Of a stretch of DNA of 64,000 bases, positions 1 to 64,000 are shown one piece after another (the first letter of the stretch is position 1; every line of letters begins with the position of its first letter). The position numbers were made by a program, and so were the translations under genes. The notes under the pieces are model-generated. The model saw only the letters and a program-made list of their open reading frames with translations. It was not told the origin of the DNA and ran no database searches. This DNA comes from Bacteroidota bacterium (GTDB lineage Bacteria; Bacteroidota; Ignavibacteria; UBA10030; UBA6906): assembly GCA_019637975.1 (NCBI GenBank), contig JAHBUR010000003.1:1-64000 (forward strand). The letters run 5' to 3'.

Positions 1-1
1 G

Positions 2-373
2 CCTTTTGACAGGAAAGAACTGCTCGCCCGGTTGAACGTCGGGTTGCGAACCATCAACCTGCAGAAAAGTGTTGCAGAACAAGCCCGCCAGAAAACCGTT
101 ATTGAAATGGCAGTTGCCGTGGCACACGAAATCGCCAATCCGCTTGCGACGGCGTTTTTGCTACAACAGCGGCTTGCCAAGAATTCGATTGTGCGGGAGA
201 ATCAGACCGTAAAAGAGGATCTTGAACTCATCGGCAAACAACTGCAACGTATCGAATCTCTCGTCCGCAAAGCGCAGTCAATTGAGACGGTTGTTTCCGT
301 GCCCTATGCGCGTGACCTGACGATGATCGACCTTCATCACAGCAAAGGTCAGGAGGAGAAGCCGCAACCCTAA
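2..373 (+). CDS. Receiver-HisKA protein, C-terminal part (5' end outside window)
   Basis: The reading frame is open from base 2, so the gene begins before the window. The first residues (PFDRKELLARL) look like the last helix of a response-regulator receiver domain. They run into a HisKA-type dimerisation/phosphoacceptor helix pair with an H-box (AVAHEIANPLA) whose histidine would be the phosphorylation site. The protein stops about 75 residues after the H-box with no HATPase domain (no N, G1 or G2 boxes). It is therefore a receiver fused to a kinase-type DHp module without its own ATPase; it may accept phosphate from another kinase or act as a dimeric scaffold. A terminator follows. The domain call is good; the function is inferred. 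Confidence 0.7.
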   Translation, partial: PFDRKELLARLNVGLRTINLQKSVAEQARQKTVIEMAVAVAHEIANPLATAFLLQQRLAKNSIVRENQTVKEDLELIGKQLQRIESLVRKAQSIETVVSVPYARDLTMIDLHHSKGQEEKPQP

Positions 374-413
374 GGCGGCATCTTTCAGCAATTCTTGCAC
401 AGATTTTGGTTCG

Positions 414-436
414 GGGGGCTCCACGCCCCCTTTTTT
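414..436 (+). terminator. Rho-independent terminator after the receiver-HisKA gene
   Basis: A six-pair G/C stem (GGGGGC at 414-419, GCCCCC at 425-430) with a five-base loop is followed by six T residues and a further T-rich stretch. It isolates the upstream gene from the sigma-factor cassette. Confidence 0.85.
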
Positions 437-463
437 CGTTTTTTTAGCAGCCGACCATTAGCT

Positions 464-481
464 GTTACCTGATTTCGTTTA
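464..481 (+). promoter_or_regulatory. 18-bp box shared with the DUF3276 upstream region
   Basis: The sequence GTTACCTGATTTCGTTTA differs by one base from GTTACCTGTTTTCGTTTA at 2307-2324, upstream of the DUF3276 gene. Here it lies just before a TATAAT-like string (483-488) and a strong Shine-Dalgarno (AGGAGGG, 489-495) ahead of the sigma-factor gene. It is not palindromic, and its halves are too close together to be an ordinary -35/-10 pair. It could be a binding site for the HTH protein or part of a promoter for the neighbouring sigma factor. Confidence 0.5.
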
Positions 482-588
482 ATATAATAGGAGGGTGTGT
501 TACGACTCCGCGGAAAACAAGGAATAGCGCCGCCTCCAACAAGATCATTGTAGATGGGCTGAAAACCGGCCGAAGGGATGCGTGCGCC

Positions 589-1173
589 TTGCTTGCCGAT
601 GCGTTCCAGAACAAGCTTCTACATGAGGCCGTGAACGTTTTCGGATTGAATGTTCAAGATTCCGAGGAATTGGTCAGCGATGTGTTGGTTTCGGTTGTGA
701 CTAAAATTCATTCGTTCGAATTCAAGCGGCATGATTCGGATTTCAACGGCTGGGTGATCAGGATTTTCCGGAACAGAGTGAGGGATTATGTGCGGCAGCG
801 TGCGGCGGCGGCGGAGAGTTTCGTTGAGTTTATTGATGACCCGCTCACTAATGGAGAGGGCTGTTCGCCTCAAGAGAAGGAACTGGCCAACTATATCGTC
901 CGCCAATATGAGCATGCAAACAGGGATGCAGTTGACGGTTGCAACGGAGGTATTTCATCAAAGCTCATGGCAATAGCCGATGCGCTCGACCGGCTGGAAT
1001 CGTGGGAGCGGGTTTTGCTCCGATGCAGGGCGCTTGATATTTCGTATGAAGAAATTGCCGGTTACACGAGAAAGCCCGTGGCGCATTTGAAGGTGTACCA
1101 CGCACGCGTGAAAAAGAAGTTTATCAAACTCCTTGCGGAGTACTATCCTGAACTGGAACATCATGAAACATGA
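589..1173 (+). CDS. ECF-type RNA polymerase sigma factor
   Basis: An extracytoplasmic-function sigma factor with region 2 (SEELVSDVLVSVVTKI through NGWVIRIFRNRVRDYVRQR), a linker of about 40 residues, and region 4 (ALDRLESWERVLLRCRALDI, then the YEEIAGYTRKPVAHLKVYHAR helix-turn-helix). The start is uncertain. The first standard in-frame codon is TTG 589, but the frame is open further upstream, and the obvious Shine-Dalgarno (489-495) precedes in-frame GTT 499, which is not a normal start. From 499 the product would be 224 residues with a plausible basic N-terminus. The gene overlaps the next by 11 bases and so is translationally coupled to the HTH protein. It probably directs transcription of a small stress regulon; targets are unknown. 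Confidence 0.8.
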   Translation: MLADAFQNKLLHEAVNVFGLNVQDSEELVSDVLVSVVTKIHSFEFKRHDSDFNGWVIRIFRNRVRDYVRQRAAAAESFVEFIDDPLTNGEGCSPQEKELANYIVRQYEHANRDAVDGCNGGISSKLMAIADALDRLESWERVLLRCRALDISYEEIAGYTRKPVAHLKVYHARVKKKFIKLLAEYYPELEHHET

Positions 1174-1771
1174 CAAGATTGACCGCCTGATCCGGTTGGC
1201 TTGGCTGGAAGGGTGGATAACAACGCACGGAGCATACGAGAAAACGGTAGTTCACAGGCAGGCGTCAGAATCCGTTTCCCCGCAGGCTCGCAACGCGCTT
1301 ATAGCGAGGCTTGAATCGGCACTTACGGCAACTCCGAAGCCAGTCCCGTTGACTATCGGCACAATGCTGCAAAGTCTGCGAGCCGAACACTCTCTAAAGT
1401 CCGGAGAAATTTTTTCCAGGATCGGCTTAACGCTGAATGTCTATCGCCTGATGGAGCATGACGCAATTTCGCCGCTCAAGATTCCTGTCGAAGTGTGGAA
1501 AAGGGTGATGACGCTTCTCGAGATTTCGGCTGATGAGTTGGAACAGATGATCCGGAGAACGCATCAGCTTGTTTTCTTTCGTCCTTCCGTCAGACACGTT
1601 CTTGCCCGGTACAAAACAGGTAAGCGAAAAACCGGAAAATCCGTTTCGCTCGAACAAGGTTTATCTGAAATGTTTGCCAAGGCAAAGCTCGAAATTCCAC
1701 CAGAGGAAAACGAGAAGTTAAGTAACCTGTTGACGGCAATCAGAGAACAAGACAAGTTACCTCGTAAGTAA
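1163..1771 (+). CDS. HTH-domain regulator, possible anti-sigma or repressor
   Basis: A 202-residue protein starting at ATG 1163, inside the end of the sigma gene. Residues about 65-125 resemble a Cro/C1 (XRE)-type helix-turn-helix (TIGTMLQSLRAEHSL, SRIGLTLNVYRLMEHDAISP, then a wing-like helix). The flanks are unassigned; there is no membrane segment and no zinc-type anti-sigma motif. It sits between an ECF sigma factor and an ImmA/IrrE protease. By analogy with ImmR/ImmA and DdrO/IrrE pairs, it is probably the substrate cleaved by the downstream protease, and may hold the sigma factor or the 18-bp box silent until then. The role is inferred from context. Confidence 0.55.
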   Translation: MKHDKIDRLIRLAWLEGWITTHGAYEKTVVHRQASESVSPQARNALIARLESALTATPKPVPLTIGTMLQSLRAEHSLKSGEIFSRIGLTLNVYRLMEHDAISPLKIPVEVWKRVMTLLEISADELEQMIRRTHQLVFFRPSVRHVLARYKTGKRKTGKSVSLEQGLSEMFAKAKLEIPPEENEKLSNLLTAIREQDKLPRK

Positions 1772-1795
1772 TTGTGATTTATTAACTTCCGGCAA

Positions 1796-2272
1796 ATGCC
1801 CTCTCCCTCATCAACGAGGAAAAGCGCCGCTGCAGCACAGGCGTTGCTTTCAAGGCTCGCTCGCGATCTGCATCCTCCGATTGATGTCGAACGGCTCGCC
1901 AGCATGCTCGGATTTCAGATTGTCACGATACAGTCGGTTCGGGATGAACTCTCCGGGCTCGTCAGCCCGAAGCACAAGATCATTGGAGTAAATGCCAATC
2001 ATCATCATCGGCGTCAGCGCTTCACGCTTGCGCACGAACTCGGACACATCATTCTCAACCATCCTCCCGAAAGCCGTTGCTCACTTCACGAGATCGCCGA
2101 ACTCAACCGCGAGGCGGATGCATTCGCGTCCGAGCTTCTCGTTCCGACTCAACTTCTGAAACCACTCCTTGCCTCCCGGACATACTCGCCTTCAACCCTC
2201 TCACGCCTGTTTGACGTAAGCGAAGAGGCGATGATTCTCAGGCTCAAAACGCTCGTCGAATACCCTCGCTGA
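1796..2272 (+). CDS. ImmA/IrrE family metallopeptidase
   Basis: A 158-residue cytoplasmic zinc protease of the COG2856 family. The HEXXH motif is H80-E81-L-G-H84 (context TLAHELGHI). The third ligand is expected at E106 in the conserved NREADAFASELLVP segment, followed by the family's C-terminal helical tail. Family members (Bacillus ImmA, Deinococcus IrrE/PprI) cut an HTH repressor to switch on mobile-element or DNA-damage genes. The upstream HTH gene in the same operon is the natural candidate substrate. The ribosome-binding site is weak, so translation may depend on the upstream gene. Confidence 0.85.
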   Translation: MPSPSSTRKSAAAAQALLSRLARDLHPPIDVERLASMLGFQIVTIQSVRDELSGLVSPKHKIIGVNANHHHRRQRFTLAHELGHIILNHPPESRCSLHEIAELNREADAFASELLVPTQLLKPLLASRTYSPSTLSRLFDVSEEAMILRLKTLVEYPR

Positions 2273-2306
2273 CGAAACCGGTGAAATCCGGTCGTTTTGA
2301 GGGATT

Positions 2307-2324
2307 GTTACCTGTTTTCGTTTA
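2307..2324 (+). promoter_or_regulatory. 18-bp box, second copy
   Basis: GTTACCTGTTTTCGTTTA matches the box at 464-481 at 17 of 18 positions and lies 66 bases before the DUF3276 start codon. The shared box suggests that the sigma cassette and DUF3276 are co-regulated. Confidence 0.5.
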
Positions 2325-2390
2325 TATGAGTAGAGGGCCGAAAGCCAATCTCAAACAAAACAAAAAACAACAACCGCTTGGAGGTATGCC

Positions 2391-2615
2391 ATGACAAACA
2401 CAAACGCAATCTACTCGACGATGGTCAAGTCCGGAAAGACGACTTACTTCATCGACCTGAAGGAGGCGAAGAACGGGAACAAGTATCTTTCGATTTCCGA
2501 GACCCGGATGGATGGCGAAGAGAAGAAGCGCAACACTGTTCGTGTGTTCGGCGAAACGATGGAGCAGTTCCGCAAGGCCATCGAAGAGGCGTCGGCTGCG
2601 GCGGTCCAGGCGTAA
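2391..2615 (+). CDS. DUF3276 (PUR-alpha-like) nucleic-acid-binding protein
   Basis: A 74-residue protein with the PUR-repeat pattern of the DUF3276 family common in Bacteroidota: YSTMVKSGKTTYFIDLKEAKNG, then KYLSISETR and a closing helix (GETMEQFRKAIEEAS). PUR proteins bind single-stranded DNA or RNA. The gene has a good Shine-Dalgarno (TTGGAGG), its own upstream box shared with the sigma cassette, and a strong terminator, so it is transcribed alone. It is the best visible candidate for a target of the neighbouring regulatory cassette. Confidence 0.75.
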   Translation: MTNTNAIYSTMVKSGKTTYFIDLKEAKNGNKYLSISETRMDGEEKKRNTVRVFGETMEQFRKAIEEASAAAVQA

Positions 2616-2636
2616 TTGTCTTTCGCGCACAAGCGT

Positions 2637-2668
2637 GGGCAATCCGGTGGGGGATTGCCCTTTCGTTT
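2637..2668 (+). terminator. Rho-independent terminator after the DUF3276 gene
   Basis: A perfect nine-pair stem (GGGCAATCC 2637-2645, GGATTGCCC 2652-2660) with a six-base loop is followed by TTTCGTTT. Its T-rich tail overlaps the -33 box of the next promoter. Confidence 0.85.
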
Positions 2669-2697
2669 GACTGCCGCGTTCAGGAATAGTATATTGC
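2666..2697 (+). promoter_or_regulatory. Bacteroidota-type promoter for the antitoxin gene
   Basis: TTTG at 2666-2669, a 20-base spacer, then TATATTGC at 2690-2697. This fits the TTTG-N19/21-TAnnTTTG housekeeping consensus of Bacteroidota. Transcription would start about 2703, just before the Shine-Dalgarno of the gene at 2729. Confidence 0.55.
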
Positions 2698-2728
2698 ATC
2701 CAGACCTTAATTACCCACGGAGGTTTCG

Positions 2729-2962
2729 ATGAGTACAGATGAACTGAAGACCTTGTTGCATGAGAGCATTGACACGATTGACGATGTTGAATTGTTGGAA
2801 GGGCTGCGTCAGATCATTGAGGCAAGCAAGAATGATGATGAAATTGTCATTCCCGATTGGCAAAAAAGGATATTAGATGAGAGCGAGGAACAAGTGGCTC
2901 GCGGAGAGTTCAAGACGCACGAGGAAGTATTCAAATCAATCGACAAATGGCTCAGGAAATAG
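2729..2962 (+). CDS. Antitoxin-like small protein (partner of ParE/RelE remnant)
   Basis: A 77-residue acidic protein (MSTDELKTLLHESIDTIDD..., ending HEEVFKSIDKWLRK) preceded by GGAGG. Its size, the mid-protein IPDWQKRILDESEEQVARGE segment and the 16-base overlap with a downstream ParE/RelE-like frame match addiction-module antitoxins of the CC2985/ParD-like type. The toxin is frameshifted, so the antitoxin is probably a relic that is still intact. Confidence 0.65.
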   Translation: MSTDELKTLLHESIDTIDDVELLEGLRQIIEASKNDDEIVIPDWQKRILDESEEQVARGEFKTHEEVFKSIDKWLRK

Positions 2963-3242
2963 TCTGGACAAGAAGAGCGGAAGATGATCTAAACAGTATA
3001 CTGAGCTACTGGATTGAAAGGAACGGAAGTGACACCTACAGCAACAGATCAGGGATGCAGTGTACAGACTCGTTCACAATGTTTCGTTGCTTCCAACAAT
3101 TGGAAAACGTGTGGCGGGGAGAAGCGAACGGTGTATTATCTGGAAGCATTTCTTCATTTTCTACTCCATAATCGAAGGCGGAATTAGGATTATCCACATC
3201 TGGGATAGCCGCCGAAACCCAGCCGATATGCAAAGACCCTGA
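2947..3242 (+). pseudogene. ParE/RelE-type toxin, frameshifted
   Basis: The first 30 or so codons from 2947 read MAQEIVWTRRAEDDLNSI with SYWIERNGSDTY, a typical ParE/RelE N-terminus (helix 1-helix 2). After about 3037 the homology moves to another frame (CAGCAACAG onward: QQIRDAVYRLVHNVS, IGKRVAG, then IRIIHIWDSRRNPADMQ), which contains the family's C-terminal IWDSRRNP strand. A small deletion or insertion near 3035-3045 explains the break. The product is truncated and very likely inactive. Confidence 0.75.
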
Positions 3243-3318
3243 TCCCTGACCCTTTCTTGCCCTTTTAGCATCTTATCAGCAGAATCTTAATATCCACGAA
3301 AGGAGCAAGAACACAACA

Positions 3319-3687
3319 ATGGAACATCTAACCAAAGAAACCTTCCTCAAGAAAGTCTTCGACTACGAAAACAACAAGGAATGGAAATTTTCGGGTGAAC
3401 TACCTGCAATCATCGACTTCTACGCCGATTGGTGCGGTCCTTGCAAAATGGTAGCGCCCGTGCTTGAGGGTCTTTCGAAGGAATATGCCGGGAAGGTCAA
3501 CATTTACAAAGTCAATACGGAAAAGGAACAGGAACTTGCGTCGGTGTTTGGTATTCGAAGCATTCCTTCCATTCTTTTTGTTCCGAAGGAAGGAAAGCCG
3601 CAAATGGCAATGGGCGCATTGCCGAAAGAGGCGTTTGTTGAGGCAATCAACACCGTTCTTATGGCTCCTGCCGTTTCGGAGAATTGA
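3319..3687 (+). CDS. Thioredoxin
   Basis: A 122-residue thioredoxin with the WCGPC active site in a canonical context (IDFYADWCGPCKMVAPVL), the cis-proline strand (FGIRSIPSILF) and no signal peptide, so it is a cytoplasmic dithiol-disulfide reductant. The N-terminal 20 residues (LTKETFLKKVFDYENN) are slightly longer than in E. coli TrxA, which is common in Bacteroidota. An AAAGGAG ribosome-binding site precedes ATG 3319. A hairpin inside the next promoter begins at the stop codon. Confidence 0.93.
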   Translation: MEHLTKETFLKKVFDYENNKEWKFSGELPAIIDFYADWCGPCKMVAPVLEGLSKEYAGKVNIYKVNTEKEQELASVFGIRSIPSILFVPKEGKPQMAMGALPKEAFVEAINTVLMAPAVSEN

Positions 3688-3714
3688 ACGGGAACAGAAG
3701 TTCCCGTATATTGA
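3684..3714 (+). promoter_or_regulatory. Bacteroidota-type promoter with internal palindrome, for Bax1-like gene
   Basis: TTG 3684-3686, exactly 20 bases, then TATATTGA 3707-3714. The spacer holds a perfect 8-bp inverted repeat (ACGGGAAC 3688-3695, GTTCCCGT 3700-3707, loop AGAA), placed where a repressor or a hairpin would interfere with polymerase. The -33 box overlaps the thioredoxin stop codon. Confidence 0.55.
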
Positions 3715-3743
3715 GCCCGTAACGAACAACTGAAGGGAACACC

Positions 3744-4454
3744 ATGAACGAGAATATGATTCAGCAACGCGTCATCAGCACCGCTGAGGCCGAGGAATTG
3801 CAGCGCGCATTTCTCGTAAAAGTGTACGGCTGGATGATGGCCGGATTGCTGATTACGGGTGCAGCCAGCATGTTGACTCTAAACACGCCCGGTTTGCTTG
3901 AACTGTTGTTCTCGAGCCGCTGGGTTGTGCTCGGTTTGTTTCTCGTACAAATCGGGCTTGTGGGGTGGCTTTCCGTGCGACTCGAAAAAATGAGCGCCGC
4001 AACCGCAACAACAATCTTCGTTGGTTACGCCGCCCTTACCGGTTTGACCCTCTCCATCATATTCCTCATGTACACCGCGGAGTCGCTTGCCGGCACGTTC
4101 ATGGTTACGGCAGGGACGTTCGGCGTGATGAGTGCATATGGCTACTTCACGAAACGCGACCTCAGCGGACTCGGCAGCTTCCTGATGATGGGGTTGATCG
4201 GGATGATTCTCGCTTCGGTTGTCAATATCTTTCTCGGCAACTCGACCGTCTACTGGATTACGACGTACATCGGTATTCTGATTTTCGTCGGTTTGACTGC
4301 CTACGACACGCAGAAGATCAAGGCAATGGGGCTTTCCGCAACGATGGGCTCCGAGGCCGAGCAAAAGGGGGCGATTATGGGAGCGTTGAAGTTGTATCTC
4401 GATTTCATCAACCTGTTCCTGTTGCTGCTCAGAGTGATGGGGAAACGAAGATAG
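3744..4454 (+). CDS. Bax inhibitor-1/YccA family membrane protein
   Basis: A 236-residue integral membrane protein with about seven hydrophobic helices. It shows the family features VYGWMMAGLLITG near the N-terminus and TAYDTQKIKAMG late in the protein, followed by a final LKLYLDFINLFLLLLRVMG helix. YccA/BsYetJ members are pH-sensitive calcium-leak channels or FtsH modulators; the exact role here is unknown. It has its own promoter and terminator. Confidence 0.9.
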   Translation: MNENMIQQRVISTAEAEELQRAFLVKVYGWMMAGLLITGAASMLTLNTPGLLELLFSSRWVVLGLFLVQIGLVGWLSVRLEKMSAATATTIFVGYAALTGLTLSIIFLMYTAESLAGTFMVTAGTFGVMSAYGYFTKRDLSGLGSFLMMGLIGMILASVVNIFLGNSTVYWITTYIGILIFVGLTAYDTQKIKAMGLSATMGSEAEQKGAIMGALKLYLDFINLFLLLLRVMGKRR

Positions 4455-4483
4455 ATCACACAGTGGATACTAAGAATATTCTC

Positions 4484-4517
4484 AAAGCCGGCCAGCTTGT
4501 GGTCGGCTTTGTCTTTT
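4484..4517 (+). terminator. Rho-independent terminator after Bax1-like gene
   Basis: Ten-pair stem (AAAGCCGGCC 4484-4493 with GGTCGGCTTT 4501-4510, one G-T pair), seven-base loop, then GTCTTTTT. It ends 15 bases before the rmuC start. Confidence 0.8.
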
Positions 4518-4531
4518 TGTTGGAGAGATGA

Positions 4532-5749
4532 ATGGTTGAAACCTTGCTGATTGTTTCGACGGTACTGCTGATTCTCGTCCTTGTTCTGGTTCTCGTCGTG
4601 TTGCTGAGAAAACCGAAGGATGAGGTTTTCGTCGAGCTTGAAAAGGAGCTTGCCCTTCTTCAGGAAAACGCCGAGCGGCTTGAACGTTCATTGCGGGAGG
4701 AATTCTCGCGTAGCAGGAACGAGACATCCGGCAATCTCTCACAACAACGGCAGGAACTGACAACAACTCTTTCATCCGTTTCCGAAGGCGTGCGGAGTGA
4801 ATTGGATAAGATTCGGGAGACTGTTGAAGGGCGTCTGGAGCTGATGCGCGCCACGGTCGACGATAAGTTGCACAAAACACTCGAGCAACGATTAGGCGAA
4901 TCATTCAGACACGTCAGCGAGCGGTTGGAGCTTGTTCATAAAGGATTGGGGGAGATGCAGACCCTCGCCTCGGGGGTTGGTGATTTGCGCAAAGTGTTGA
5001 CGAACGTGAAGACACGAGGGACGTGGGGCGAGATTCAGTTGGGAAATCTCCTCGAACAACTCCTCACACCCGACCAATACGCCAAAAACGTTGCCACCAA
5101 ACCCGGCAGCAATGACCGTGTTGAGTTTGCCGTGAAACTGCCCGGCAGGGAAAAGGAGGATGAACCCGTTTGGCTCCCCCTCGATGCAAAATTCCCCCAG
5201 GAGGATTACCACCGACTTGTAGATGCGGCGGAGCAGGCAAACGCAGCGCTCGTTGATGAATCCGGCAAATTGCTCGAAGCCCGTATCAAGAAAGAAGCGA
5301 ACACCATCAAAGAAAAATATCTCGCACCGCCGCACACAACGGATTTCGCAATCCTCTTTCTCCCCACCGAAGGCCTGTATGCTGAAGTAACACGCAGGGC
5401 CGGCTTGCTGGAAACGTTGCAGCGTGAAAGCAGAGTCACTGTTATGGGCCCGACAACAGTGGCGGCATTTCTCAACAGCTTACAGATGGGATTCCGGACA
5501 CTGGCGATTGAGCGGCGCTCAAGCGAAGTCTGGTCATTGCTTGGCACCGTGAAGACTGAATTCTCACGCTTCGGAGAGATTCTGGAGAAGACTCAGAAAA
5601 AGCTTCACGAAGTAAGCAACACGATTGATGCAGCTTCGCGCCAATCACGCGCCATCGAGCGGAAGCTGAAGGATGTTCAACAACTGCCGCCCACTGATTC
5701 CGCTGCGTTGCTTCCAGAAATCGGCCAGCCGGATGAACCGGAGAGTTGA
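4532..5749 (+). CDS. rmuC: DNA recombination protein RmuC
   Basis: A 405-residue RmuC (PF02646). An N-terminal membrane helix (residues 1-25, LLIVSTVLLILVLVLVLVVLL) is followed by a long coiled coil (about 30-150) and the RmuC nuclease-like core, with conserved segments TRGTWGEIQLGNLLEQLLTP, PVWLPLDAKFPQEDY and FLPTEGLYAEV. RmuC limits inversion at short repeats and is thought to act on recombination intermediates or foreign DNA ends. The start is ATG 4532, with GGAGAG upstream. Confidence 0.92.
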   Translation: MVETLLIVSTVLLILVLVLVLVVLLRKPKDEVFVELEKELALLQENAERLERSLREEFSRSRNETSGNLSQQRQELTTTLSSVSEGVRSELDKIRETVEGRLELMRATVDDKLHKTLEQRLGESFRHVSERLELVHKGLGEMQTLASGVGDLRKVLTNVKTRGTWGEIQLGNLLEQLLTPDQYAKNVATKPGSNDRVEFAVKLPGREKEDEPVWLPLDAKFPQEDYHRLVDAAEQANAALVDESGKLLEARIKKEANTIKEKYLAPPHTTDFAILFLPTEGLYAEVTRRAGLLETLQRESRVTVMGPTTVAAFLNSLQMGFRTLAIERRSSEVWSLLGTVKTEFSRFGEILEKTQKKLHEVSNTIDAASRQSRAIERKLKDVQQLPPTDSAALLPEIGQPDEPES

Positions 5750-5776
5750 AGCTTGCATCACTTTTCTCTATCTTTG
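5746..5776 (+). promoter_or_regulatory. Bacteroidota-type promoter for LpoB-like gene
   Basis: TTG 5746-5748, 20-base spacer, then TATCTTTG 5769-5776, a perfect TAnnTTTG match. The predicted start of transcription is about 5783, 26 bases before GTG 5809. It overlaps the rmuC stop codon. Confidence 0.65.
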
Positions 5777-5808
5777 CCTTAGGGTTTTCAATCTTTTTTG
5801 GAGGAACT

Positions 5809-6417
5809 GTGAAACGAACTATTCTTACTCTCGCCCTTTCATTCTCGACTCTGGTGCTTGCCGGTTGCGGCGGCTCAGGCAAGACTGTCACGCGTGTTGA
5901 ACCTGACAAGGCAATTGACCTGAGCGGCGATTGGAACGACACGGATTCGCGCCTCGTGGCGGAAGAAATGATCAAAGATGCTCTGACCCGGCCGTGGCTC
6001 ACCAACTTCCAGACTGGAAAACAGAAGGAGCCGAACGTCATTGTCGGTACGGTAAAAAACCGCACGAGCGAACATATAGCAACAACGGCGTTCATCAAGA
6101 ACTTGGAGCGGGAATTGCTCAACTCCGGCAGAGTGAGTTTTGTCGCCAACAAGGAGGAGCGGCAGGAAATACGCGACGAGCGCTCGGATCAGCAAGAGTT
6201 CTCCACCGCCGAATCGATGAAGAGATTCCAGCAGGAGACGGGTGCCGACTTCATGTTGCGGGGGGACATTACCAGCATTATTGACAGGGAGGGAGGCGAG
6301 TCGGTGAAGTTCTACCAGGTGAATCTCGAACTCGTGAACATCGAAACCAACCAAAAAGTGTGGATCGGAGAAAAGAAGATTAAGAAGCTTGTCTCTCAAA
6401 GCGGAAGCAAATTCTGA
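5809..6417 (+). CDS. LpoB-like lipoprotein (penicillin-binding protein activator type)
   Basis: Start GTG 5809 is chosen because GGAGG lies seven bases upstream and the reading then begins with a lipoprotein signal (VKRTILTLALSF, lipobox LAGC). The mature part matches the LpoB/COG3417 pattern: IDLSGDWNDTDSRLVAEEMI, RPWL, NVIVGTVKNRTSEHI and a final strand set ending VNIETNQKVWIGEKKIKK. In enterobacteria LpoB reaches through peptidoglycan to activate PBP1b. The 202-residue product is the usual family length. It is followed nine bases later by a COG3014-type lipoprotein. Confidence 0.8.
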   Translation: MKRTILTLALSFSTLVLAGCGGSGKTVTRVEPDKAIDLSGDWNDTDSRLVAEEMIKDALTRPWLTNFQTGKQKEPNVIVGTVKNRTSEHIATTAFIKNLERELLNSGRVSFVANKEERQEIRDERSDQQEFSTAESMKRFQQETGADFMLRGDITSIIDREGGESVKFYQVNLELVNIETNQKVWIGEKKIKKLVSQSGSKF

Positions 6418-6425
6418 CCTGCCTC

Positions 6426-7778
6426 ATGAGAGTTTGCTTGAGAGTACGATTGTACCGACAACAAGCGCTGTGGCTGGTCACGGCGCTTTCTTTTTTTCTG
6501 GGCGGATGTTCAGGAACTGAAGCGCTTCGCCGTGAAGTTGACGCCAACATCGCCCGCGGTAACTACAAGCAGGCGGCTCAACTCATCCAGAAGAATGAAA
6601 ATCTCTACGGTGAAAAGAACGAGGTTATGTACAATCTCGATCTCGGCTTGTTGTATCACTATCTCGGCGAGCCGGATTCAAGCAACACGTATTTCTTTCG
6701 TGCGGAACAGAAAATTGACGAACTCTTCACAAAAAGCATATCCCAGCAAGTGTTATCGTTTATCCTGAACGATAATATCATTCCGTATGACGGCGAAGAT
6801 TTTGAGAAGGTGATGGTGAACGTCTTTCTCGCCCTCAACTTTGCCCAAAAGGGGGATCTTGACGCGGCTCTTGTGGAAGCCCGCAAGGTCGATATCAAAC
6901 TGCGCGAGTATGCCCGGCAGTATGACGGGAAGAATACGTATCAGGAAGATGCGTTCATCCGCTACATCACGGGGGCGCTGTACGAATCATCAGGCGAAGT
7001 GAACGACGCCTTCATTGCCTACCGCAACGCCTATCGAGCTTTCGAACAGTACCGGCAGCATTACGGAGTACATGCCCCCGGTTTTGTGCTTGATGACATT
7101 GTGCGAACCGCGACCCTGATGGACTTTGTCGAAGAACGTGAAGAGTTCGAGCAGCTTGGCGGCAAGCCCTACGACCGGACGAAGAGACGTGAGGAGGGGT
7201 CAATCCTCGTTATTGCTTATGTGGGTCACGCGCCGAAGAAAGAACAAGTCCGGCCCTCCGTATCCATCCCTGATACGGCGGGAATTATCCACACATTTCA
7301 AATTGCGTTGCCGAAGTTTGTTCCGCGGTATTTTGGCGGGAGGGAATACAGTGTTGAAGCTGTGTCGGCGACAGATTCGCTTTCCGCAGTGCCGGAGGTT
7401 GCACAGGACATAACTGCAATAGCAAGCAAGGCGCTTGACGAACGTCTCGCGATGATTTACCTGAAAAGCGGAGGCAGAGCCGTGCTGAAGTTTCTGGCCG
7501 CTGAGAAGGCTAAGTCAGAGTTGAAGAAAAACGAAAGCAAACTCGCCAACATTTTCGGGAGCGTCGCTATTGATTTGCTGATCGGCGCTACGGAACAGGC
7601 GGATACGCGTTCGTGGCAGACTCTTCCGGCACAAATTCATCTTGCCCGCATACAATCAAAACCCGGAGAGTATACACTCCGGGTAAAATCAAGTGACGGG
7701 CTATTTGCGGTTCGGGATCTTTCGGTGAGTGTCCGGTCCGGACGGACGTCGTTTGTTATCGTGGATGATGTCCGTTAG
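6426..7778 (+). CDS. COG3014-like lipoprotein with TPR-like repeats
   Basis: A 450-residue lipoprotein: N-terminal signal with lipobox LGGC (about residue 28), then TPR-like helices (YKQAAQLIQKNENLYG, VMYNLDLGLLYHYLGEPDSS, FIRYITGALYESSGEVNDAF) and a beta-rich C-terminal half. Uncharacterised proteins of this type are commonly encoded next to LpoB homologues, as here. The likely location is the outer membrane facing the periplasm, with a role in envelope assembly; no activity is known. It converges with the minus-strand receiver gene, overlapping it by four bases. Confidence 0.7.
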   Translation: MRVCLRVRLYRQQALWLVTALSFFLGGCSGTEALRREVDANIARGNYKQAAQLIQKNENLYGEKNEVMYNLDLGLLYHYLGEPDSSNTYFFRAEQKIDELFTKSISQQVLSFILNDNIIPYDGEDFEKVMVNVFLALNFAQKGDLDAALVEARKVDIKLREYARQYDGKNTYQEDAFIRYITGALYESSGEVNDAFIAYRNAYRAFEQYRQHYGVHAPGFVLDDIVRTATLMDFVEEREEFEQLGGKPYDRTKRREEGSILVIAYVGHAPKKEQVRPSVSIPDTAGIIHTFQIALPKFVPRYFGGREYSVEAVSATDSLSAVPEVAQDITAIASKALDERLAMIYLKSGGRAVLKFLAAEKAKSELKKNESKLANIFGSVAIDLLIGATEQADTRSWQTLPAQIHLARIQSKPGEYTLRVKSSDGLFAVRDLSVSVRSGRTSFVIVDDVR

Positions 7779-8176
7779 TTGATAGCGAACCCGTGCGCCT
7801 CTTTCTGCTGCTCGACACGCTTCTGGAGGCTGCCGATGAAGTAGAGAAAGCCGGGCATCGGCATCGCTTTATCCAGCTTGAAGTCGATCGAGGGATTCTC
7901 GACTTCAACAATGTCGCGCAACTCGCGATAGCCTGAGTTCCAGGCAAAGAGGATGTTTTTCAGCCGCTCGTTTGCCCGGACGCTCTTGTACAGATTAATG
8001 CCGTTCATTCTCGGCATGCTGATATCCGAAATAACAAGGTCGATGGCTTCCCTGTCAAGCACATCAAGTGCTGCCTCACCATCCGTGGCAATAACGATAT
8101 CATACGAATGCAGGCGCAATACTTCGGCCATCAGATTGATGTACACGGGGTCGTTGTCAACAAGCAGAATCTTCAC
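7775..8176 (-). CDS. Stand-alone receiver-domain protein
   Basis: A single CheY-like receiver of 133 residues. The acidic pair is in VKILLVDNDP and the phosphoacceptor aspartate in LVISDISMPRMNG. The beta-4 segment (NILFAWNSGYREL) and the lysine segment (IDFKLDKAMPMP) depart from the usual T/S and KP signatures, so signalling output may be unusual. Start GTG 8176 is preceded by AAGGAA. No output domain and no adjacent kinase are present. Confidence 0.8.
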   Translation of the reverse strand: MKILLVDNDPVYINLMAEVLRLHSYDIVIATDGEAALDVLDREAIDLVISDISMPRMNGINLYKSVRANERLKNILFAWNSGYRELRDIVEVENPSIDFKLDKAMPMPGFLYFIGSLQKRVEQQKEAHGFAIN

Positions 8177-8418
8177 TTCACAATTTCCTTTATTTGTAGC
8201 GGCGTGGTTGTATTCTGCAAAAAGTGATGCAAGATCAATACCACTTGAAATCCTGCTCAGAATCCCCCATCGGGGCACATTACGGGGGCGGAATGTCCTG
8301 AAGGCATGTAGTTTCTTCAAACGGTAATGAAGGTTCTGCTGATGGAATTTCCCTCAAATTCAGTTATCTTTCAAACACTATCTCACACATCCCCAACTCT
8401 TTTCGATCTTGACCGGCA

Positions 8419-10674
8419 ATGAACACAACAGCTCCGCTTGATGACGTTTATCGTGTGATGTACAACGACCATCATGACCCGTTCCAAGTGCTGGGTCCGC
8501 ATACAATGCAATTAGACGGGAAACCATGTCTCGTCATTCGGGCGTTTCTTCCGGATGCTGAGGGTGTTTCCGTTGTCTTTCCTGCCCGAAAAAAATCGCC
8601 TGTAGGAAGAAAGGGGAGCACATCCACAAGAACGGCCATCCCGCAGGAAGAAGAATACCCGATGGTGAAACTCCATCCCAACGGCTTTTTCGAAGTTGTG
8701 ATTCAAAACCAGAAGGACGTTTTTCAATACCAGTTGCGCAAAACCACTCTTTCGGGGAGTATTGAGACGTTTCATGATTCCTATTCATTCATGCCGACGC
8801 TTACCGATTTCGACATCTATCTCTTCAATGCTGGCGATAATCATAAGATATACGAGAAGTTAGGCGCGCACTACGCCGAGGTGAACGGAGTTGGCGGAGT
8901 CCAGTTTGCGGTGTGGGCGCCGGCAGCACGAAGCGTCAGCGTTATCGGTGATTTCAACAGGTGGGACCGTCGGTTTCACGCGATGCGTGTGTTAGGCTCG
9001 TCGGGGATATGGGAGATCTTCATTCCGGGACTTCCCGAGGGTTCGTTGTACAAGTTCCACGTAAAGACGCAGCAGGGTTTTGTACTCGACAAAACAGATC
9101 CCTACGGCACCGAAATGGAACTCCGCCCCCGAACCGCCGCAAAAGTGAACTTCCTTCAGGGATATCAGTGGAATGATCAGGATTGGATGGAGAAACGCTC
9201 AAAGGAAGACATTTCCTCGAAACCTGTTTCGATTTATGAGGTTCACCTTGCCTCGTGGAAACTCGGCGAAAATAATGACTGGCTTACGTACCATGAACTC
9301 GCCGAGCAGCTTGTCGAGTATGTCAAAAAATGCGGCTATACGCACATTGAACTCATGCCTGTCAGTGAATATCCGTACGACGGATCGTGGGGTTATCAGG
9401 TTACTGGGTACTATGCGCCGACAAGCCGTTTCGGAACGCCGCAGGAGTTCATGCATTTTGTCGACTATTGCCATCAGAACGGGATAGGCGTCTTGCTCGA
9501 CTGGGTTCCGGCACATTTTCCGAAGGATATTCATGCGCTTGCCTTGTTCGACGGAACGCATGTGTACGAACACGCAGACCCTCGCAAAGGCGAGCATATG
9601 GACTGGGGAACGTACATCTTCAACTACGGCCGGAGTGAAGTGAAGAACTTTTTGACCGGCAATGCGCTGTTCTGGCTCGAGAAGTATCACATTGACGGAC
9701 TGCGTATTGATGCCGTTGCTTCGATGCTGTATCTCGATTATTCCCGCAAGGAAGGAGAATGGATTCCCAACCAGTACGGGGGCAGGGAAAACATCGAGGC
9801 AATTGAGTTTCTCAAACATCTCAACGGCGTTGTTCATCACTATCATCCCGGTGTGCTCACAATAGCGGAAGAATCGACGTCATTTCCGGGAGTTACGCAC
9901 CCGCTCGATCAGCACGGCCTCGGTTTCGATCTGAAATGGAATATGGGCTGGATGCACGACATGCTCGAGTACTTTTCGAAGGATCCGATTTATCGCTCCC
10001 ACCATCACGATAAGCTCACGTTTGCCGCATGGTATGCGTGGAGTGAACGGTTCCTTCTTCCCCTCTCACACGATGAAGTAGTGCATGGCAAGCGTTCCCT
10101 TCTCGACAAAATGCCCGGCGACGTGTGGCAGAAATTTGCCAATCTACGCCTGCTCTACTCGCTGATGTATGCCTTTCCGGGCAAGAAACTCCTGTTCATG
10201 GGGGGAGAATTTGCCCAATGGACGGAGTGGAATTTCGAAAGACAGTTGGATTGGGCATTGCACGATTTTGAATACCATCAAGGCGTGTTCCGGCTTGTGC
10301 AGGATTTGAACTCGATCTACAAACAACAGGCTGCTTTGTACGAGGAGGATTTCGCTCATACCGGTTTTGAGTGGATTGATTTTTCAGACAGGGCGAACAG
10401 CATTATTTCGTTCGAGCGCAAATCACAAGAGGCCCGCGAAACAGTGATAGCGGCATTCAACTTCACCCCTGTGCCGCGCAACGGATTCCGTGTCGGAGTC
10501 AGGCACGAGGGAGCATACCGTGAACTTCTGAATACCGATGCTTCCGTTTATGGCGGAAGCAATGTCGGGAATTCGGGAGAAGTTCTTTCCGAGCCGATCC
10601 CATGGAACGGCCGCGATCATTCCGTACTACTCAACCTTCCACCCCTCGGGGCATTGTACCTCAAAAAGAAGTAA
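8419..10674 (+). CDS. glgB: 1,4-alpha-glucan branching enzyme
   Basis: A 751-residue GlgB (GH13) that forms alpha-1,6 branches in glycogen. The layout is an N-terminal GlgB domain (1-125), CBM48 (about 145-240, [21 protein letters not shown]), a catalytic barrel and a C-terminal beta domain. Catalytic residues visible: nucleophile D431 in [16 protein letters not shown], acid/base E484 in LTIAEEST, and the [10 protein letters not shown] motif. No other glycogen gene lies nearby. The protein has a slight N-terminal insertion ([17 protein letters not shown]) in the first domain. Confidence 0.95.
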
Positions 10675-10709
10675 ATAGCCTGAATTTCTTGCTATTTTGC
10701 AGGAAATAG
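10673..10709 (+). promoter_or_regulatory. Triple AAATAG/CTATTT repeat upstream of the carotenoid operon
   Basis: The hexamer occurs as AAATAG (10673-10678), inverted as CTATTT (10692-10697) and again as AAATAG (10704-10709). The last two form a palindrome with a six-base spacer over a TATTTTG -7-like element. This is a candidate operator for the CarH-type regulator encoded in the same operon. No sequence homology to a known CarH site is claimed. Confidence 0.35.
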
Positions 10710-10806
10710 TGGATTCTTACACCCTCTCAAAAAAAACGAACAAATCGGAACTTCATCCCCGAATAGGTTGTTGGAAATGCGCTCACATATCGACAACTCT
10801 GGATTG

Positions 10807-12336
10807 ATGAAAAAAATAGCAATTATAGGATCAGGCTTCGGAGGTTTGGCAGAAGCAATCCGTCTGCAAAGCCGCGGCTACGATGTAACGATTTTTGAAA
10901 AACGTGAGAAAGTTGGAGGGCGCGCATACCAGCTTGTAAAGAACGGCTACACATTCGACATGGGGCCGTCGCTGATTACGGCGCCGTTCATCATCGAGCG
11001 GGTGTTTGAAGCGGCGGGCAAGCGGATGGAGGATTACATCGAGCTTCAGTCGCTCGACCCGTTCTATCGCATCTATTTCCACGATAAGTCTTACATGGAC
11101 TATTCGGGCGATGCGGAAATAATGAAAAAGGAAATGGCAAAGTTCAATCCGGCTGACGCTGCCAACTACGACAGGTTTTTCGAAGACGTCAAACCTATCT
11201 ACGATGCAGTAATAACCGAAGGGCTTGGTTCAACGCCATTTCTTACGTGGAAGTCGTTTCTGAACTTCGTCCCCCGGGCGTTATCGCTCGGAGGGCTGAC
11301 CCCGGTGTATTCGTTTGCTTCAAAATACTTCAAAGACGAGCGGAACAGGTTTGCGTTTTCTTTTCATCCGTTGTTTATCGGTGGATCGCCGTTTCGTGCT
11401 CCGAGCATTTACATTATGATTCCGTATCTGGAAAAAACAGCCGGCGTGTGGTACGCAAAAGGCGGAATGTACAGTCTTGTCAAGGCTTTCGAGCAAGTCT
11501 TCCTCGAATCGGGCGGGACCATCCGAACCAACGCCGAAGTCAGCGAGATAGTTGTCGACAATGGCAGTACTACAGGCGTTGTTGCTAACGGCGAATTTCA
11601 TGCGGCTGATGCCGTCATTGCCAACGGCGATGTTCCCTTCACGTACAAGAATCTCATCAAACCGCAACATCGAAAGAAATGGTCGGACGCATCTGTTGAC
11701 AGGTTGCATATCACGATGAGTTGCTTCCTGCTGTACATCGGCACGAAAAAACAGTATCCGCAATTGAAGCATCACACACTCATTTTAAGTCAGCGTTACA
11801 AGGAACTCGTCAGGGATATTTTTGAAAGAAAGATTCTTGCGGATGATTTTTCGATCTACCTTCATGTGCCCAGCCGTTCGGACGCATCAATGGCACCGCT
11901 CGGCTGCGAAAGCATGTATTTGCTGGTTCCGGTACCGCATCTCGGCAGCGGGGTTGACTGGCATAAGCAAGCCGGTCCGTTCAAGGAACGCATTCTGAAT
12001 TTCCTCGAAAACGATTTCGGGATGACTGACCTTCGGGCGAACATCGAGGTACTGGAGATGTTCACGCCGCTTGACTTCGAAGCACAACTGAATTCGCATT
12101 TAGGAAACGCATTTGCCATTGAGCCGCGCTTGACGCAGAGTGCGTTGTTCCGTCCGCATAACCGCAGCGAGGATATCGAGCGGCTCTATTTTGTCGGAGC
12201 CGGAACGCATCCGGGCGGCGGAGTGCCGGGTGTCCTGCTTTCGGCCGAGGCGACCGAGAAATGTGTGCTGCAGGATCTGGCTGAGTATGTGACGCCGCAA
12301 CGGGATGTCGTACCTCAACAACAGGAAGCCGCATAG
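10807..12336 (+). CDS. crtI: Phytoene desaturase (CrtI type)
   Basis: A 509-residue FAD-dependent desaturase/isomerase that converts phytoene to lycopene. It has an N-terminal Rossmann FAD motif (IAIIGSGFGGLAEAIRL, then EKREKVGGRA), the CrtI-type segment HPLFIGGSPFRAPSIY and the C-terminal bacterial phytoene dehydrogenase signature (YFVGAGTHPGGGVPGVL). ATG 10807 is preferred over 10768 because the FAD motif then begins at the usual position. First gene of the 13-kb carotenoid operon. Confidence 0.9.
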   Translation: MKKIAIIGSGFGGLAEAIRLQSRGYDVTIFEKREKVGGRAYQLVKNGYTFDMGPSLITAPFIIERVFEAAGKRMEDYIELQSLDPFYRIYFHDKSYMDYSGDAEIMKKEMAKFNPADAANYDRFFEDVKPIYDAVITEGLGSTPFLTWKSFLNFVPRALSLGGLTPVYSFASKYFKDERNRFAFSFHPLFIGGSPFRAPSIYIMIPYLEKTAGVWYAKGGMYSLVKAFEQVFLESGGTIRTNAEVSEIVVDNGSTTGVVANGEFHAADAVIANGDVPFTYKNLIKPQHRKKWSDASVDRLHITMSCFLLYIGTKKQYPQLKHHTLILSQRYKELVRDIFERKILADDFSIYLHVPSRSDASMAPLGCESMYLLVPVPHLGSGVDWHKQAGPFKERILNFLENDFGMTDLRANIEVLEMFTPLDFEAQLNSHLGNAFAIEPRLTQSALFRPHNRSEDIERLYFVGAGTHPGGGVPGVLLSAEATEKCVLQDLAEYVTPQRDVVPQQQEAA

Positions 12337-12376
12337 CAATGAACACTTTGAGACTCTTATCAGGGGATGGCAAAAC

Positions 12377-13282
12377 ATGAAGAAGACAATTCTCTCAACG
12401 GCAGATGTTGCACGCCTGTTCAATGTCACGGAAACAACCGTGAAAAGGTGGGCCAATGAAGGCACACTCAAGTGCATGAAAACACCCGGCGGACACCGCA
12501 AATTCGAGATGAAACATGTCGTGGAATTCGCCCAATCACTGAACTTCGAGCCGGCCGGTACGCTCAGTCTGACGCAGGAAGATACGCTTGCCGAGAGAAT
12601 TCAGGTTGGCGTACTCTCGCGTGACTTTGCAATCCTAAAAAACGCGTTTGTTGAAAAGGCGCTCGGAACGGGGAAGAAGGATCTGTTTTCCTACTTCTCC
12701 TATTTGTATCAACATCGCATTCATTTGTGGGAGTTGTTCGATCTGGTGATCGGCCCGGGCATGACGGAAATCGGTGCCCGATGGGCAAGCGGCGAACTTG
12801 ATGTGAATGCCGAACACCGGGCGTCGTACGAAACGCTGGAAGCGCTGGCGAAGCTGCAAACGCAAATCAACACAAAGCAACGAAAAACCGGCTTCCGCGT
12901 AATCTGTGCTTGCCCCGGTGAAGAACAGCATGAAATCGGCCTTCGATGCTCGTCGTATGTTTTTGAATCAGAAGGTTGGATGACACACTATTTTGGCGCC
13001 CGGACTCCCTATGAGTCCATTCTCAACGGCGTACGGACCCTCAAGCCGACAGCCGTGTGCCTTTCCATCACGACGGAGTCGGATGACAAGAGGGAAATCC
13101 AACAACTGCACAGTATGTTGAAAGAGCTGCATGATCTTCAACCCAACATTCTGATCGGGGGGAGAGCGGTTCAACAAAATGGTCACGCGCTGCTTGAATA
13201 TGCCTCACTGTATCGCAATTCTTTTGATTTGATGGCAGCTATTCAAAACCTCGAAATGAAAATCGGGCCAGTGTCAAACTGA
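12377..13282 (+). CDS. carH: CarH/CarA-like cobalamin-dependent light-responsive repressor
   Basis: A 301-residue protein with a MerR-type DNA-binding domain (residues 5-55: STADVARLFNVTETTVKRWA, TPGGHRKF), a four-helix cobalamin cap (about 75-160) and a B12-binding Rossmann domain (about 170-300). The cap has the Wx9EH motif (W136, E146, H147) that contacts adenosylcobalamin in CarH. The lower-ligand motif is E183-Q-H185-E-I-G188. The residue after W136 is alanine, where Thermus CarH has His132, the light-state upper ligand. It sits 40 bases after crtI inside the carotenoid operon, as in other CarH-controlled clusters. Family role: represses crt genes in the dark and releases DNA when light breaks the Co-C bond. 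Light response here is inferred. Confidence 0.85.
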   Translation: MKKTILSTADVARLFNVTETTVKRWANEGTLKCMKTPGGHRKFEMKHVVEFAQSLNFEPAGTLSLTQEDTLAERIQVGVLSRDFAILKNAFVEKALGTGKKDLFSYFSYLYQHRIHLWELFDLVIGPGMTEIGARWASGELDVNAEHRASYETLEALAKLQTQINTKQRKTGFRVICACPGEEQHEIGLRCSSYVFESEGWMTHYFGARTPYESILNGVRTLKPTAVCLSITTESDDKREIQQLHSMLKELHDLQPNILIGGRAVQQNGHALLEYASLYRNSFDLMAAIQNLEMKIGPVSN

Positions 13283-13313
13283 ATAACACGCATTTCTTTT
13301 CAACAAAGGAACG

Positions 13314-14261
13314 ATGATTGGTTTTCTTGACATCCAGGAACTTCACGAAAACTATCGGCAATGCCGGTTGTACACGCGGCACTATGCAAAGACATTCTAT
13401 TTTGCTTCACACATGTTGCCACGTGAGAAACGCCTTGCAGCGTATGCAGTGTATTCGTTCTGCCGCTACGCCGATGAGATAGCAGACCATGGAGCGGCAA
13501 TGGGGAACCATGTCCGGGCCCGGCGACGACTTGATGATTTGAGAAATCAGTTGAAGTATGTGTACAACAACTCACCGGCGATGGACGCGAAACTGCTCGC
13601 ATTCCGGGATACGGTGTTTCGCTATGCAATTCCGCAGGACTACTTCATGGACCTGCTTCGCGGTGTTGAAATGGATTTGGAGAAGAAGCGGTTTGCGGAT
13701 TTCTCAGAGCTCAACGATTACTGCTATTGTGTTGCCTCTGTTGTCGGGCTGATGATGACGAAGATTTTCGGAGTGTCCGATGATTCAGCGCTGCGACACG
13801 CGGCCGACTTGGGGACTGCAATGCAACTGACCAACATCCTGCGGGATGTTGGAGAAGATTACCGGCGTGGAAGGATTTATCTGCCCCAAGATGAGTTGGC
13901 GACGTTCGGATATTCGGAACGTGAGCTGAAGGACGGTGTCGTTAATCGGAATTTCAAACGATTGATGGAATTCCAGATTGACCGGGCCCGACGATACTAT
14001 GAATCTGCTGAACAGGGCATCCCGCTGCTCACAAATGACGGTTCGCGCTTCTGCGTCCGGCTTATGAGCACGACGTATGCGACGATTCTACCGAAGATAG
14101 AGAAGAACTCGTTCAACGTCTTCACGCTGCGTGCCAGTGTCCCGTTCGCACAGAAACTCGGCATTGCTCTGTTCGCGGCGGCAGGCTTCTCAAGAAAACA
14201 TCAATCAGCGGGCCGTACGAACCTTGAACCCTTCAGCCCTATACCCGCGGAGCAAATGTGA
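13314..14261 (+). CDS. crtB: Phytoene synthase
   Basis: A 315-residue squalene/phytoene synthase joining two GGPP molecules into phytoene. Both aspartate-rich motifs are seen: DEIAD (in FCRYADEIADHG) and D-x3-D in QLTNILRDVGEDYRRGRIYL. The N-terminal SKTF-type motif appears as AKTFYFAS. AAAGGA precedes ATG 13314. The gene ends by overlapping the GGPP synthase start (ATGA). Confidence 0.93.
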   Translation: MIGFLDIQELHENYRQCRLYTRHYAKTFYFASHMLPREKRLAAYAVYSFCRYADEIADHGAAMGNHVRARRRLDDLRNQLKYVYNNSPAMDAKLLAFRDTVFRYAIPQDYFMDLLRGVEMDLEKKRFADFSELNDYCYCVASVVGLMMTKIFGVSDDSALRHAADLGTAMQLTNILRDVGEDYRRGRIYLPQDELATFGYSERELKDGVVNRNFKRLMEFQIDRARRYYESAEQGIPLLTNDGSRFCVRLMSTTYATILPKIEKNSFNVFTLRASVPFAQKLGIALFAAAGFSRKHQSAGRTNLEPFSPIPAEQM

Positions 14262-15184
14262 ATGCAGCGATGAAAGTTCACGAGCGCCACGCCGGAACCG
14301 GCAGATACGAGTTCTTCAAATCGATCATCCGTGAGAGGATATCCTCTATACTGGCAGAGGTAAAGCCGCGAACATTGCAACGTGCAATGGAAGAATCCGT
14401 GTATGGCGGCAAGATGATTCGTCCAATCCTCGTAATGCTATCCTGTTCTGCAGTCGGGGGAAGCGAGCATGAAGCAGTTGATGCAGCAACTGCAATCGAA
14501 TTGCTCCATACATCATCCCTCATTCATGATGATATTATGGATGATTCGCCGTTGCGGAGGGGCGTGCCGACAATCCACACGACGCATGGCGTACCGATGG
14601 CGATTCTCGCAGGAGACGCATACATCGCCCTCGCTTTTCAGTTGATGCAGATGCACAATGGAGTGAACAGGGAGCGCATTCTGAATGTATTTGCGGATTC
14701 ATTCCGTCATGTGTGTGAAGGTCAGGGCTACGACCTCTGCTTGTCGCTCGTCAACTGTGCAGAAGATGATGCTCACTCACTTATGGTGGAGAAGAAGACA
14801 GCAAAACTCATGCAATCGGCAACCGAGATCGGGGCAATGATCGGGACATCCGATCAAGAACATATTCAAGCCCTTTCATACTACGGATACAATCTTGGAG
14901 TGGCGTTTCAAGCACAGGATGATTTACTCGATGCAACCGGCGATGAAGAACGGATGGGCAAACCCGTTCTGATAGATGTGAAGAACGGGAGAAGCACGTA
15001 TGTGACTTCGGACGCATTCACGATAGCAGTTTCTGACAATCGTGCTGATGCAATTCATGCGACGAAGTACCTTGTTCAGAAGTACACGCATGAAGCATGT
15101 TCGTCGCTCGACCGGCTGCCGCCATGTGAAGCAAATGAAATGCTCCGGACGTTGGCAAGATCACTGATGAGTCGGGAGGCTTAG
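14258..15184 (+). CDS. crtE: Geranylgeranyl diphosphate synthase (polyprenyl synthetase)
   Basis: A 308-residue trans-isoprenyl diphosphate synthase with the first aspartate-rich motif in SLIHDDIMDDSPLRRG and the second in FQAQDDLLDATGD, plus the GGKMIRP substrate motif near the N-terminus. Its position between crtB and the photolyase gene argues that it makes GGPP for carotenoids. Chain length is inferred from context. Translationally coupled to crtB. Confidence 0.88.
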   Translation: MNAAMKVHERHAGTGRYEFFKSIIRERISSILAEVKPRTLQRAMEESVYGGKMIRPILVMLSCSAVGGSEHEAVDAATAIELLHTSSLIHDDIMDDSPLRRGVPTIHTTHGVPMAILAGDAYIALAFQLMQMHNGVNRERILNVFADSFRHVCEGQGYDLCLSLVNCAEDDAHSLMVEKKTAKLMQSATEIGAMIGTSDQEHIQALSYYGYNLGVAFQAQDDLLDATGDEERMGKPVLIDVKNGRSTYVTSDAFTIAVSDNRADAIHATKYLVQKYTHEACSSLDRLPPCEANEMLRTLARSLMSREA

Positions 15185-15188
15185 GCAA

Positions 15189-16613
15189 GTGCCGGCAAAC
15201 AAGCGGTACAATCGGGTAGTTGTCTGGATGCGTCGGGCGATGCGTGTCAGCGACAATACTGCCCTCTATGCGGCAATGCAGGATGCCAACGAGATAGTCC
15301 CTGTCTTGTGTTTGAACACGGAGAAGCGCTACGAATCCGAAACACCCAGAAGACGTTATGTCCGATCAGCAATCGCTTCGCTGGACTCCGAGCTTCGATC
15401 ACGACGCTCACAATTGTTCGTCCTCTCCGGCGATATTGTGGACGAGCTTCCACGATTTGTACGGGAGGTCGGTGCCGAGATGGTGTATGGAGTGGATGTG
15501 TACGATCCCTTTTCTCTCTATCGTGATCAGCAACTTCGACGAAGTCTTTTTCAGGTGGGGGTCGAACTGGTATTGCTGAAAGACCGGGTGATGTTTGAGA
15601 AGAAGGAAATCCTCAATCAATCAAAGCAACCGTTCAAAGTCTTCACCCCGTACAAAAAAGCGTGGCTTGCGTTCAGCGACTCAATTCCCCCTCTGCTTCC
15701 GGAGATCAGGACTATTTCTTCGCCTCCGGATGCCGATGGCCGTTTCTCACTCAGCAGGCAAAGAACGTTTGCCTCCGCTCATCGGGATACTGAAACAGTC
15801 GCCCTCAGGCAGCTCCGGCAATTTGTCAAGGAGAAGATCCTCTCCTACAAGGACAAAAGGGATTATCCGGCGATCGATGCAACATCAAAACTTTCGGCAG
15901 CTCTTTCGCTTGGAGTTGTTTCCATACGGCAGGTATATCGGGAGGCAATCGAACAGAAAAAAAATGCCGACAAGCGTGGCAAAGAACATATCGACACGTT
16001 CATCAGCGAGTTGATCTGGCGGGAGTTCTACTATCAAATACTTGCAAACTATCCTCATGCTGCCGAGCGTTCATTCAGGGATGAGTTTGAAAAGTTGGAG
16101 TGGAGGGAGAATCAGAAGCATTTTACAGCATGGTGTGAAGGCCGTACGGGGTACCCGATTGTTGATGCGGGAATGCGGCAACTTGTTCAGGAAGGATGGA
16201 TGCACAACCGGGTTCGCATGATCGTTGCATCGTTTCTCACGAAAGACCTTCACATCAGCTGGCAATGGGGCGAGAAGTTTTTCCTCGATCACCTCTGTGA
16301 TGCTGATATTGCTGTGAATAACGGCGGGTGGCAATGGGCGGCGGGAACAGGAACGGACGCTTCGCCGTGGTTCCGCATCTTCAATCCGGTTTCGCAAGGA
16401 AAACGATTCGACCCGACCGGCGACTACGTCAGGAAATATGTTCCGGAATTAAAGAACATTCCCTCGGAGTTGATTCACTCGCCCTGGACGATGGATGCCA
16501 AGACTGCAAATGGCTTCGGTATCGGCAAAATATACCCCGCGCCGATTGTTGATCATGCGGCGGAACGGGATGTCACAATTGACATCTACAAAAATGCAGC
16601 GTCACGCAAGTAA
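15189..16613 (+). CDS. phr: Class I deoxyribodipyrimidine photolyase
   Basis: A 474-residue cryptochrome/photolyase-family flavoprotein. An N-terminal antenna-binding domain (VVVWMRRAMRVSDNTALYAA) is joined to a helical FAD domain with TSKLSAALSLGVVS, ISELIWREFYYQ, GYPIVDAGMRQL, MHNRVRMIVASFL and the hallmark NNGGWQWAAGTGTDA. Blue light repairs cyclobutane pyrimidine dimers. Start GTG 15189 is five bases after the GGPP synthase stop. Placing photolyase in a CarH-type pigment operon links UV repair and photoprotection. Confidence 0.92.
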   Translation: MPANKRYNRVVVWMRRAMRVSDNTALYAAMQDANEIVPVLCLNTEKRYESETPRRRYVRSAIASLDSELRSRRSQLFVLSGDIVDELPRFVREVGAEMVYGVDVYDPFSLYRDQQLRRSLFQVGVELVLLKDRVMFEKKEILNQSKQPFKVFTPYKKAWLAFSDSIPPLLPEIRTISSPPDADGRFSLSRQRTFASAHRDTETVALRQLRQFVKEKILSYKDKRDYPAIDATSKLSAALSLGVVSIRQVYREAIEQKKNADKRGKEHIDTFISELIWREFYYQILANYPHAAERSFRDEFEKLEWRENQKHFTAWCEGRTGYPIVDAGMRQLVQEGWMHNRVRMIVASFLTKDLHISWQWGEKFFLDHLCDADIAVNNGGWQWAAGTGTDASPWFRIFNPVSQGKRFDPTGDYVRKYVPELKNIPSELIHSPWTMDAKTANGFGIGKIYPAPIVDHAAERDVTIDIYKNAASRK

Positions 16614-16630
16614 TCTGACACAACTTCTGA

Positions 16631-17098
16631 ATGTATAGCATGATTCGGTTCACTCTCATCTTGGTAAGCTCGTTCATCGTCATGGAGTTCGTCTCCTACC
16701 TTGCGCACCGGTTTGTATATCACGGGTTCGGCTGGATTTTCCACAAGAGTCACCACGAACCGCGCCACGGCATCTTTGAATGGAACGACATCTTCCCGAT
16801 GATCTTTGCTGCCATCACAATAAGTCTGATGATGTTCGGCCTTGCAGATCCGAGCCGAAGCGACATTGTTGCACTGAGCATCGGCATTACCTTGTACGGG
16901 CTTGTGTATTTCTTCATTCACGATCTGTATGTTCATCGCCGGGCAAAATGGATGCGGCTGCGCATTCCCTTTCTCCTCAAACTCAAACAGGCACACGCCA
17001 TTCATCACCGGTATGGCGGCGAGCCTTACGGCTTATTGATGTTCTTCAATGCTGAAAGAGTGCAGAAGGAACATGTTGACGAAGACGAGGTCGTGTGA
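16631..17098 (+). CDS. crtZ: Beta-carotene 3-hydroxylase (CrtZ type)
   Basis: A 155-residue membrane di-iron hydroxylase with the four histidine clusters of the CrtZ/fatty-acid-hydroxylase family: HRFVYHG, HKSHHEPRH, HDLYVHRR and HAIHH, between hydrophobic helices. It should add a 3-hydroxyl to the beta-ionone ring. ATG 16631 or ATG 16640 could be the start. The stop overlaps the start of the next gene. Confidence 0.88.
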   Translation: MYSMIRFTLILVSSFIVMEFVSYLAHRFVYHGFGWIFHKSHHEPRHGIFEWNDIFPMIFAAITISLMMFGLADPSRSDIVALSIGITLYGLVYFFIHDLYVHRRAKWMRLRIPFLLKLKQAHAIHHRYGGEPYGLLMFFNAERVQKEHVDEDEVV

Positions 17099-18600
17099 AG
17101 AAGGTCGTCATCATAGGTGCAGGGCTCGGCGGGTTGGCGGCAGCCATCCGGTTGGCGCAGTACGGCTACAGCGTGACGATCGTCGAGAAGAACGAGCGGG
17201 TTGGCGGCAAAATGGATATCGTCCGTCGCAACGGCTATACGTTTGATACCGGACCATCCTTGCTGACAATGCCGTCTATCATCAAGGAATTGTTCACTTC
17301 AGTCGGCGAAGCAATGGAGGATCACATCACGTTGGTTCCTGTAGATCCGATTTGCCGCTATTGGTTCTCGGACGGAGCAACGTTGGATGCGTCGGGTAAT
17401 CTCAAGACAACAGAAGAAGAAATAGCCCGGCTAAGCCCCTCGGATGTTGAAGGGTTTCGAAAATTCATTGCGCACGGGGAGAGAATCTACAAGGCATCAG
17501 CGGACACATTTCTCTTTCAGCCGTTCGGTTCCCTTGACGTCAAGTGTATTCTCGGTAACATCAAGCGTTTGCCGGCTGTCGCAAAGCTGGACGCGTTCAG
17601 GACGCTGGACGATGCGGTCGAATCATTTTTTGCCGATTCGCGGTTGCGGCAACTCTTCAACCGTTTTGCCACGTACAACGGCTCCTCGCCGTATCACGCT
17701 CCGGCAACACTGGCAATCATCCCGTACATCGAATTTGCATTCGGCGGCTGGTATGTGGAAGGCGGAATGTACAAACTGGCAGCGGCGCTCGAAGGCTTGG
17801 CAAAGAGAAAAGGCGTACGGATTCAGAGATCATTTGAAGTGAGTAACATCGTTGCAGAAGGCAAGAGAGCAAAGGGGATTCTGTCGAAATCGGGCGGGAT
17901 GATACCTGCTGACATTGTGATCAGCAATGCTGACGCGTTGTACACGCACAAAGAATTACTGAATGGAAGTCGGGGGAAATTCGAAAGCGTAGAACCGTCT
18001 CTCAGCGGGTTTGTGCTGTTGCTGGGAATCAGGAAGATATTCCCCCAGTTGAAGCATCACAATGTATTTTTCTCAGCCGATTACAAAGACGAATTCGATG
18101 TGATGTTCAATCACCTCAAGCCTTCTCCCGACCCGACGATTTATATCTGTCAGACATCTCTGAGTGACAGTTCGCACGCCCCTGCGGGATGCTCGAACAT
18201 ATTTGTATTGGTGAATGCCCCCCCGCTCCGTTGTGCCGGAGCGGACAGTTCACGGGAGTATCTGTTTGATTGGGAGAAGGAGAAGCACGAGTATCGCAAT
18301 CTGATACTTCGAAAACTGTCGGCACTCGGACTCGGTGATATTGAGAAACATATCGAGTACGAAGAGATCATCACACCGCTTGATTTTGAGAGACGCTACA
18401 ATGCGTATCGCGGTTCAATCTATGGCACATCATCGAATAGCAGAATGGCCGCTTTCCTGCGTCCTCCCAACAAATCTGCGGAAGTGGAAAACCTGTACTT
18501 TGCAGGCGGGAGTTCGCATCCGGGAGGGGGAATTCCGCTGGTTCTGCTTTCCGGTAAAATCGTGGCGGACATGATTCAACAACAGCATGGCCCGGCATGA
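17095..18600 (+). CDS. crtD: CrtD-like carotenoid 3,4-desaturase
   Basis: A second CrtI-family flavoenzyme (501 residues): FAD motif VVIIGAGLGGLAAAIRLAQY, then FDTGPSLLTMPSII, and C-terminal YFAGGSSHPGGGIPLVLLSG. The mid-region RFATYNGSSPYHAPATLAI resembles 1-hydroxycarotenoid 3,4-desaturases (CrtD) rather than phytoene desaturase. It would introduce the 3',4' double bond next to the 1'-hydroxyl made by CruF. Start GTG 17095 overlaps the crtZ stop. The exact desaturation position is inferred. Confidence 0.78.
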   Translation: MKKVVIIGAGLGGLAAAIRLAQYGYSVTIVEKNERVGGKMDIVRRNGYTFDTGPSLLTMPSIIKELFTSVGEAMEDHITLVPVDPICRYWFSDGATLDASGNLKTTEEEIARLSPSDVEGFRKFIAHGERIYKASADTFLFQPFGSLDVKCILGNIKRLPAVAKLDAFRTLDDAVESFFADSRLRQLFNRFATYNGSSPYHAPATLAIIPYIEFAFGGWYVEGGMYKLAAALEGLAKRKGVRIQRSFEVSNIVAEGKRAKGILSKSGGMIPADIVISNADALYTHKELLNGSRGKFESVEPSLSGFVLLLGIRKIFPQLKHHNVFFSADYKDEFDVMFNHLKPSPDPTIYICQTSLSDSSHAPAGCSNIFVLVNAPPLRCAGADSSREYLFDWEKEKHEYRNLILRKLSALGLGDIEKHIEYEEIITPLDFERRYNAYRGSIYGTSSNSRMAAFLRPPNKSAEVENLYFAGGSSHPGGGIPLVLLSGKIVADMIQQQHGPA

Positions 18601-19024
18601 CATGACAATCAGCGTAACGCAATTCGTGAAGGCACCGCATGAATCCGTACGAGAGTTCTATGATGATGTCAAGAATTTGAAACGGATTTCCCCGCCGTTC
18701 CCGCGTCTTCACATTGAGGCCGATGACACGCGTGTAGTTCAAGGAAGAGAGTTCCGGATTACGCTTGACTTCCTGGTATTCAGTTTCCACTGGAACTCCG
18801 CAATTGAGCGTGTTGTACCGGGCGAGTATTTTGTCGACACGTTCCGCGGAAGCGTGTTCCGGTTCTGGAAGCATACGCACAAGTACGAGTCTGAAGGTAC
18901 GGGTACCCGCTTGACCGATGTTGTCGAGTGCCGGCCTGTGTGGTGGTTTGCGCCCTTTGCCTTCCCGGCAGTCCGGTTGTTGTTTATGTATCGCAGGCGG
19001 GCGATTGCAGAGGTGTTGGGATGA
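18587..19024 (+). CDS. SRPBCC-fold protein of the carotenoid operon (1)
   Basis: A 145-residue START/Bet-v1-like (SRPBCC) protein. The N-terminal strand-helix (ISVTQFVKAPHESVREFYDD), the antiparallel sheet (FSFHWNSAIERVVPGEYFVD, FRFWKHTHKYES) and the C-terminal long helix are all present, outlining a hydrophobic cavity. It may carry or bind a carotenoid or lipid intermediate; no catalytic residues are recognised. It overlaps crtD by 14 bases and the acyltransferase by four. Confidence 0.7.
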   Translation: MARHDMTISVTQFVKAPHESVREFYDDVKNLKRISPPFPRLHIEADDTRVVQGREFRITLDFLVFSFHWNSAIERVVPGEYFVDTFRGSVFRFWKHTHKYESEGTGTRLTDVVECRPVWWFAPFAFPAVRLLFMYRRRAIAEVLG

Positions 19025-19743
19025 TCGAAGCAAACAAAAACGTTGCGTTCAAAACGGTATTCAGTTTGTACAATACCCGGCTTCTCCGCAGGCATTTCTT
19101 CAGGGTTCATCTCGGAGGATTGGAACATATCCGGCAACTGGATCGAACGCGACCGGTTCTTTTCATCGGGAACCATTGTTGTTGGTGGGATGGATTGATC
19201 GAGTATCATCTCGCAACAGAAGTGCTGGATGCTGACATTTATCTCATGATGGAAGAACGGCAGATGGTCCGCTACAGATTCTTCCGGTGGTTGGGGGCGT
19301 TTTCCGTGCGGCGCGAGTCCCCCCGATCGTCCGTCGAGTCAATGCAATACGCAGCCTCATTATTCGACACACCGAACCGCTTTCTCTGGATGTATCCGCA
19401 AGGGGAGATGAAGCCGAATGATGTTCGTCCGTTGGGTTTCTTTCCCGGAGCTGCCCGTATTATTCAAATGGTGGGACGTCCTGTCCAGGTCGTTCCGTTT
19501 GCCCGTCGCTACGAATTTCTGATGGAACAACGCCCCGAAGCATTTACCCTCTTCGGAAAACCGATGCTCGTCGATCCCGCACAGGATTTCAGGGAGACGA
19601 CTGAACAATTCGAGCATGCCGTGACAGGGTTGCTGGATACGCTGCGCTGCAAAATTGCGGACTCAGACATGAGTGGCTTTAAGACAGTTCTGAAAGGCAG
19701 CGCTTCCACAAATAACAAGTATGACGCTGTGAGAATGAAATGA
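19021..19743 (+). CDS. PlsC-type acyltransferase, likely carotenoid glycoside acyltransferase
   Basis: A 240-residue lysophospholipid acyltransferase-superfamily protein with the HX4D catalytic motif (GNHCCWWDG) and a second block (MYPQGEMKP) equivalent to the FPEG motif. Sitting immediately before a membrane glycosyltransferase in a carotenoid operon, it most likely esterifies the sugar of a carotenoid glycoside, like CruD or staphyloxanthin CrtO. Start ATG 19021 overlaps the SRPBCC stop. Substrate is inferred. Confidence 0.75.
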   Translation: MIEANKNVAFKTVFSLYNTRLLRRHFFRVHLGGLEHIRQLDRTRPVLFIGNHCCWWDGLIEYHLATEVLDADIYLMMEERQMVRYRFFRWLGAFSVRRESPRSSVESMQYAASLFDTPNRFLWMYPQGEMKPNDVRPLGFFPGAARIIQMVGRPVQVVPFARRYEFLMEQRPEAFTLFGKPMLVDPAQDFRETTEQFEHAVTGLLDTLRCKIADSDMSGFKTVLKGSASTNNKYDAVRMK

Positions 19744-20897
19744 CCTTGTCCGATTATCACATACTCATCTTGTGCTTGCTTCTGTGCATGGGGGCAGTTG
19801 CAGTTCTCAACATCTATACCTTCGGCAGGATCCGGCCATCCCAAAAACCGCAACACCGCCGGATGGTTTCAGTTCTGATTCCTGCCCGAAACGAAGCGCA
19901 GAACATCGGGGTGTGTCTTTCCGGACTTGCCGGTCAGGACTATCCCGAATATGAGATCATCGTGCTTGATGATAATTCACACGACGGAACGGCGGCAATT
20001 GTTCAACAGTGGGAACGCACGGATTCTCGCGTCAGGCTTGTTCGCGGTGCTCCGTTACCTCCGGGTTGGGTGGGAAAGTGTTTCGCATGCCATCAGCTTG
20101 CGCAACAAGCCCGGGGTGAACTGCTGTTGTTCACAGACGCCGATACGGAACATTCACGCTTCAGCATATCGGCAGCGGTTGCGGCAATGGAGCGCTCACG
20201 AGCGGATTTGCTGACGGTGATTCCGTTTCTCAAGCTGAAAACATTCTGGGAAAAGACGGTGATGCCGATGCTTCATTTCACAACGTTTTGCTTTCTGCCG
20301 TTTCCTCTCGTCAGCGCATCCCGGAATCCGAAATTTGCGATGGCGAACGGACAGTTCATGCTGTTCAAGCGAAGCGTGTACGATGCAATCGGGGGACATG
20401 AAGCGGTCAAGGATGCGCTTGTTGAAGATGTGTGGCTGTCGCGGCTTGTCAAACAGCGCGGCTACCAACTCCGGATAATGGATGGCGTCAGGATTGTTTC
20501 ATCACGTATGTACCGATCGTTCAATCAGATTTGGCAGGGATTCTCAAAAAATTTCTTTCCCGGTTTCAAATACTCGCTTCCGGCGATAGCTGCCGTAATT
20601 TTCTTCAACGTCGTCACCTCAATTGCCCCGTTCGGCTTTCTCGTTATGTTGTTCTTCTCGTCTGAAACTTTTGAATGGACCCCGATTGTTATCAGCCAGG
20701 TAAGTCTCATCCTGGCGATTCGGCTGTTGATGGCTCAGAGGTTCAAGATGAATCTTCCGGCAACACTCTTGCATCCCGTGGGGATGGCAGTGGTAGCAGG
20801 CATAGCAATCAACTCGGTCCGATGGGCATTGTGGAGCGGCGGATTGCGATGGAAGGGGAGAACATACAATTTCCGGAGCGGGAATGCAGTGTCGTAA
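19740..20897 (+). CDS. GT2 family glycosyltransferase, CruC-like
   Basis: A 385-residue membrane glycosyltransferase. An N-terminal membrane helix is followed by a GT-A fold (VSVLIPARNEAQNIG, EIIVLDDNSHDGT, ELLLFTDADTEHS with the DxD, VKDALVEDVWLSRL with ED, and QIWQGFSKN as a Q/RxxRW-like element) and three or four C-terminal helices. This matches carotenoid glucosyltransferases such as CruC, which act on the tertiary 1'-hydroxyl. Coupled to the acyltransferase by a four-base overlap. Confidence 0.78.
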   Translation: MTLSDYHILILCLLLCMGAVAVLNIYTFGRIRPSQKPQHRRMVSVLIPARNEAQNIGVCLSGLAGQDYPEYEIIVLDDNSHDGTAAIVQQWERTDSRVRLVRGAPLPPGWVGKCFACHQLAQQARGELLLFTDADTEHSRFSISAAVAAMERSRADLLTVIPFLKLKTFWEKTVMPMLHFTTFCFLPFPLVSASRNPKFAMANGQFMLFKRSVYDAIGGHEAVKDALVEDVWLSRLVKQRGYQLRIMDGVRIVSSRMYRSFNQIWQGFSKNFFPGFKYSLPAIAAVIFFNVVTSIAPFGFLVMLFFSSETFEWTPIVISQVSLILAIRLLMAQRFKMNLPATLLHPVGMAVVAGIAINSVRWALWSGGLRWKGRTYNFRSGNAVS

Positions 20898-20938
20898 TCA
20901 GTTGGATTCTTTCATGTATTAAGCGTACAAGGAGTAGC

Positions 20939-21493
20939 GTGGGAGTACTGATTTTCTTGATTCTGTTCAATAACAGTTCTTTTGTTGTTGATGTTACGAC
21001 AACAACTTCCTACACAGTTGACCTTTCCCGCGAAGCGTTACGGGGTTATGTGGACGACATCGGGTTGTTTGCCCGCCACATGCCGGGTGTGGTTTCCGTG
21101 AAACCGGTAGGCGAAAACACCTTTCTGTATCAAACGGAAAAGCAGATTCCTCTCGCGGGAAAAATGAGCACGGATTTCCTGATTGCGAAATCCGTTGTTG
21201 GGGATTCGATGACACTCTACCGGTCAGTCAGCATCGACGATCCGAATTACATGTCTTGTGCCGTCACAATCAAACCGGAAACAGAGAACTCGACGCAGAT
21301 TCATATCCGGTTGCGGCTCCGGCTGAGCAGAAACGCCGGGTCGGAAATCCACTGGCTGGCTCCGGTTCTTGGCGAGGCGTTCATTGAATCACGAATGCGT
21401 GCTGATATGGAGAGTATGTTAGCGACATTTATTGCAAGCTCGAACAAGGAACTCTACAGTCATCTCTCCAATCAAACGTCGCAACGCAGATGA
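20939..21493 (+). CDS. SRPBCC-like exported or anchored protein of the carotenoid operon (2)
   Basis: A 184-residue product from GTG 20939 (AGGAG upstream); the frame is open much further back inside the glycosyltransferase gene, so the start is a choice. A short hydrophobic N-terminus (VGVLIFLILFNNSSFVV) precedes a START-like fold: TTSYTVDLSREALRGYVDDI, HMPGVVSVKPVGEN, then long antiparallel strands. No family is firmly recognised. It is probably a lipid or pigment-binding partner. Overlaps cruF by four bases. Confidence 0.5.
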   Translation: MGVLIFLILFNNSSFVVDVTTTTSYTVDLSREALRGYVDDIGLFARHMPGVVSVKPVGENTFLYQTEKQIPLAGKMSTDFLIAKSVVGDSMTLYRSVSIDDPNYMSCAVTIKPETENSTQIHIRLRLRLSRNAGSEIHWLAPVLGEAFIESRMRADMESMLATFIASSNKELYSHLSNQTSQRR

Positions 21494-22320
21494 GCGTATT
21501 CCTTCAGCGCCGGTTTCTTGCATTCTCAGCTGGCTTTTCGCGAAGGCGGGAGGAAGAGGTTTTCAAGCAGGTATTTCTTCTTACCGGTTTTCTTTCCGTG
21601 TGCGGCCTTGTGTTCGTTGCCGGAGGGCTTTTGCCGGATGAGTTTGCGTGGTCGGCTTCAGTGATTATCATACTCCACGGAACTGTTACGTTTGTCTCGG
21701 AACTGCGGGCACGATCATTCGCCCGCAATGCCTTGATTTTCTTTGTGTTAGCAGGCGGTACATTTGCAGTAGAATATGTTGGAGTGACAACGGGATATCC
21801 GTTCGGCGCGTACACCTATACCACTACCCTCGCTCCGCTGCTGTTTGACGTTCCCGTAGCAATTGGTTTTGCCTGGTACGCAACCATCATGAATACCCGG
21901 AGAATTGCGGAATGGATTCATGGAACCGTCCCTCTTCTGCAAATTGCCTTTACTGCCTCGTTGCTGACGCTTGCGCTTGATATCGCGCTCGAACCGATGG
22001 CATCGGCCATCAACCGCTACTGGCTGTGGAACGACGGCGAAGTTCCTGTACAGAATTACATGAGCTGGTTCCTGATCGGATTTGTCTGTGTAGCCGCAAT
22101 CCGGGCAACGGGGGAACGTATTCCTGTCGCCCGGAGTCTCCCGATGCAGATTGTTGCGTTAACGGTCTATGCGTTGCAGTTGGTACTTTTTGTCATCACT
22201 GATCTGGTACACGGGTTTGCATCGGCAGTTGGATTTTCGCTTCTTTTTGTGGCTGTGGCAATTATTTCCGGTTACCGGCACCGATGGCATCCGGCGCGTA
22301 AGAGTGCGGAGGAAGGATGA
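21490..22320 (+). CDS. cruF: Carotenoid 1',2'-hydratase (CruF family)
   Basis: A 276-residue polytopic membrane protein of the CruF/DUF422 family, with about seven hydrophobic helices and conserved polar pieces FAVEYVGVTTGYPFGAYTYT and IALEPMASAINRYWLWND. In Deinococcus and green sulfur bacteria CruF adds water across the C-1',2' double bond of the psi end of gamma-carotene. This supplies the hydroxyl that CrtD and the glycosyltransferase need. Confidence 0.88.
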   Translation: MSVFLQRRFLAFSAGFSRRREEEVFKQVFLLTGFLSVCGLVFVAGGLLPDEFAWSASVIIILHGTVTFVSELRARSFARNALIFFVLAGGTFAVEYVGVTTGYPFGAYTYTTTLAPLLFDVPVAIGFAWYATIMNTRRIAEWIHGTVPLLQIAFTASLLTLALDIALEPMASAINRYWLWNDGEVPVQNYMSWFLIGFVCVAAIRATGERIPVARSLPMQIVALTVYALQLVLFVITDLVHGFASAVGFSLLFVAVAIISGYRHRWHPARKSAEEG

Positions 22321-22625
22321 AGTGGGAGTACCTGACAGTATTATGTGCTACGGTATTCGTCCCGTTGATTCTCAGTCGGGATAAAAATCTCAACTTGAGC
22401 AAGCACAAGCTTGTGTTACTCAAAGTGATTCTCGCAGTCTCGATTCCGTTTTGGATTTGGGATGTTGCGGCAACAGCTCGAGGGCATTGGTCGTTCAATC
22501 AAGCCTTTACGCTCGGTATTGATTTTCTGGGTCTTCCGCTGGAAGAGTGGCTGTTTTTTATGGTGGTTGCGTTCGTCTCCGTGTTTGTTTGGGAATCGAC
22601 AAAGTATTTTATGAGGAGGACGTGA
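22317..22625 (+). CDS. crtYc: Lycopene cyclase subunit CrtYc
   Basis: A 102-residue, three-helix membrane protein of the lycopene cyclase domain family with the key motif PLEEWLFFMVV. It works as a heterodimer with the next gene product. Such small paired cyclases occur in Actinobacteria and Myxococcus. Overlaps both neighbours by four bases. Confidence 0.85.
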   Translation: MKWEYLTVLCATVFVPLILSRDKNLNLSKHKLVLLKVILAVSIPFWIWDVAATARGHWSFNQAFTLGIDFLGLPLEEWLFFMVVAFVSVFVWESTKYFMRRT

Positions 22626-22927
22626 AGGAATACACACTTCTTGCCATAGGTTCGGGTCTTGTTGTTATTGTGCTTGATGTATTCATTCTCAGAACAAAAA
22701 TTCTCGGGACTAAGGTCTTTTGGATGTTCCTTTGTGTCATGTATGGATTCAAGACGGTAGTAAACGGATACCTGACCTGGAGGCCGATTGTCATGTACGG
22801 TGACGAATTCTATCTGGGTGTGCGGTTGTTTACGATTCCGGTTGAGGATTATCTCTACGGCTTCAGTCTGATTACACTATCCGTAGTGTTGTGGGAATAC
22901 TGGAGGATCAAACAACGAGTTGAGTAA
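22622..22927 (+). CDS. crtYd: Lycopene cyclase subunit CrtYd
   Basis: A 101-residue, three-helix partner of CrtYc with the motif IPVEDYLYG. GTG 22622 is chosen because it overlaps the crtYc stop in the ACGTGA pattern and begins just before the first helix. Together the two form a beta-cyclase for lycopene. With CruF acting on the other end, monocyclisation to gamma-carotene is predicted. Confidence 0.85.
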   Translation: MKEYTLLAIGSGLVVIVLDVFILRTKILGTKVFWMFLCVMYGFKTVVNGYLTWRPIVMYGDEFYLGVRLFTIPVEDYLYGFSLITLSVVLWEYWRIKQRVE

Positions 22928-22945
22928 TAAGATGAGTGAATATAC

Positions 22946-23449
22946 ATGAACGTCCACACGTTGACGCGGGTTCAGACTCTCGACTATCCGATTGATGAAG
23001 TATTTGAATTCTTCCGCTCGCCGGAGAATCTTGCACGCATCACACCGCCGTGGCTGAATTTCAGAATTCTCACGCCGCTGCCACTGGAAATGCATCGGGG
23101 GACATTGATTGACTATACCGTGAACTGGTTAGGAATGCCGGTTCGTTGGACAACAAACATTGTGGAGTTCAATCCGCCTCACCACTTCGTCGATCTGCAA
23201 ATCAGCGGACCCTATTCTTTTTGGCATCATACTCATACATTTCTCGAACAGAACGGTAAGACGGATATGCGTGATGAGGTTCGATACGTTCTTCCTTTTG
23301 GTATTTTCGGAGAGGCGGTTCACCGATTGATTGTTCGGCGTCAGCTTGAGGAGATTTTTGATTACAGAGAGAGGGCCGTACGTCGGCAGTTTGCGGAGCC
23401 CAAGATAGTCAGGCAGTATGTTCATTCGGAGCAGGAGGAGGTTTTATGA
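22946..23449 (+). CDS. SRPBCC family protein of the carotenoid operon (3)
   Basis: A 167-residue START-like protein of the COG4276 type (TLDYPIDEVFEFFRSPENLARITPPW, read in two parts; PYSFWHHTHTFLEQN; C-terminal helix VHRLIVRRQLEEIFDYRE). It is the third protein of this fold in the operon and overlaps the TIGR01777 gene by four bases. The cavity is hydrophobic; the ligand is unknown. Confidence 0.78.
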   Translation: MNVHTLTRVQTLDYPIDEVFEFFRSPENLARITPPWLNFRILTPLPLEMHRGTLIDYTVNWLGMPVRWTTNIVEFNPPHHFVDLQISGPYSFWHHTHTFLEQNGKTDMRDEVRYVLPFGIFGEAVHRLIVRRQLEEIFDYRERAVRRQFAEPKIVRQYVHSEQEEVL

Positions 23450-24357
23450 AGATAGTGATAGCTGGCGGTACGGGATTCATAGGCAGGAATGTGATGGAGC
23501 ATTTTGCAGCGTCCAGCCATTCGGTTGTCTTGCTAAGTCGGAATCCGGCTGCAGTCAAGGTGCCTCAATGGCCCAATGTTCATGTAGTGAAATGGGACGG
23601 CAGAACAGCTGGAGCATGGTACTCGGAAATCGAGGGTGCTGACGCAATCGTCAATCTTGCGGGCGAGTCCATTGGCGGAAAACGTTGGACATCAAATCAA
23701 AAGCAGAAGATTCTCGAAAGTCGCATCAATGCAACGCGTGCCCTCATCGAATCAGTCAACCGCGCAAAAAAGAAACCTCCTGTTCTCATTAACGGCTCGG
23801 CAGTTGGTTACTACGGGCCTGTTGAGAGTGATGACGTGACCGAATCGCACGCTCGCGGTAATGGCTTCCTCGCCGATGTATGCGAAGCGTGGGAACGCGT
23901 GGCACTGTCAGCGCAACAATACGGTACGCGGGTTGTACTGTTGCGAACTGCTGTTGTCATCGGAGGAGGCAGCGTTGCCCTCGAAAAACTCTCACTGCCC
24001 TTCAAACTGTATGTTGGCGGGCCGATCGGCTCGGGAAGACAATGGTTTCCGTGGATTCATGTGAACGATGTCATGCGTGCCATACAGTTTGCAATTGAAT
24101 CCGAGTCCATCTCCGGCCCTCTTAATCTTGCGGCCCCCGAACCTTCAACAATGAAGCAGTTCTGTCGGGCGCTTGGCAAAGCAATGCAGCGGCCATCCTG
24201 GGCGCCGGTGCCGGGGTTTATTCTGAAGATCGCTCTCGGCGAAATGTCAAGTATGATTCTGACGGGACAAAAGGTTGTTCCCTCTAAGCTTCTACAACAC
24301 GGGTACTCATTTATCTTTCCAAAATTAGATGGTGCGTTAGGAGATATTTTTTCATAG
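23446..24357 (+). CDS. TIGR01777 family epimerase (SDR)
   Basis: A 303-residue extended short-chain dehydrogenase-like protein: NAD(P) motif IAGGTGFIGRNV, NLAGESIGGKRWT, NGSAVGYYGP with the YxxxD-like site, and DUF1731-type C-terminus. The family (YfcH-like) has no settled function. It often sits beside SRPBCC genes, as here, and is probably the last gene of the carotenoid operon. Confidence 0.88.
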   Translation: MKIVIAGGTGFIGRNVMEHFAASSHSVVLLSRNPAAVKVPQWPNVHVVKWDGRTAGAWYSEIEGADAIVNLAGESIGGKRWTSNQKQKILESRINATRALIESVNRAKKKPPVLINGSAVGYYGPVESDDVTESHARGNGFLADVCEAWERVALSAQQYGTRVVLLRTAVVIGGGSVALEKLSLPFKLYVGGPIGSGRQWFPWIHVNDVMRAIQFAIESESISGPLNLAAPEPSTMKQFCRALGKAMQRPSWAPVPGFILKIALGEMSSMILTGQKVVPSKLLQHGYSFIFPKLDGALGDIFS

Positions 24358-24407
24358 ATTTTCAGGCATCAAGCTGAGGTAGGGGCGGTTGGAAGGGGGG
24401 CATCGCG

Positions 24408-25337
24408 TTGTCTCACTCATCGTTCTACAAGAAACCACATCCGCCTGTCGTGAACTACATTCTCAATACCGCGAAGCTCGTCTTGCTCGGCGGTATTTCC
24501 CTCCTCATTTTCTACGCTATCGGGTATGCGGTTGCAGCCCAGGAGGGGGCGTGGCTTGCTGTCATAGTCTGGGGTTCGCTTGTCGCGGCACTATACGGGT
24601 TGGCCGACAAGATGGTCGTGAAGATGTGCAGGGCCGAATTGCTGACCGTATATCACAATCCTGTTTTGTTCAAGATCGTGGGTGAAGTATTCACGCAAAC
24701 GAATCTCCCGATGCCCAAGATTTACATGACGCCTGAAGATGCGCCCAACGCCGGTTCGGTGGGATTCAAGGCGAAGAAAGCTGGATTGCTGTTCACGGAC
24801 GGCGCTGCGAAACTCCTGAACAACGACGAGCTTCGCTGCACAGTTGCCCACCAGATTATTCAATTGCGTCGCGGCGATACGGCGGTCGGAATGGTGGTCG
24901 CAGTGTTGGCAATGATGATGGGAATGACCTCCCGATTTGCGCGGGAGAAAGCGGCGGCAAACGATTCCGGATCACGAAAAGGGGGTTTCCTCCGGTTTGG
25001 ATTTCGCGGAGCAATGGTTTTTCTGGCTCCGCTTGCCGCCTACTCGACGAGAGTTGTTTTGAACATGAAGCGCTTCTATGCAATCGATACGGCGGCTTCC
25101 CGTGCGGGCAACCCTCACGACATGGCAAATGTCATTCGAACGATGGAGAAAAAGAAACATCTCTTTCCGACACTCTTACCCCCTGCGGTGGGGCACCTGT
25201 TTGTGGTTAGCCCCGTCCGCTCGATACCTGTTCTCAGTCTCTTCAAATCCCACCCCCCGATGGAAGTTAGGATTCAGCGCCTTGCTGCACTGCAACGGGC
25301 AACACAAGGATTTCGTTCCATGCAAAGTTCACAATAG
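24408..25337 (+). CDS. HtpX-like M48 protein without catalytic zinc site (pseudopeptidase)
   Basis: A 309-residue protein with the HtpX layout: two N-terminal membrane helices (VLLGGISLLIFYAIGYAV, GAWLAVIVWGSLVAALYGL), PMPKIYMTPEDAPNA, a central helix pair and a C-terminal HPPMEVRIQRL segment (HtpX: HPP-ERI). The peptidase motif is degraded. HEXXH reads H148-Q-I-I-Q152, and the downstream glutamate of the RREY motif is F223 (KRFY). The fold is therefore kept but zinc binding and hydrolysis are probably lost. The start is TTG 24408, after a purine-rich GGAAGGGGGG. Confidence 0.75.
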   Translation: MSHSSFYKKPHPPVVNYILNTAKLVLLGGISLLIFYAIGYAVAAQEGAWLAVIVWGSLVAALYGLADKMVVKMCRAELLTVYHNPVLFKIVGEVFTQTNLPMPKIYMTPEDAPNAGSVGFKAKKAGLLFTDGAAKLLNNDELRCTVAHQIIQLRRGDTAVGMVVAVLAMMMGMTSRFAREKAAANDSGSRKGGFLRFGFRGAMVFLAPLAAYSTRVVLNMKRFYAIDTAASRAGNPHDMANVIRTMEKKKHLFPTLLPPAVGHLFVVSPVRSIPVLSLFKSHPPMEVRIQRLAALQRATQGFRSMQSSQ

Positions 25338-25371
25338 GGCGTTACCATTCCGACGATGAAAGAGAAAGAAA

Positions 25372-27513
25372 ATGTCATCGCTTAGCATTTACGTATTGCC
25401 GATTCTGCTTGCATTGCTGTTGGCTCCTTCGAATCAGCCTTCGAGCGCAAGTGCCGGACTGCGGATTCCTCCGATTGTCTTTCTGAGCCGCAACCCGCTT
25501 CCCGGCAACAGTGCTGGCGATGTTCCCGGCAGCGGTCCGACATTCCGAACTGCCATTGTTGGCGGCAAAATGCTGATACGGGAGAAGAACGGAACGATCC
25601 GAACGCTGGTCGACTCTGCCAAGCTTATCGACGTTGCCGACCCGTGTGTTTCGTGGGATGCAAAGAAGATCGTATTTTCCGGCGTGCAACATGCCGACAG
25701 CAGCTGGAGAATTTTTGAGATCGGCGTTAACGGTTCCGGATTACGGCAACTGACGTTCTCCGACAGGGAGATCGATTTGTCGCAATTCGGGGCAGCGGCT
25801 TCGTTGTTTGTCGGGTATGATGATTTTGATCCATGCTATCTTCCCAACGGAAAGATCGTGTTTGCCAGTACCCGGTATCCTTCGATGTCGATGATGGCGC
25901 AAGTCCGTGCCAGCAATTTGTACGTGATCGAGAATGAAGGGCGGGAATTGCGGCGCATAACGAGCGAGCGCAACGGCGCAGAAGAGCCGACAATCGATCC
26001 GGTGACCGGAAGGATTGTGTATGCGCGTTGGTGGGGCAACATCGACCGGCCCAGTAACAGTACACGAAACAATGTCTCCCGTGAAGATGATCATTCGCTA
26101 ACAGATGACATCGGCAACATCTGGCATGCTGTTGCCATCAACCCGGACGGGGATATGCTGAAGCTGTATGCCGGATTTCTGCGGACACGCTACGGCACGC
26201 AAACATACAAACCGGAAGTGATGCGCGACGGGCGACTTCTCAGTACGTTCTCACCCCGAACATCGTTGGTCGGAAGTTCCGGGGGATGGGGGATTCGTTG
26301 GTTCAAGCCCGGCGCTGATTATGAGCGGCATGTTGTCGGCGTTAAATCCGACGAGTCGCTGCGCGGGCTTGCGGAGGTTTCGCCACCGTATGCGACTGAC
26401 CCCGTCGAACTCTCGCCAACATCTATTCTCTTTTCCTATTCTGTAGATGGGATTGAATACGGGATTTATTCTTGCGACCTTCAGGGCCGGAATTTGAGCA
26501 AAGTCGTTGATTTTCCCGGCACGCTCGAATTGGAACCCCAGCTTGTCGTTACACGTCGGGTTCCGCCAATCGTTCCTGAGCAATTCACAACTCCCGTCTC
26601 CGACCTCCCTCCAACAGAAGATCCGGAAACCTACGCACGCAACGACTTCTTCCGCTTTGATTGCATGAACATCTTCACAAACGGAAAAGTGGACGAGCCC
26701 ATGCCCGACGCTCCGAGAATTGCCCAGGATTTGACGATCCAGTTTTTCATGAACTCCCAGCGACAGAGCGGATTGCGTCCCGATCCATCAATCTTGCTCA
26801 AAACTGCTCCTGTTTTTTATATGGGAGGCGTGCATGAGCATGACGTTCCGGCGGAGGTTCCTTTGTTCGAACAGATTGTTGACAAAGAAGGAAAAGTCCT
26901 GGAAACAACTGACGGCAAGTTTGCTCATGTTGCCGGATTCAACTTCGAGCGGTTAGGCTCAGGCACGAAATGCGTGGGTTGTCACATCGGTCACTCGATA
27001 CTCGAAGTTCCCAAGAATGGTGAAGATGCCGAGTGGTTTAATGCTTCCCCCTCCGCTCGTGTGACGGCAAGCTCAGAATTCCGCAATAATAGCGGTACAT
27101 TATTTCCGGCCCGCAACGTTGTTGACCGCCAGGCCAGGGTAGGGGGTGATTCGGTTATTTGGGTTGCAGATGAGGGGAAAGGGTCATGGGTTGAATTGCA
27201 TTGGGATATTCCAATTGAAGCCAGGCAGCTTGTTTTGTACAACATCCCGAAAAATTCTTCTGAGGGGACAACAATTTTGGTGCATCATTGTAAAATTCTG
27301 CTATATTATGACGGGAATGAAGTCAGAACACTATATCATACCGGCGGTCTCAGCACAGAAGGGGCTGCTGTTTCATTTCCACCTACCAAGATCGACGCCG
27401 CAAGGATAATTATCACTGATTACAGGGGAGCGATTCAACGCAGATCGCTTGCCGGTTTGGCAGAAGTAGAAACGATTGCAAGACTTTTTCTTCTAACATC
27501 ACATCAACAATAA
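25372..27513 (+). CDS. HzsA-like beta-propeller monohaem cytochrome with C-terminal discoidin-like domain
   Basis: A 713-residue secreted protein. It has a signal peptide (1-28), a WD40/TolB-like propeller (about 60-390, repeats such as VSWDAKKIVFSG, YLPNGKIVFASTRYP) and a segment resembling the middle domain of hydrazine synthase alpha (YARNDFFRFDCMNIF, PVFYMGGVHEHDVP). A single haem c motif is C534-V-G-C537-H538, followed by a beta-sandwich like F5/8-type C domains (ASSEFRNN, WVADEGKGSWVELHWD). Related proteins are widespread outside anammox bacteria and are not hydrazine synthases. A periplasmic or extracellular redox or binding role is inferred. Confidence 0.7.
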   Translation: MSSLSIYVLPILLALLLAPSNQPSSASAGLRIPPIVFLSRNPLPGNSAGDVPGSGPTFRTAIVGGKMLIREKNGTIRTLVDSAKLIDVADPCVSWDAKKIVFSGVQHADSSWRIFEIGVNGSGLRQLTFSDREIDLSQFGAAASLFVGYDDFDPCYLPNGKIVFASTRYPSMSMMAQVRASNLYVIENEGRELRRITSERNGAEEPTIDPVTGRIVYARWWGNIDRPSNSTRNNVSREDDHSLTDDIGNIWHAVAINPDGDMLKLYAGFLRTRYGTQTYKPEVMRDGRLLSTFSPRTSLVGSSGGWGIRWFKPGADYERHVVGVKSDESLRGLAEVSPPYATDPVELSPTSILFSYSVDGIEYGIYSCDLQGRNLSKVVDFPGTLELEPQLVVTRRVPPIVPEQFTTPVSDLPPTEDPETYARNDFFRFDCMNIFTNGKVDEPMPDAPRIAQDLTIQFFMNSQRQSGLRPDPSILLKTAPVFYMGGVHEHDVPAEVPLFEQIVDKEGKVLETTDGKFAHVAGFNFERLGSGTKCVGCHIGHSILEVPKNGEDAEWFNASPSARVTASSEFRNNSGTLFPARNVVDRQARVGGDSVIWVADEGKGSWVELHWDIPIEARQLVLYNIPKNSSEGTTILVHHCKILLYYDGNEVRTLYHTGGLSTEGAAVSFPPTKIDAARIIITDYRGAIQRRSLAGLAEVETIARLFLLTSHQQ

Positions 27514-27534
27514 CCTATACAGTATAGGAGTATC

Positions 27535-30500
27535 ATGAAGAGACTCTTCTGCGTTCTCTTGGTGACGGTCTATGTCAGTGTGTTCGGCTACGCTGACGGA
27601 TTTCTGCGCGTTCACTCGCCTAACGGTCTGCACGTGTGGGCAGTCGGATTCAACGGGCGTGTGTTTCAGTCGGTTGATGGCGGCGCAACCTGGAGCAACC
27701 ACACGCAAGGAACCGGAACGTTGCGGGGTGTGCACGCGCTCGGCAGTAGTGTGTGGATTGTCGGCGACAACGGCAAGCATTTCTTTTCCTCAAACAGCGG
27801 GTCAACGTGGTCGGAACAAACGCTGAACGGCGCCGCTACGCTGAATGATATTGTGTTGATTGACAATCAAACAGGGTTTATCGTCGGGAACAGCGGAGTC
27901 ATCTTCAAGACTATCAACGGCGGGGCGATATGGGAGTCGAAGACCTCCACCACGTCACAGAAGCTCAATGCCGTAGCGTTCTCAACACCGCAAATAGGAT
28001 ATGCAGTCGGCAACGCAGGGGTCGTTCTGAAAACAGTCGACGCAGGAGAGTCATGGAGCAGTATCGGGAATGCCGGATGGACGAATGACCTGACCGGTGT
28101 TTCAGTCAGCGGCTCGACAGTATATGTCACTGGCGTCAACGGCTTCTGCGTAAAGAGTGTCAACTCCGGCGCTTCATGGTCGGCACTGAATTTCATGACG
28201 GATTCCTATTCGGATGTAAACGCTGTATTTGCCAAGAGTGACAACGAAGCTGTTTTTGTCGGCGGGGGAGGCTACGTTCGCTTGACGAATAACGGGGGAA
28301 CGACATTCACGTGGGGCCGGCACACGTTGCACGGCACATTGAATTCTGTCTTCTTTTATGATGCCATGAACGGCTGGGCGTGTTCAGACAAGAACAACGT
28401 AGTTCTCCGAACGACCGATGGTGGCGCGAACTGGAGTCTTCCGACAGGCACAACAGTCAGCATGAATTGGGTGCAGAAGTTGAGTATCAGTGCAACGGTT
28501 CGCGGAAATGCATTCAGCATGCATCCTTCCGACAAGAATATTATTTACTGCGCTCTCGGAACTCGAGTCTATGCAAGCTATGACCGAGGCGAAACATGGG
28601 TACAAATTGCGACAATGCCGGCCGGAGGTTCCAAAGTCAACTCGTTCTATGTTTCTCCCAAAGACTCCAATCTCTGGGTTGCCGCGTACGGTGCTCCCGA
28701 CAGGATAGTTCGCACAACTGACCGCGGAGTGACCTGGACTGCAACCACACCTACAATGAACTTCTCCGAATACGGAATGCCGCTTGAGATGGATGGCTCG
28801 CATCCCGACACACTCATTTTCGGGCCGGAAGACGGGCATATCTGGCGCTCAACAGATTTCGGTGCAACCTGGACCGATTGGAGCAATCCCGGCTTCAGGA
28901 GCCCGTGCGACATTGTGGTTGTTCGCGATGAGCCTGATGTTATTTGGGTTGGAGATGGCGTTACCGGCAGCGGTCAGGGCCAGATGTTCAGGTCACGCGA
29001 CGGAGGGCGAACATTCCAACTCATCTACACAACAACCGGATCGGAAATTCCGACAACCGTCGGGAGTTCGCTCGACAACAAGGTAGGATATGCAACAGCA
29101 TGGGGTTCCGGCGGTGTCAACAAGACTGCAGATATGGGGTTGTCGTGGAATTCGGTGGCAACAACCGGATCGGCATGGGGCGTAGATATTGCCAAAGACG
29201 ACCCGAACGTGATGATGTTTGGCGTGTATGGCGGCTCTACGTCGTATCTCTCGTCGAACGCCGCCTCCTCGTTCTTGACATCCCCTCTCACAGGCTCGAA
29301 TTATGCAATTTTCGCCTACGATCGTGGAACCTTTCTGGCACAGCAAAGCGGTGGAATCTACAAGTACAACTTCACGTATGTTGTTCCGAGCAGCAACCTG
29401 CAGACGTTGGCTCTGACAGCTCCGAGCGGTGGAGAGATTTGGGCTTACGGCACAACGCGGAATATTGCCTGGAATTCAAGTAACATCGCAAATGTAAAGA
29501 TCGAGTACAAAACGGCCCCGGCATCGGCCTGGCAAACCGTGGTGGCAAACACGCCCGGGGCAATGGGCACTTATGCGTGGCAAATCCCTGCCACCCCGAC
29601 AACACAAGCCCGCGTGAGGATTTCAGACGTCGGCGACAACACCCCGATTGACAGCAGCCAGGGTGTTTTCTCGATTACGGTTGCCGCAATTTCGGCCCAG
29701 CCGGGTTCACTCGATTTCGGGTCTGTCGTAGTCGGTTCAACCGGCTCACAAATTCTCACACTTACCAATAATGGAACTGCTGCACTAATCGTGTCGAGCG
29801 TAACGGCCACCGATCCTGCGTTTATTGCGGGAAGAACGTCGTTCACAATTCCGGCAGGCCAATCGGATACGCTGTCGGTTCTTTTCTCGCCAGGTTCGGC
29901 ACAGGCATTTGCCGCTCAACTCACAATCGGCTGCAATGTGCCGGGGAGCCCGTACGAAATTCCGGTATCGGGAACGGGGCTTTCGAATGCGACACTCGCC
30001 CTGCTTTCACCGAACGGCGGGGAAGTCTGGAATGTTAACTCGACACAGACGATCACATGGTCAGCGACAAATTTGGATAGAGTTGAGATTTCCTACAAAG
30101 CATCGCCAACCGGTAGTTGGATACGAATAGCGCAGAATGTCACCGCCGCGCTCGGGAGCTTTGAGTGGCTTGTTCCGAACGCGCCCTCTACGCAAGCACG
30201 TGTGATGATTGTTGACCGATCGAGCGGAACGTTGGTGGATTCCAGCGACGGGTTCTTCACAATTTTTGGCCCGACCTCGGTTGCCACGGGAGGGGTACCG
30301 ACAGAGTTTGAATTGAGCCAGAACTATCCGAATCCTTTCAATCCCGCAACGACTATTGAATACGGAGTTCCGGAGGAAGCATTTGTGAGTCTGAAAGTGT
30401 ATAATATGATCGGGCAGGAAGTTGCAACTCTTGTGAATGAACGTCAATCGGCGGGTCGCTACGTTGCCACGTTCGATGCGCAGAAACTCACAGGTTCCAC

Positions 30501-30576
30501 GGCGAGCGGTATGTACTTCTACAGATTCACTGCCGGAAGTGTTATTGAGATCAGAAAAATGATGTTGCTCAAGTAA
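27535..30576 (+). CDS. Secreted YCF48/sortilin-type beta-propeller with T9SS sorting domain
   Basis: A 1013-residue exported protein: signal peptide, then two propellers built from BNR/YCF48-like repeats ([44 protein letters not shown]). Next come two copies of a 90-residue Ig-like repeat ([19 protein letters not shown] and [19 protein letters not shown]) flanking an ASH/choice-of-anchor-D domain ([15 protein letters not shown]). It ends in a type A T9SS signal ([15 protein letters not shown] through the closing IRKMMLLK). It is probably displayed or released at the cell surface; the ligand is unknown. Confidence 0.88.
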
Positions 30577-30595
30577 AATATTCAGAACATACAAC

Positions 30596-30634
30596 AAAGT
30601 AGTCCCGAAATAGTGTTGGGACTACTTTTTTTTG
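30596..30634 (+). terminator. Rho-independent terminator after the T9SS propeller gene
   Basis: A perfect eleven-pair stem (AAAGTAGTCCC 30596-30606, GGGACTACTTT 30618-30628) with an eleven-base loop runs into a long T tract. It is the strongest terminator in the window. Confidence 0.92.
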
Positions 30635-30652
30635 TTTCCCAGGAGAAGAAAA

Positions 30653-31504
30653 ATGCAAAAGATGATTGGCATCGCGTCCATTGTGATGCTTGCACTATTT
30701 TGTGGATTTGAACTCTACCATCAACTCGGGATGGTACACGCGACGCAGAAGAACGGATTCGGATGTATCTGCCACGGCTTCACGCCTGACGATTCGGTAA
30801 AGGTGTGGATTTCGGGGCCCGACTCACTCGTTGCAGGACAAGAGGGCCTGTACGAGGTACATGTTGCACGCAGGCAGAACATTGCCGCAGGATTCAACGT
30901 TGCTTCATATTTTGGCGCGCTGGGTGTCGTTGATACAGTTGGTACGCAGCTCATGACGGAATCGCCGGGAATCGACAGCCTCGAACTTACGCACAAGGCG
31001 CCGCCGCGTCCGGCCAACGGCAGAGATACTATTTCATGGGCTTTTTCTTATACTGCTCCGTTTACTGCAGGCGTGGTCGACACACTCTATTCTGCGGGGA
31101 ATTCAGTTGATCTCGACTTCACCCCCGACGGCGACGGTTGGAATTTCGGGCAGAAGTTTCTCGTCAGGGTTGTGGGGGCAAGTTCTGTGGGCAATCCGGG
31201 TGTGCCGCGCGGGTTCATGCTTCTGCAAAACTACCCGAATCCATTCAATCCTTCAACAACAATCCGGTATGAAATCCCCGTTGAAGCCAAAGTCGAGTTG
31301 AAAGTGTTTGATGCAGCCGGCAGGCAGGTAAGTACTCTGGTAGACGAGCGGAAAAGTTCAGGGACATACGAAGCAGTGTTCGGTCAGGACGCAACCAAAC
31401 ACCTTTCAAGCGGAGTGTATCTGTACCGCCTTGCAGTTATTCCCACCGCCGTGGTGCACAACAAGGGCTACATAAAGGCGAGGAAGATGTTGCTGGTGAA
31501 GTGA
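30653..31504 (+). CDS. Secreted protein with choice-of-anchor V-like domain and T9SS sorting domain
   Basis: A 283-residue protein starting at ATG 30653 (AGGAGAAG upstream) with a signal helix (IGIASIVMLALFCGFELY). A cysteine/histidine motif (GCICHGF) sits at the start of a Reeler/choice-of-anchor V-like beta-sandwich (VKVWISGPDSLVAGQEGLY, FNVASYFGALGVVDT). A T9SS C-terminal domain ([20 protein letters not shown], ending KARKMLLVK) follows. CICH is not a CxxCH haem site. Surface location is predicted; function is unknown. Confidence 0.8.
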   Translation: MQKMIGIASIVMLALFCGFELYHQLGMVHATQKNGFGCICHGFTPDDSVKVWISGPDSLVAGQEGLYEVHVARRQNIAAGFNVASYFGALGVVDTVGTQLMTESPGIDSLELTHKAPPRPANGRDTISWAFSYTAPFTAGVVDTLYSAGNSVDLDFTPDGDGWNFGQKFLVRVVGASSVGNPGVPRGFMLLQNYPNPFNPSTTIRYEIPVEAKVELKVFDAAGRQVSTLVDERKSSGTYEAVFGQDATKHLSSGVYLYRLAVIPTAVVHNKGYIKARKMLLVK

Positions 31505-31512
31505 CGGCAGGT

Positions 31513-31884
31513 TTATGGGATTGTTGTCAGATAGCCGACAGTTTTAATGAGTTCATCAACCATGCTGGACTTGCGAATCAGCGCAACGTGAGCGTGTTTG
31601 CGAACATAGTTGATCTTATCCCCGTCGTCGGTTGATGTGAGGAACACAAAGGGGATGTTGCGATAGGAATCACTTTCAGAAAACCGGGCATGGAAGGCAA
31701 TGCCATTCATGACAGGCATTTCGATATCGGAGACGATGATATCGACATTGTGTTCAGTGAGAAGATGAAGTGCATCGAAGCCGTTTTGAGCCATCAATAC
31801 CCGGTACTGATGAACCTCAAGCAGATCCCTCACCACTTCAATGAACAGCGGGTCATCGTCAACGAGTAGAACAGTTTTCGGCAT
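31513..31884 (-). CDS. Stand-alone receiver-domain protein (CheY-like)
   Basis: A 123-residue receiver with all key residues: VLLVDDDPL acidic pair, phosphoacceptor in IIVSDIEMPVMNG, beta-4 threonine in VFLTST, and a lysine in ALIRKSS (without the usual following proline). ATG 31884 is preferred to upstream starts because it begins directly at beta-1. A CGGAGG Shine-Dalgarno lies upstream at 31911-31916 on the complementary strand, rather far from the start. No kinase is adjacent. Confidence 0.88.
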   Translation of the reverse strand: MPKTVLLVDDDPLFIEVVRDLLEVHQYRVLMAQNGFDALHLLTEHNVDIIVSDIEMPVMNGIAFHARFSESDSYRNIPFVFLTSTDDGDKINYVRKHAHVALIRKSSMVDELIKTVGYLTTIP

Positions 31885-32324
31885 GAGCGTGATATGTTGT
31901 GAGACTGAAACGCCTCCGAAGGAAAATAGGTATTGACAGACAGGCATTCAACGAAAAAGATTTGCGACTATCGCAAGTAGAAAAATTTCAGCGAAATTGT
32001 ATCTGTGACATTATTCAAGTAGATTCAAAAGAAATTGAATTCAGCCGCGGCATTGTTCCGTAGCCGGCGTGACAAGAATATCACTGGGAGAATGACGAAT
32101 TTGCAAGGGGATTGTTCTAATCCAGCCGCGTGCAGCCCCGGATTTCTGCCGGGCAAGCCAAGTCAGCGGTTGCGTTCTCCTTCTTTTCCCGCGCCAAACT
32201 CACAGAAAACGCGGAGTGTAATCGTCCCCGCCTGCGATCCATCCGGCATCGTTGGAAGTGAAGTCTGTTAGTGACGCCGCCACATTCTGAAACGCCAAAC
32301 TAACTCTGAACCAACTCTTTCACC
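31885..32324. other. 440-base intergenic region with three inverted repeats, between receiver gene and uppP
   Basis: No gene is visible; one 78-codon frame (32035-32271) has no recognisable composition or ribosome-binding site. Near the receiver side lie TTGCGA-CTA-TCGCAA (31962-31976), AATTTC-AGC-GAAATT (31984-31998) and an ATTCAA/TTGAAT pair (about 32023-32040). Towards uppP the sequence is G/C-rich with CCCGG/CCGGG and CGCG repeats that could fold. No known riboswitch, 6S or RNase P signature was found. Confidence 0.5.
31921..31951 (-). promoter_or_regulatory. Bacteroidota-type promoter for receiver gene
   Basis: On the minus strand: TTG (31951-31949), 20-base spacer, then TATTTTCC (31928-31921). 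It lies 37 bases upstream of the receiver start codon, just downstream of the TTGCGA palindrome. Confidence 0.45.
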
Positions 32325-33122
32325 ATGAGCCTGTTACAGACTATTCTTCTTGCCATTATCGAAGGCCTTACCGAGTTTCTTCCTGTTTCCAGCACGGCAC
32401 ACATGCGTTTCGCGAATCCGCTGATTGGCGTTCATCCCGATGCATTCATCGACATGTTTCAGGTTGTGATACAACTCGCGGCGATGTTGTCGGTGGTGAC
32501 AATCTACTGGCGGAAATTCTTCGATATCAACCGTATGACGTTTTACGGAAAACTCATCGTTGCAGTAATACCGGCATTGATTGGCGGCTACTTCCTGAAG
32601 ACCTACATCGGGTTGGCGTTGAATAACCTGATGTTCATTGCGTGTGTGATGATTGCCGGGGGCATAGCCTTGGTGTTTGTGGATCGTTTCTATTCCGAAG
32701 GTGCAATCCACGAGGAAAAAGAAATTACGTATACCCGCGCATTTATTATTGGTTGCTTTCAGGTGCTGAGTATTGTGTTTCCGGGCTTGAGTAGAAGCGC
32801 CGCGACGATCATCGGCGGAATGAGCCAGCGGCTCTCCCGAAGCCTCGCAGCCGAGTTCTCGTTCTTTCTTGCCGTGCCGACGATGTTTGCCGCTTCCGTG
32901 AAAAGTTTCCTCGATGTGTACAACGAACATCCGGATGTTCTCGTCAGAGAAAATTACATAACCCTTGGAATCGGAGCCGTAATCTCCTACTTGGTGGCCC
33001 TGCTGGCTATTGAGTTGTTTATCGGGTATCTCAAGAAGCACGGTTTCAAGGTTTTTGGATGGTATAGAATAGCCTTGGGTTCGGTGGTGCTAATTCTCCT
33101 TCTCACCGGTCATATGCAGTAA
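32325..33122 (+). CDS. uppP: Undecaprenyl-diphosphatase (UppP/BacA)
   Basis: A 265-residue polytopic membrane enzyme that regenerates undecaprenyl phosphate for peptidoglycan synthesis. Both signature motifs are seen: EGLTEFLPVSSTAHM near the N-terminus and VFPGLSRSAATIIGGM in the middle. The length is normal for the family. First gene of the block leading into the ECF transporter genes, 16 bases before the next one. Confidence 0.95.
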   Translation: MSLLQTILLAIIEGLTEFLPVSSTAHMRFANPLIGVHPDAFIDMFQVVIQLAAMLSVVTIYWRKFFDINRMTFYGKLIVAVIPALIGGYFLKTYIGLALNNLMFIACVMIAGGIALVFVDRFYSEGAIHEEKEITYTRAFIIGCFQVLSIVFPGLSRSAATIIGGMSQRLSRSLAAEFSFFLAVPTMFAASVKSFLDVYNEHPDVLVRENYITLGIGAVISYLVALLAIELFIGYLKKHGFKVFGWYRIALGSVVLILLLTGHMQ

Positions 33123-33138
33123 CTATTGACGAGTCAGC

Positions 33139-33654
33139 ATGAGTGGCGGTATGTCAACCCGTCGGATTACAATTACGGCTCTGCTCGGTGCAGTGGGTAT
33201 AGCCCTCTTTGTTGTTGAGTCCTACATTCCCATGCCCCTGCCTTTCCTGAAGATAGGGCTTGCGAATATCTCGAGTGTGCTCGCTTTGCTGATGCTCGGA
33301 CCATCCGCTGCGCTCGGCGTCGTCGCTCTCCGCGTCACTGTCGGGTCGTTGCTCGTCGGAACGTTTCTCAGTCCCGCCTTTGTTCTCGCTTCTGCAGCCG
33401 GGATGATATCCGCAGGGGCGATGGCACTCACCAAAGGTACCACGAAAACTCTCTTCAGCGCGCTTGGCCTCAGCCTTATCGGGTCGGTGGTGCATGTTGT
33501 TGTTCAATTGGTGATTGTTCGATTCGTGTATGTGCAGAATGCGGCCGTCTTTAATCTGATTCCGCTGCTTCTGCTGACTGCCCTTATTGGCGGATTCGTG
33601 GTCGGGTTGATATCGCTTCGACTCATTACATCGCTGAAAGAGGTTCGGCTATGA
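33139..33654 (+). CDS. Gx transporter family protein (ECF S-component-like)
   Basis: A 171-residue membrane protein of the Gx transporter/Hpre_diP_synt_I family (PF07456): TALLGAVGIALFVVE, PLPFLKIGLANISSVLALLM and about five hydrophobic helices. Despite the old name (heptaprenyl diphosphate synthase component I), the family is predicted to be the substrate-binding S component of energy-coupling-factor transporters. EcfA1, EcfA2 and EcfT are encoded nearby, supporting that view. Substrate is unknown; ApbE linkage suggests a flavin or quinone-related molecule. Confidence 0.8.
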   Translation: MSGGMSTRRITITALLGAVGIALFVVESYIPMPLPFLKIGLANISSVLALLMLGPSAALGVVALRVTVGSLLVGTFLSPAFVLASAAGMISAGAMALTKGTTKTLFSALGLSLIGSVVHVVVQLVIVRFVYVQNAAVFNLIPLLLLTALIGGFVVGLISLRLITSLKEVRL

Positions 33655-34025
33655 AGGGAAGAATTACGTGGGGAGATAAGGTATTAGCCATCGGGTTGGC
33701 GTTGTGTACACTCGGAAGTTTCTTCGGATTGCAATATATCAGCCACCCGGGATCGACAGTGATTGTTGAATTGAAAGATCTCGTCGTGTACAAAAGTAGT
33801 CTCGCAGAAAACCGAAAGATCACAGTCCGTGGTGACTATGGTGATGTCAGGATTCAAGTCAACGAAGGCAGGGTAGCGGTAGTTCATGCAGATTGTCCCA
33901 ACAAAGTCTGCGTGCGGACAGGGTGGCGTTCGCTGGCGGGGGATGCCATTATCTGTGTTCCGAACCGCGTTCTTATTCGGATTGTTGGAGCGCAAACAAA
34001 ACACATTCGGGGGATAACTGGATGA
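33651..34025 (+). CDS. NusG domain II-containing protein
   Basis: A 124-residue protein: one N-terminal membrane helix (VLAIGLALCTLGSFFGL), then a small beta domain of the NusG-II type (VYKSSLAENRKITVRGDYG, VAVVHADCPNKVCVRTGW, DAIICVPNRVLIRIVG) with the conserved DCPNKVCV cysteine pair. Such proteins are encoded with Gx transporters and ApbE in many bacteria, and face the periplasm or cell exterior. Overlaps both neighbours by four bases. Confidence 0.85.
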   Translation: MKGRITWGDKVLAIGLALCTLGSFFGLQYISHPGSTVIVELKDLVVYKSSLAENRKITVRGDYGDVRIQVNEGRVAVVHADCPNKVCVRTGWRSLAGDAIICVPNRVLIRIVGAQTKHIRGITG

Positions 34026-35041
34026 AGCCATTGTTGCTCGCCGTAACTGTAGCAGTAAGTTTCTCCTCATGCACACGTGATGAAATCCGTCCGCATTCAC
34101 GTCAATCAACGGCAATGGAGACGTATATTTCGGTCACAACCTATGATGGCAACCTATCGCAGCACGATGCGTATGCGCTTATCGATTCCGCTTTTGCGGA
34201 GATCCACCGTATTGAGTACCTCATGACGGACTACTCCGAATCAAGCGATATCGGAACAATCAACCGCCTGGCCGGCAAAGATACGGTGGAAGTTTCCGAT
34301 GAGGTCGCGTCTCTGCTTCGGACATCTCTTTCTCTTTCTCAGCAATCTGCCGGAGCGTTTGATGTTTCTATCGGCGCAATCGTCAGAGCATGGGATTTTC
34401 TTTCCTCCGAACCGGAAGTTCCTTCACGATCGAAAATCAGGATGCTGTTGCGGCTGACGGGATTCAAAAACGTGATGGTTGATGGCAGCAGAGTATTCTT
34501 GTCACAGAAAGGCATGCGTCTTGACCTTGGCGGTATTGCAAAAGGATATGCCGTTGACAGGGCTGTCGAAATTCTGAAACGCAACGGAGTGAAGCATGCC
34601 ATTGTAGATATTGGAGGGAACCTCGGAGTCTGGTGGGAAGGAACAACGAGTGTCGACTCCACCGTTGCCGAAATCCTTGTCCGACATCCGCGGAAAGAGG
34701 GAAAGTACTTCGGCTCGTTGAAAGTGGGTACCGCAGGCGTTTCGACATCGGGTGACTATCAGAGATCTTTCTTCCATGATGGCGTTCGGTATCATCATAT
34801 CATCGATCCTGCAACGGGCCATCCGGCGCGTGATGTTGTAAGCGTTACCATTATTGCCGGCGATGCACTCAATGCCGACGCTCTCTCAACCCTCGTGTTC
34901 GTGTTGGGACGGGAGAAGGGGATGGACTTCATCAAGCATCGTGAAGATGTTGAGGGGATAATTGTATGGGAGGAAGAAGGCGATCTTTATTACGAACTCT
35001 CTCCAGGATTGCAGGGAAAATTCACGCGTGCCGATGATTAG
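34022..35041 (+). CDS. apbE: FAD:protein FMN transferase (ApbE)
   Basis: A 339-residue ApbE lipoprotein: signal peptide with a cysteine at about residue 17 (VAVSFSSC), substrate loop METYISVTTYD, GAFDVSIGAIVRAWDF, LDLGGIAKGYAVDRAVE, DIGGNLGVWWEG and YHHIIDPATGHPA. It transfers FMN from FAD to a threonine or serine of exported redox proteins. No FMN-binding-domain substrate gene is visible in this window. ATG 34022 overlaps the NusG-II stop. Confidence 0.93.
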   Translation: MKPLLLAVTVAVSFSSCTRDEIRPHSRQSTAMETYISVTTYDGNLSQHDAYALIDSAFAEIHRIEYLMTDYSESSDIGTINRLAGKDTVEVSDEVASLLRTSLSLSQQSAGAFDVSIGAIVRAWDFLSSEPEVPSRSKIRMLLRLTGFKNVMVDGSRVFLSQKGMRLDLGGIAKGYAVDRAVEILKRNGVKHAIVDIGGNLGVWWEGTTSVDSTVAEILVRHPRKEGKYFGSLKVGTAGVSTSGDYQRSFFHDGVRYHHIIDPATGHPARDVVSVTIIAGDALNADALSTLVFVLGREKGMDFIKHREDVEGIIVWEEEGDLYYELSPGLQGKFTRADD

Positions 35042-35774
35042 TGTCGATTCTGTCACCTACCGGTATCCCGGCAGCGATTGCGATTCGTTGAATGATGTCA
35101 GTGCAGCGTTTCAGTCGGCATCGTTCGCGGCCATCATGGGCGCCAATGGCTCAGGGAAAAGCACGCTCGCCCGGATGCTCAATGGCCTGCTCATTCCCGC
35201 TACCGGCAACATCATTGTCGATGGTATGTCAACAGCCGACTCAGGCTCGCTATCTGCAATCAGGAGAAAGGTGGGTTTGGTCTTTCAAGATCCGAACCTG
35301 CAAATGACCTCCCCGACCGTTGAGCGGGAACTCGCCTTCGGTTTGCAGAACCTCGGGATTCCGCCTGATGAAATCCGCTCGAGGGTCGAGATCGAACTGG
35401 AATCCCTGAACCTCGTGTCGCGACGCTATTCACCGCCGTCAATGCTTTCGGGAGGTGAAAAGCTACGCCTCATCCTATCGGCCGTACTCATGCTGCAACC
35501 CGACTATCTTGTTCTTGATGAAACCACTTCATTTCTTTCTCCTGCCTCACGCAAGCAACTCTTGACAAAGCTCATCGAGTTGAACAACTCACGGCGTATG
35601 GGGATTGTTCTCATAACACAATTCCTTGAAGAGGCGATGATGGCCGACCGACTTGCCATCCTCGACCGGGGTTACCTTGCTTACCACGGTACTCCCGGCG
35701 ATACACTCCGGAAGAAAGAATGGCTCGCCTCACTGGGAATTTTCATCCCCGCAGAATTTCGTTTGCCGGTATGA
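35034..35774 (+). CDS. ECF transporter ATPase, EcfA1-like, with degenerate H-loop
   Basis: A 246-residue ABC ATPase: Walker A in MGANGSGKSTLARML, Q-loop VFQDPNLQ, intact signature LSGGEKLRL, Walker B YLVLDETTSF and switch region VLITQFLEEA. The switch histidine is replaced by glutamine, and the D-loop (SFLSPAS) is unusual. It should pair with the next gene product under the EcfT scaffold. ATG 35034 overlaps the apbE end. Confidence 0.85.
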   Translation: MISVDSVTYRYPGSDCDSLNDVSAAFQSASFAAIMGANGSGKSTLARMLNGLLIPATGNIIVDGMSTADSGSLSAIRRKVGLVFQDPNLQMTSPTVERELAFGLQNLGIPPDEIRSRVEIELESLNLVSRRYSPPSMLSGGEKLRLILSAVLMLQPDYLVLDETTSFLSPASRKQLLTKLIELNNSRRMGIVLITQFLEEAMMADRLAILDRGYLAYHGTPGDTLRKKEWLASLGIFIPAEFRLPV

Positions 35775-36475
35775 ATCTCTCTCTCGTCGATATTAGCTTC
35801 TCGTATTCGTCGAAGGCGTTCTCACCTCGGCGAGTGCTTGATTGCATTAACCTTTCCGTGCAATCGGGAGAATGCGTTGCGATTGTTGGAGAAGAGGGAG
35901 CCGGCAAAAGCACGCTGCTGCAATTGATGAACGGCCTGCTGAAGCCCGATTCTGGAACTGTCTCAGTCGATGGTGATGATATTTGGACAAATCCAAGGCG
36001 TCAACGTAAAATGCGACAGAATGTTGGATTTGCGTTTCAGTTTCCCGAGCAACAATTCTTCTGCGAAACCGTGTTCGATGAACTCCTGTTTACATCTCGC
36101 AATATGGGGCACAAAAGCGATAAGACGAGAGAGGATTGCATCGAAGTACTGCGGCAACTGGGGCTTGATGAGAGAGTTCTGGTCCGCTCCCCTTTTTCTT
36201 TGAGTATGGGAGAAGCCCGCCGCGTGGCTCTTGCAAGCCTGCTAGTTCATGATCCTCAGGTGTTCTTGCTTGATGAACCAACCGCAGGATTGGATGGTTT
36301 TGGGATGGACATTGTGATGTCCTTGTTTGCAAGGCTGAAATCACGAGGTCGGACAATTGTATTTGCTTCACACGAGAAAGAACTGATTTCTCGAGTCGCA
36401 TCCCGGGTAGCGAAGCTTGCGGAGGGCAATCTGAAATCGGATTATCGTGTTACTGAATCCTTGTCAGTAACATGA
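35771..36475 (+). CDS. ECF transporter ATPase, EcfA2-like, with altered signature motif
   Basis: A 234-residue ABC ATPase: Walker A GEEGAGKSTLLQL, Q-loop FAFQFPEQQFF, signature SLSMGEARRV (the usual second residue pair GG replaced by MG), Walker B VFLLDEPTAGLDG and normal switch histidine FASHEKEL. In the heterodimer its weak signature would face the EcfA1 site that lacks the switch histidine, leaving one consensus and one degenerate ATP site. It overlaps EcfA1 by four bases and converges with ecfT. Confidence 0.85.
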   Translation: MNLSLVDISFSYSSKAFSPRRVLDCINLSVQSGECVAIVGEEGAGKSTLLQLMNGLLKPDSGTVSVDGDDIWTNPRRQRKMRQNVGFAFQFPEQQFFCETVFDELLFTSRNMGHKSDKTREDCIEVLRQLGLDERVLVRSPFSLSMGEARRVALASLLVHDPQVFLLDEPTAGLDGFGMDIVMSLFARLKSRGRTIVFASHEKELISRVASRVAKLAEGNLKSDYRVTESLSVT

Positions 36476-37211
36476 CCAGAAGCGGAAGACACAGGAGAAA
36501 CAGAAGAGTCATCCAATCCGCTAAACCCATCTTCCTTATCCTGATTGACGTGCGCCGTGCAGCCGGATCGTAGCAGCGCGCATCCATTGCATCTGCCAGA
36601 TGTTGTGATGCCCGGAAAGCTGCAACGAACAGAGGTAACGCCGCCTCGGATGCAAATCGTACCTGGCTTGTGAACGAGGAATCAACGTCTGCACCTCTCG
36701 CCCGCTGAGCCGCCTTGATTCTCTGCGCTGATTGAATGAGCAGCGGAACGAAGTTCATCGTCAACCCAAAAACGGATATGAAGGAACCCAATCTGCTTTG
36801 AAAAGGTGAGAGAAACTCTTCGATGCTGTCAACGATATCGGCAACTCTCGTCGTGCGCGTAAAGACGAACGAAAGCAGCAATACAATCCCCAGCCGTGCC
36901 GAGAGTGCCAGGCCATCAAGTACTCCTTCCTTTGTGAGATACACTCCTGCAAATTCATACAACACAATGCCGCTTACCGTTACCGCGTTGATGCAGGTTA
37001 TGAACAACACAAACCAGAGTATTTTCCTGAGTTGTTTTGCCGCTGTGCGAAATGAGATGGGTGACAATCCCAGAGCCAAAAACGTAATGCATCCGTATGC
37101 CGCAAGCATCCGATAATCTGTTGTAAACAGAATTTGTGCGCTGAGAAGGAACAACGCAAGCAGCTTTGTCTTTGCGTCGAGGTTCTCAAGAAATCTCCGG
37201 TGAAATTGCAT
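36450..37211 (-). CDS. ecfT: ECF transporter transmembrane scaffold EcfT
   Basis: A 253-residue membrane protein of the CbiQ/EcfT family: helices at the N-terminus (KTKLLALFLLSAQILFTT), then the coupling helices with the two Arg signatures (AAQRARGAD and DAMDARCYDP) that dock on the ATPases. Unusually it is on the opposite strand to the ATPase genes, overlapping the ecfA2 3' end by 26 bases. It has its own leader with a terminator-like hairpin. Confidence 0.88.
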   Translation of the reverse strand: MQFHRRFLENLDAKTKLLALFLLSAQILFTTDYRMLAAYGCITFLALGLSPISFRTAAKQLRKILWFVLFITCINAVTVSGIVLYEFAGVYLTKEGVLDGLALSARLGIVLLLSFVFTRTTRVADIVDSIEEFLSPFQSRLGSFISVFGLTMNFVPLLIQSAQRIKAAQRARGADVDSSFTSQVRFASEAALPLFVAAFRASQHLADAMDARCYDPAARRTSIRIRKMGLADWMTLLFLLCLPLLVMLLTRIQ

Positions 37212-37244
37212 AATTACAGTTCGCTCCCGCTGAAAAGAAGGTAG

Positions 37245-37285
37245 AAAAAAAAAACCTGAAGTCCATCAGGTAAAGGCGCCTTTAC
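37245..37285 (-). terminator. Leader hairpin with T tract ahead of ecfT, plus adjoining palindrome
   Basis: Read on the minus strand, a perfect palindrome GTAAAGGCGCCTTTAC (37285-37270) is followed by ACCTGA-TGGACT-TCAGGT (37271-37254), then ten T residues. The second hairpin is a textbook intrinsic terminator, yet it lies about 40 bases upstream of the ecfT start codon. It may attenuate ecfT transcription or stop read-through from further upstream. Confidence 0.55.
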
Positions 37286-37419
37286 AAGGCAATTCCTTTT
37301 TGGCAGGACGACGCGCGGGTGACGCCTAACACATGGATGCAGGTTCGTTTTTGCTATCATGAAACCGCACCGATCTTCCTCCCCTTCAGCAAACAAAATT
37401 TCTCGGAGACTTTTTCTTC

Positions 37420-38079
37420 ATGCATCTGCCCGAAGCAAGCACGACAGTATTTGTCGACAATCCATATCACAAAGCAAAAATAGAACACTACCTTGAGCGA
37501 GCGGAGGATCTCTTTCGGATGGCGCGCTACAAGCAAGCGCAGAAAATGCTCGGATCGGTTTTTGCACTTGATCCGGAAGATCGTTCTGGACAGGCTCTGC
37601 AAAAGGCAATTTCTGCGGCCTTGTCGAACCTTCATTCGGTTTCTTCCCACTTCTCGAATCACAGCAACGGACATGCAAAGCAATTCCGGCGCGGAGAAGT
37701 TGTGCTTGTTGTCGATCAGGACGAACGCGTGTTGATATCGCTTGCCGGCACGCTTCACAAGTACGGTTTTGGGGCAATAGGCGCCGGCGGTCTTGAAGAG
37801 GCAATTGATGCGCTCTCCACGTTCAAACCGAGCTTGATCATTTCAGAAGTGAACTTCGAAAGCGGGTCGATCGGCTATGATTTGTATCTGTGGATCAGGC
37901 ACAATGAGGAACTCGGCGCAACGCCGTTTCTGTATCTGGCCACTCGTGTCACGCGTGAAATGCTCATCGCCGGAAGGCGAATGGGTGTTGATGAGTTCAT
38001 CGTCAAGCCGCTTGACGAAGAGGTTGTGATGGCTTCGATCCTGCACTGTCTCTCCCGGCGCAAAAAGAAAGTCGCCTGA
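37420..38079 (+). CDS. TPR-like plus pseudo-receiver protein
   Basis: A 219-residue protein. Residues 15-65 form a TPR-like helical pair (YLERAEDLFRMARYKQAQKM), and a receiver domain starts at about 93 (EVVLVVDQDERV). The phosphoacceptor is glutamate E143 (SLIISEVNFES) instead of aspartate, while the beta-4 threonine (LATRV) and the lysine K196 (EFIVKPLD) remain. Glu at this site often mimics the phosphorylated state, so the protein may be constitutively active. CGGAGA lies upstream of ATG 37420. Partners are unknown. Confidence 0.75.
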   Translation: MHLPEASTTVFVDNPYHKAKIEHYLERAEDLFRMARYKQAQKMLGSVFALDPEDRSGQALQKAISAALSNLHSVSSHFSNHSNGHAKQFRRGEVVLVVDQDERVLISLAGTLHKYGFGAIGAGGLEEAIDALSTFKPSLIISEVNFESGSIGYDLYLWIRHNEELGATPFLYLATRVTREMLIAGRRMGVDEFIVKPLDEEVVMASILHCLSRRKKKVA

Positions 38080-38102
38080 CGCATCACAAAGAAATTTCAA
38101 TC

Positions 38103-38140
38103 AGAAAGCCGGCGGAACCGTTCCACCGGCTTTCTTGCTT
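38103..38140 (+). terminator. Rho-independent terminator after the pseudo-receiver gene
   Basis: Ten-pair stem AGAAAGCCGG (38103-38112) with CCGGCTTTCT (38126-38135), extended internally by GGAA/TTCC, then TGCTTTT. Confidence 0.8.
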
Positions 38141-38189
38141 TTCCCTGCTCGTCTTCGTACCTTTTTCAAGCATTTATGACAATTCTTCC

Positions 38190-38834
38190 ATGTCTAAACT
38201 CATTGTAAACGAGATTTTCTTCAGCATCCAGGGTGAATCCGGTTTTGCCGGAATGCCATGCGTGTTTGTACGTTTGACGGGCTGCAATTTGCGTTGCGTG
38301 TGGTGTGACACGGAGTATGCCTTCTACGAAGGCCGGCAAATGTCGATGGAGGAGATACTTGCAAAAGTCGAATCATATAACTGCAAGCTGGTTGAAGTCA
38401 CAGGGGGCGAGCCGTTGGTGCAGGAAGGTGTTCATGATTTGATGACGACTCTGTGCGATCGGGGTTTTGAAGTGTTGCTGGAAACAAGCGGGAGCATCAG
38501 TATTGCCGGCGTTGACAGTCGGGTAAGAAGGATTGTCGATATCAAATGTCCAGGCAGCGGAATGGTGAAGGAAAATCTGTGGGAGAATATCGAATTCCTA
38601 ACAGCGCAGGACGAAGTCAAGTTCGTTGTCGGCAGCAAGGATGATTTCCAGTGGACTGTTGACGTTATACGACGCTACGAGTTGGAGAAGAAATGTCCGA
38701 TTTTCCTGTCACCTGTGTTTGGCGACGTTCAACCGATTGAATTGGCGGATTGGATTCTGGAAAGCGGAATTCCGGCTCGATTGCAGTTGCAGATGCACAA
38801 GTATATTTGGGAGCCTGAGACGAGAAGCGTATGA
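38190..38834 (+). CDS. queE: 7-carboxy-7-deazaguanine synthase
   Basis: A 214-residue radical SAM enzyme making CDG from CPH4 in queuosine synthesis. The cluster motif CxxxCxxC is in [15 protein letters not shown]; the N-terminal [19 protein letters not shown] and [11 protein letters not shown] motifs match QueE. It overlaps queC by four bases, so the two are coupled. Confidence 0.93.
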
Positions 38835-39520
38835 GCAAGCGACCCTTGGCCGTAATTCTTGCAAGCGGGGGAATGGACAGTTGCGTTACAGCGGCAATTG
38901 CTTCGCAAGAATATGACCTTGCGTTCCTCCACCTGAACTACGGGCAGCGAACGGAAGGTCGTGAGATGCGGGCATTCAATGCGATCGCCGATCATTTTAG
39001 TGCCGCCGACAGACTTGTTGTTTCCATGGATCATCTTTCCAAAATCGGGGGGTCGAGTCTTACGGATGCTGCCGTTCCTGTGTCGAAGGCGGATCTGCTC
39101 AAAACGTCAATCCCGACGTCATACGTGCCGTTTCGAAATGCCAACATGCTGGCCGTTGCTGTAAGTTGGGCCGAAGTGTTGGGGTCTCCTTCGATTTTTG
39201 TCGGAGCTGTGCAGGAGGATTCCTCGGGTTATCCTGATTGCCGGCGGGAGTTCTATGACGCATTCGAAAACGTCATCGAGGCCGGCACAAAGCCATCTAC
39301 CAACATAACGATCAGTACGCCGATTATTCATCTCTCCAAGATGGAAATTGTCTTGCAGGGAATTGCATTAGGTGCTCCGCTGCATCTGACATGGTCGTGT
39401 TATCTGAACGAGGAGGTTGCCTGCGGCGTGTGCGACAGTTGTGCGTTACGGCTGCGGGGATTTCAACTTGCCGGGATTCCCGACCCGATTCCATACGCAC
39501 ACCGTCCGGTATACGCCTGA
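38831..39520 (+). CDS. queC: 7-cyano-7-deazaguanine synthase
   Basis: A 229-residue QueC of the PP-loop ATPase family: [12 protein letters not shown] (SGGxDS), [19 protein letters not shown] and the zinc cysteines at the C-terminus ([16 protein letters not shown]). It turns CDG into preQ0 with ATP and ammonia. queD and queF are not in the window. Confidence 0.94.
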
Positions 39521-39566
39521 CAAATACTCACTCATTTTCAATCGAATAAGACAGACAAGGTGAATT

Positions 39567-41084
39567 ATGGAACACTTTAAGGATAGCATCTATAAACTAA
39601 TTATTGAGACATCCACCAACCTGCCGCCGGATGTCCGTAGGGCGCTGGCGCGCACGATGGAAACCGAGAAACCTGACTCGCAATCTGGTCTTGCGTTGCA
39701 GACTATTGCCATCAACGTTGATATGGCGTGCTCAGACGTTGCCCCTATTTGCCAGGATACGGGCATGTTGACATTTGAGATTCATTGCCCGGTCGACGCA
39801 AATCAGATTACCATGAAGCGGAAGATTTTGGAAGCAATTGCCGACGCAACGAAGAACGGCAAGCTCCGCCCCAATTCCGTGAATTCGCTGACTGGAAAAA
39901 ACAGCGGCAACAACCTCGGTGAAGGTACGCCCGTCGTTCACTTCGAGCAGTGGGAGAGAGATGAAGTCGATGTTCGTCTTCTGCTGAAAGGCGGCGGATG
40001 CGAGAACAAGAATATCCAGTATTCGCTCCCGGCAGAATTGCCGAATCTCGGTCGTGCAGACCGGAGTCTCGAAGGAGTGCGCAAAGCCATTATGCACGCA
40101 GTCTTTCAGGCACAAGGACAGGGTTGCAGTGTTGGCGCAATCGGTGTTGGTATCGGAGGCGATAGAACATCGGGCTATGCGCTGGCGAAGAAGCAACTCT
40201 TCCGTTCGCTGGATGATGTGAATTCGAATCCTGACTTGGCGAAGCTTGAGGCCAGAATCCTTGAAGACGCCAACAAACTGGGCATCGGGACGATGGGTTT
40301 CGGCGGACAAGCGACGCTGATTGGCTGCAAGATAGGCGCATACAACAGGCTTCCGGCCAGCTTTTTCGTCAGCGTGGCGTACGATTGCTGGGCGTTCCGC
40401 AGGCTCGGTGTTGTGCTTGACGGAAGCACGGGCGCCATCAAGCGATGGCTGTACAAAGACGAAACACCTTCCGTCAAAATGGCCAAGCATGAGGGATTGC
40501 CTATCACAGGGCGTGAGGTATCACTGACAACCCCCCTCTCCGAAGCGCAAGTACGCTCGCTCAAGGTCGGTGATGTTGTGCTGCTGAACGGCGAGATGCA
40601 TATGGGCCGCGACATGATTCATCATCACTTGATGACGCATGACTCGCCGGTAGAACTTGACGGAGCCGCGCTGTACCATTGCGGACCTGTGGCTCTGAAA
40701 GAAAACGGCAAATGGGTGATGGGAGCTGCCGGGCCTACAACAAGCATTCGCGAAGAGCCATATCAAGGCAATATCATAAAGAAATTCGGAATACGTGCTG
40801 TGATCGGCAAGGGAGGAATGGGGGCGAAGACGCTTGCGGCTATGAAGGAGTTCGGCGCCGTGTATCTGAATGCCATCGGCGGGGCGGCGCAATTCTATAC
40901 GAAATGCATCACCGAAGTCCGGGGCGTCGACTTCCTTGAGGAATTCGGCGTGCCCGAGGCGATGTGGCACATTACTGTGAAGGATTTTCCGGCGATCGTT
41001 ACGATGGACGCTCACGGCAACAGCCTGCATGCCGATGTGGAAAAAGCATCAGCCGAAGAGTTGAAGAAGTTCGCGGAAGTGTAA
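39567..41084 (+). CDS. fumA: Fumarate hydratase, class I (Fe-S)
   Basis: A 505-residue single-chain class I fumarase with fused alpha and beta regions, interconverting fumarate and malate in the TCA cycle. The iron-sulfur ligands are expected in APICQDTGML and KGGGCENKN and the downstream QGQGCSVGAIG segment. The beta part shows GEMHMGRDMIHHH and GPTTSIREEPYQ. It has its own ribosome-binding site (AGACAAGGTG), and no other TCA gene is adjacent. Confidence 0.92.
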   Translation: MEHFKDSIYKLIIETSTNLPPDVRRALARTMETEKPDSQSGLALQTIAINVDMACSDVAPICQDTGMLTFEIHCPVDANQITMKRKILEAIADATKNGKLRPNSVNSLTGKNSGNNLGEGTPVVHFEQWERDEVDVRLLLKGGGCENKNIQYSLPAELPNLGRADRSLEGVRKAIMHAVFQAQGQGCSVGAIGVGIGGDRTSGYALAKKQLFRSLDDVNSNPDLAKLEARILEDANKLGIGTMGFGGQATLIGCKIGAYNRLPASFFVSVAYDCWAFRRLGVVLDGSTGAIKRWLYKDETPSVKMAKHEGLPITGREVSLTTPLSEAQVRSLKVGDVVLLNGEMHMGRDMIHHHLMTHDSPVELDGAALYHCGPVALKENGKWVMGAAGPTTSIREEPYQGNIIKKFGIRAVIGKGGMGAKTLAAMKEFGAVYLNAIGGAAQFYTKCITEVRGVDFLEEFGVPEAMWHITVKDFPAIVTMDAHGNSLHADVEKASAEELKKFAEV

Positions 41085-41148
41085 AGGCCGGTTACAGAAA
41101 CTCAGTTCATTGACAACTCATATCATCAATCAACCCAGGAGAAGCATC

Positions 41149-41643
41149 ATGCTCAGCAAGACAATCCTCAACGCGTTCGATACCCAGATCAAGAATGAAC
41201 TTGAGGCGGCATACCTGTACCTATCAATGTCCTCGTACTGTAATGCGTCGAACTTTCCGGGCTTCGGCAAATGGCTTCGCGCCCAAGCGCAGGAGGAACT
41301 GGGGCACGGGATGAAGCTGTTCGACTACGTGCATCATCGCGGAAGTAATGCAACGCTGCAAGCAATTGCAGAACCGAAAGCGATGTTCAAGAATATTGTC
41401 GAAGTGTTTGATGTTGTTTACGAGCATGAACAGAAGGTTACCGGACTGATTCACAAGCTCTACGAGGCGGCTTTGAAGGAGAACGACTATGCCAGCCAGA
41501 TCGAGCTGCAATGGTTCATCACGGAACAGGTGGAAGAAGAACAAACGGCATCGATGATTGTCGAGCAGCTGAAGATGATCGGAGACAACAAAGCAATGCT
41601 TTTGATGATGGATCGACAGATGGGCGTCCGCGGGGCCGCGTAA
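41149..41643 (+). CDS. ftn: Ferritin
   Basis: A 164-residue non-haem ferritin: four-helix bundle with ferroxidase ligands in NELEAAYLYLSMSSYC, QAQEELGHGMKLFDYV and FITEQVEEEQTASM. It stores iron and limits Fenton chemistry. ATG 41149 is chosen over the upstream frame because CAGGAGAAG lies just ahead and the family begins with MLSKTIL-like sequence. A strong terminator follows. Confidence 0.94.
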   Translation: MLSKTILNAFDTQIKNELEAAYLYLSMSSYCNASNFPGFGKWLRAQAQEELGHGMKLFDYVHHRGSNATLQAIAEPKAMFKNIVEVFDVVYEHEQKVTGLIHKLYEAALKENDYASQIELQWFITEQVEEEQTASMIVEQLKMIGDNKAMLLMMDRQMGVRGAA

Positions 41644-41668
41644 CGGGTTCGTACCCTGATGAAAACGG

Positions 41669-41705
41669 TAGAGATGTTCAATTGAATGTCTCTATCATTT
41701 TTTTT
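41669..41705 (+). terminator. Rho-independent terminator after ferritin
   Basis: A thirteen-pair stem (two G-T pairs) formed by the 26-base near-palindrome at 41669-41694 (TAGAGA ... TCTCTA around TTCAATTGAA), then eight T residues. Confidence 0.85.
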
Positions 41706-41725
41706 CTGCGGGAGTTGTTGAAACC

Positions 41726-42562
41726 CTAATACAGCACAACCTCCGGCATATCCGGAATCAAACCCCTCTCAAATCCCTTTTTGAACAACAACTCAAGGGC
41801 TTGCTTCCCCTTCTCGCCCATATCAATCGTCACGTCGCTCACATACATCTTCACAAACTTCTCCCCGAGTGCGTAGTCAATCCCGCGTCCCCATTGCATG
41901 GCGTAGGGAATTGATTCGTTCTGATGATTGTAGCCGTACGCAATGCTGGCCTTCAATCCCTCAGAGAGTTTCCTTGCCATCGCTTCACCCAAATCCTTCC
42001 GCACGACATCAAGTCCGAGGGGAAGTGGAAGTCCGTTGGTTTCTTTCTCCCAAAACTCTCCAAAGTCGAGAACCTTGTTGTAGCCCAACGACTGGTATGT
42101 AATCTGCCCCTCGTGAATGAGCAGGCCGGCGTCAACATTGCCGCTATCGACTTCTTCCATGATCTTGTCGAACGGCATATCAAGATTGTTGATTCCTTCC
42201 GTGAATGTTTTGAACAACAGCGTGGCCGTTGTGAGCGGGCCGGGCGTGCCGACTGTCTTCCCTTTTAAGTCATGCAGGGACTTGTATTTACGGGAGATGA
42301 TCACCGGGCCGTATCCTTCGCCCATGCTGGCGCCGGTTTTCATGATCCAGTATTTGTCGGCAACGTAAGGAAATGCATGAGCCGAGATCGCGGTAACTTC
42401 AAGCTCTGCTTTCATTGCCCGTTCGTTCAACGATTGGATATCTTCGAGGAGATGTTCGATGACGATGCCGTCAAGTTTGACTTTACCGCTGGCAAGTCCG
42501 TAAAACATGAAGGCATCGTCGGGGTCGGGACTGTGTCCGACTTTGATTACTCTATCCGCCAT
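41726..42562 (-). CDS. mqnD: 1,4-dihydroxy-6-naphthoate synthase (MqnD)
   Basis: A 278-residue periplasmic-binding-protein-fold enzyme of the futalosine menaquinone pathway, converting cyclic dehypoxanthine futalosine to dihydroxynaphthoate. Marks are the N-terminal GHSPDPDDAFMFYGL, TAISAHAFPYV, GASMGEGYGPVI, GTPGPLTTATLL and the IHEGQITY segment with the likely catalytic histidine. It is followed 40 bases upstream (on the same strand) by menG. Confidence 0.92.
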   Translation of the reverse strand: MADRVIKVGHSPDPDDAFMFYGLASGKVKLDGIVIEHLLEDIQSLNERAMKAELEVTAISAHAFPYVADKYWIMKTGASMGEGYGPVIISRKYKSLHDLKGKTVGTPGPLTTATLLFKTFTEGINNLDMPFDKIMEEVDSGNVDAGLLIHEGQITYQSLGYNKVLDFGEFWEKETNGLPLPLGLDVVRKDLGEAMARKLSEGLKASIAYGYNHQNESIPYAMQWGRGIDYALGEKFVKMYVSDVTIDMGEKGKQALELLFKKGFERGLIPDMPEVVLY

Positions 42563-42602
42563 AAGTCACGTTGTTGATTGAAATATTATTCAATTCATAG
42601 AT

Positions 42603-43295
42603 CTATTTCTTCATACCGCAATAAATCGTCACAATACCGAATGTCAGTCTCTCCTCCTTCAGATCTGCAAATCCTACATTCCTCAATATGTTGAGAAAGT
42701 CATCCCCTTCGGGGAACTTCATCACCGAGTCGGGGAGATAGGTGTATGCGTCTCGATGCCGGGATACAAACTTGCCAACAAGCGGAAGAACTGACTTGAA
42801 ATAGAAAAAATAGAGTTGCTTGAACGGAAACATTCCCGGTCGTGAAAACTCCAGCACAACGATCTTCCCTCCGGGCCTAAGGATGCGGTTCATCTCTGCC
42901 AGGCCTTGTTCAAGATGTTCGAAGTTGCGTGCACCGAATGCAACAATGGCTGCATCAAACGAACTGGTCTCAAACTGAAGATTCTCCGCTTCGCCGGCTT
43001 GCAGCATGATCGTCGAATCAAGTTTTCGCTTCTGCAGCTTCGCCCTTCCGATCTTCAGCATCTCTTCAGCAATATCAACACCGATCACTTCCCGTGGTTC
43101 CAGTCGAAGCGCAGCAATGGCGAAATCGGCCGTTCCCGTGGCAACGTCGAGAATTCTTTTAGGCCGAATGTCCGCGAGATACTCTACCGCTCTGCGCCGC
43201 CAATAAAAATCAATGCCGCCGCTTAACAGGTGGTTGAGAAGATCGTAGCGATAGGCAATAGAATCGAAAAGAGAACGGACGTACTGTTTTTCCAA
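42603..43295 (-). CDS. menG: Demethylmenaquinone methyltransferase
   Basis: A 230-residue UbiE/MenG methyltransferase: SIAYRYDLLNHLLSGGIDFYW, SAM motif LDVATGTADFAI, FGARNFEHLEQGL and LRPGGKIVVLEFSRP. It performs the final C-methylation to menaquinone. Transcribed before mqnD in the same minus-strand unit and divergent from aroB. Confidence 0.93.
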   Translation of the reverse strand: MEKQYVRSLFDSIAYRYDLLNHLLSGGIDFYWRRRAVEYLADIRPKRILDVATGTADFAIAALRLEPREVIGVDIAEEMLKIGRAKLQKRKLDSTIMLQAGEAENLQFETSSFDAAIVAFGARNFEHLEQGLAEMNRILRPGGKIVVLEFSRPGMFPFKQLYFFYFKSVLPLVGKFVSRHRDAYTYLPDSVMKFPEGDDFLNILRNVGFADLKEERLTFGIVTIYCGMKK

Positions 43296-43425
43296 TGAGG
43301 GGAAATTCCAGATTGTTGAATGACAAAAGATAAGGAAGTTTCAGGTTCGTTCAAACATACTTGCCGGAGTTTTCTATTCTCCTTCCCGTTGGATATATTA
43401 TCAAATAGTTCATCAGAGTGTTATC

Positions 43426-44529
43426 ATGCCGGTTGTGAAAGTACATCTCCCACCTGTCATCGACCGTTCGTACGGGATCGAAGTGCAGCCCGGGGCGCTT
43501 GAGAGCCTCGCCGCGTTCATTCTGCGTCTACGTCCTGAGTCGAAAGTCTTTCTCATAACTGACTCCCATGTTGAGAAGTTATGGGGAAGAACGATTCAGA
43601 GAAAGTCATATGAGGCGGGGCTTGAGACGCTGCTGCTGAGTTTTCCTGCAGGGGAGAAGTCAAAACATCTGCGTACCGTCCATGCTCTGCACACACAACT
43701 GCTTGCCGCTGATATTCGCCGGGACAGCCTCGTCGTTGCACTTGGCGGAGGCGTGGTTGGAGATGTCGCGGGCTATGTTGCGGCAACCGTGCTGAGAGGT
43801 GTGGCATACATTCACGTACCGACGACGCTGCTCGCACAAGTCGACAGCAGCGTGGGCGGGAAGGTCGGCATTAATCATCCTCGCGGAAAGAACCTGATCG
43901 GGGCATTTCATCAGCCGTTGGCGGTTTTCATTGACCCCGATGTGTTGAAAACGCTGCCGCAACGCGAGTTCCGCAGCGGACTTGCGGAAGTGGTAAAGAT
44001 AGCCGCGGCTCTTGACAGACGATTGTTTGAGTTTCTTGAACGAAATGCCGCCCGCATGGCGAAATCAAACCCCAAACTTCTGACAACAATCATCTCGCGA
44101 TGTGTTGCGCTGAAAGCAGCAGTCGTCGAGGCGGATGAGTTCGAATCCGGATTGAGAAAGGCGCTCAATCTCGGCCACACAATTGGCCACGCGATCGAAT
44201 CTTCGACAAGCTATTCCATCAATCATGGAGAAGCAGTTGCTCTCGGCCTTGTCGCCGAATCGACTGTCGCCCACCGGGTGGGATTACTGCGCTCACGTGA
44301 ACTCGACAGACTCATCTCGCTTTTGAAAACTCTTGGCTTGCCGACACGAATGCCGCCACTTTGCAACACACCGAAGTTTTTCTCCGCATTGTCCGCAGAT
44401 AAGAAATCCGTTGGCAATAGTGCAAAGTACGTGCTTCTCTCCCGAATCGGACGCTGTGCGATTGGTGTAGATGTGCCGATTTCGCTTGTTCGGAGCTTGT
44501 TGAAGGAACACACGCGGGTTCGATCATGA
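43426..44529 (+). CDS. aroB: 3-dehydroquinate synthase
   Basis: A 367-residue AroB converting DAHP to 3-dehydroquinate with NAD and a metal ion. Motifs: FPAGEKSKHL, VALGGGVVGDVAGYVAAT, HVPTTLLAQVDSSVGGKVGIN, RSGLAEVVKIAA and LNLGHTIGHAIES. First gene of the shikimate operon. A TATATTAT string 32 bases upstream could be the -7 element, but no clean -33 box is present. Confidence 0.95.
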   Translation: MPVVKVHLPPVIDRSYGIEVQPGALESLAAFILRLRPESKVFLITDSHVEKLWGRTIQRKSYEAGLETLLLSFPAGEKSKHLRTVHALHTQLLAADIRRDSLVVALGGGVVGDVAGYVAATVLRGVAYIHVPTTLLAQVDSSVGGKVGINHPRGKNLIGAFHQPLAVFIDPDVLKTLPQREFRSGLAEVVKIAAALDRRLFEFLERNAARMAKSNPKLLTTIISRCVALKAAVVEADEFESGLRKALNLGHTIGHAIESSTSYSINHGEAVALGLVAESTVAHRVGLLRSRELDRLISLLKTLGLPTRMPPLCNTPKFFSALSADKKSVGNSAKYVLLSRIGRCAIGVDVPISLVRSLLKEHTRVRS

Positions 44530-45980
44530 TTATCGTTTCGATCACCGGACCCGGTATGAAGGATGCACTTGCTCAAATTGCCGCTTCGTCTCCGTATGCA
44601 GACATGTTTGAATTGCGTCTGGATATGATCCAAGAGCCGCCTCTCGGAATGCTGATGGGAGCGACCGACAAGCCTGTCATTATCGCGTGCCGGCCTGAAT
44701 GGGAGGGAGGCAAGTTTCGCGGAACGGAATCAGAACGCATGGAACTTCTTGACGCGGCGGCCGAACTTGGAGCGGCGTATGTTGATATTGAGTTGCATGC
44801 AGGCGCGGCAGCTATTCGCAAGCTCCTCGGCGACGGACGCCGTCTCATTCTATCCAATCATTCCAGCGGCAAATTCAAGTTCGATATTGCAAGTTTATAC
44901 AAACGGATGAGGTCGGCACGCGCGCAGGTGTTGAAGTTCGCCTACACAGCAGAAGATTCCGCTGATATGCGATATGCCATTGAATTTCTTCAACTTGCTG
45001 AACGAGACAGACAGAAAGCTGTTGCAATTGCGATGGGAGAATTCGGCGAGCCAACGAGAATTCTCTACAAAAAATTCGGAGCGTGGGCGACGTACGCATC
45101 GGCCGGCGTTGGTCTGAAAGCTGCTTCCGGACAAATTCCCGCTGCCGAGTTGAAAAACCTGTATCGATCTGAGCGTATTTCCGGCAAGACAAAAGTCTTC
45201 GGTGTAGTCGGCAATCCGCTGAAGCAAAGCAAAGGTGTTTACCTGCACAATCCTCTATTTCAAGCTGAAAAGAAGGATGCGGTGTATTGCAGATTTCCGG
45301 TGAAGAATCTGAAATCGTTCATAAATCACATAGCCCCGAAGTTGAACGGGTTCAGTGTCACGATTCCCCACAAGCAAGCAATCATGAAGTACCTTGATCG
45401 AACCGATCCGACGGCGACAGCCATCGGCGCCGTGAACACCGTTATTCGGACATCAGGCAAGTTGTATGGAACAAACACAGACGCTCCGGGTGCGCTTGAC
45501 GCCATAGAAAAAGTCGTGAAGGTTAAAGGAAAGGCAATGCTGATTGCCGGTGCCGGCGGAGCCGCTCGCGCGATTGCGTTTGAAGCGAAACAGCGCGGTG
45601 CGACAGTGTTCTTCACCAACAGAACTGAAACAACAGGACGGAGGCTTGCTTCAGAATTCAACGTCAACTTCATTTCGAAAACTGAACTTCTTCGCGCTGG
45701 CCGAAAAGGTCTGGAATACGACATCATTGTCAACGCCACACCGGTGGGTATGACGCCGTATGTGAATGTGTCGCCTCTTCCGAAAACCATTCTGAGGAAA
45801 ACAATTGTGTTCGATGCAGTATACAATCCTCCAATGACGAAATTGTTGCGGGATGCAAAAAGTGCAGGCGCGAAGATTATTCAGGGGACAGAGATGTACT
45901 TCAACCAGGCGGCGTTGCAGTTTAAGTTGTACGCGGGCGTGAAGCCCGGGATCTCAACCATGAGGCAAATTCTTGAATGA
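44526..45980 (+). CDS. aroDE: Bifunctional 3-dehydroquinate dehydratase (type I)/shikimate dehydrogenase
   Basis: A 484-residue fusion. Residues 1-215 are a type I dehydroquinase: ELRLDMIQEPP, IACRPEWEGGKFRG, catalytic pair H112 (LSNHSSGKF) and Schiff-base K137 (VLKFAYTAED), GEFGEPTRI. Residues 220-484 are AroE: GVVGNPLKQSKGVYLHN, NGFSVTIPHKQA with catalytic lysine, TNTDAPGAL, IAGAGGAARAI for NADP and NATPVGMTP. The fusion converts dehydroquinate to shikimate, as in plants and some bacteria. It overlaps aroB by four bases. The AroE N-terminal motif has Q where H is usual (KQSKG). Confidence 0.93.
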   Translation: MIIVSITGPGMKDALAQIAASSPYADMFELRLDMIQEPPLGMLMGATDKPVIIACRPEWEGGKFRGTESERMELLDAAAELGAAYVDIELHAGAAAIRKLLGDGRRLILSNHSSGKFKFDIASLYKRMRSARAQVLKFAYTAEDSADMRYAIEFLQLAERDRQKAVAIAMGEFGEPTRILYKKFGAWATYASAGVGLKAASGQIPAAELKNLYRSERISGKTKVFGVVGNPLKQSKGVYLHNPLFQAEKKDAVYCRFPVKNLKSFINHIAPKLNGFSVTIPHKQAIMKYLDRTDPTATAIGAVNTVIRTSGKLYGTNTDAPGALDAIEKVVKVKGKAMLIAGAGGAARAIAFEAKQRGATVFFTNRTETTGRRLASEFNVNFISKTELLRAGRKGLEYDIIVNATPVGMTPYVNVSPLPKTILRKTIVFDAVYNPPMTKLLRDAKSAGAKIIQGTEMYFNQAALQFKLYAGVKPGISTMRQILE

Positions 45981-45990
45981 GGCAGAGAGA

Positions 45991-46293
45991 ATGCTGAAAC
46001 ATATTGTCATGTGGAAGTTCAAGGAAACTGCTGAAGGGGCGAGCAAAGAAGAGAATCTCCGTAAGGCAAAGGAACTTCTTGACTCGCTGCCGGCACAGAT
46101 ACCTGCTATCGAAAATTTTGAAGTCGGGATTGATATACTGCAATCCGACTCGTCATACGATTTGGTGCTGAATTCGTCTTTCCAAAACAGGGACGAGCTC
46201 GTTGCATATCAAACACATCCGTCGCATGTCAAAGTGGTTGAGTTTCTTCGCAAAGTGCAGATTGGAAAAACCGTAGTCGATTACGTTGTGTAG
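45991..46293 (+). CDS. Dabb-domain (stress-responsive A/B barrel) protein
   Basis: A 100-residue single ferredoxin-like alpha+beta barrel domain: MLKHIVMWKFKE, ENFEVGIDILQSDSSYDLVL, YQTHPSHVKVVEFL. ATG 45991 follows AGAGAGA. Dabb proteins dimerise; some are cyclases and most are unassigned. It sits inside the shikimate operon with its stop directly abutting the aroA start, so it is co-expressed, but a shikimate role is not established. Confidence 0.82.
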   Translation: MLKHIVMWKFKETAEGASKEENLRKAKELLDSLPAQIPAIENFEVGIDILQSDSSYDLVLNSSFQNRDELVAYQTHPSHVKVVEFLRKVQIGKTVVDYVV

Positions 46294-47556
46294 ATGATTC
46301 GAGAAATCCATCCGTTGAACAAGCCGGTGAATGCCAGTATTCTCGTGCCCGGCTCGAAAAGCCTGACCAACAGGGCGCTCATCTGTGCTGCGTTGGCGAA
46401 AGGCGAATCTGCAATCATCAACGCATCGGACAGCGACGATACAGCGCTGATGCAAAACGGGCTGAATCAACTTGGCGTTCTTGTTCGGAAGAACAGTGAT
46501 GCACTCATTGTCGAAGGTACCGGGGGGAAGGTGTATTCTCCAAAATTCCCGATTCCTGTCGGCAATGCGGGAACGACGCTCCGGTTTCTGCTCTCGTTGG
46601 CAGCCCTTGCACAAGGGGAAACAGTTCTTCAAGCAAATGATCGGATGGCTGAACGGCCGATAGATGATTTGAGAAAATCGCTTGCGACACTGGGCGCGGT
46701 TGTCGAGTTCTCCGCCCATCAGGCACGCTACGTAGTGCGTGGCGGCTCGTTCGTCGGTGGTAGAACAAAGCTGGACGCATCAAAAAGTTCGCAGTTTCTG
46801 TCGTCGCTGCTGATGGTGGCGCCGTACGCTACCCGCGACGTCGAAATCGAAGTGGCGGGGGAGATTTCTTCTGTTTCGTATGTCCAACTCACGATGCAGG
46901 TTATGCGCGAGTTCGGACTCGACGTCGAGGAACTCGTTGGCAAGGTTTTTCGAATCCGGGCAAGACAGCGATATCTCCCGACGTCATTTACAGTCGAAGC
47001 GGATGCCTCGAGCGCAACGTACTTCCTGGCGGCAGGCGCACTGTGTGGGGGAGAAATATTCGTAGACGGCGTTGGACGTGATTCATTGCAGGCGGATGCG
47101 ACATTTGCTGATATATTGCAGCAGATGGGGTGTACAATCGAACACGAGGCAAGGGGTATCCGACTCAAAAGCAACGGCCGGCTTCAGGGTGTTGATGTTA
47201 GTATGAATACGATGCCCGATGCTGTCCCCACGGTTGTTGTGACGGCGTTGTTTGCCAAAGGGGCGACGCGCATCAGAAACATCTCCCATCTTCGTCACAA
47301 AGAATCCGACAGGCTTCAGGCGATGGAGACTGAACTGAAAAAGCTCGGTGCTGATATTGCTGTGCATGACGATTGGATGGAAATCAATCCGACGACATTG
47401 TCCGGTGCTTTGCTCGATACATATGATGACCATCGTTTGGTGATGGCATTTGCCCTTATCGGATTGAAAATAGATGGAGTAAAAATAGAAAATCCGGCTT
47501 GCGTGAAGAAATCCTTCCCGCAATTCTGGACAGAATTCGACAAGCTATACGCATAG
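46294..47556 (+). CDS. aroA: 3-phosphoshikimate 1-carboxyvinyltransferase (EPSP synthase)
   Basis: A 420-residue EPSP synthase joining PEP and shikimate-3-phosphate. Motifs: VPGSKSLTNRALICAAL, VGNAGTTLRFL, DRMAERPIDDL, DASKSSQFLSSLLM, LRHKESDRLQAM and TYDDHRLVMAFAL. The first codon abuts the Dabb gene. No shikimate kinase is encoded in this operon, so that step is supplied elsewhere. Confidence 0.94.
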   Translation: MIREIHPLNKPVNASILVPGSKSLTNRALICAALAKGESAIINASDSDDTALMQNGLNQLGVLVRKNSDALIVEGTGGKVYSPKFPIPVGNAGTTLRFLLSLAALAQGETVLQANDRMAERPIDDLRKSLATLGAVVEFSAHQARYVVRGGSFVGGRTKLDASKSSQFLSSLLMVAPYATRDVEIEVAGEISSVSYVQLTMQVMREFGLDVEELVGKVFRIRARQRYLPTSFTVEADASSATYFLAAGALCGGEIFVDGVGRDSLQADATFADILQQMGCTIEHEARGIRLKSNGRLQGVDVSMNTMPDAVPTVVVTALFAKGATRIRNISHLRHKESDRLQAMETELKKLGADIAVHDDWMEINPTTLSGALLDTYDDHRLVMAFALIGLKIDGVKIENPACVKKSFPQFWTEFDKLYA

Positions 47557-47562
47557 AAGAAC

Positions 47563-48918
47563 ATGGCAGGAAATACATTCGGCTTACAGTTCAGAATCAC
47601 AACCTTCGGCGAAAGTCACGGCCGTGCCATCGGGGTTGTTATGGATGGCGTCCGGCCTGGGTTACCGATTGATACGGATTTCATTCAGCAGGAACTCGAC
47701 CGCCGCCGTCCCGGACAAAGCAAGGTCACAACTGCGCGTAATGAACCTGATGCAGTAGAGATTCTCAGCGGCGTGTTCGAGGGGAAAACCACCGGCATGC
47801 CGATCTGCATGATCATCTGGAACAGAGACCAGCAGTCAAAGCCGTATGAAAAGATCAAGGAGTTGTTTCGTCCCGGTCACGCAGGATACACGTATCTCGC
47901 CAAATACGGAATCAGCGACTATCGCGGTGGCGGGCGTTCATCAGGAAGAGAAACAGCATCGCGTGTCGCTGCGGGAGCTGTCGCCAAATCTCTGCTTGCG
48001 AAACGCGGCATACACATTCTTGCATACACGAAGGAAGTTGCGGGCATAAGCGGCCGAAAGGTCAATCCCAATTTCATCGAGAGGAATCCGCTTCGTGCCG
48101 CTGATCCTGAAGCCGCAAGAAAAATGGAGAGCACAATCTTGCAGGCAAAAAAAGAAGGCGACTCGGTTGGCGGGGTTGTTGAAGTTATTGTGAAGAATGT
48201 TCCCGTCGGGCTTGGCGAGCCGGTGTTCGATAAGCTCGAAGCAGATCTCGCAAAAGCGCTTATGTCCATTGGCGCGATCAAGGGCGTCGAAGTAGGAAAC
48301 GGTTTTGCCGCGGCCCGATTGAAGGGAAGTCAAAACAACGACCCGATGTTTTTCGACAAGAAGCTGCGTCGTGTACGCACGAGAACAAACAACGCAGGCG
48401 GCATCTCCGGCGGCATCTCCAACGGCGAAGACATTATCCTGCGAATCGCCGTCAAACCTCCATCATCCATCCTCAAGAAACAGCGAACAGTCACGCTAAA
48501 GGGAAGACCGGCAACGATATCAGTTGAAGGCCGCCACGATCCGTGCATCTGTCCCCGCGTAGTACCGGTTGCCGAATCCATGGTAGCCCTTACGTTGCTT
48601 GACCATCTTACCCGCCAACAGATCTTGAGAAGCAAAACCACTCTGCAGGCATTAAGGGATGACATCGACCTGCTTGATCATAACATCCTGCTGTTGATTG
48701 CCGAGCGGCAGAGATTCGTAGAACAGGTGGGAATTCTCAAAAAAAAGAGAGGGCGGCACATTCACGATGCTGCGCGTGAAAAGGAGATTCTTGCCAAACA
48801 GCTTGCTGCCGGGGCGGAACTTGGGCTTGACCCCAAATTCGTGAGTGAGATTTGTTCGGCTATCTTCAATCTTGCAAAATCGACACAGAAAAAACTCAAC
48901 GCCGGCTTGTTGAAGTAG
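47563..48918 (+). CDS. aroC: Chorismate synthase fused to AroQ-type chorismate mutase
   Basis: A continuous 451-residue frame. Residues 1-350 are chorismate synthase: TTFGESHGRAIG, RRRPGQSK, RPGHAGYTYLAKYG with RGGGRSSGRETASRVAAGA, NNAGGISGGISNG and RHDPCICPRVVPVAE. Residues 361-445 are an AroQ helical mutase. Aligned without gaps to E. coli chorismate mutase, the catalytic set is R365, R382, K393, D402, R405, E406 and Q442 (E. coli R11, R28, K39, D48, R51, E52, Q88), with A438 at the Ser84 position. The protein should convert EPSP to chorismate and then to prephenate. It closes the shikimate operon. Confidence 0.93.
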   Translation: MAGNTFGLQFRITTFGESHGRAIGVVMDGVRPGLPIDTDFIQQELDRRRPGQSKVTTARNEPDAVEILSGVFEGKTTGMPICMIIWNRDQQSKPYEKIKELFRPGHAGYTYLAKYGISDYRGGGRSSGRETASRVAAGAVAKSLLAKRGIHILAYTKEVAGISGRKVNPNFIERNPLRAADPEAARKMESTILQAKKEGDSVGGVVEVIVKNVPVGLGEPVFDKLEADLAKALMSIGAIKGVEVGNGFAAARLKGSQNNDPMFFDKKLRRVRTRTNNAGGISGGISNGEDIILRIAVKPPSSILKKQRTVTLKGRPATISVEGRHDPCICPRVVPVAESMVALTLLDHLTRQQILRSKTTLQALRDDIDLLDHNILLLIAERQRFVEQVGILKKKRGRHIHDAAREKEILAKQLAAGAELGLDPKFVSEICSAIFNLAKSTQKKLNAGLLK

Positions 48919-49123
48919 GGATGAGGAAGAGGTATTACGGCACACTATTCGCCTCCTGTAAGTCGGCGGCGTTTGATGTTTAACGAGTTCGCTACAGAAT
49001 CTCGCCCGAATACGCGAATGTGCTTGTTACAACGGGTAATGGCCGGGAGAAAGTGTCGAACGTCCATCCGCAGCCTGATGTAATTTCTACAAATTTCCTA
49101 ACGGCGAGTCGGCGCGAGTATCT

Positions 49124-49828
49124 ATGGCGATGATAGAGATTCAGCACATCACGAAAAAGTTCGGGCCTTTCACGGCGGTCGATAATCTGAGCTTGAGCAT
49201 TGAGTCCGGACAACTGTTCGGATTTCTCGGTCCAAACGGAGCTGGGAAAACCACTACCATCAAGATGCTCACAGGTTTGTATGAGCCGACGTCGGGTCAT
49301 TGTTTTATCAATGGCCATGATGTTCACTGGACTCCGCTCGAGGCGAAGCGAAGTTTCGGGTACGTACCGGATCAGCCGTTTCTGTATGACAAGCTTTCGG
49401 GAAGGGAGTTCCTGCATTTTGTCGGGGGGCTGTTCGGGATGCCGCACGAATCGGTGAAGGCGAAAGTTGACGAGGTGAAAGACTACTTCGAGATCGGCTC
49501 GTTTATGGACAAGCGGGCTGAAGAATACTCGCAGGGAATGAAGCAACGTATTGTGCTTTCGGCAGCACTGATTCACAATCCGCCTGTCCTGATTATCGAC
49601 GAACCGATTGTCGGGTTGGATCCGCGCAGCGCCCGATTGGTAAAAGATGTCTTGAAACAGAAAACGCAAGAAGGCCTGACAGTATTCATGTCCACTCATC
49701 TGCTTGAAGTCGTCGAGGAATTGTGCGACAAGATCGCCATCATAAAGAACGGCAAGATCATTTATGAAGAAACACAGGCTCAACGGAACGGCGATCTCGA
49801 AGAAATGTTTCTTGAGTTGACGAAGTAG
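49124..49828 (+). CDS. ABC transporter ATP-binding protein
   Basis: A 234-residue ATPase: Walker A FLGPNGAGKTTTIKML, signature EEYSQGMKQRIVL, Walker B VLIIDEPIVGLD and switch MSTHLLEVVEE. The ABC-2/CcmA-like type usually drives export. It pairs with the permease two bases downstream. The 205 bases before it (48919-49123) hold no recognisable gene. Confidence 0.9.
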   Translation: MAMIEIQHITKKFGPFTAVDNLSLSIESGQLFGFLGPNGAGKTTTIKMLTGLYEPTSGHCFINGHDVHWTPLEAKRSFGYVPDQPFLYDKLSGREFLHFVGGLFGMPHESVKAKVDEVKDYFEIGSFMDKRAEEYSQGMKQRIVLSAALIHNPPVLIIDEPIVGLDPRSARLVKDVLKQKTQEGLTVFMSTHLLEVVEELCDKIAIIKNGKIIYEETQAQRNGDLEEMFLELTK

Positions 49829-49830
49829 TT

Positions 49831-51519
49831 ATGCGGGAACTTCTGGTTGTTTTGAACACACGGGCGCAGAGCCTCCTGAAACATGCCTTTGAGTTCCGTT
49901 GGCAAAGTCTCGCTCAGAACCTTGCATCCCTTCTCGTCTTTGGCGGCTTCACCCTTGCCGTCTTTTTCATATCCCGGAGTGTAACAGACTACGCGATGTC
50001 GCAGGCACATATCGGGCTGTTTCTGTTCCACAGGTTTCTTTCGATGCTGCTGTATGTCTTCTTCGTGACCGTAAATGTCGGAAACATGATAGTCTCGTTC
50101 GGCACCTTGTACCGCTCGCAAGAAGTCGGATTTCTGATGTCCTTGCCAATCTCTCATGCAAAAATCTTTCTTATCAAGTTCGTTGATAATTTCTTCTACA
50201 GCTCAAGCACACTGACGCTGATAGGGCTCGCCGTTCTGTTAGGCTACGGCTCGTATTTCGACATGCCGTGGTATTTCTATTTTGTTGTGATCTTCCTTGT
50301 CATGCTCCCGTTCATGTTGATATCGGGAATACTCGCTGTCACCGCATTGATGCTTTTGATACGAATCGGGGCGCGCATCGGGTTTCGACTGCTGCTCATG
50401 CTGCTTGTTGGCGCATATGCGACTTCCGTGTACGCGTACTTTCGTGTCACCAACCCGATGGCGTTGGTTGAAGATGTGATGAAGCTGTGGCCGAATGTAA
50501 ACGACTATCTCGGCTATCTCGATCCGCCGTTTGTAAAGTTCATGCCGAATCATTGGGTTGCAGAGTTTCTGTATTGGTCAATCAACGGCGATCCGGCACG
50601 GGCCTTGCCGTACCTCGCCCTCCTTGTGCTGACGATGCTGGGTTTGATTGCTATTGCCGGATTAATGGCGAGAAAATTCTACTACGAAAGCTGGCTTGCA
50701 GTTTCGAATTTGCAGGCGGTAAAATACAGTTCCGCGACAAGGTCGTCGGGTCTGTCCAAACTTGACAGCAAAAACCTGTTTTCTCCAAAGCTCGACGCCT
50801 TGATGCGGAGGGACTTCTGGCTGTTCTTCCGGGAGCCAAGTCAATGGCTGCATCTCGTGCTGATGTTCGTTCTGCTGCTGATGTTTGTCGTGTCTGTTGC
50901 AACGATGAACATCCGGTTTGACAGCCCCGGAATGGAGACGAACGCATTTCTTATTGTCTTCCTGTTTAATGGATTTCTGGTGGCTTCGATTTGTCTCAGG
51001 TTCATTTTTCCCTTAGTGAGTTTGGAGGGCGATGCTTTCTGGGTTGTCAGATCGGCCCCGATTGTTATGAACAGACTCTATTGGTACAAAGTTCTGGGGT
51101 CGATGGGCGTTGTAGTGTTGCTCGCGGAAACGCTGACGATCAGCTCGGTTTTCCTTTTTTCGCAAAGCATCTACCTTACCACTGTTGCTGCAATCATGAT
51201 CTTCTTCGTGGTCTTGACACTTGTCGGCATCAACGTCGCCGCAGGGGGGTACTTCGCGGTGTTCAAGGAGAAGAATCCGATGCGCATTGCGTCATCACAG
51301 GGTGCATCGCTTACGTTCCTCGGCAGTATGGTGTATCTTACATTCGTGTCGACATTACTCGTAGTTCCCTTCAACAGGTATTTTCATCGGCCGGAGTTCG
51401 CCGGCATCCTCACTCCACATTGGATGCACTGGTCGTTCATCCTGATCGGGCTTGTTTCACTGGCGATCTTCTTTCTTTCATCGTTCATCGGGGTGAAGGC
51501 AATGCAACGCGGGGGATAG
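49831..51519 (+). CDS. ABC transporter permease, putative exporter
   Basis: A 562-residue membrane protein with about twelve hydrophobic segments (LLVFGGFTLAVFFIS, FLVMLPFMLISGILAVTALM, LLLMLLVGAYATSVYAY, AIMIFFVVLTLVGINVAA). It has the organisation of large two-repeat ABC-2-like permeases. With the ATPase it forms a full exporter; substrate is unknown. Its 3' end runs into 250 bases (51520-51769) without a gene. Confidence 0.82.
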   Translation: MRELLVVLNTRAQSLLKHAFEFRWQSLAQNLASLLVFGGFTLAVFFISRSVTDYAMSQAHIGLFLFHRFLSMLLYVFFVTVNVGNMIVSFGTLYRSQEVGFLMSLPISHAKIFLIKFVDNFFYSSSTLTLIGLAVLLGYGSYFDMPWYFYFVVIFLVMLPFMLISGILAVTALMLLIRIGARIGFRLLLMLLVGAYATSVYAYFRVTNPMALVEDVMKLWPNVNDYLGYLDPPFVKFMPNHWVAEFLYWSINGDPARALPYLALLVLTMLGLIAIAGLMARKFYYESWLAVSNLQAVKYSSATRSSGLSKLDSKNLFSPKLDALMRRDFWLFFREPSQWLHLVLMFVLLLMFVVSVATMNIRFDSPGMETNAFLIVFLFNGFLVASICLRFIFPLVSLEGDAFWVVRSAPIVMNRLYWYKVLGSMGVVVLLAETLTISSVFLFSQSIYLTTVAAIMIFFVVLTLVGINVAAGGYFAVFKEKNPMRIASSQGASLTFLGSMVYLTFVSTLLVVPFNRYFHRPEFAGILTPHWMHWSFILIGLVSLAIFFLSSFIGVKAMQRGG

Positions 51520-51769
51520 ATCATTGGCCCTTGTGTCTGCTTCCGTTTGAATCCGAATCCTTTTTTGTGTTACTTCATGTGTGCAAGCGTCATCATTGCA
51601 TCTTGCATCATCGGTCGGCGACGAGTCAATGAAGCGGTTCATGCGCCGATCCATCCAGGCCAACCCGACTAATTGGCAAGGCTGCTTTGCCCGGCCCTCG
51701 AGCGCTTGAGGCAAACATCCCGTCACAATCGCGAGAATCACACCGGGTCATCTGAAACACATCAATCAC

Positions 51770-53785
51770 ATGATTTCTGTTTTATACCGATTGAACATCT
51801 TTCGTCGCAGAATTCCGGACATATTCATTCTGATCATTGTGCTGTGTGCCTCCGCGGAAAGTCAGCCAGCAATTGAGCGTTCGCAGGAGGCGGAGCAACA
51901 GTTCAGGGCTGCGCTTGCCCTTTTTACGACCGGAGAATATGTTCAAGCATCAGCCGCGTTCGAGCGCCTTGCCGACCGTTCACCTGTTCATCATCGTACC
52001 ACCGCAGCCATTGTAATGAAAGCAAAAGCTGACCTGTATGGCGGGCAATACAATGACGCGGAAGCAACGCTGCAGAAACTCCTCACACAATTTCCATCGA
52101 GTTCCTATAAGGGTGACGCTGAATACACCATGGGACTTGTGCAACTGAAAAAGCAATCGTACACCAATGCGCTGAGGGAGTTCGTTGCGTGTTGGCGAAC
52201 AATTGCTACTCGCCCGAGTCAGCTTCAGTTGTACAGATTGTTGATGGCCACGATTGACTCAACAATTGATGAATATATTTCCCTGCAAGAATTGCAGCAA
52301 GTTCTCGCTGCAACGCCCGGCGGCAGCGAGCGAGAGTTTCTGTTGCTGGGATTGGCGAAAAAACAGCTTCATGAACGCAGATACGCGGAAGCAACCGCTA
52401 CACTGATTCAGATAGAAAAATCCGGCCAACCTCCTGTGTTCCCGGCGCGCCTCAACGAACTTCGACAATTGCTTGAAGCTCCGAGAGAAATCCGGATTGG
52501 AGTTCTTCTCCCGCTCATGAAAAGAAGTACCCAGTCAACCCGGGAAAAGGAAGTGGGAACAGGATTGCTGGATGGCATTTCTTTTGCAATGCAGGAATAC
52601 GCACGGGGACATCATGCACGGAAGGTGACGCTTGATGTTCGCGACACCGAAAGTGACCCCGCAACAGCGGCAGCGCTGTTCAAAGAACTGGTCACCGACG
52701 GCTCTCTACTTGGCGTAATCGGTCCGGCATTCTCCTCGGAAGCCATTGCGGTGAGAAGATTGGCCAACGAATTCCGGATTCCCACCATCACTCCAACAGC
52801 AAACGCTAATGGCATTGCCGAATCCGGTTTCTTTGTTTTTCAAGCGAACCCCGATTTTGATACTCGAGCCAAAGCAATGGCCCGGTATGCAGTGAAAACG
52901 CTACAGTTCAAACGACTTGCAGTATTGGCGTCGAGAGAGCAGCCAAGCAAGAGTCTGGCGGAAGCGTTTGCCCGCGAAGCGGAACAGTTGGGTGCCACGA
53001 TCATCACCACGGAATGGTATGACAGAGGCGCTGCCGACCTGACGCAGCAACTACTCGGTGTTCGAAGGAAAGCGAACACGTTTGCCCAGGAGCCGTATCT
53101 GAATTTTGAGAAGCTCACACAAAAGGATGTTGGCAAGTTGAGCAAACTCGGCGTATCTGCAAAAATACTGGATAGCCTGATAGTACGACGCAGCGTCACC
53201 AATGCCGTTTCACTGCTCGGGCCCGAAGCCCGTTCGATCTTGGCTGAGAATGAGATCCATTTTGTTGTGAGCGATCCGAGAATCGACAGCTTGCAACGGA
53301 TTGTCACGACGATTGAGGGCCTGTACTGTCCGATTGGTTCACCGGTGGAAATCGGCGTGATTTCCTCGCAGCTTGCGTATTTCGGTATTGAGACAACGTT
53401 GTTGGGTTCGGGCGAGTGGAACAGTATTGCCGAACTCAATGCAAACAAGCGGTATGTGAGAAGTGTCCTGTTCGAGTCCGATTCATATACCGATACAAGG
53501 GATATGCGTGTTCGGGACTTCACGTACAGATTCTCAAACATGTTTGGCAGAATGCCGGGCCGGAATGACTTCTACGGGTATGATGTGACACGTCTCGTGC
53601 TCTCGGCGCTGGACGAGGGTTCGTCAACGCGGGAGCAGTTGCGCGATGCCCTTGCTCAGGTCAGATCATATCCTGCTCTTCATGCGAAGATATCTCTCGC
53701 GCCTCGGCGCGTGAATTCCTGTCTGCATATCTTGCAGTATACAAATGAAACAATCCAGCGGGTTGCCGAACTGGAAGTCGAGTGA
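51770..53785 (+). CDS. LpoA-like protein: TPR plus periplasmic-binding fold
   Basis: A 671-residue exported protein. An N-terminal hydrophobic signal (IPDIFILIIVLCASAES) is followed by TPR-like helices (about 40-235: ALFTTGEYVQASAAFERLAD, YNDAEATLQKLLTQFPSSSY) and a type I periplasmic-binding fold (about 245-671: REIRIGVLLPLM, GVIGPAFSSEAIAVRRLANE, IPTITPTANA, LQFKRLAVLAS). The TPR plus branched-chain-amino-acid-binding-like fold arrangement is that of LpoA, the PBP1a activator. It overlaps radC by four bases. Confidence 0.75.
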   Translation: MISVLYRLNIFRRRIPDIFILIIVLCASAESQPAIERSQEAEQQFRAALALFTTGEYVQASAAFERLADRSPVHHRTTAAIVMKAKADLYGGQYNDAEATLQKLLTQFPSSSYKGDAEYTMGLVQLKKQSYTNALREFVACWRTIATRPSQLQLYRLLMATIDSTIDEYISLQELQQVLAATPGGSEREFLLLGLAKKQLHERRYAEATATLIQIEKSGQPPVFPARLNELRQLLEAPREIRIGVLLPLMKRSTQSTREKEVGTGLLDGISFAMQEYARGHHARKVTLDVRDTESDPATAAALFKELVTDGSLLGVIGPAFSSEAIAVRRLANEFRIPTITPTANANGIAESGFFVFQANPDFDTRAKAMARYAVKTLQFKRLAVLASREQPSKSLAEAFAREAEQLGATIITTEWYDRGAADLTQQLLGVRRKANTFAQEPYLNFEKLTQKDVGKLSKLGVSAKILDSLIVRRSVTNAVSLLGPEARSILAENEIHFVVSDPRIDSLQRIVTTIEGLYCPIGSPVEIGVISSQLAYFGIETTLLGSGEWNSIAELNANKRYVRSVLFESDSYTDTRDMRVRDFTYRFSNMFGRMPGRNDFYGYDVTRLVLSALDEGSSTREQLRDALAQVRSYPALHAKISLAPRRVNSCLHILQYTNETIQRVAELEVE

Positions 53786-54495
53786 CTGCACTTATGGGCC
53801 ACGAACCATCTCCTCACCACACAAAAATCAAGGACTGGCCTGAAGCCGAGAGGCCGCGTGAGAAACTCCTGCAGCGCGGAGCGCATGCGCTAAGTGATGC
53901 AGAACTGCTTGCCATTCTGATTCGTGTCGGCTCAGGGAAAGCTACAGCAGTCGATCTTGCCCGTTCCATGCTCGTTCAGGAGAAGAATCTGCAAAATATT
54001 GCAGGAAAAACACCGCAAGAACTGATGCGATTGAAGGGAATCGGCGAAGCGAAGGCAGTGGAATTGGTTGCCGCGTTTGAGATTGGAAGAAGAGTGCAGG
54101 GCATGAACGGAGCGGAACGCCTTGTTGTTCATTCACCCGAAGATGTTGCCAGATTTATGATTCCCCGGCTCAGGGACAGGAAGAACGAATCATTCTGGGT
54201 GTTGCTTCTGGATTCAAAAAATGGATTGATGCATGATAAGGAACTGACAGTTGGAACGCTCAACGCAAGCCTTGTTCATCCGCGTGAAGTGTTCAAGCTG
54301 GCGATTGATTGGCGGGCAGCGGCGGTCATCGTGGTGCACAATCATCCGAGCGGAAACAGTGAACCAAGCCCGGAGGATTTGAGCATTACCCGGCAGTTGG
54401 CCGAGGCGGGCAAAATTGTTGGCATTCCTCTTCACGATCACGTTATTGTTGCGGGTATCGCGTACACAAGCTTTGCAGAACGCGGCCTTTTGTGA
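53782..54495 (+). CDS. radC: RadC family protein (JAMM/MPN+ domain)
   Basis: A 237-residue RadC: N-terminal UPF0758 helix-hairpin-helix part (EKLLQRGAHALSDAELLAIL, MRLKGIGEAKAVEL) and a C-terminal JAB/MPN domain with the metal motif HNHPSGNSEPSPED. Despite its name, a repair role is doubtful; the family is conserved and possibly metal-dependent. Start GTG 53782 or ATG 53794. Confidence 0.92.
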   Translation: MTALMGHEPSPHHTKIKDWPEAERPREKLLQRGAHALSDAELLAILIRVGSGKATAVDLARSMLVQEKNLQNIAGKTPQELMRLKGIGEAKAVELVAAFEIGRRVQGMNGAERLVVHSPEDVARFMIPRLRDRKNESFWVLLLDSKNGLMHDKELTVGTLNASLVHPREVFKLAIDWRAAAVIVVHNHPSGNSEPSPEDLSITRQLAEAGKIVGIPLHDHVIVAGIAYTSFAERGLL

Positions 54496-54528
54496 TGAAA
54501 AAACAGGGCTTACGCTTCCCGAATACTG

Positions 54529-54559
54529 TTGACATCATTGGCCAATTTAGTTATTTTTG
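54529..54559 (+). promoter_or_regulatory. Bacteroidota-type promoter for the lipoprotein/LysM operon
   Basis: TTG 54529-54531, exactly 20 bases, then TATTTTTG 54552-54559, a perfect TAnnTTTG match. The transcription start should be about 54566, 49 bases before the lipoprotein ATG. Confidence 0.7.
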
Positions 54560-54614
54560 GTTCGAGAGTTTAACTGCTGCACCTTATCCCTAAATAATAC
54601 ACTGGAGGTATATC

Positions 54615-54890
54615 ATGAAGGAAAAGAGAGTCGGTCTTTCTGCTCTGTTGGTTGCTTTCCTTTTTGCCTCCTCATTGTTTGTCGCCGGCTGCTCAGGGAA
54701 AGCCGATGCCGAACAGATGAGGCAACTGAATAGTCTGAAAGAAGAGTATGCTGCGCTGCAACGGGAAGTGGCATCCAAGGAACAGACGAAATCCAATCTC
54801 CAGCGGGAGATTGCCGATGCCAATGCAAAACTGAAGAAATGCAACGACGATCAGGAGATCGTCAAGCAACGTCTCGCGAACTGGAAATAA
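54615..54890 (+). CDS. Small coiled-coil lipoprotein
   Basis: A 91-residue lipoprotein: signal peptide with lipobox VAGC, then a single heptad-rich coiled coil (EQMRQLNSLKEEYAALQREV, KSNLQREIADANAKLKKC). It resembles Lpp/YajI-like spacer proteins in build only. CTGGAGG precedes the start. Co-transcribed with the LysM gene 12 bases on, it may anchor or position that protein in the envelope. Confidence 0.8.
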   Translation: MKEKRVGLSALLVAFLFASSLFVAGCSGKADAEQMRQLNSLKEEYAALQREVASKEQTKSNLQREIADANAKLKKCNDDQEIVKQRLANWK

Positions 54891-54902
54891 GGAGAACTGA
54901 CC

Positions 54903-55628
54903 ATGAAAACAATTAGAATGTATGCAATCCTTGTTCTCGTTGTCGTCTTCGCAGGCGCTTCATTTGCACAGGAACTTTCCAAGAGCGAATGGGAACAGGA
55001 AGTCAACAGGTATACGCAATTGCGCAATGAGTTGCAGACCAAACTTCAACAGTTGACAAATGAAGTGGGTGATTTGCAGAGTCAATCAACAAAATTGACA
55101 GGTGATATTAACAAGTGTATGGACGAATTGTATGCACTTGTCGGCTCGAACGCGACGCAGGCTGCCGCCTATCGAGCAGAGATTGAAGCGGCGGAGCAAA
55201 AAGCTGCCGAATTGATGCGCCTCTCGGATGCGGATCTCTTTGCCCGAAAAAGCGAAGTAGATGCCCTTGCCGCGCAGGCGAAACAATTCCGCACCAATAA
55301 GCTCTCGCTGATCCCCGAGTTTTCCGATAGGCTTGATGCACTGGATCAGTCAATTGCAAGTCTGCAACGCACGATTGCGGGCTATGGCCGCGGTGAGTAC
55401 ACAGTTGTCAGGAATGATAATCTGTGGAACATCGCGAAGAAGCGCGATATCTATAACAATGCATGGTTGTGGCCGAAAATCTGGCAGGCAAACACCGACA
55501 AAATCAAGAATCCCGACCTGATTTATCCGAACCAGAGATTCTCGGTTCCTGGCGGCAGCGCCCTCGATGCAAACGAGAAAGCAGCGGCAAACCGGTACTA
55601 TGCAAAGAAACGGCAAGAGGGAGCTTAA
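54903..55628 (+). CDS. Exported coiled-coil protein with LysM domain
   Basis: A 241-residue protein: signal peptide (1-22, cleaved after SFA), a long coiled coil (about 28-165) and one LysM peptidoglycan-binding domain (GEYTVVRNDNLWNIAKKRDI through YPNQRFSVP). The charged C-terminal tail ends YYAKKRQEGA. It likely links the outer envelope or the lipoprotein next door to peptidoglycan. AAGGAGA precedes the start. Confidence 0.85.
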   Translation: MKTIRMYAILVLVVVFAGASFAQELSKSEWEQEVNRYTQLRNELQTKLQQLTNEVGDLQSQSTKLTGDINKCMDELYALVGSNATQAAAYRAEIEAAEQKAAELMRLSDADLFARKSEVDALAAQAKQFRTNKLSLIPEFSDRLDALDQSIASLQRTIAGYGRGEYTVVRNDNLWNIAKKRDIYNNAWLWPKIWQANTDKIKNPDLIYPNQRFSVPGGSALDANEKAAANRYYAKKRQEGA

Positions 55629-55658
55629 GAACATTCCTGCATAAGGATGTACACTCAG

Positions 55659-55693
55659 CCCTCTTTCCCTCGTCAAGCGGGGAAGGGGGTTTT
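55659..55693 (+). terminator. Rho-independent terminator after the LysM gene
   Basis: Eleven-pair stem (CCCTCTTTCCC 55659-55669 with GGGGAAGGGGG 55679-55689, two G-T pairs), nine-base loop, then TTTT. Confidence 0.78.
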
Positions 55694-55740
55694 GTATTTG
55701 ATGAGAGTGCCATGATGTTGAACACTGCCGAGGTATTAGT

Positions 55741-56727
55741 TTGGTAGAAAAGAAAATACGTCTTGAAGGCGTTGATACTCTGGGCCTGCTTGGCCTTCAT
55801 GATGCAAATCTTCGAATTCTGGAAAACCGGTTCGATGCCGCGATTCACATTCGAGGTGAATCGGTGACTGTCCGGGGAAGCCAGGAAGAAGTCGAGCAAG
55901 TCGAGAAAGTGCTCAAGGAATTGATCTTCTTGCTGAACCGAAACAGCACTCTTTCGACAAGCGATGTTGAAACAGTTGTGGATCTTGTTACAGCGAACGG
56001 AGAGCCCGCCCTGCCCAAGAATATTGTGTCGACCTTCAGTCGGGAAGAGCTTGATTCCGTTGTTCTCTACACAAACAATCAGATCATCCGCGCAAAAACA
56101 CCGGGCCAGCGCGACTATCTCAAATCCATGAGAAAGAACGATATTGTCTTCGCGGTAGGGCCGGCCGGTACAGGAAAGACCTATCTCGGAGTGGCGCTTG
56201 CCGTGGCGAGCCTCAAGAATAATGAGATTACCAAGATTGTTTTGACGAGACCGGCGGTTGAAGCGGGTGAAAGTCTTGGCTTTCTCCCCGGCGATCTTAA
56301 GGAGAAAATTGATCCGTATCTCCGCCCGTTGTACGATGCTCTTGACGACATGATCCCCGGCGAGAAGCTGAGGACCTATCTTGAGAAGCGAGTCATTGAA
56401 ATTGCGCCGCTTGCGTACATGCGGGGCCGGACACTTAACAATGCGTTTGTTATTCTCGACGAAGCACAAAACGCCTCGGCGATGCAAATGAAAATGTTCC
56501 TGACGCGCCTCGGGCCGAATTCACGCGCCATTATTACCGGCGACGTGACCCAGATTGACCTTCCGGCAAAATCCGCCTCCGGGCTCGTACAGATTCAGGA
56601 GGTTCTGCGAGGGGTAGGGGGCATCGGGTTCGTGTACTTCGATAGAAATGATGTCGTCCGCCATCGTCTCGTCAAGGATATTATCGATGCCTACGATAAA
56701 TATCAGAATGGAGAGAAGCGGGTGTAA
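55741..56727 (+). CDS. PhoH-like P-loop ATPase
   Basis: A 328-residue PhoH/PhoL protein: an N-terminal KH-like RNA-binding region (LEGVDTLGLLGLHDANLRIL, IHIRGESVTVRG) and a P-loop domain with Walker A VGPAGTGKTYLGVALA and Walker B FVILDEAQNASAMQMKMFLT. It also has the RGRTLNNAF and ITGDVTQIDLP motifs. It is predicted to act in RNA metabolism with YbeY-type partners. Start is TTG 55741, with GAGGTA upstream. It converges with mazG. Confidence 0.92.
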   Translation: MVEKKIRLEGVDTLGLLGLHDANLRILENRFDAAIHIRGESVTVRGSQEEVEQVEKVLKELIFLLNRNSTLSTSDVETVVDLVTANGEPALPKNIVSTFSREELDSVVLYTNNQIIRAKTPGQRDYLKSMRKNDIVFAVGPAGTGKTYLGVALAVASLKNNEITKIVLTRPAVEAGESLGFLPGDLKEKIDPYLRPLYDALDDMIPGEKLRTYLEKRVIEIAPLAYMRGRTLNNAFVILDEAQNASAMQMKMFLTRLGPNSRAIITGDVTQIDLPAKSASGLVQIQEVLRGVGGIGFVYFDRNDVVRHRLVKDIIDAYDKYQNGEKRV

Positions 56728-56729
56728 CG

Positions 56730-57548
56730 TTAGCGGGTTTTTCGAGACGAGGTTCGGCTGCTGAGTTTTTTTCTTTTGGCTTCATTCCAAAGGCCATCCA
56801 TCTCCTCAAGAGTCGAGTCATGGATGTCCTTTTTCATACGTTTCAACTCGCGCTCGATATACTGAAAGCGTTTTGTAAACTTCTCAACCGTGAGACGCAA
56901 CGCAGTCTCCGGCTCAATGCCGACAAAGCGGGCATAGTTGACGAGAGCGAAGAGATAGTCCCCAAACTCTTCTTCCTGCTTCTTACGTTTTCTCCTCTTA
57001 AGCGCTTCCTGCAATTCTTCTCCCTCTTCCCGAACCTTTGCCCATACGTCGTGTTCATTCTTCCAATCAAATCCTACTTTTGCAGCCCGTTCTTGCACGC
57101 GAAGTGCCCGTTGCAGTGCGGGGAGACTTTTCGGGACGCCATCAAGCAATGATGATCTTCCTTCGGCCATTTTCAGCCGCTCCCAGTTTCGCTTAACTTC
57201 ACGGGCGTCGAGGGCCTGTCTTGTTCCAAAAACGTGGGGATGTCGGCGAACGAGTTTGTCGCTGATCTTCTCAAGCACGTCTTTCAGGGAGAATTCCTTC
57301 CCCTGCTCGGCAATGGTTGCATGCATAACAATGTGCAGCAACAAATCACCTAATTCGATCTTCAACTCGTCGAGATTGTTCTCGTCAAGTGCTTCAATCA
57401 CTTCATAAGTCTCTTCAATCAAACTGTGCCGGATTGATTGGTGGGTCTGTTGCCTGTCCCAGGGACATTCATCACGCAGTCGCCGCACAATAGCGATGAA
57501 CTGTGCGATTTCACGCACAGGGACAGGCGGATATGTGGTTTTCTTCAA
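56730..57548 (-). CDS. mazG: Nucleoside triphosphate pyrophosphohydrolase MazG
   Basis: A 272-residue MazG with two all-alpha NTP-PPase repeats. The first carries the metal motif EETYEVIEAL with ELGDLLLHIVMHA and the CPWDRQQTHQSIRHSL start. The second carries EEGEELQEAL and EEFGDYLFALVNYAR. It hydrolyses NTPs to NMPs, cleaning abnormal nucleotides or lowering ppGpp. Divergent from the amidohydrolase gene. Confidence 0.93.
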   Translation of the reverse strand: MKKTTYPPVPVREIAQFIAIVRRLRDECPWDRQQTHQSIRHSLIEETYEVIEALDENNLDELKIELGDLLLHIVMHATIAEQGKEFSLKDVLEKISDKLVRRHPHVFGTRQALDAREVKRNWERLKMAEGRSSLLDGVPKSLPALQRALRVQERAAKVGFDWKNEHDVWAKVREEGEELQEALKRRKRKKQEEEFGDYLFALVNYARFVGIEPETALRLTVEKFTKRFQYIERELKRMKKDIHDSTLEEMDGLWNEAKRKKLSSRTSSRKTR

Positions 57549-57615
57549 GCGACGGGAACTCCTTCGTTGGGATTTTGCGAATGTTGGAATTCAACTTAGA
57601 GATTTCATGTCTGAG

Positions 57616-57646
57616 TTGCAATGCAGAAACCCATTCTCTATATTTC
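57616..57646 (+). promoter_or_regulatory. Bacteroidota-type promoter for amidohydrolase gene
   Basis: TTG 57616-57618, 20-base spacer, TATATTTC 57639-57646 (one mismatch to TAnnTTTG). It lies about 94 bases before ATG 57740, inside the mazG-amidohydrolase divergent region. Confidence 0.5.
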
Positions 57647-57739
57647 CTTCGCTTCAACGATCATGCGTTTCCCCGCAACACTCGTTCATATCGATCCGGT
57701 TTGCGGCGTGTTGACCATAAGTACAATCAAGTCGTTCTC

Positions 57740-59431
57740 ATGAAAGCTCGAATCATTGTTTCACTCGGCATCCTCCTGTTCGTCCTTGTATGCATTGCCT
57801 ACTACATGAGCGTATCATCATCAGCGACACTCATTCTCGTAAACGGTGTCGTCTATACTGTGAATGAAAATCAACCGGTTGCACAGGCGATTGCAATAGG
57901 CGGCGACAGAATTCTTGCAGTCGGATCGGATGAGGAGATTACGTCACGATACACGGCATTGAAGACTGTTGATCTTCAGGGGAGTGCCGTGTACCCCGGT
58001 TTCACCGATGCACATGCACACCTTGAGGGGTTGGGCGCTCTGTTGCTGAATATCAATCTCAGCGGCACGAAATCGGTGGAGGAGATTCAGACGCTTGTCG
58101 CGGAACGCGTGACAACTGTTCCGCCCGGAGGATGGATACGGGGACGTTCGTGGGATCAGAATAAATGGGCAGGCAAGTCATTTCCTACACATCAGTTGCT
58201 TGATCAGGTTGCGAAAGAGAACCCCGTCTATCTCACGCGGGTTGACGGACACGCCGTGTGGGTGAATAAGATAGCCCTCGATCTGGCGGGAATCTCAAAA
58301 TCAACACCCGATCCGGAAGGGGGCAAGATTCTCCGCGACGGGGAAGGGCATCCGACCGGAGTGTTGATTGACAATGCCATAGCGCTTCTCGATTCTGTTA
58401 TGCCCGAGCCAACGGAAGAGGAACGAACTGAAGCAATTGGTCTTGCCGTTGAAGCGTGTCTCGGAGTCGGTTTGACCGCCATGCACGACATGGGAACCGA
58501 TCTTCAGCTCATCGGCATCTACAAGAAATTGATTGAACAGAAAAAGTTCCCTTTTCGCGTCTACGCTGCCATTGACGGTATCGGAAAAACGTGGGAACAC
58601 TATCTGAAGGCCGGCCCCGAAACCGACGGATATGACAGCCGGCTCACTGTCCGTGCCTTGAAATTGTATGCCGATGGAGCCCTAGGCTCACGCGGCGCGG
58701 CCCTTATCGAACCATACTCCGACGACCCGACAAACCGTGGATTAACCTTGACTCCGGCAGAGGCTTTGAAGAACGCTTCGCTTGATGCATTGCGTAAAGG
58801 TTTTCAGGTTTGTACTCATGCTATCGGCGACCGCGCTAACCACATTGTGCTGAATATGTATGAAGAAGTACTGGCAAGCGACACGAGACGTGCCGGTAAT
58901 GCCCGTTTCAGGGTTGAACATGCCCAGATTGTGGAGCCGAACGATATTCCGCGATTTCACGCGTTAGGCGTGTTGCCCTCTATGCAGCCAACTCACTGTA
59001 CATCAGATATGTATTGGGCTGAAGACAGAGTAGGTTCGCGCAGATTGAAAGGCGCTTACGCATGGCGTTCGTTCATCGAGTCGGGCTCAATTATTCCCGG
59101 CGGCTCGGATTTTCCGGTCGAAAGCCCGAACCCGTTGCATGGATTTTTTGCTGCAATTTCACGTGAGGATCATAATGGCTGGCCGACGGGCGGCTGGCTT
59201 CCCGAACAACGATTGACAAGGGGTGAGGCGCTCAAGGCCTTTACTATCTGGGCCGCATACGCTGCATTCGAGGAGTCGAAACGCGGATCGATTGAAAACG
59301 GGAAACTGGCGGATATTGTCGTGCTTTCAAAGGACATCATGAAGTGTGAGCCTCGTGATATTCTCAACACTCGCGTGCTCTTCACGATAGTCGGGGGAGA
59401 CATAGTGTATTCGTCTGTTTCAACGCCCTAA
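57740..59431 (+). CDS. Membrane-anchored amidohydrolase (YtcJ/COG1574 type)
   Basis: A 563-residue metal-dependent hydrolase. Start ATG 57740 is chosen because an N-terminal membrane anchor follows (IIVSLGILLFVLVCIAYYM). The amidohydrolase_3 barrel shows GFTDAHAHLEGLG, RGRSWDQNKWAG, LYADGALGSRGAAL, VCTHAIGDRANH, RVEHAQIV and GGSDFPVESPNPL. It is expected to bind two metals and act on an amide outside the cytoplasm; the substrate is unknown. The MFS gene begins 14 bases later. Confidence 0.88.
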   Translation: MKARIIVSLGILLFVLVCIAYYMSVSSSATLILVNGVVYTVNENQPVAQAIAIGGDRILAVGSDEEITSRYTALKTVDLQGSAVYPGFTDAHAHLEGLGALLLNINLSGTKSVEEIQTLVAERVTTVPPGGWIRGRSWDQNKWAGKSFPTHQLLDQVAKENPVYLTRVDGHAVWVNKIALDLAGISKSTPDPEGGKILRDGEGHPTGVLIDNAIALLDSVMPEPTEEERTEAIGLAVEACLGVGLTAMHDMGTDLQLIGIYKKLIEQKKFPFRVYAAIDGIGKTWEHYLKAGPETDGYDSRLTVRALKLYADGALGSRGAALIEPYSDDPTNRGLTLTPAEALKNASLDALRKGFQVCTHAIGDRANHIVLNMYEEVLASDTRRAGNARFRVEHAQIVEPNDIPRFHALGVLPSMQPTHCTSDMYWAEDRVGSRRLKGAYAWRSFIESGSIIPGGSDFPVESPNPLHGFFAAISREDHNGWPTGGWLPEQRLTRGEALKAFTIWAAYAAFEESKRGSIENGKLADIVVLSKDIMKCEPRDILNTRVLFTIVGGDIVYSSVSTP

Positions 59432-59445
59432 CGCTTGAGCCATCG

Positions 59446-60717
59446 TTGGAAGAGAGTGTTGACCGGCAGAAGGTAGACCGCAAGAATTTCGTTCTCAATT
59501 TTTCTGAGGGAGCATTATTCGCAGCTTCCGGCTCGTTGATGTCGCCGCAGACTGTGTTGCCGGTGATTGTGGCGATGCTCGGTGGAAGCAACATCACAAT
59601 CGGCGCATTGAGTGTGATTGTTTGGGTGGGATTGTTTCTTCCGCAGATTTTCGCTGCGCGCTATGTTGAAACTCTCCCTTGGAAAAAGCCGTGGGCGATC
59701 AAATTCGGTATTGCCCAACGCGTGACGGTGCTCTGCATCGGGGTGGGATTGCTGCTCTTCGGCGCCGACCAGCCGGCACTCGCGTTGGTGGTGTTTTTTG
59801 TGTTCTACTCACTGTGTCAGATTCTGCTGGGGGTAACGACGCCCGGCTGGTTTGACATGTTTGCGAAGATGGTTCCGACGCGCAAACGCGGCCGCCTTGT
59901 CGGGATCCGAAGTTCATTGGGGGGAATCGGGGCCTTCTGTTGCGGCCTCATTTTGACCTGGCTTCTCGCCCGTTTTCCATTCCCCCTGGGATTTGCCTTT
60001 GCGTTCTTTCTTGCGTTCGGATTGCAGTCGGCATCTATACTTGTTCAGATGGCGTTGGTCGAAACCGAGCCGAGCCCGACTTCTGAGCGCCAACCGCTTG
60101 CGGTATATTTGCGGGATCTTCCGCGTGTGCTTCGCGAGAACGCGGCATTCAAGCACTTTCTTGTTGCATCCATGTTTCAGATTGTTGCGTCGATGCCGGT
60201 CGGCTTTTATGCCGTGTATGCAATGTCCAGGTTCGACCTGAACAAGGAAGTTGTCGGCACGTTCACCCTGGCAATCGTTGGTGTTCAGGTGGCGACTTCC
60301 CTTCTTATAGGGTATCTATCCGACAAGCGGGGAAACAAACTTACATTGGTACTAGCCGCTGTCGCGTTGTTGTGCGCAAATGTCATGGCTCTGTTCGCTC
60401 CGTCAGCGGACTGGTTTTTCCTCGTGTTCTTGTTTCTCGGTATCAATCTCGGAACCGAGTTACTTGCCCGATACAACATAGCGGTGGAATACAGTCCCTT
60501 GCACCAGCGTTCACGATATGTCGGGTTGATGAACACCATCCTGGCTCCATTCTACATTGTCGGGTTGCTGGGAGGAACGATAAGTGAAGTGTTCGGGTAC
60601 TCTGCATTGTTTGCCGTAGGGATTATTGCTTCGATTGCAGGAGTGGCTATGACGATGTTTCGTGTGCAGGATCCAAGGAAAATGTTTTCTGAGTCGCACA
60701 CAGCCGCAAGTATATAA
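59446..60717 (+). CDS. Major facilitator superfamily transporter
   Basis: A 423-residue MFS protein with twelve predicted membrane helices; the loop between helices 2 and 3 (ARYVETLPWKKPW) and the C-half GYLSDKRGNKLTL carry the MFS motif A pattern (D..G..). Start TTG 59446 is tentative because no strong ribosome-binding site is seen. It is probably co-transcribed with the amidohydrolase. Substrate is unknown. Confidence 0.82.
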   Translation: MEESVDRQKVDRKNFVLNFSEGALFAASGSLMSPQTVLPVIVAMLGGSNITIGALSVIVWVGLFLPQIFAARYVETLPWKKPWAIKFGIAQRVTVLCIGVGLLLFGADQPALALVVFFVFYSLCQILLGVTTPGWFDMFAKMVPTRKRGRLVGIRSSLGGIGAFCCGLILTWLLARFPFPLGFAFAFFLAFGLQSASILVQMALVETEPSPTSERQPLAVYLRDLPRVLRENAAFKHFLVASMFQIVASMPVGFYAVYAMSRFDLNKEVVGTFTLAIVGVQVATSLLIGYLSDKRGNKLTLVLAAVALLCANVMALFAPSADWFFLVFLFLGINLGTELLARYNIAVEYSPLHQRSRYVGLMNTILAPFYIVGLLGGTISEVFGYSALFAVGIIASIAGVAMTMFRVQDPRKMFSESHTAASI

Positions 60718-60761
60718 GATTTCATTTCAATAAGTCATCACGCACACATAGGGGGGTATGT

Positions 60762-61226
60762 ATGCAGGAACATGAAAAGGTTGTTCACGTTCGTTTCGTG
60801 CCGAACCGCGGCAGCCTTGAAACAGGATCAGGACACAGAATACGCACACTGACCGAACGGGAGATCTGCGAATGGCTGACGGAAAGGGGGGTAGCGCACA
60901 AACATGCAAGCGACGTCTTCATCATCAAATCCACATCAAACGGATCGCCTTCGTTGTTTGTACCGGATATTGTGTTGACGAAAACGAAGAGTCGTGATGG
61001 AAAGACGATTATCATCGAAACGCTCCACAGCTTTTCACCGAAGCGGGGTGGATTAAGAACCTTCACGACCTTCTGTAAGCAATATCGGGACGAGTATTTC
61101 TCCATTCTCGTCGCAAAGAAATCCACTCTCGAATCCATTCCGAAAGGAGTATGTAATGCCCGGGTGGAGTTGGAGAATCTGGCCAGCCTGGCAAAGAGAT
61201 TCGGCATAGGAGTTCACGAATCCTGA
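60762..61226 (+). CDS. Uncharacterised protein with a PD-(D/E)XK-like core
   Basis: A 154-residue protein with no recognised family. A helix (TEREICEWLTERGVAHKHAS) leads into a strand pair with SLFVPDIVLTKTK and KTIIIETLHS. That order (helix, PD, strand, E-x-x) resembles restriction-endonuclease-like folds, but the final lysine is a threonine (IET). Later segments are QYRDEYFSILVAKKS and LASLAKRFGIGV. GGGGGG precedes the start codon. Function is not assigned. Confidence 0.55.
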   Translation: MQEHEKVVHVRFVPNRGSLETGSGHRIRTLTEREICEWLTERGVAHKHASDVFIIKSTSNGSPSLFVPDIVLTKTKSRDGKTIIIETLHSFSPKRGGLRTFTTFCKQYRDEYFSILVAKKSTLESIPKGVCNARVELENLASLAKRFGIGVHES

Positions 61227-61252
61227 TTCGGTCGTAAGACTCCAAGTGGTCG

Positions 61253-61283
61253 TTGCATCTCAAGGCTCACGGATTTATATTGA
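61253..61283 (+). promoter_or_regulatory. Bacteroidota-type promoter for prmC operon
   Basis: TTG 61253-61255, exactly 20 bases, then TATATTGA 61276-61283, the same -7 octamer as the promoter at 3684-3714. The transcription start (about 61290) would be nearly at ATG 61293, so the prmC message may be leaderless or start at a later codon. Confidence 0.55.
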
Positions 61284-61292
61284 GTCCACGAT

Positions 61293-62183
61293 ATGCACCA
61301 TACTGCTGCCACATCTTCGCCAACTAATCAGCGTTGGACTGTTCTTTCTCTGGTTGAATGGTCTACGAACCATCTTATCGAGCACGGATTCGACGAAGCA
61401 CGATTGCATGCTGAATTGCTTCTTGCTCATGTGCTTGAATGTACCCGCCTTCAGTTGTACATGAATTTCGATCGCCCGCTCACGGCGGACGAACTTTGCA
61501 TGTACCGATCGCTGTTCAAACGCCGCCTCACGCACGAACCGTTGCAGTACATTACCGGTGAAACGGAGTTCATGGGCCTGCCGATCTCCGTCAATTCCAA
61601 TGTGCTCATCCCTCGTCCTGAAACAGAGCAACTCGTTGAACACGCCATCAGCATTGTTAATGTGATGGAAAAGGAGAGTGTTGATGTCTTGGACATCGGA
61701 ACCGGTTCAGGTAATATTGCCATCGCTCTTGCAAAGCTCACTTCCAAAGCCCGGGTTACCTCCCTTGAGGTAAGCGCTGCAGCATTGAGCCTGGCGCAAC
61801 AAAATATCGAACGCAATGCGGTCAAGAATGTCTCGCTTCTGCTCGGAGATGTCTTCGCGGAATTTCTGCCCGATCGAATATTCGATGTAATGGTTTCGAA
61901 TCCTCCTTATATATCTGTGACGGAACACGGTACGCTTGATCCCGAAGTCCGGGATTTCGAGCCGCGTCTTGCGACAACCGACGGCGCCGACGGCTATCGT
62001 TTCATCCGTCGAATCTGCGATGTTGCGTTTCGCAAGCTGCATGAGGGAGGCTCATTGCTCATGGAGATTGCCCATAATCAGTCTGGGCAGGCGATAACGA
62101 TTGCAGAAATGGCGGGGTTTGCAAATGCTCGCGTTCTTGCCGACTATTCAGGACATTCGCGGATTATTGTTGTCGAGAAATAG
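61293..62183 (+). CDS. prmC: Release factor glutamine N5-methyltransferase
   Basis: A 296-residue PrmC/HemK: N-terminal helical domain (ARLHAELLLAHVLECTRLQLY, PLQYITGETEFMG) and SAM domain with VLIPRPETEQLVEHA, LDIGTGSGNIAIALA and the NPPYIS catalytic motif. It methylates the GGQ glutamine of RF1 and RF2. The dtd gene follows with no gap. Confidence 0.94.
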   Translation: MHHTAATSSPTNQRWTVLSLVEWSTNHLIEHGFDEARLHAELLLAHVLECTRLQLYMNFDRPLTADELCMYRSLFKRRLTHEPLQYITGETEFMGLPISVNSNVLIPRPETEQLVEHAISIVNVMEKESVDVLDIGTGSGNIAIALAKLTSKARVTSLEVSAAALSLAQQNIERNAVKNVSLLLGDVFAEFLPDRIFDVMVSNPPYISVTEHGTLDPEVRDFEPRLATTDGADGYRFIRRICDVAFRKLHEGGSLLMEIAHNQSGQAITIAEMAGFANARVLADYSGHSRIIVVEK

Positions 62184-62630
62184 ATGAGAGCTGTCATTCA
62201 GCGGGTAAGCGAAGCCAGCGTGACTATTGATGGAACAGTTCACGCAAGCATCAAAAAGGGCTTCGTGATACTGCTTGGAATTCGGACAGGCGACACAAGA
62301 GACGCCGCTGTTTTTCTTGCTGATAGATGTTCGTCGCTTCGTGTGTTCGAGGATGGAAACGGAAAGATGAATCTCGACCTGAACGATGTCGGCGGAAGCG
62401 TCATCGTGGTTTCCCAATTCACGCTGTACGGCAATGTGCAAAAAGGGAACCGCCCCAGCTTCATCGAAGCAGCCCGTCCGGAAGAGGCGGAGCCGCTGTA
62501 TGATTGTTTTGTTGAGAGGATGAAGACGTTGCTCTGCAACGATCGTGTTGCTACGGGGATATTCCGTGCAATGATGGAAGTGAAGATTGTGAATGATGGT
62601 CCGGTAACGATTCTGATGGAAAGCAAGTAG
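62184..62630 (+). CDS. dtd: D-aminoacyl-tRNA deacylase
   Basis: A 148-residue DTD that removes D-amino acids (and glycine from tRNA-Ala). Motifs: MRAVIQRVSEASVTIDG, VSQFTLYGNVQKGNRPSF with the SQFTL active-site loop, and NDGPVTILMES with the Gly-cisPro element. First base follows the prmC stop directly. Confidence 0.95.
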   Translation: MRAVIQRVSEASVTIDGTVHASIKKGFVILLGIRTGDTRDAAVFLADRCSSLRVFEDGNGKMNLDLNDVGGSVIVVSQFTLYGNVQKGNRPSFIEAARPEEAEPLYDCFVERMKTLLCNDRVATGIFRAMMEVKIVNDGPVTILMESK

Positions 62631-62633
62631 TTC

Positions 62634-63551
62634 ATGGGCGTTCTCATGCTCTTTCTTGATGGGGTGGGGATTGGTACAGCGGATGCGTCGGTTAATCCTT
62701 TCTTTCAAGCAGAGCTTCCTTCACTTCGCTCGCTGTTCGGCGGCGAACTGCCCGGCTTGAATCGCCCGTTTCTGCAAAACGGCACAGCCTCACTCATCCC
62801 TCTTGATCCCAACCTCGGAATTGAAGGGCTTCCACAAAGCGGAACGGGACAAACCGCTCTATTCACGGGAGTCAACGCCCCGCAGTTGATAGGGAAGCAT
62901 TTTGGCCCGTATCCCTACTCAACATTGCGTCCGGTTGTGCGGGAGAGGAACATCTTTCGTCAACTGATTAATGCCGGTAAGAAGGGGTATTTCGCCAACG
63001 CCTATCCGCAACGCTTCTTCGATTACTTCAAGGACAAGCAAACACGTCTCACCGTCACAACCCTCTCGTGCAACTATTGTGACATGCCGCTTCATCAGGT
63101 TACGGAACTCGAGAAGGGCGTCGCCGTTTCTGCCGACATTACGAACGCCGGATGGCCGCGCATGGGGTATTCTCACATTCTACCCATCGAACCTGCCGAG
63201 GCCGGACGGAGACTTGTGCGCCTTACCGCCGAGTTTGATTTCGTGCTGTTTGAGTATTGGAGAACCGACAAGGCGGGACATTCGGAAAAAATTAGTGAGG
63301 CCGTCGACTCGCTTGAAGTCTTCGACGGAATGTTAGGCGGTATTCTTCAATCAATTGATGCAACAAGAACGTTGCTGCTCATTACAAGCGACCACGGCAA
63401 TATCGAGGATATGTCAACGAAGGTGCATACGCGCAATCCTGTCCCGGCAATACTGTTCGGCTTCCGTCAGCACGAGGTAGCGCAAACATTGCGGGAAAGA
63501 CCCGATCTTACAGGCGTCACGCCGGCGCTTATGGAACATCTTGTTTCTTAA
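62634..63551 (+). CDS. Alkaline-phosphatase-superfamily metalloenzyme
   Basis: A 305-residue protein with the metal-binding pattern of phosphopentomutase/iPGM-like enzymes: LMLFLDGVGIGTAD at the N-terminus, GLPQSGTGQTALFTG with the probable catalytic Ser/Thr, EYWRTDKAGHSE and LLITSDHGNIED, then HTRNPVPAIL. It lacks a full iPGM domain, so the reaction (phosphoryl or nucleotide transfer) is not clear. Three bases after dtd. Confidence 0.82.
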   Translation: MGVLMLFLDGVGIGTADASVNPFFQAELPSLRSLFGGELPGLNRPFLQNGTASLIPLDPNLGIEGLPQSGTGQTALFTGVNAPQLIGKHFGPYPYSTLRPVVRERNIFRQLINAGKKGYFANAYPQRFFDYFKDKQTRLTVTTLSCNYCDMPLHQVTELEKGVAVSADITNAGWPRMGYSHILPIEPAEAGRRLVRLTAEFDFVLFEYWRTDKAGHSEKISEAVDSLEVFDGMLGGILQSIDATRTLLLITSDHGNIEDMSTKVHTRNPVPAILFGFRQHEVAQTLRERPDLTGVTPALMEHLVS

Positions 63552-63595
63552 GGGGGAATGATATCTTGTAAATAGTTCCACCTGTTCTTGGCCAA

Positions 63596-64000
63596 ATGAA
63601 GAAGCGGACGATTCGTACAACTCCTGCTCTCATCGTTGCGTTACTCTTCGCAATCGGAATCCTCCTCGGCAAAGCCGGCGGCTTGCCCTTCGCGTTTCTT
63701 TTTGTACTCTCTTTGTTCTTCCTCAACGCTGCGGTCTTTCAGTTTCTCATTGGGAGGGACGGACACCCCCTCTTTTCGTTCACTCTTGGATTCCTTGTTA
63801 TTTGCTCGGGCGCTGCCAAAGTACAGCTCGATTTCCAATCCACACCCTCCCCGATACAATCAAACAGGGTAGTTGAAGTTGTCGGGAGAATTGTTGAGCC
63901 GCCATCACAACTCGACAACAAAACGCGATTCACCTTCCAGGCAATATCGTATGCGGATTCGTCCGTCACCCGCGCTATGGATTCACAGATTCTTGTTACC
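63596..64000 (+). CDS. comEC: ComEC/Rec2 competence protein, N-terminal part (3' end outside window)
   Basis: The frame starts at ATG 63596 and runs open past the window end (135 codons seen). The N-terminus has two or three hydrophobic helices (TPALIVALLFAIGILLGKAGG, read in parts; FAFLFVLSLFFLNAAVF; GFLVICSGAAK) followed by the DUF4131 beta domain (VVEVVGRIVEPPSQLD, TRFTFQAISYADSS). This is the layout of ComEC, the DNA-uptake channel. The Competence and metallo-beta-lactamase domains lie outside the window. Confidence 0.8.
   Translation, partial: MKKRTIRTTPALIVALLFAIGILLGKAGGLPFAFLFVLSLFFLNAAVFQFLIGRDGHPLFSFTLGFLVICSGAAKVQLDFQSTPSPIQSNRVVEVVGRIVEPPSQLDNKTRFTFQAISYADSSVTRAMDSQILVT

Follow-up and report, generated by a model that had tools for sequence, protein, structure and literature searches.

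We conclude, with fair confidence, that the regulator P0001 is an AdoCbl-dependent repressor of the CtMerR type, which green light inactivates and which controls a carotenoid (crt) operon and an unlinked gene for an ECF sigma factor. To judge from its sequence, P0001 is a CarH-type B12 domain joined to a BldC-type DNA-binding domain. Its gene has its start ATG at 12377 and its stop at 13282 on the + strand of the window, by which we mean the whole 64,000-nucleotide stretch of DNA that was analysed. Within it we distinguish the following features:

12377–13282, + strand: P0001, B12-binding MerR/BldC-type transcriptional regulator, CtMerR-like, 301 aa
12389–12541, + strand: BldC-type winged HTH, residues 5–55
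12584–12859, + strand: cobalamin-domain cap, four-helix bundle, residues 70–161 (predicted structure, fold match)
12782–12787, + strand: W136 and A137, the TtCarH W131-H132 position
12812–12817, + strand: E146-H147 (Wx9EH motif)
12884–13264, + strand: cobalamin-binding Rossmann subdomain, residues 170–296 (Pfam, predicted structure, fold match)
12920–12940, + strand: E182 and the lower-ligand motif E183-Q-H185-E-I-G188

Class membership of the regulator

Domain make-up, residue identities and class membership of P0001 are established at the level of sequence, as is the conservation of the operator and promoter of its system. The Pfam models HTH_17, MerR_1, B12-binding_2 and B12-binding all match the protein, B12-binding_2 with 21.9 bits (slightly below the cut-off of 23) and B12-binding with 31.1 against a cut-off of 32.1 (32.8 in the genome search). 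The cap reads G133-A-R-W136-A137-S138 followed by E146-H147, so Wx9EH is present; the lower-ligand side carries E183-Q-H185-E-I-G188, S230-x-T232 and G261-G262, in agreement with the pattern D/ExHx2G-x41-SxT/V-x22-27-GG, except that the last spacer, at 28, is one residue above the range. W136, A137, E146-H147 and E183-Q-H185-x-x-G188 thus lie, by ORF translation and by alignment, where the sequence-only reading had placed them. The gene belongs to an Ignavibacteria-type lineage, its nearest GTDB record, 'uncultured Chlorobi bacterium CHB1', being 92% identical; a regulator match was found in 33 of the 60 relatives searched.

Among solved proteins, the nearest in sequence is CtMerR of Chloracidobacterium thermophilum (8JBS/8JBT; E = 3e-35), with Thermus thermophilus CarH (TtCarH) at E = 1e-10. 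The AlphaFold model of P0001 (pLDDT 89) matches CtMerR in both its dark and light forms with Z 26.7, the photocobilins with 22.9–24.8, MetH with 20.6 and TtCarH with 19.2. A tree of the cobalamin domain only, built without the trait column, splits the rows exactly by type of DNA-binding domain (support 95), and in it P0001 groups with CtMerR among the BldC-type rows. P0001 scores 61.5 bits against the CarH model NF052513, well under its cut-off of 400, and 57.1 bits against the BldC family NF033787, whose cut-off is 77; two features of the CarH class, the CarH-type HTH and the histidine after the tryptophan, are absent. The description of the protein as CarH-like, given in the sequence-only reading, holds for the B12 domain but not for the DNA-binding domain and operators, which are those of another class.

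The CtMerR report (PMC11796333) describes a green-light photoreceptor with arginine at the His132 place, which binds AdoCbl, responds to 530 nm and passes from tetramer to monomer in light. P0001 shares with it the BldC-type HTH, the CarH-type cobalamin domain, Wx9EH, the lower-ligand histidine and the lack of a histidine after the tryptophan, besides the top sequence and fold match and a common cobalamin-domain clade; the two differ in that CtMerR has arginine rather than alanine after the tryptophan and keeps the GxxH glycine, which is E182 in P0001. CarH proteins (T. thermophilus 5C8A-F, Bacillus, Myxococcus) have the same cobalamin fold, Wx9EH, lower-ligand histidine and linkage to carotenoid genes, but another HTH (RxWERRY), 11-bp TnnACA operators and, in TtCarH, His132 with a bis-His light state. 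The photocobilins SasPcob and AbPcob (8J2W/8J2X/8J2Y; PMC10979010) likewise sense light through an AdoCbl domain without the upper histidine, but this domain is fused to a biliverdin-binding domain and there is no DNA-binding domain.

Absence of the upper-ligand histidine

HMMER aligns W136-A137 without gaps to W131-H132 of TtCarH, and also to the W-R of CtMerR, confirming that A137 stands at the His132 position. With alanine there and no substitute histidine placed, a light state other than the His132/His177 bis-His adduct is probable, as had been proposed. In the predicted structure of P0001 no other histidine is positioned to take its role. H113 and H116 were considered as upper ligands and rejected: they precede the N-terminal end of helix 117–137 (21 residues), at whose C-terminal end W136 lies, and the helix length would set them roughly 30 Å from W136. 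The only nearby histidine is His147 of the conserved EH pair.

That His147 or Glu146 replaces His132 as a direct cobalt ligand in the light state is highly improbable. The signature Glu and His do both rotate in light-exposed CtMerR, which favours such a role, but the same report (PMC11796333) describes aquo/hydroxocobalamin in the anaerobic light structure, with the motif Glu turned and its cobalt contact made through water. TtCarH, moreover, has the equivalent of His147 too, yet uses His132.

The loss of the upper histidine is not rare. An alignment of 83 sequences that retain W, E, H and H comprises 82 of BldC type, P0001 and CtMerR included, and TtCarH. In it histidine follows the tryptophan only twice, in TtCarH and L050; elsewhere the residue is E (20), A (18), S (8), Q (7), M (6) or others. 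In none of 30 CarH-class homologues from Bacteroidota is it histidine. These homologue sets came from Bacteroidota-centred and pattern-based searches, so the counts are not a census. P0001 is a single copy, and its own genome holds no paralogue with histidine at the His132 position. A plasmid search returned mostly Thermus CarH and unrelated MerR proteins. Many myxobacterial CarH do carry the histidine, according to a study of myxobacteria; we found no literature on Bacteroidetes CarH. In five sequences from the same phylum (L029, L030, L096, L098 and L108) the tryptophan, the EH pair and the lower-ligand histidine are lost together; these may be B12-independent regulators, parallel to CarA of Myxococcus xanthus.

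Absence of the histidine is thus the rule in the class of P0001, with a solved precedent in CtMerR. Other published light-responsive B12 domains also lack it: SasPcob has Gln and AbDPcob Tyr in place of His132, yet both are AdoCbl-binding and sensitive to green light, and the photocobilin light state is water- or hydroxide-ligated (PMC10979010). The idea that P0001 is a distinctive natural variant finds no support in this comparison. A rare form of CarH in which the lost histidine gives special photochemistry, such as reversibility or use of another cobalamin, is accordingly very unlikely. A137 is real, and TtCarH H132A does yield a hydroxylated Co(III) product with far less loss of tetramer, but the histidine is missing from nearly all of the subfamily and from all 30 CarH-class Bacteroidota homologues, and CtMerR acts as an AdoCbl photoreceptor without it (PMC11796333). 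One group finds that TtCarH H132A mostly remains tetrameric, whereas an earlier report has it falling apart; given the former study, loss of the oligomer without the histidine is not automatic.

The carotenoid operon and its predicted operator

The regulator gene lies second in the crt operon, in the order crtI, regulator, crtB, crtE, photolyase, crtZ-like gene and second crtI:

10736–10753, + strand: predicted operator in the crt operon leader, ACGAACAAA followed by a degenerate second unit, TCGGAACTT
10747–10772, + strand: predicted sigma-R/ECF-type promoter GGAAC-N18-GTT, whose -35 and the second operator unit overlap
10807–12336, + strand: crtI-family phytoene desaturase, first operon gene (the listed ORF runs from TTG 10768; ATG 10807 fits the predicted promoter)
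13314–14261, + strand: phytoene synthase crtB
14258–15184, + strand: geranylgeranyl diphosphate synthase-like crtE (read from sequence)
15189–16613, + strand: DNA photolyase
16631–17098, + strand: crtZ-like carotenoid hydroxylase (FA_hydroxylase)
17095–18600, + strand: second crtI-family desaturase

The order crtI-regulator-crtB-crtE-phr-crtZ recurs in three relatives (L031, L036 and L037); in other relatives, which have no carotenoid genes, glgB, the regulator gene and a TIGR01777 oxidoreductase gene remain adjacent. After the crt genes, the window encodes an acyltransferase, a CruG/HpnB-like glycosyltransferase and a CruF-like carotenoid hydratase (18928–22320), which suggest a glycosylated, perhaps acylated carotenoid. 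An SRPBCC protein and a TIGR01777/ThyD-like oxidoreductase follow at 22946–24357, the latter being the gene that stays beside the regulator in relatives without carotenoid genes.

In relatives, tandem 9-bp repeats, WCGNNCAWA, stand ahead of the regulator gene. We scored them with a matrix built from nine seed loci that were picked by eye and excluded from the test sets. At period 9, 23 of 70 other upstream regions reached at least 12 bits, as against 0/70 coding controls and 0/30 CarH-class upstream regions (Fisher p = 1.4e-4 for the latter); at any other period, at most four upstream regions did so. CarH is known to use 11-bp TnnACA operators, and runs of this kind occur in 4/30 CarH-class upstream regions versus 1.5% in shuffles, while they are at chance level in the class of P0001. 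Repeats of the 9-bp type are also found upstream of L075 and L082, close relatives of CtMerR.

The repeats read AWAW-CGNN-C, which fits the 9-bp direct repeats AATTXXXX(C) bound by BldC (6AMA/6AMK; PMC5859096). BldC is also similar to P0001 in its HTH sequence, and its Arg30, which contacts a C-G pair (PMC5859096), aligns with R24 of P0001, an invariant residue. It differs in being a 68-residue protein with no sensor domain, and P0001 scores below the BldC family cut-off.

No single unit on the two strands of the 64-kb window scores better than ACGAACAAA at 10736–10744. The predicted operator consists of one strong and one degenerate unit. A general repeat finder returned no convincing inverted or direct repeats near the P0001 gene. 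Genome-wide counts of two loose patterns were not clearly above their reversed-pattern controls (27 versus 19 and 344 versus 415), and for that reason the regulon was called only from sites that are conserved across genomes. Elsewhere in the same genome, a perfect double site, ACGTACAAAACGTACATA, precedes a lipoprotein-like gene (L149, C12:109005) and marks a possible third target.

A predicted ECF sigma relay

The ACGAACAAA unit adjoins the GGAAC-N18-GTT promoter before the crt operon. GGAAC-N18/19-GTT occurs in 9 of 15 crt or regulator leaders, compared with a shuffle mean of 0.09, and also in five of the leaders of the ECF sigma gene itself; apart from two cases at 15, the only spacings between GGAAC and GTT in the leaders are 18 and 19. 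The motif resembles the promoters GGAAT-N18-GTT of SigR and GGGAAC of SigH (PMC2375139). We detected no sigma-70 promoter above chance in the crt operon leader.

A strong double site of the 9-bp type lies after TTGACA-N17-TATAAT, before an ECF sigma gene, at C7:93521 of the same genome. The best family model for this gene is TIGR02947/SigH, although the score is below that model's cut-off. A 9-bp repeat site accompanies the orthologue in 14 of the 14 examined genomes that have one, always with at least 9 bits and in 12 of the 14 with at least 12, whereas none of 17 ECF paralogues has a site of at least 12 bits. The sigma gene is mostly unlinked to the regulator gene. At one locus (L046), a diverged ECF gene (1913–2428), with a TTGACA-type promoter and a weaker version of the repeat site, directly precedes the regulator gene (2485–3267); one genome that is 85% complete (G020) has an ECF orthologue with a weak site and no regulator match.

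A published parallel in design is LitR–LitS of Streptomyces (PMC12705666), in which LitR, a B12 MerR light regulator, acts on the gene for an ECF sigma factor that transcribes the crt genes. LitR is described as activating litS in light; the circuit predicted for P0001 differs in that its sigma gene is mostly unlinked and carries the site just after the -10, a position that suggests repression in the dark.

Proposed mechanism

The following is our inference for P0001, from cobalamin binding, the light response and the change of oligomer to the direction of control and the relay through the sigma factor. In the dark, AdoCbl would be held between His185, the lower ligand, and the cap residues Trp136 and Glu146, and would drive formation of an oligomer whose DNA-binding domains lie head-to-tail along the tandem 9-bp repeats. 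Light would break the Co–C bond and release the adenosyl group. Since residue 137 is not a histidine, water or hydroxide would become the cobalt ligand, probably held through a Glu146 that has turned like its counterpart in CtMerR, and the oligomer would come apart. This would free both targets, the crt operon (which holds the P0001 gene) and the unlinked gene for the sigma-R-type ECF factor, and the sigma factor, once made, would transcribe the crt operon using the GGAAC-N18-GTT promoter.

What looks new here is the class of operator and the relay through a sigma factor. It is quite possible, and we suggest it tentatively, that they belong to a second, widely distributed type of B12 light repressor that has a BldC-type HTH, lacks the upper histidine and occurs in Ignavibacteria, Acidobacteriota and other phyla; it would dispense with bis-His ligation, read tandem 9-bp repeats and, in Ignavibacteria, control crt genes through a sigma-R-type ECF factor, an arrangement reached separately from LitR–LitS of Streptomyces. 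H132A CarH is largely tetrameric in one study, yet CtMerR monomerises with no histidine there; the subfamily offers many natural proteins on which to test how the light signal reaches DNA when the upper histidine is missing. The predicted operators, those of CtMerR relatives included, provide concrete DNA targets, and from the site at the sigma-factor gene comes a candidate for a light-switchable promoter, suitable for trial in laboratory hosts.

Predicted cobalamin binding and supply

The CtMerR paper (PMC11796333) gives the signature of the light response as GxxW, EH, GxxH and GxxxP. P0001 has GxxW (G133-A-R-W136), EH (E146-H147) and GxxxP (G207-A-R-T-P211), but in place of GxxH it reads E182-E-Q-H185, with Glu for Gly, a point absent from the sequence-only reading. 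P0001 thus falls outside the strict published signature, with CtMerR as its nearest relative and working likeness; for this reason its cobalamin binding is presented above as a prediction, and its affinity for AdoCbl may differ. The glycine position is variable in the close family of P0001 too.

Glu182, together with domain scores slightly below two Pfam cut-offs, would also suit a light-independent regulator that binds OHCbl, MeCbl or nothing useful and senses B12 or redox state, and M. xanthus CarA is an evolved B12-independent relative. We regard this as unlikely: the subfamily conserves W, E, H and the lower-ligand H, relatives that have lost the function (L029, L030 and L096) drop all four residues together, and the operon contains photolyase and carotenoid genes.

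A supply of AdoCbl for a light-inactivated repressor is likely, because the genome contains a cobalamin riboswitch and genes for a PduO-type adenosyltransferase and for two B12 domains, identified by sequence reading as those of methylmalonyl-CoA mutase and methionine synthase. Two contig ends each carry a piece of the adenosyltransferase gene (L114/L115; C34 and C66), which is likely an assembly break rather than a loss of the gene. Methionine synthase seems to be encoded by two ORFs (L112, on C6), the second of which begins at the cobalamin domain.
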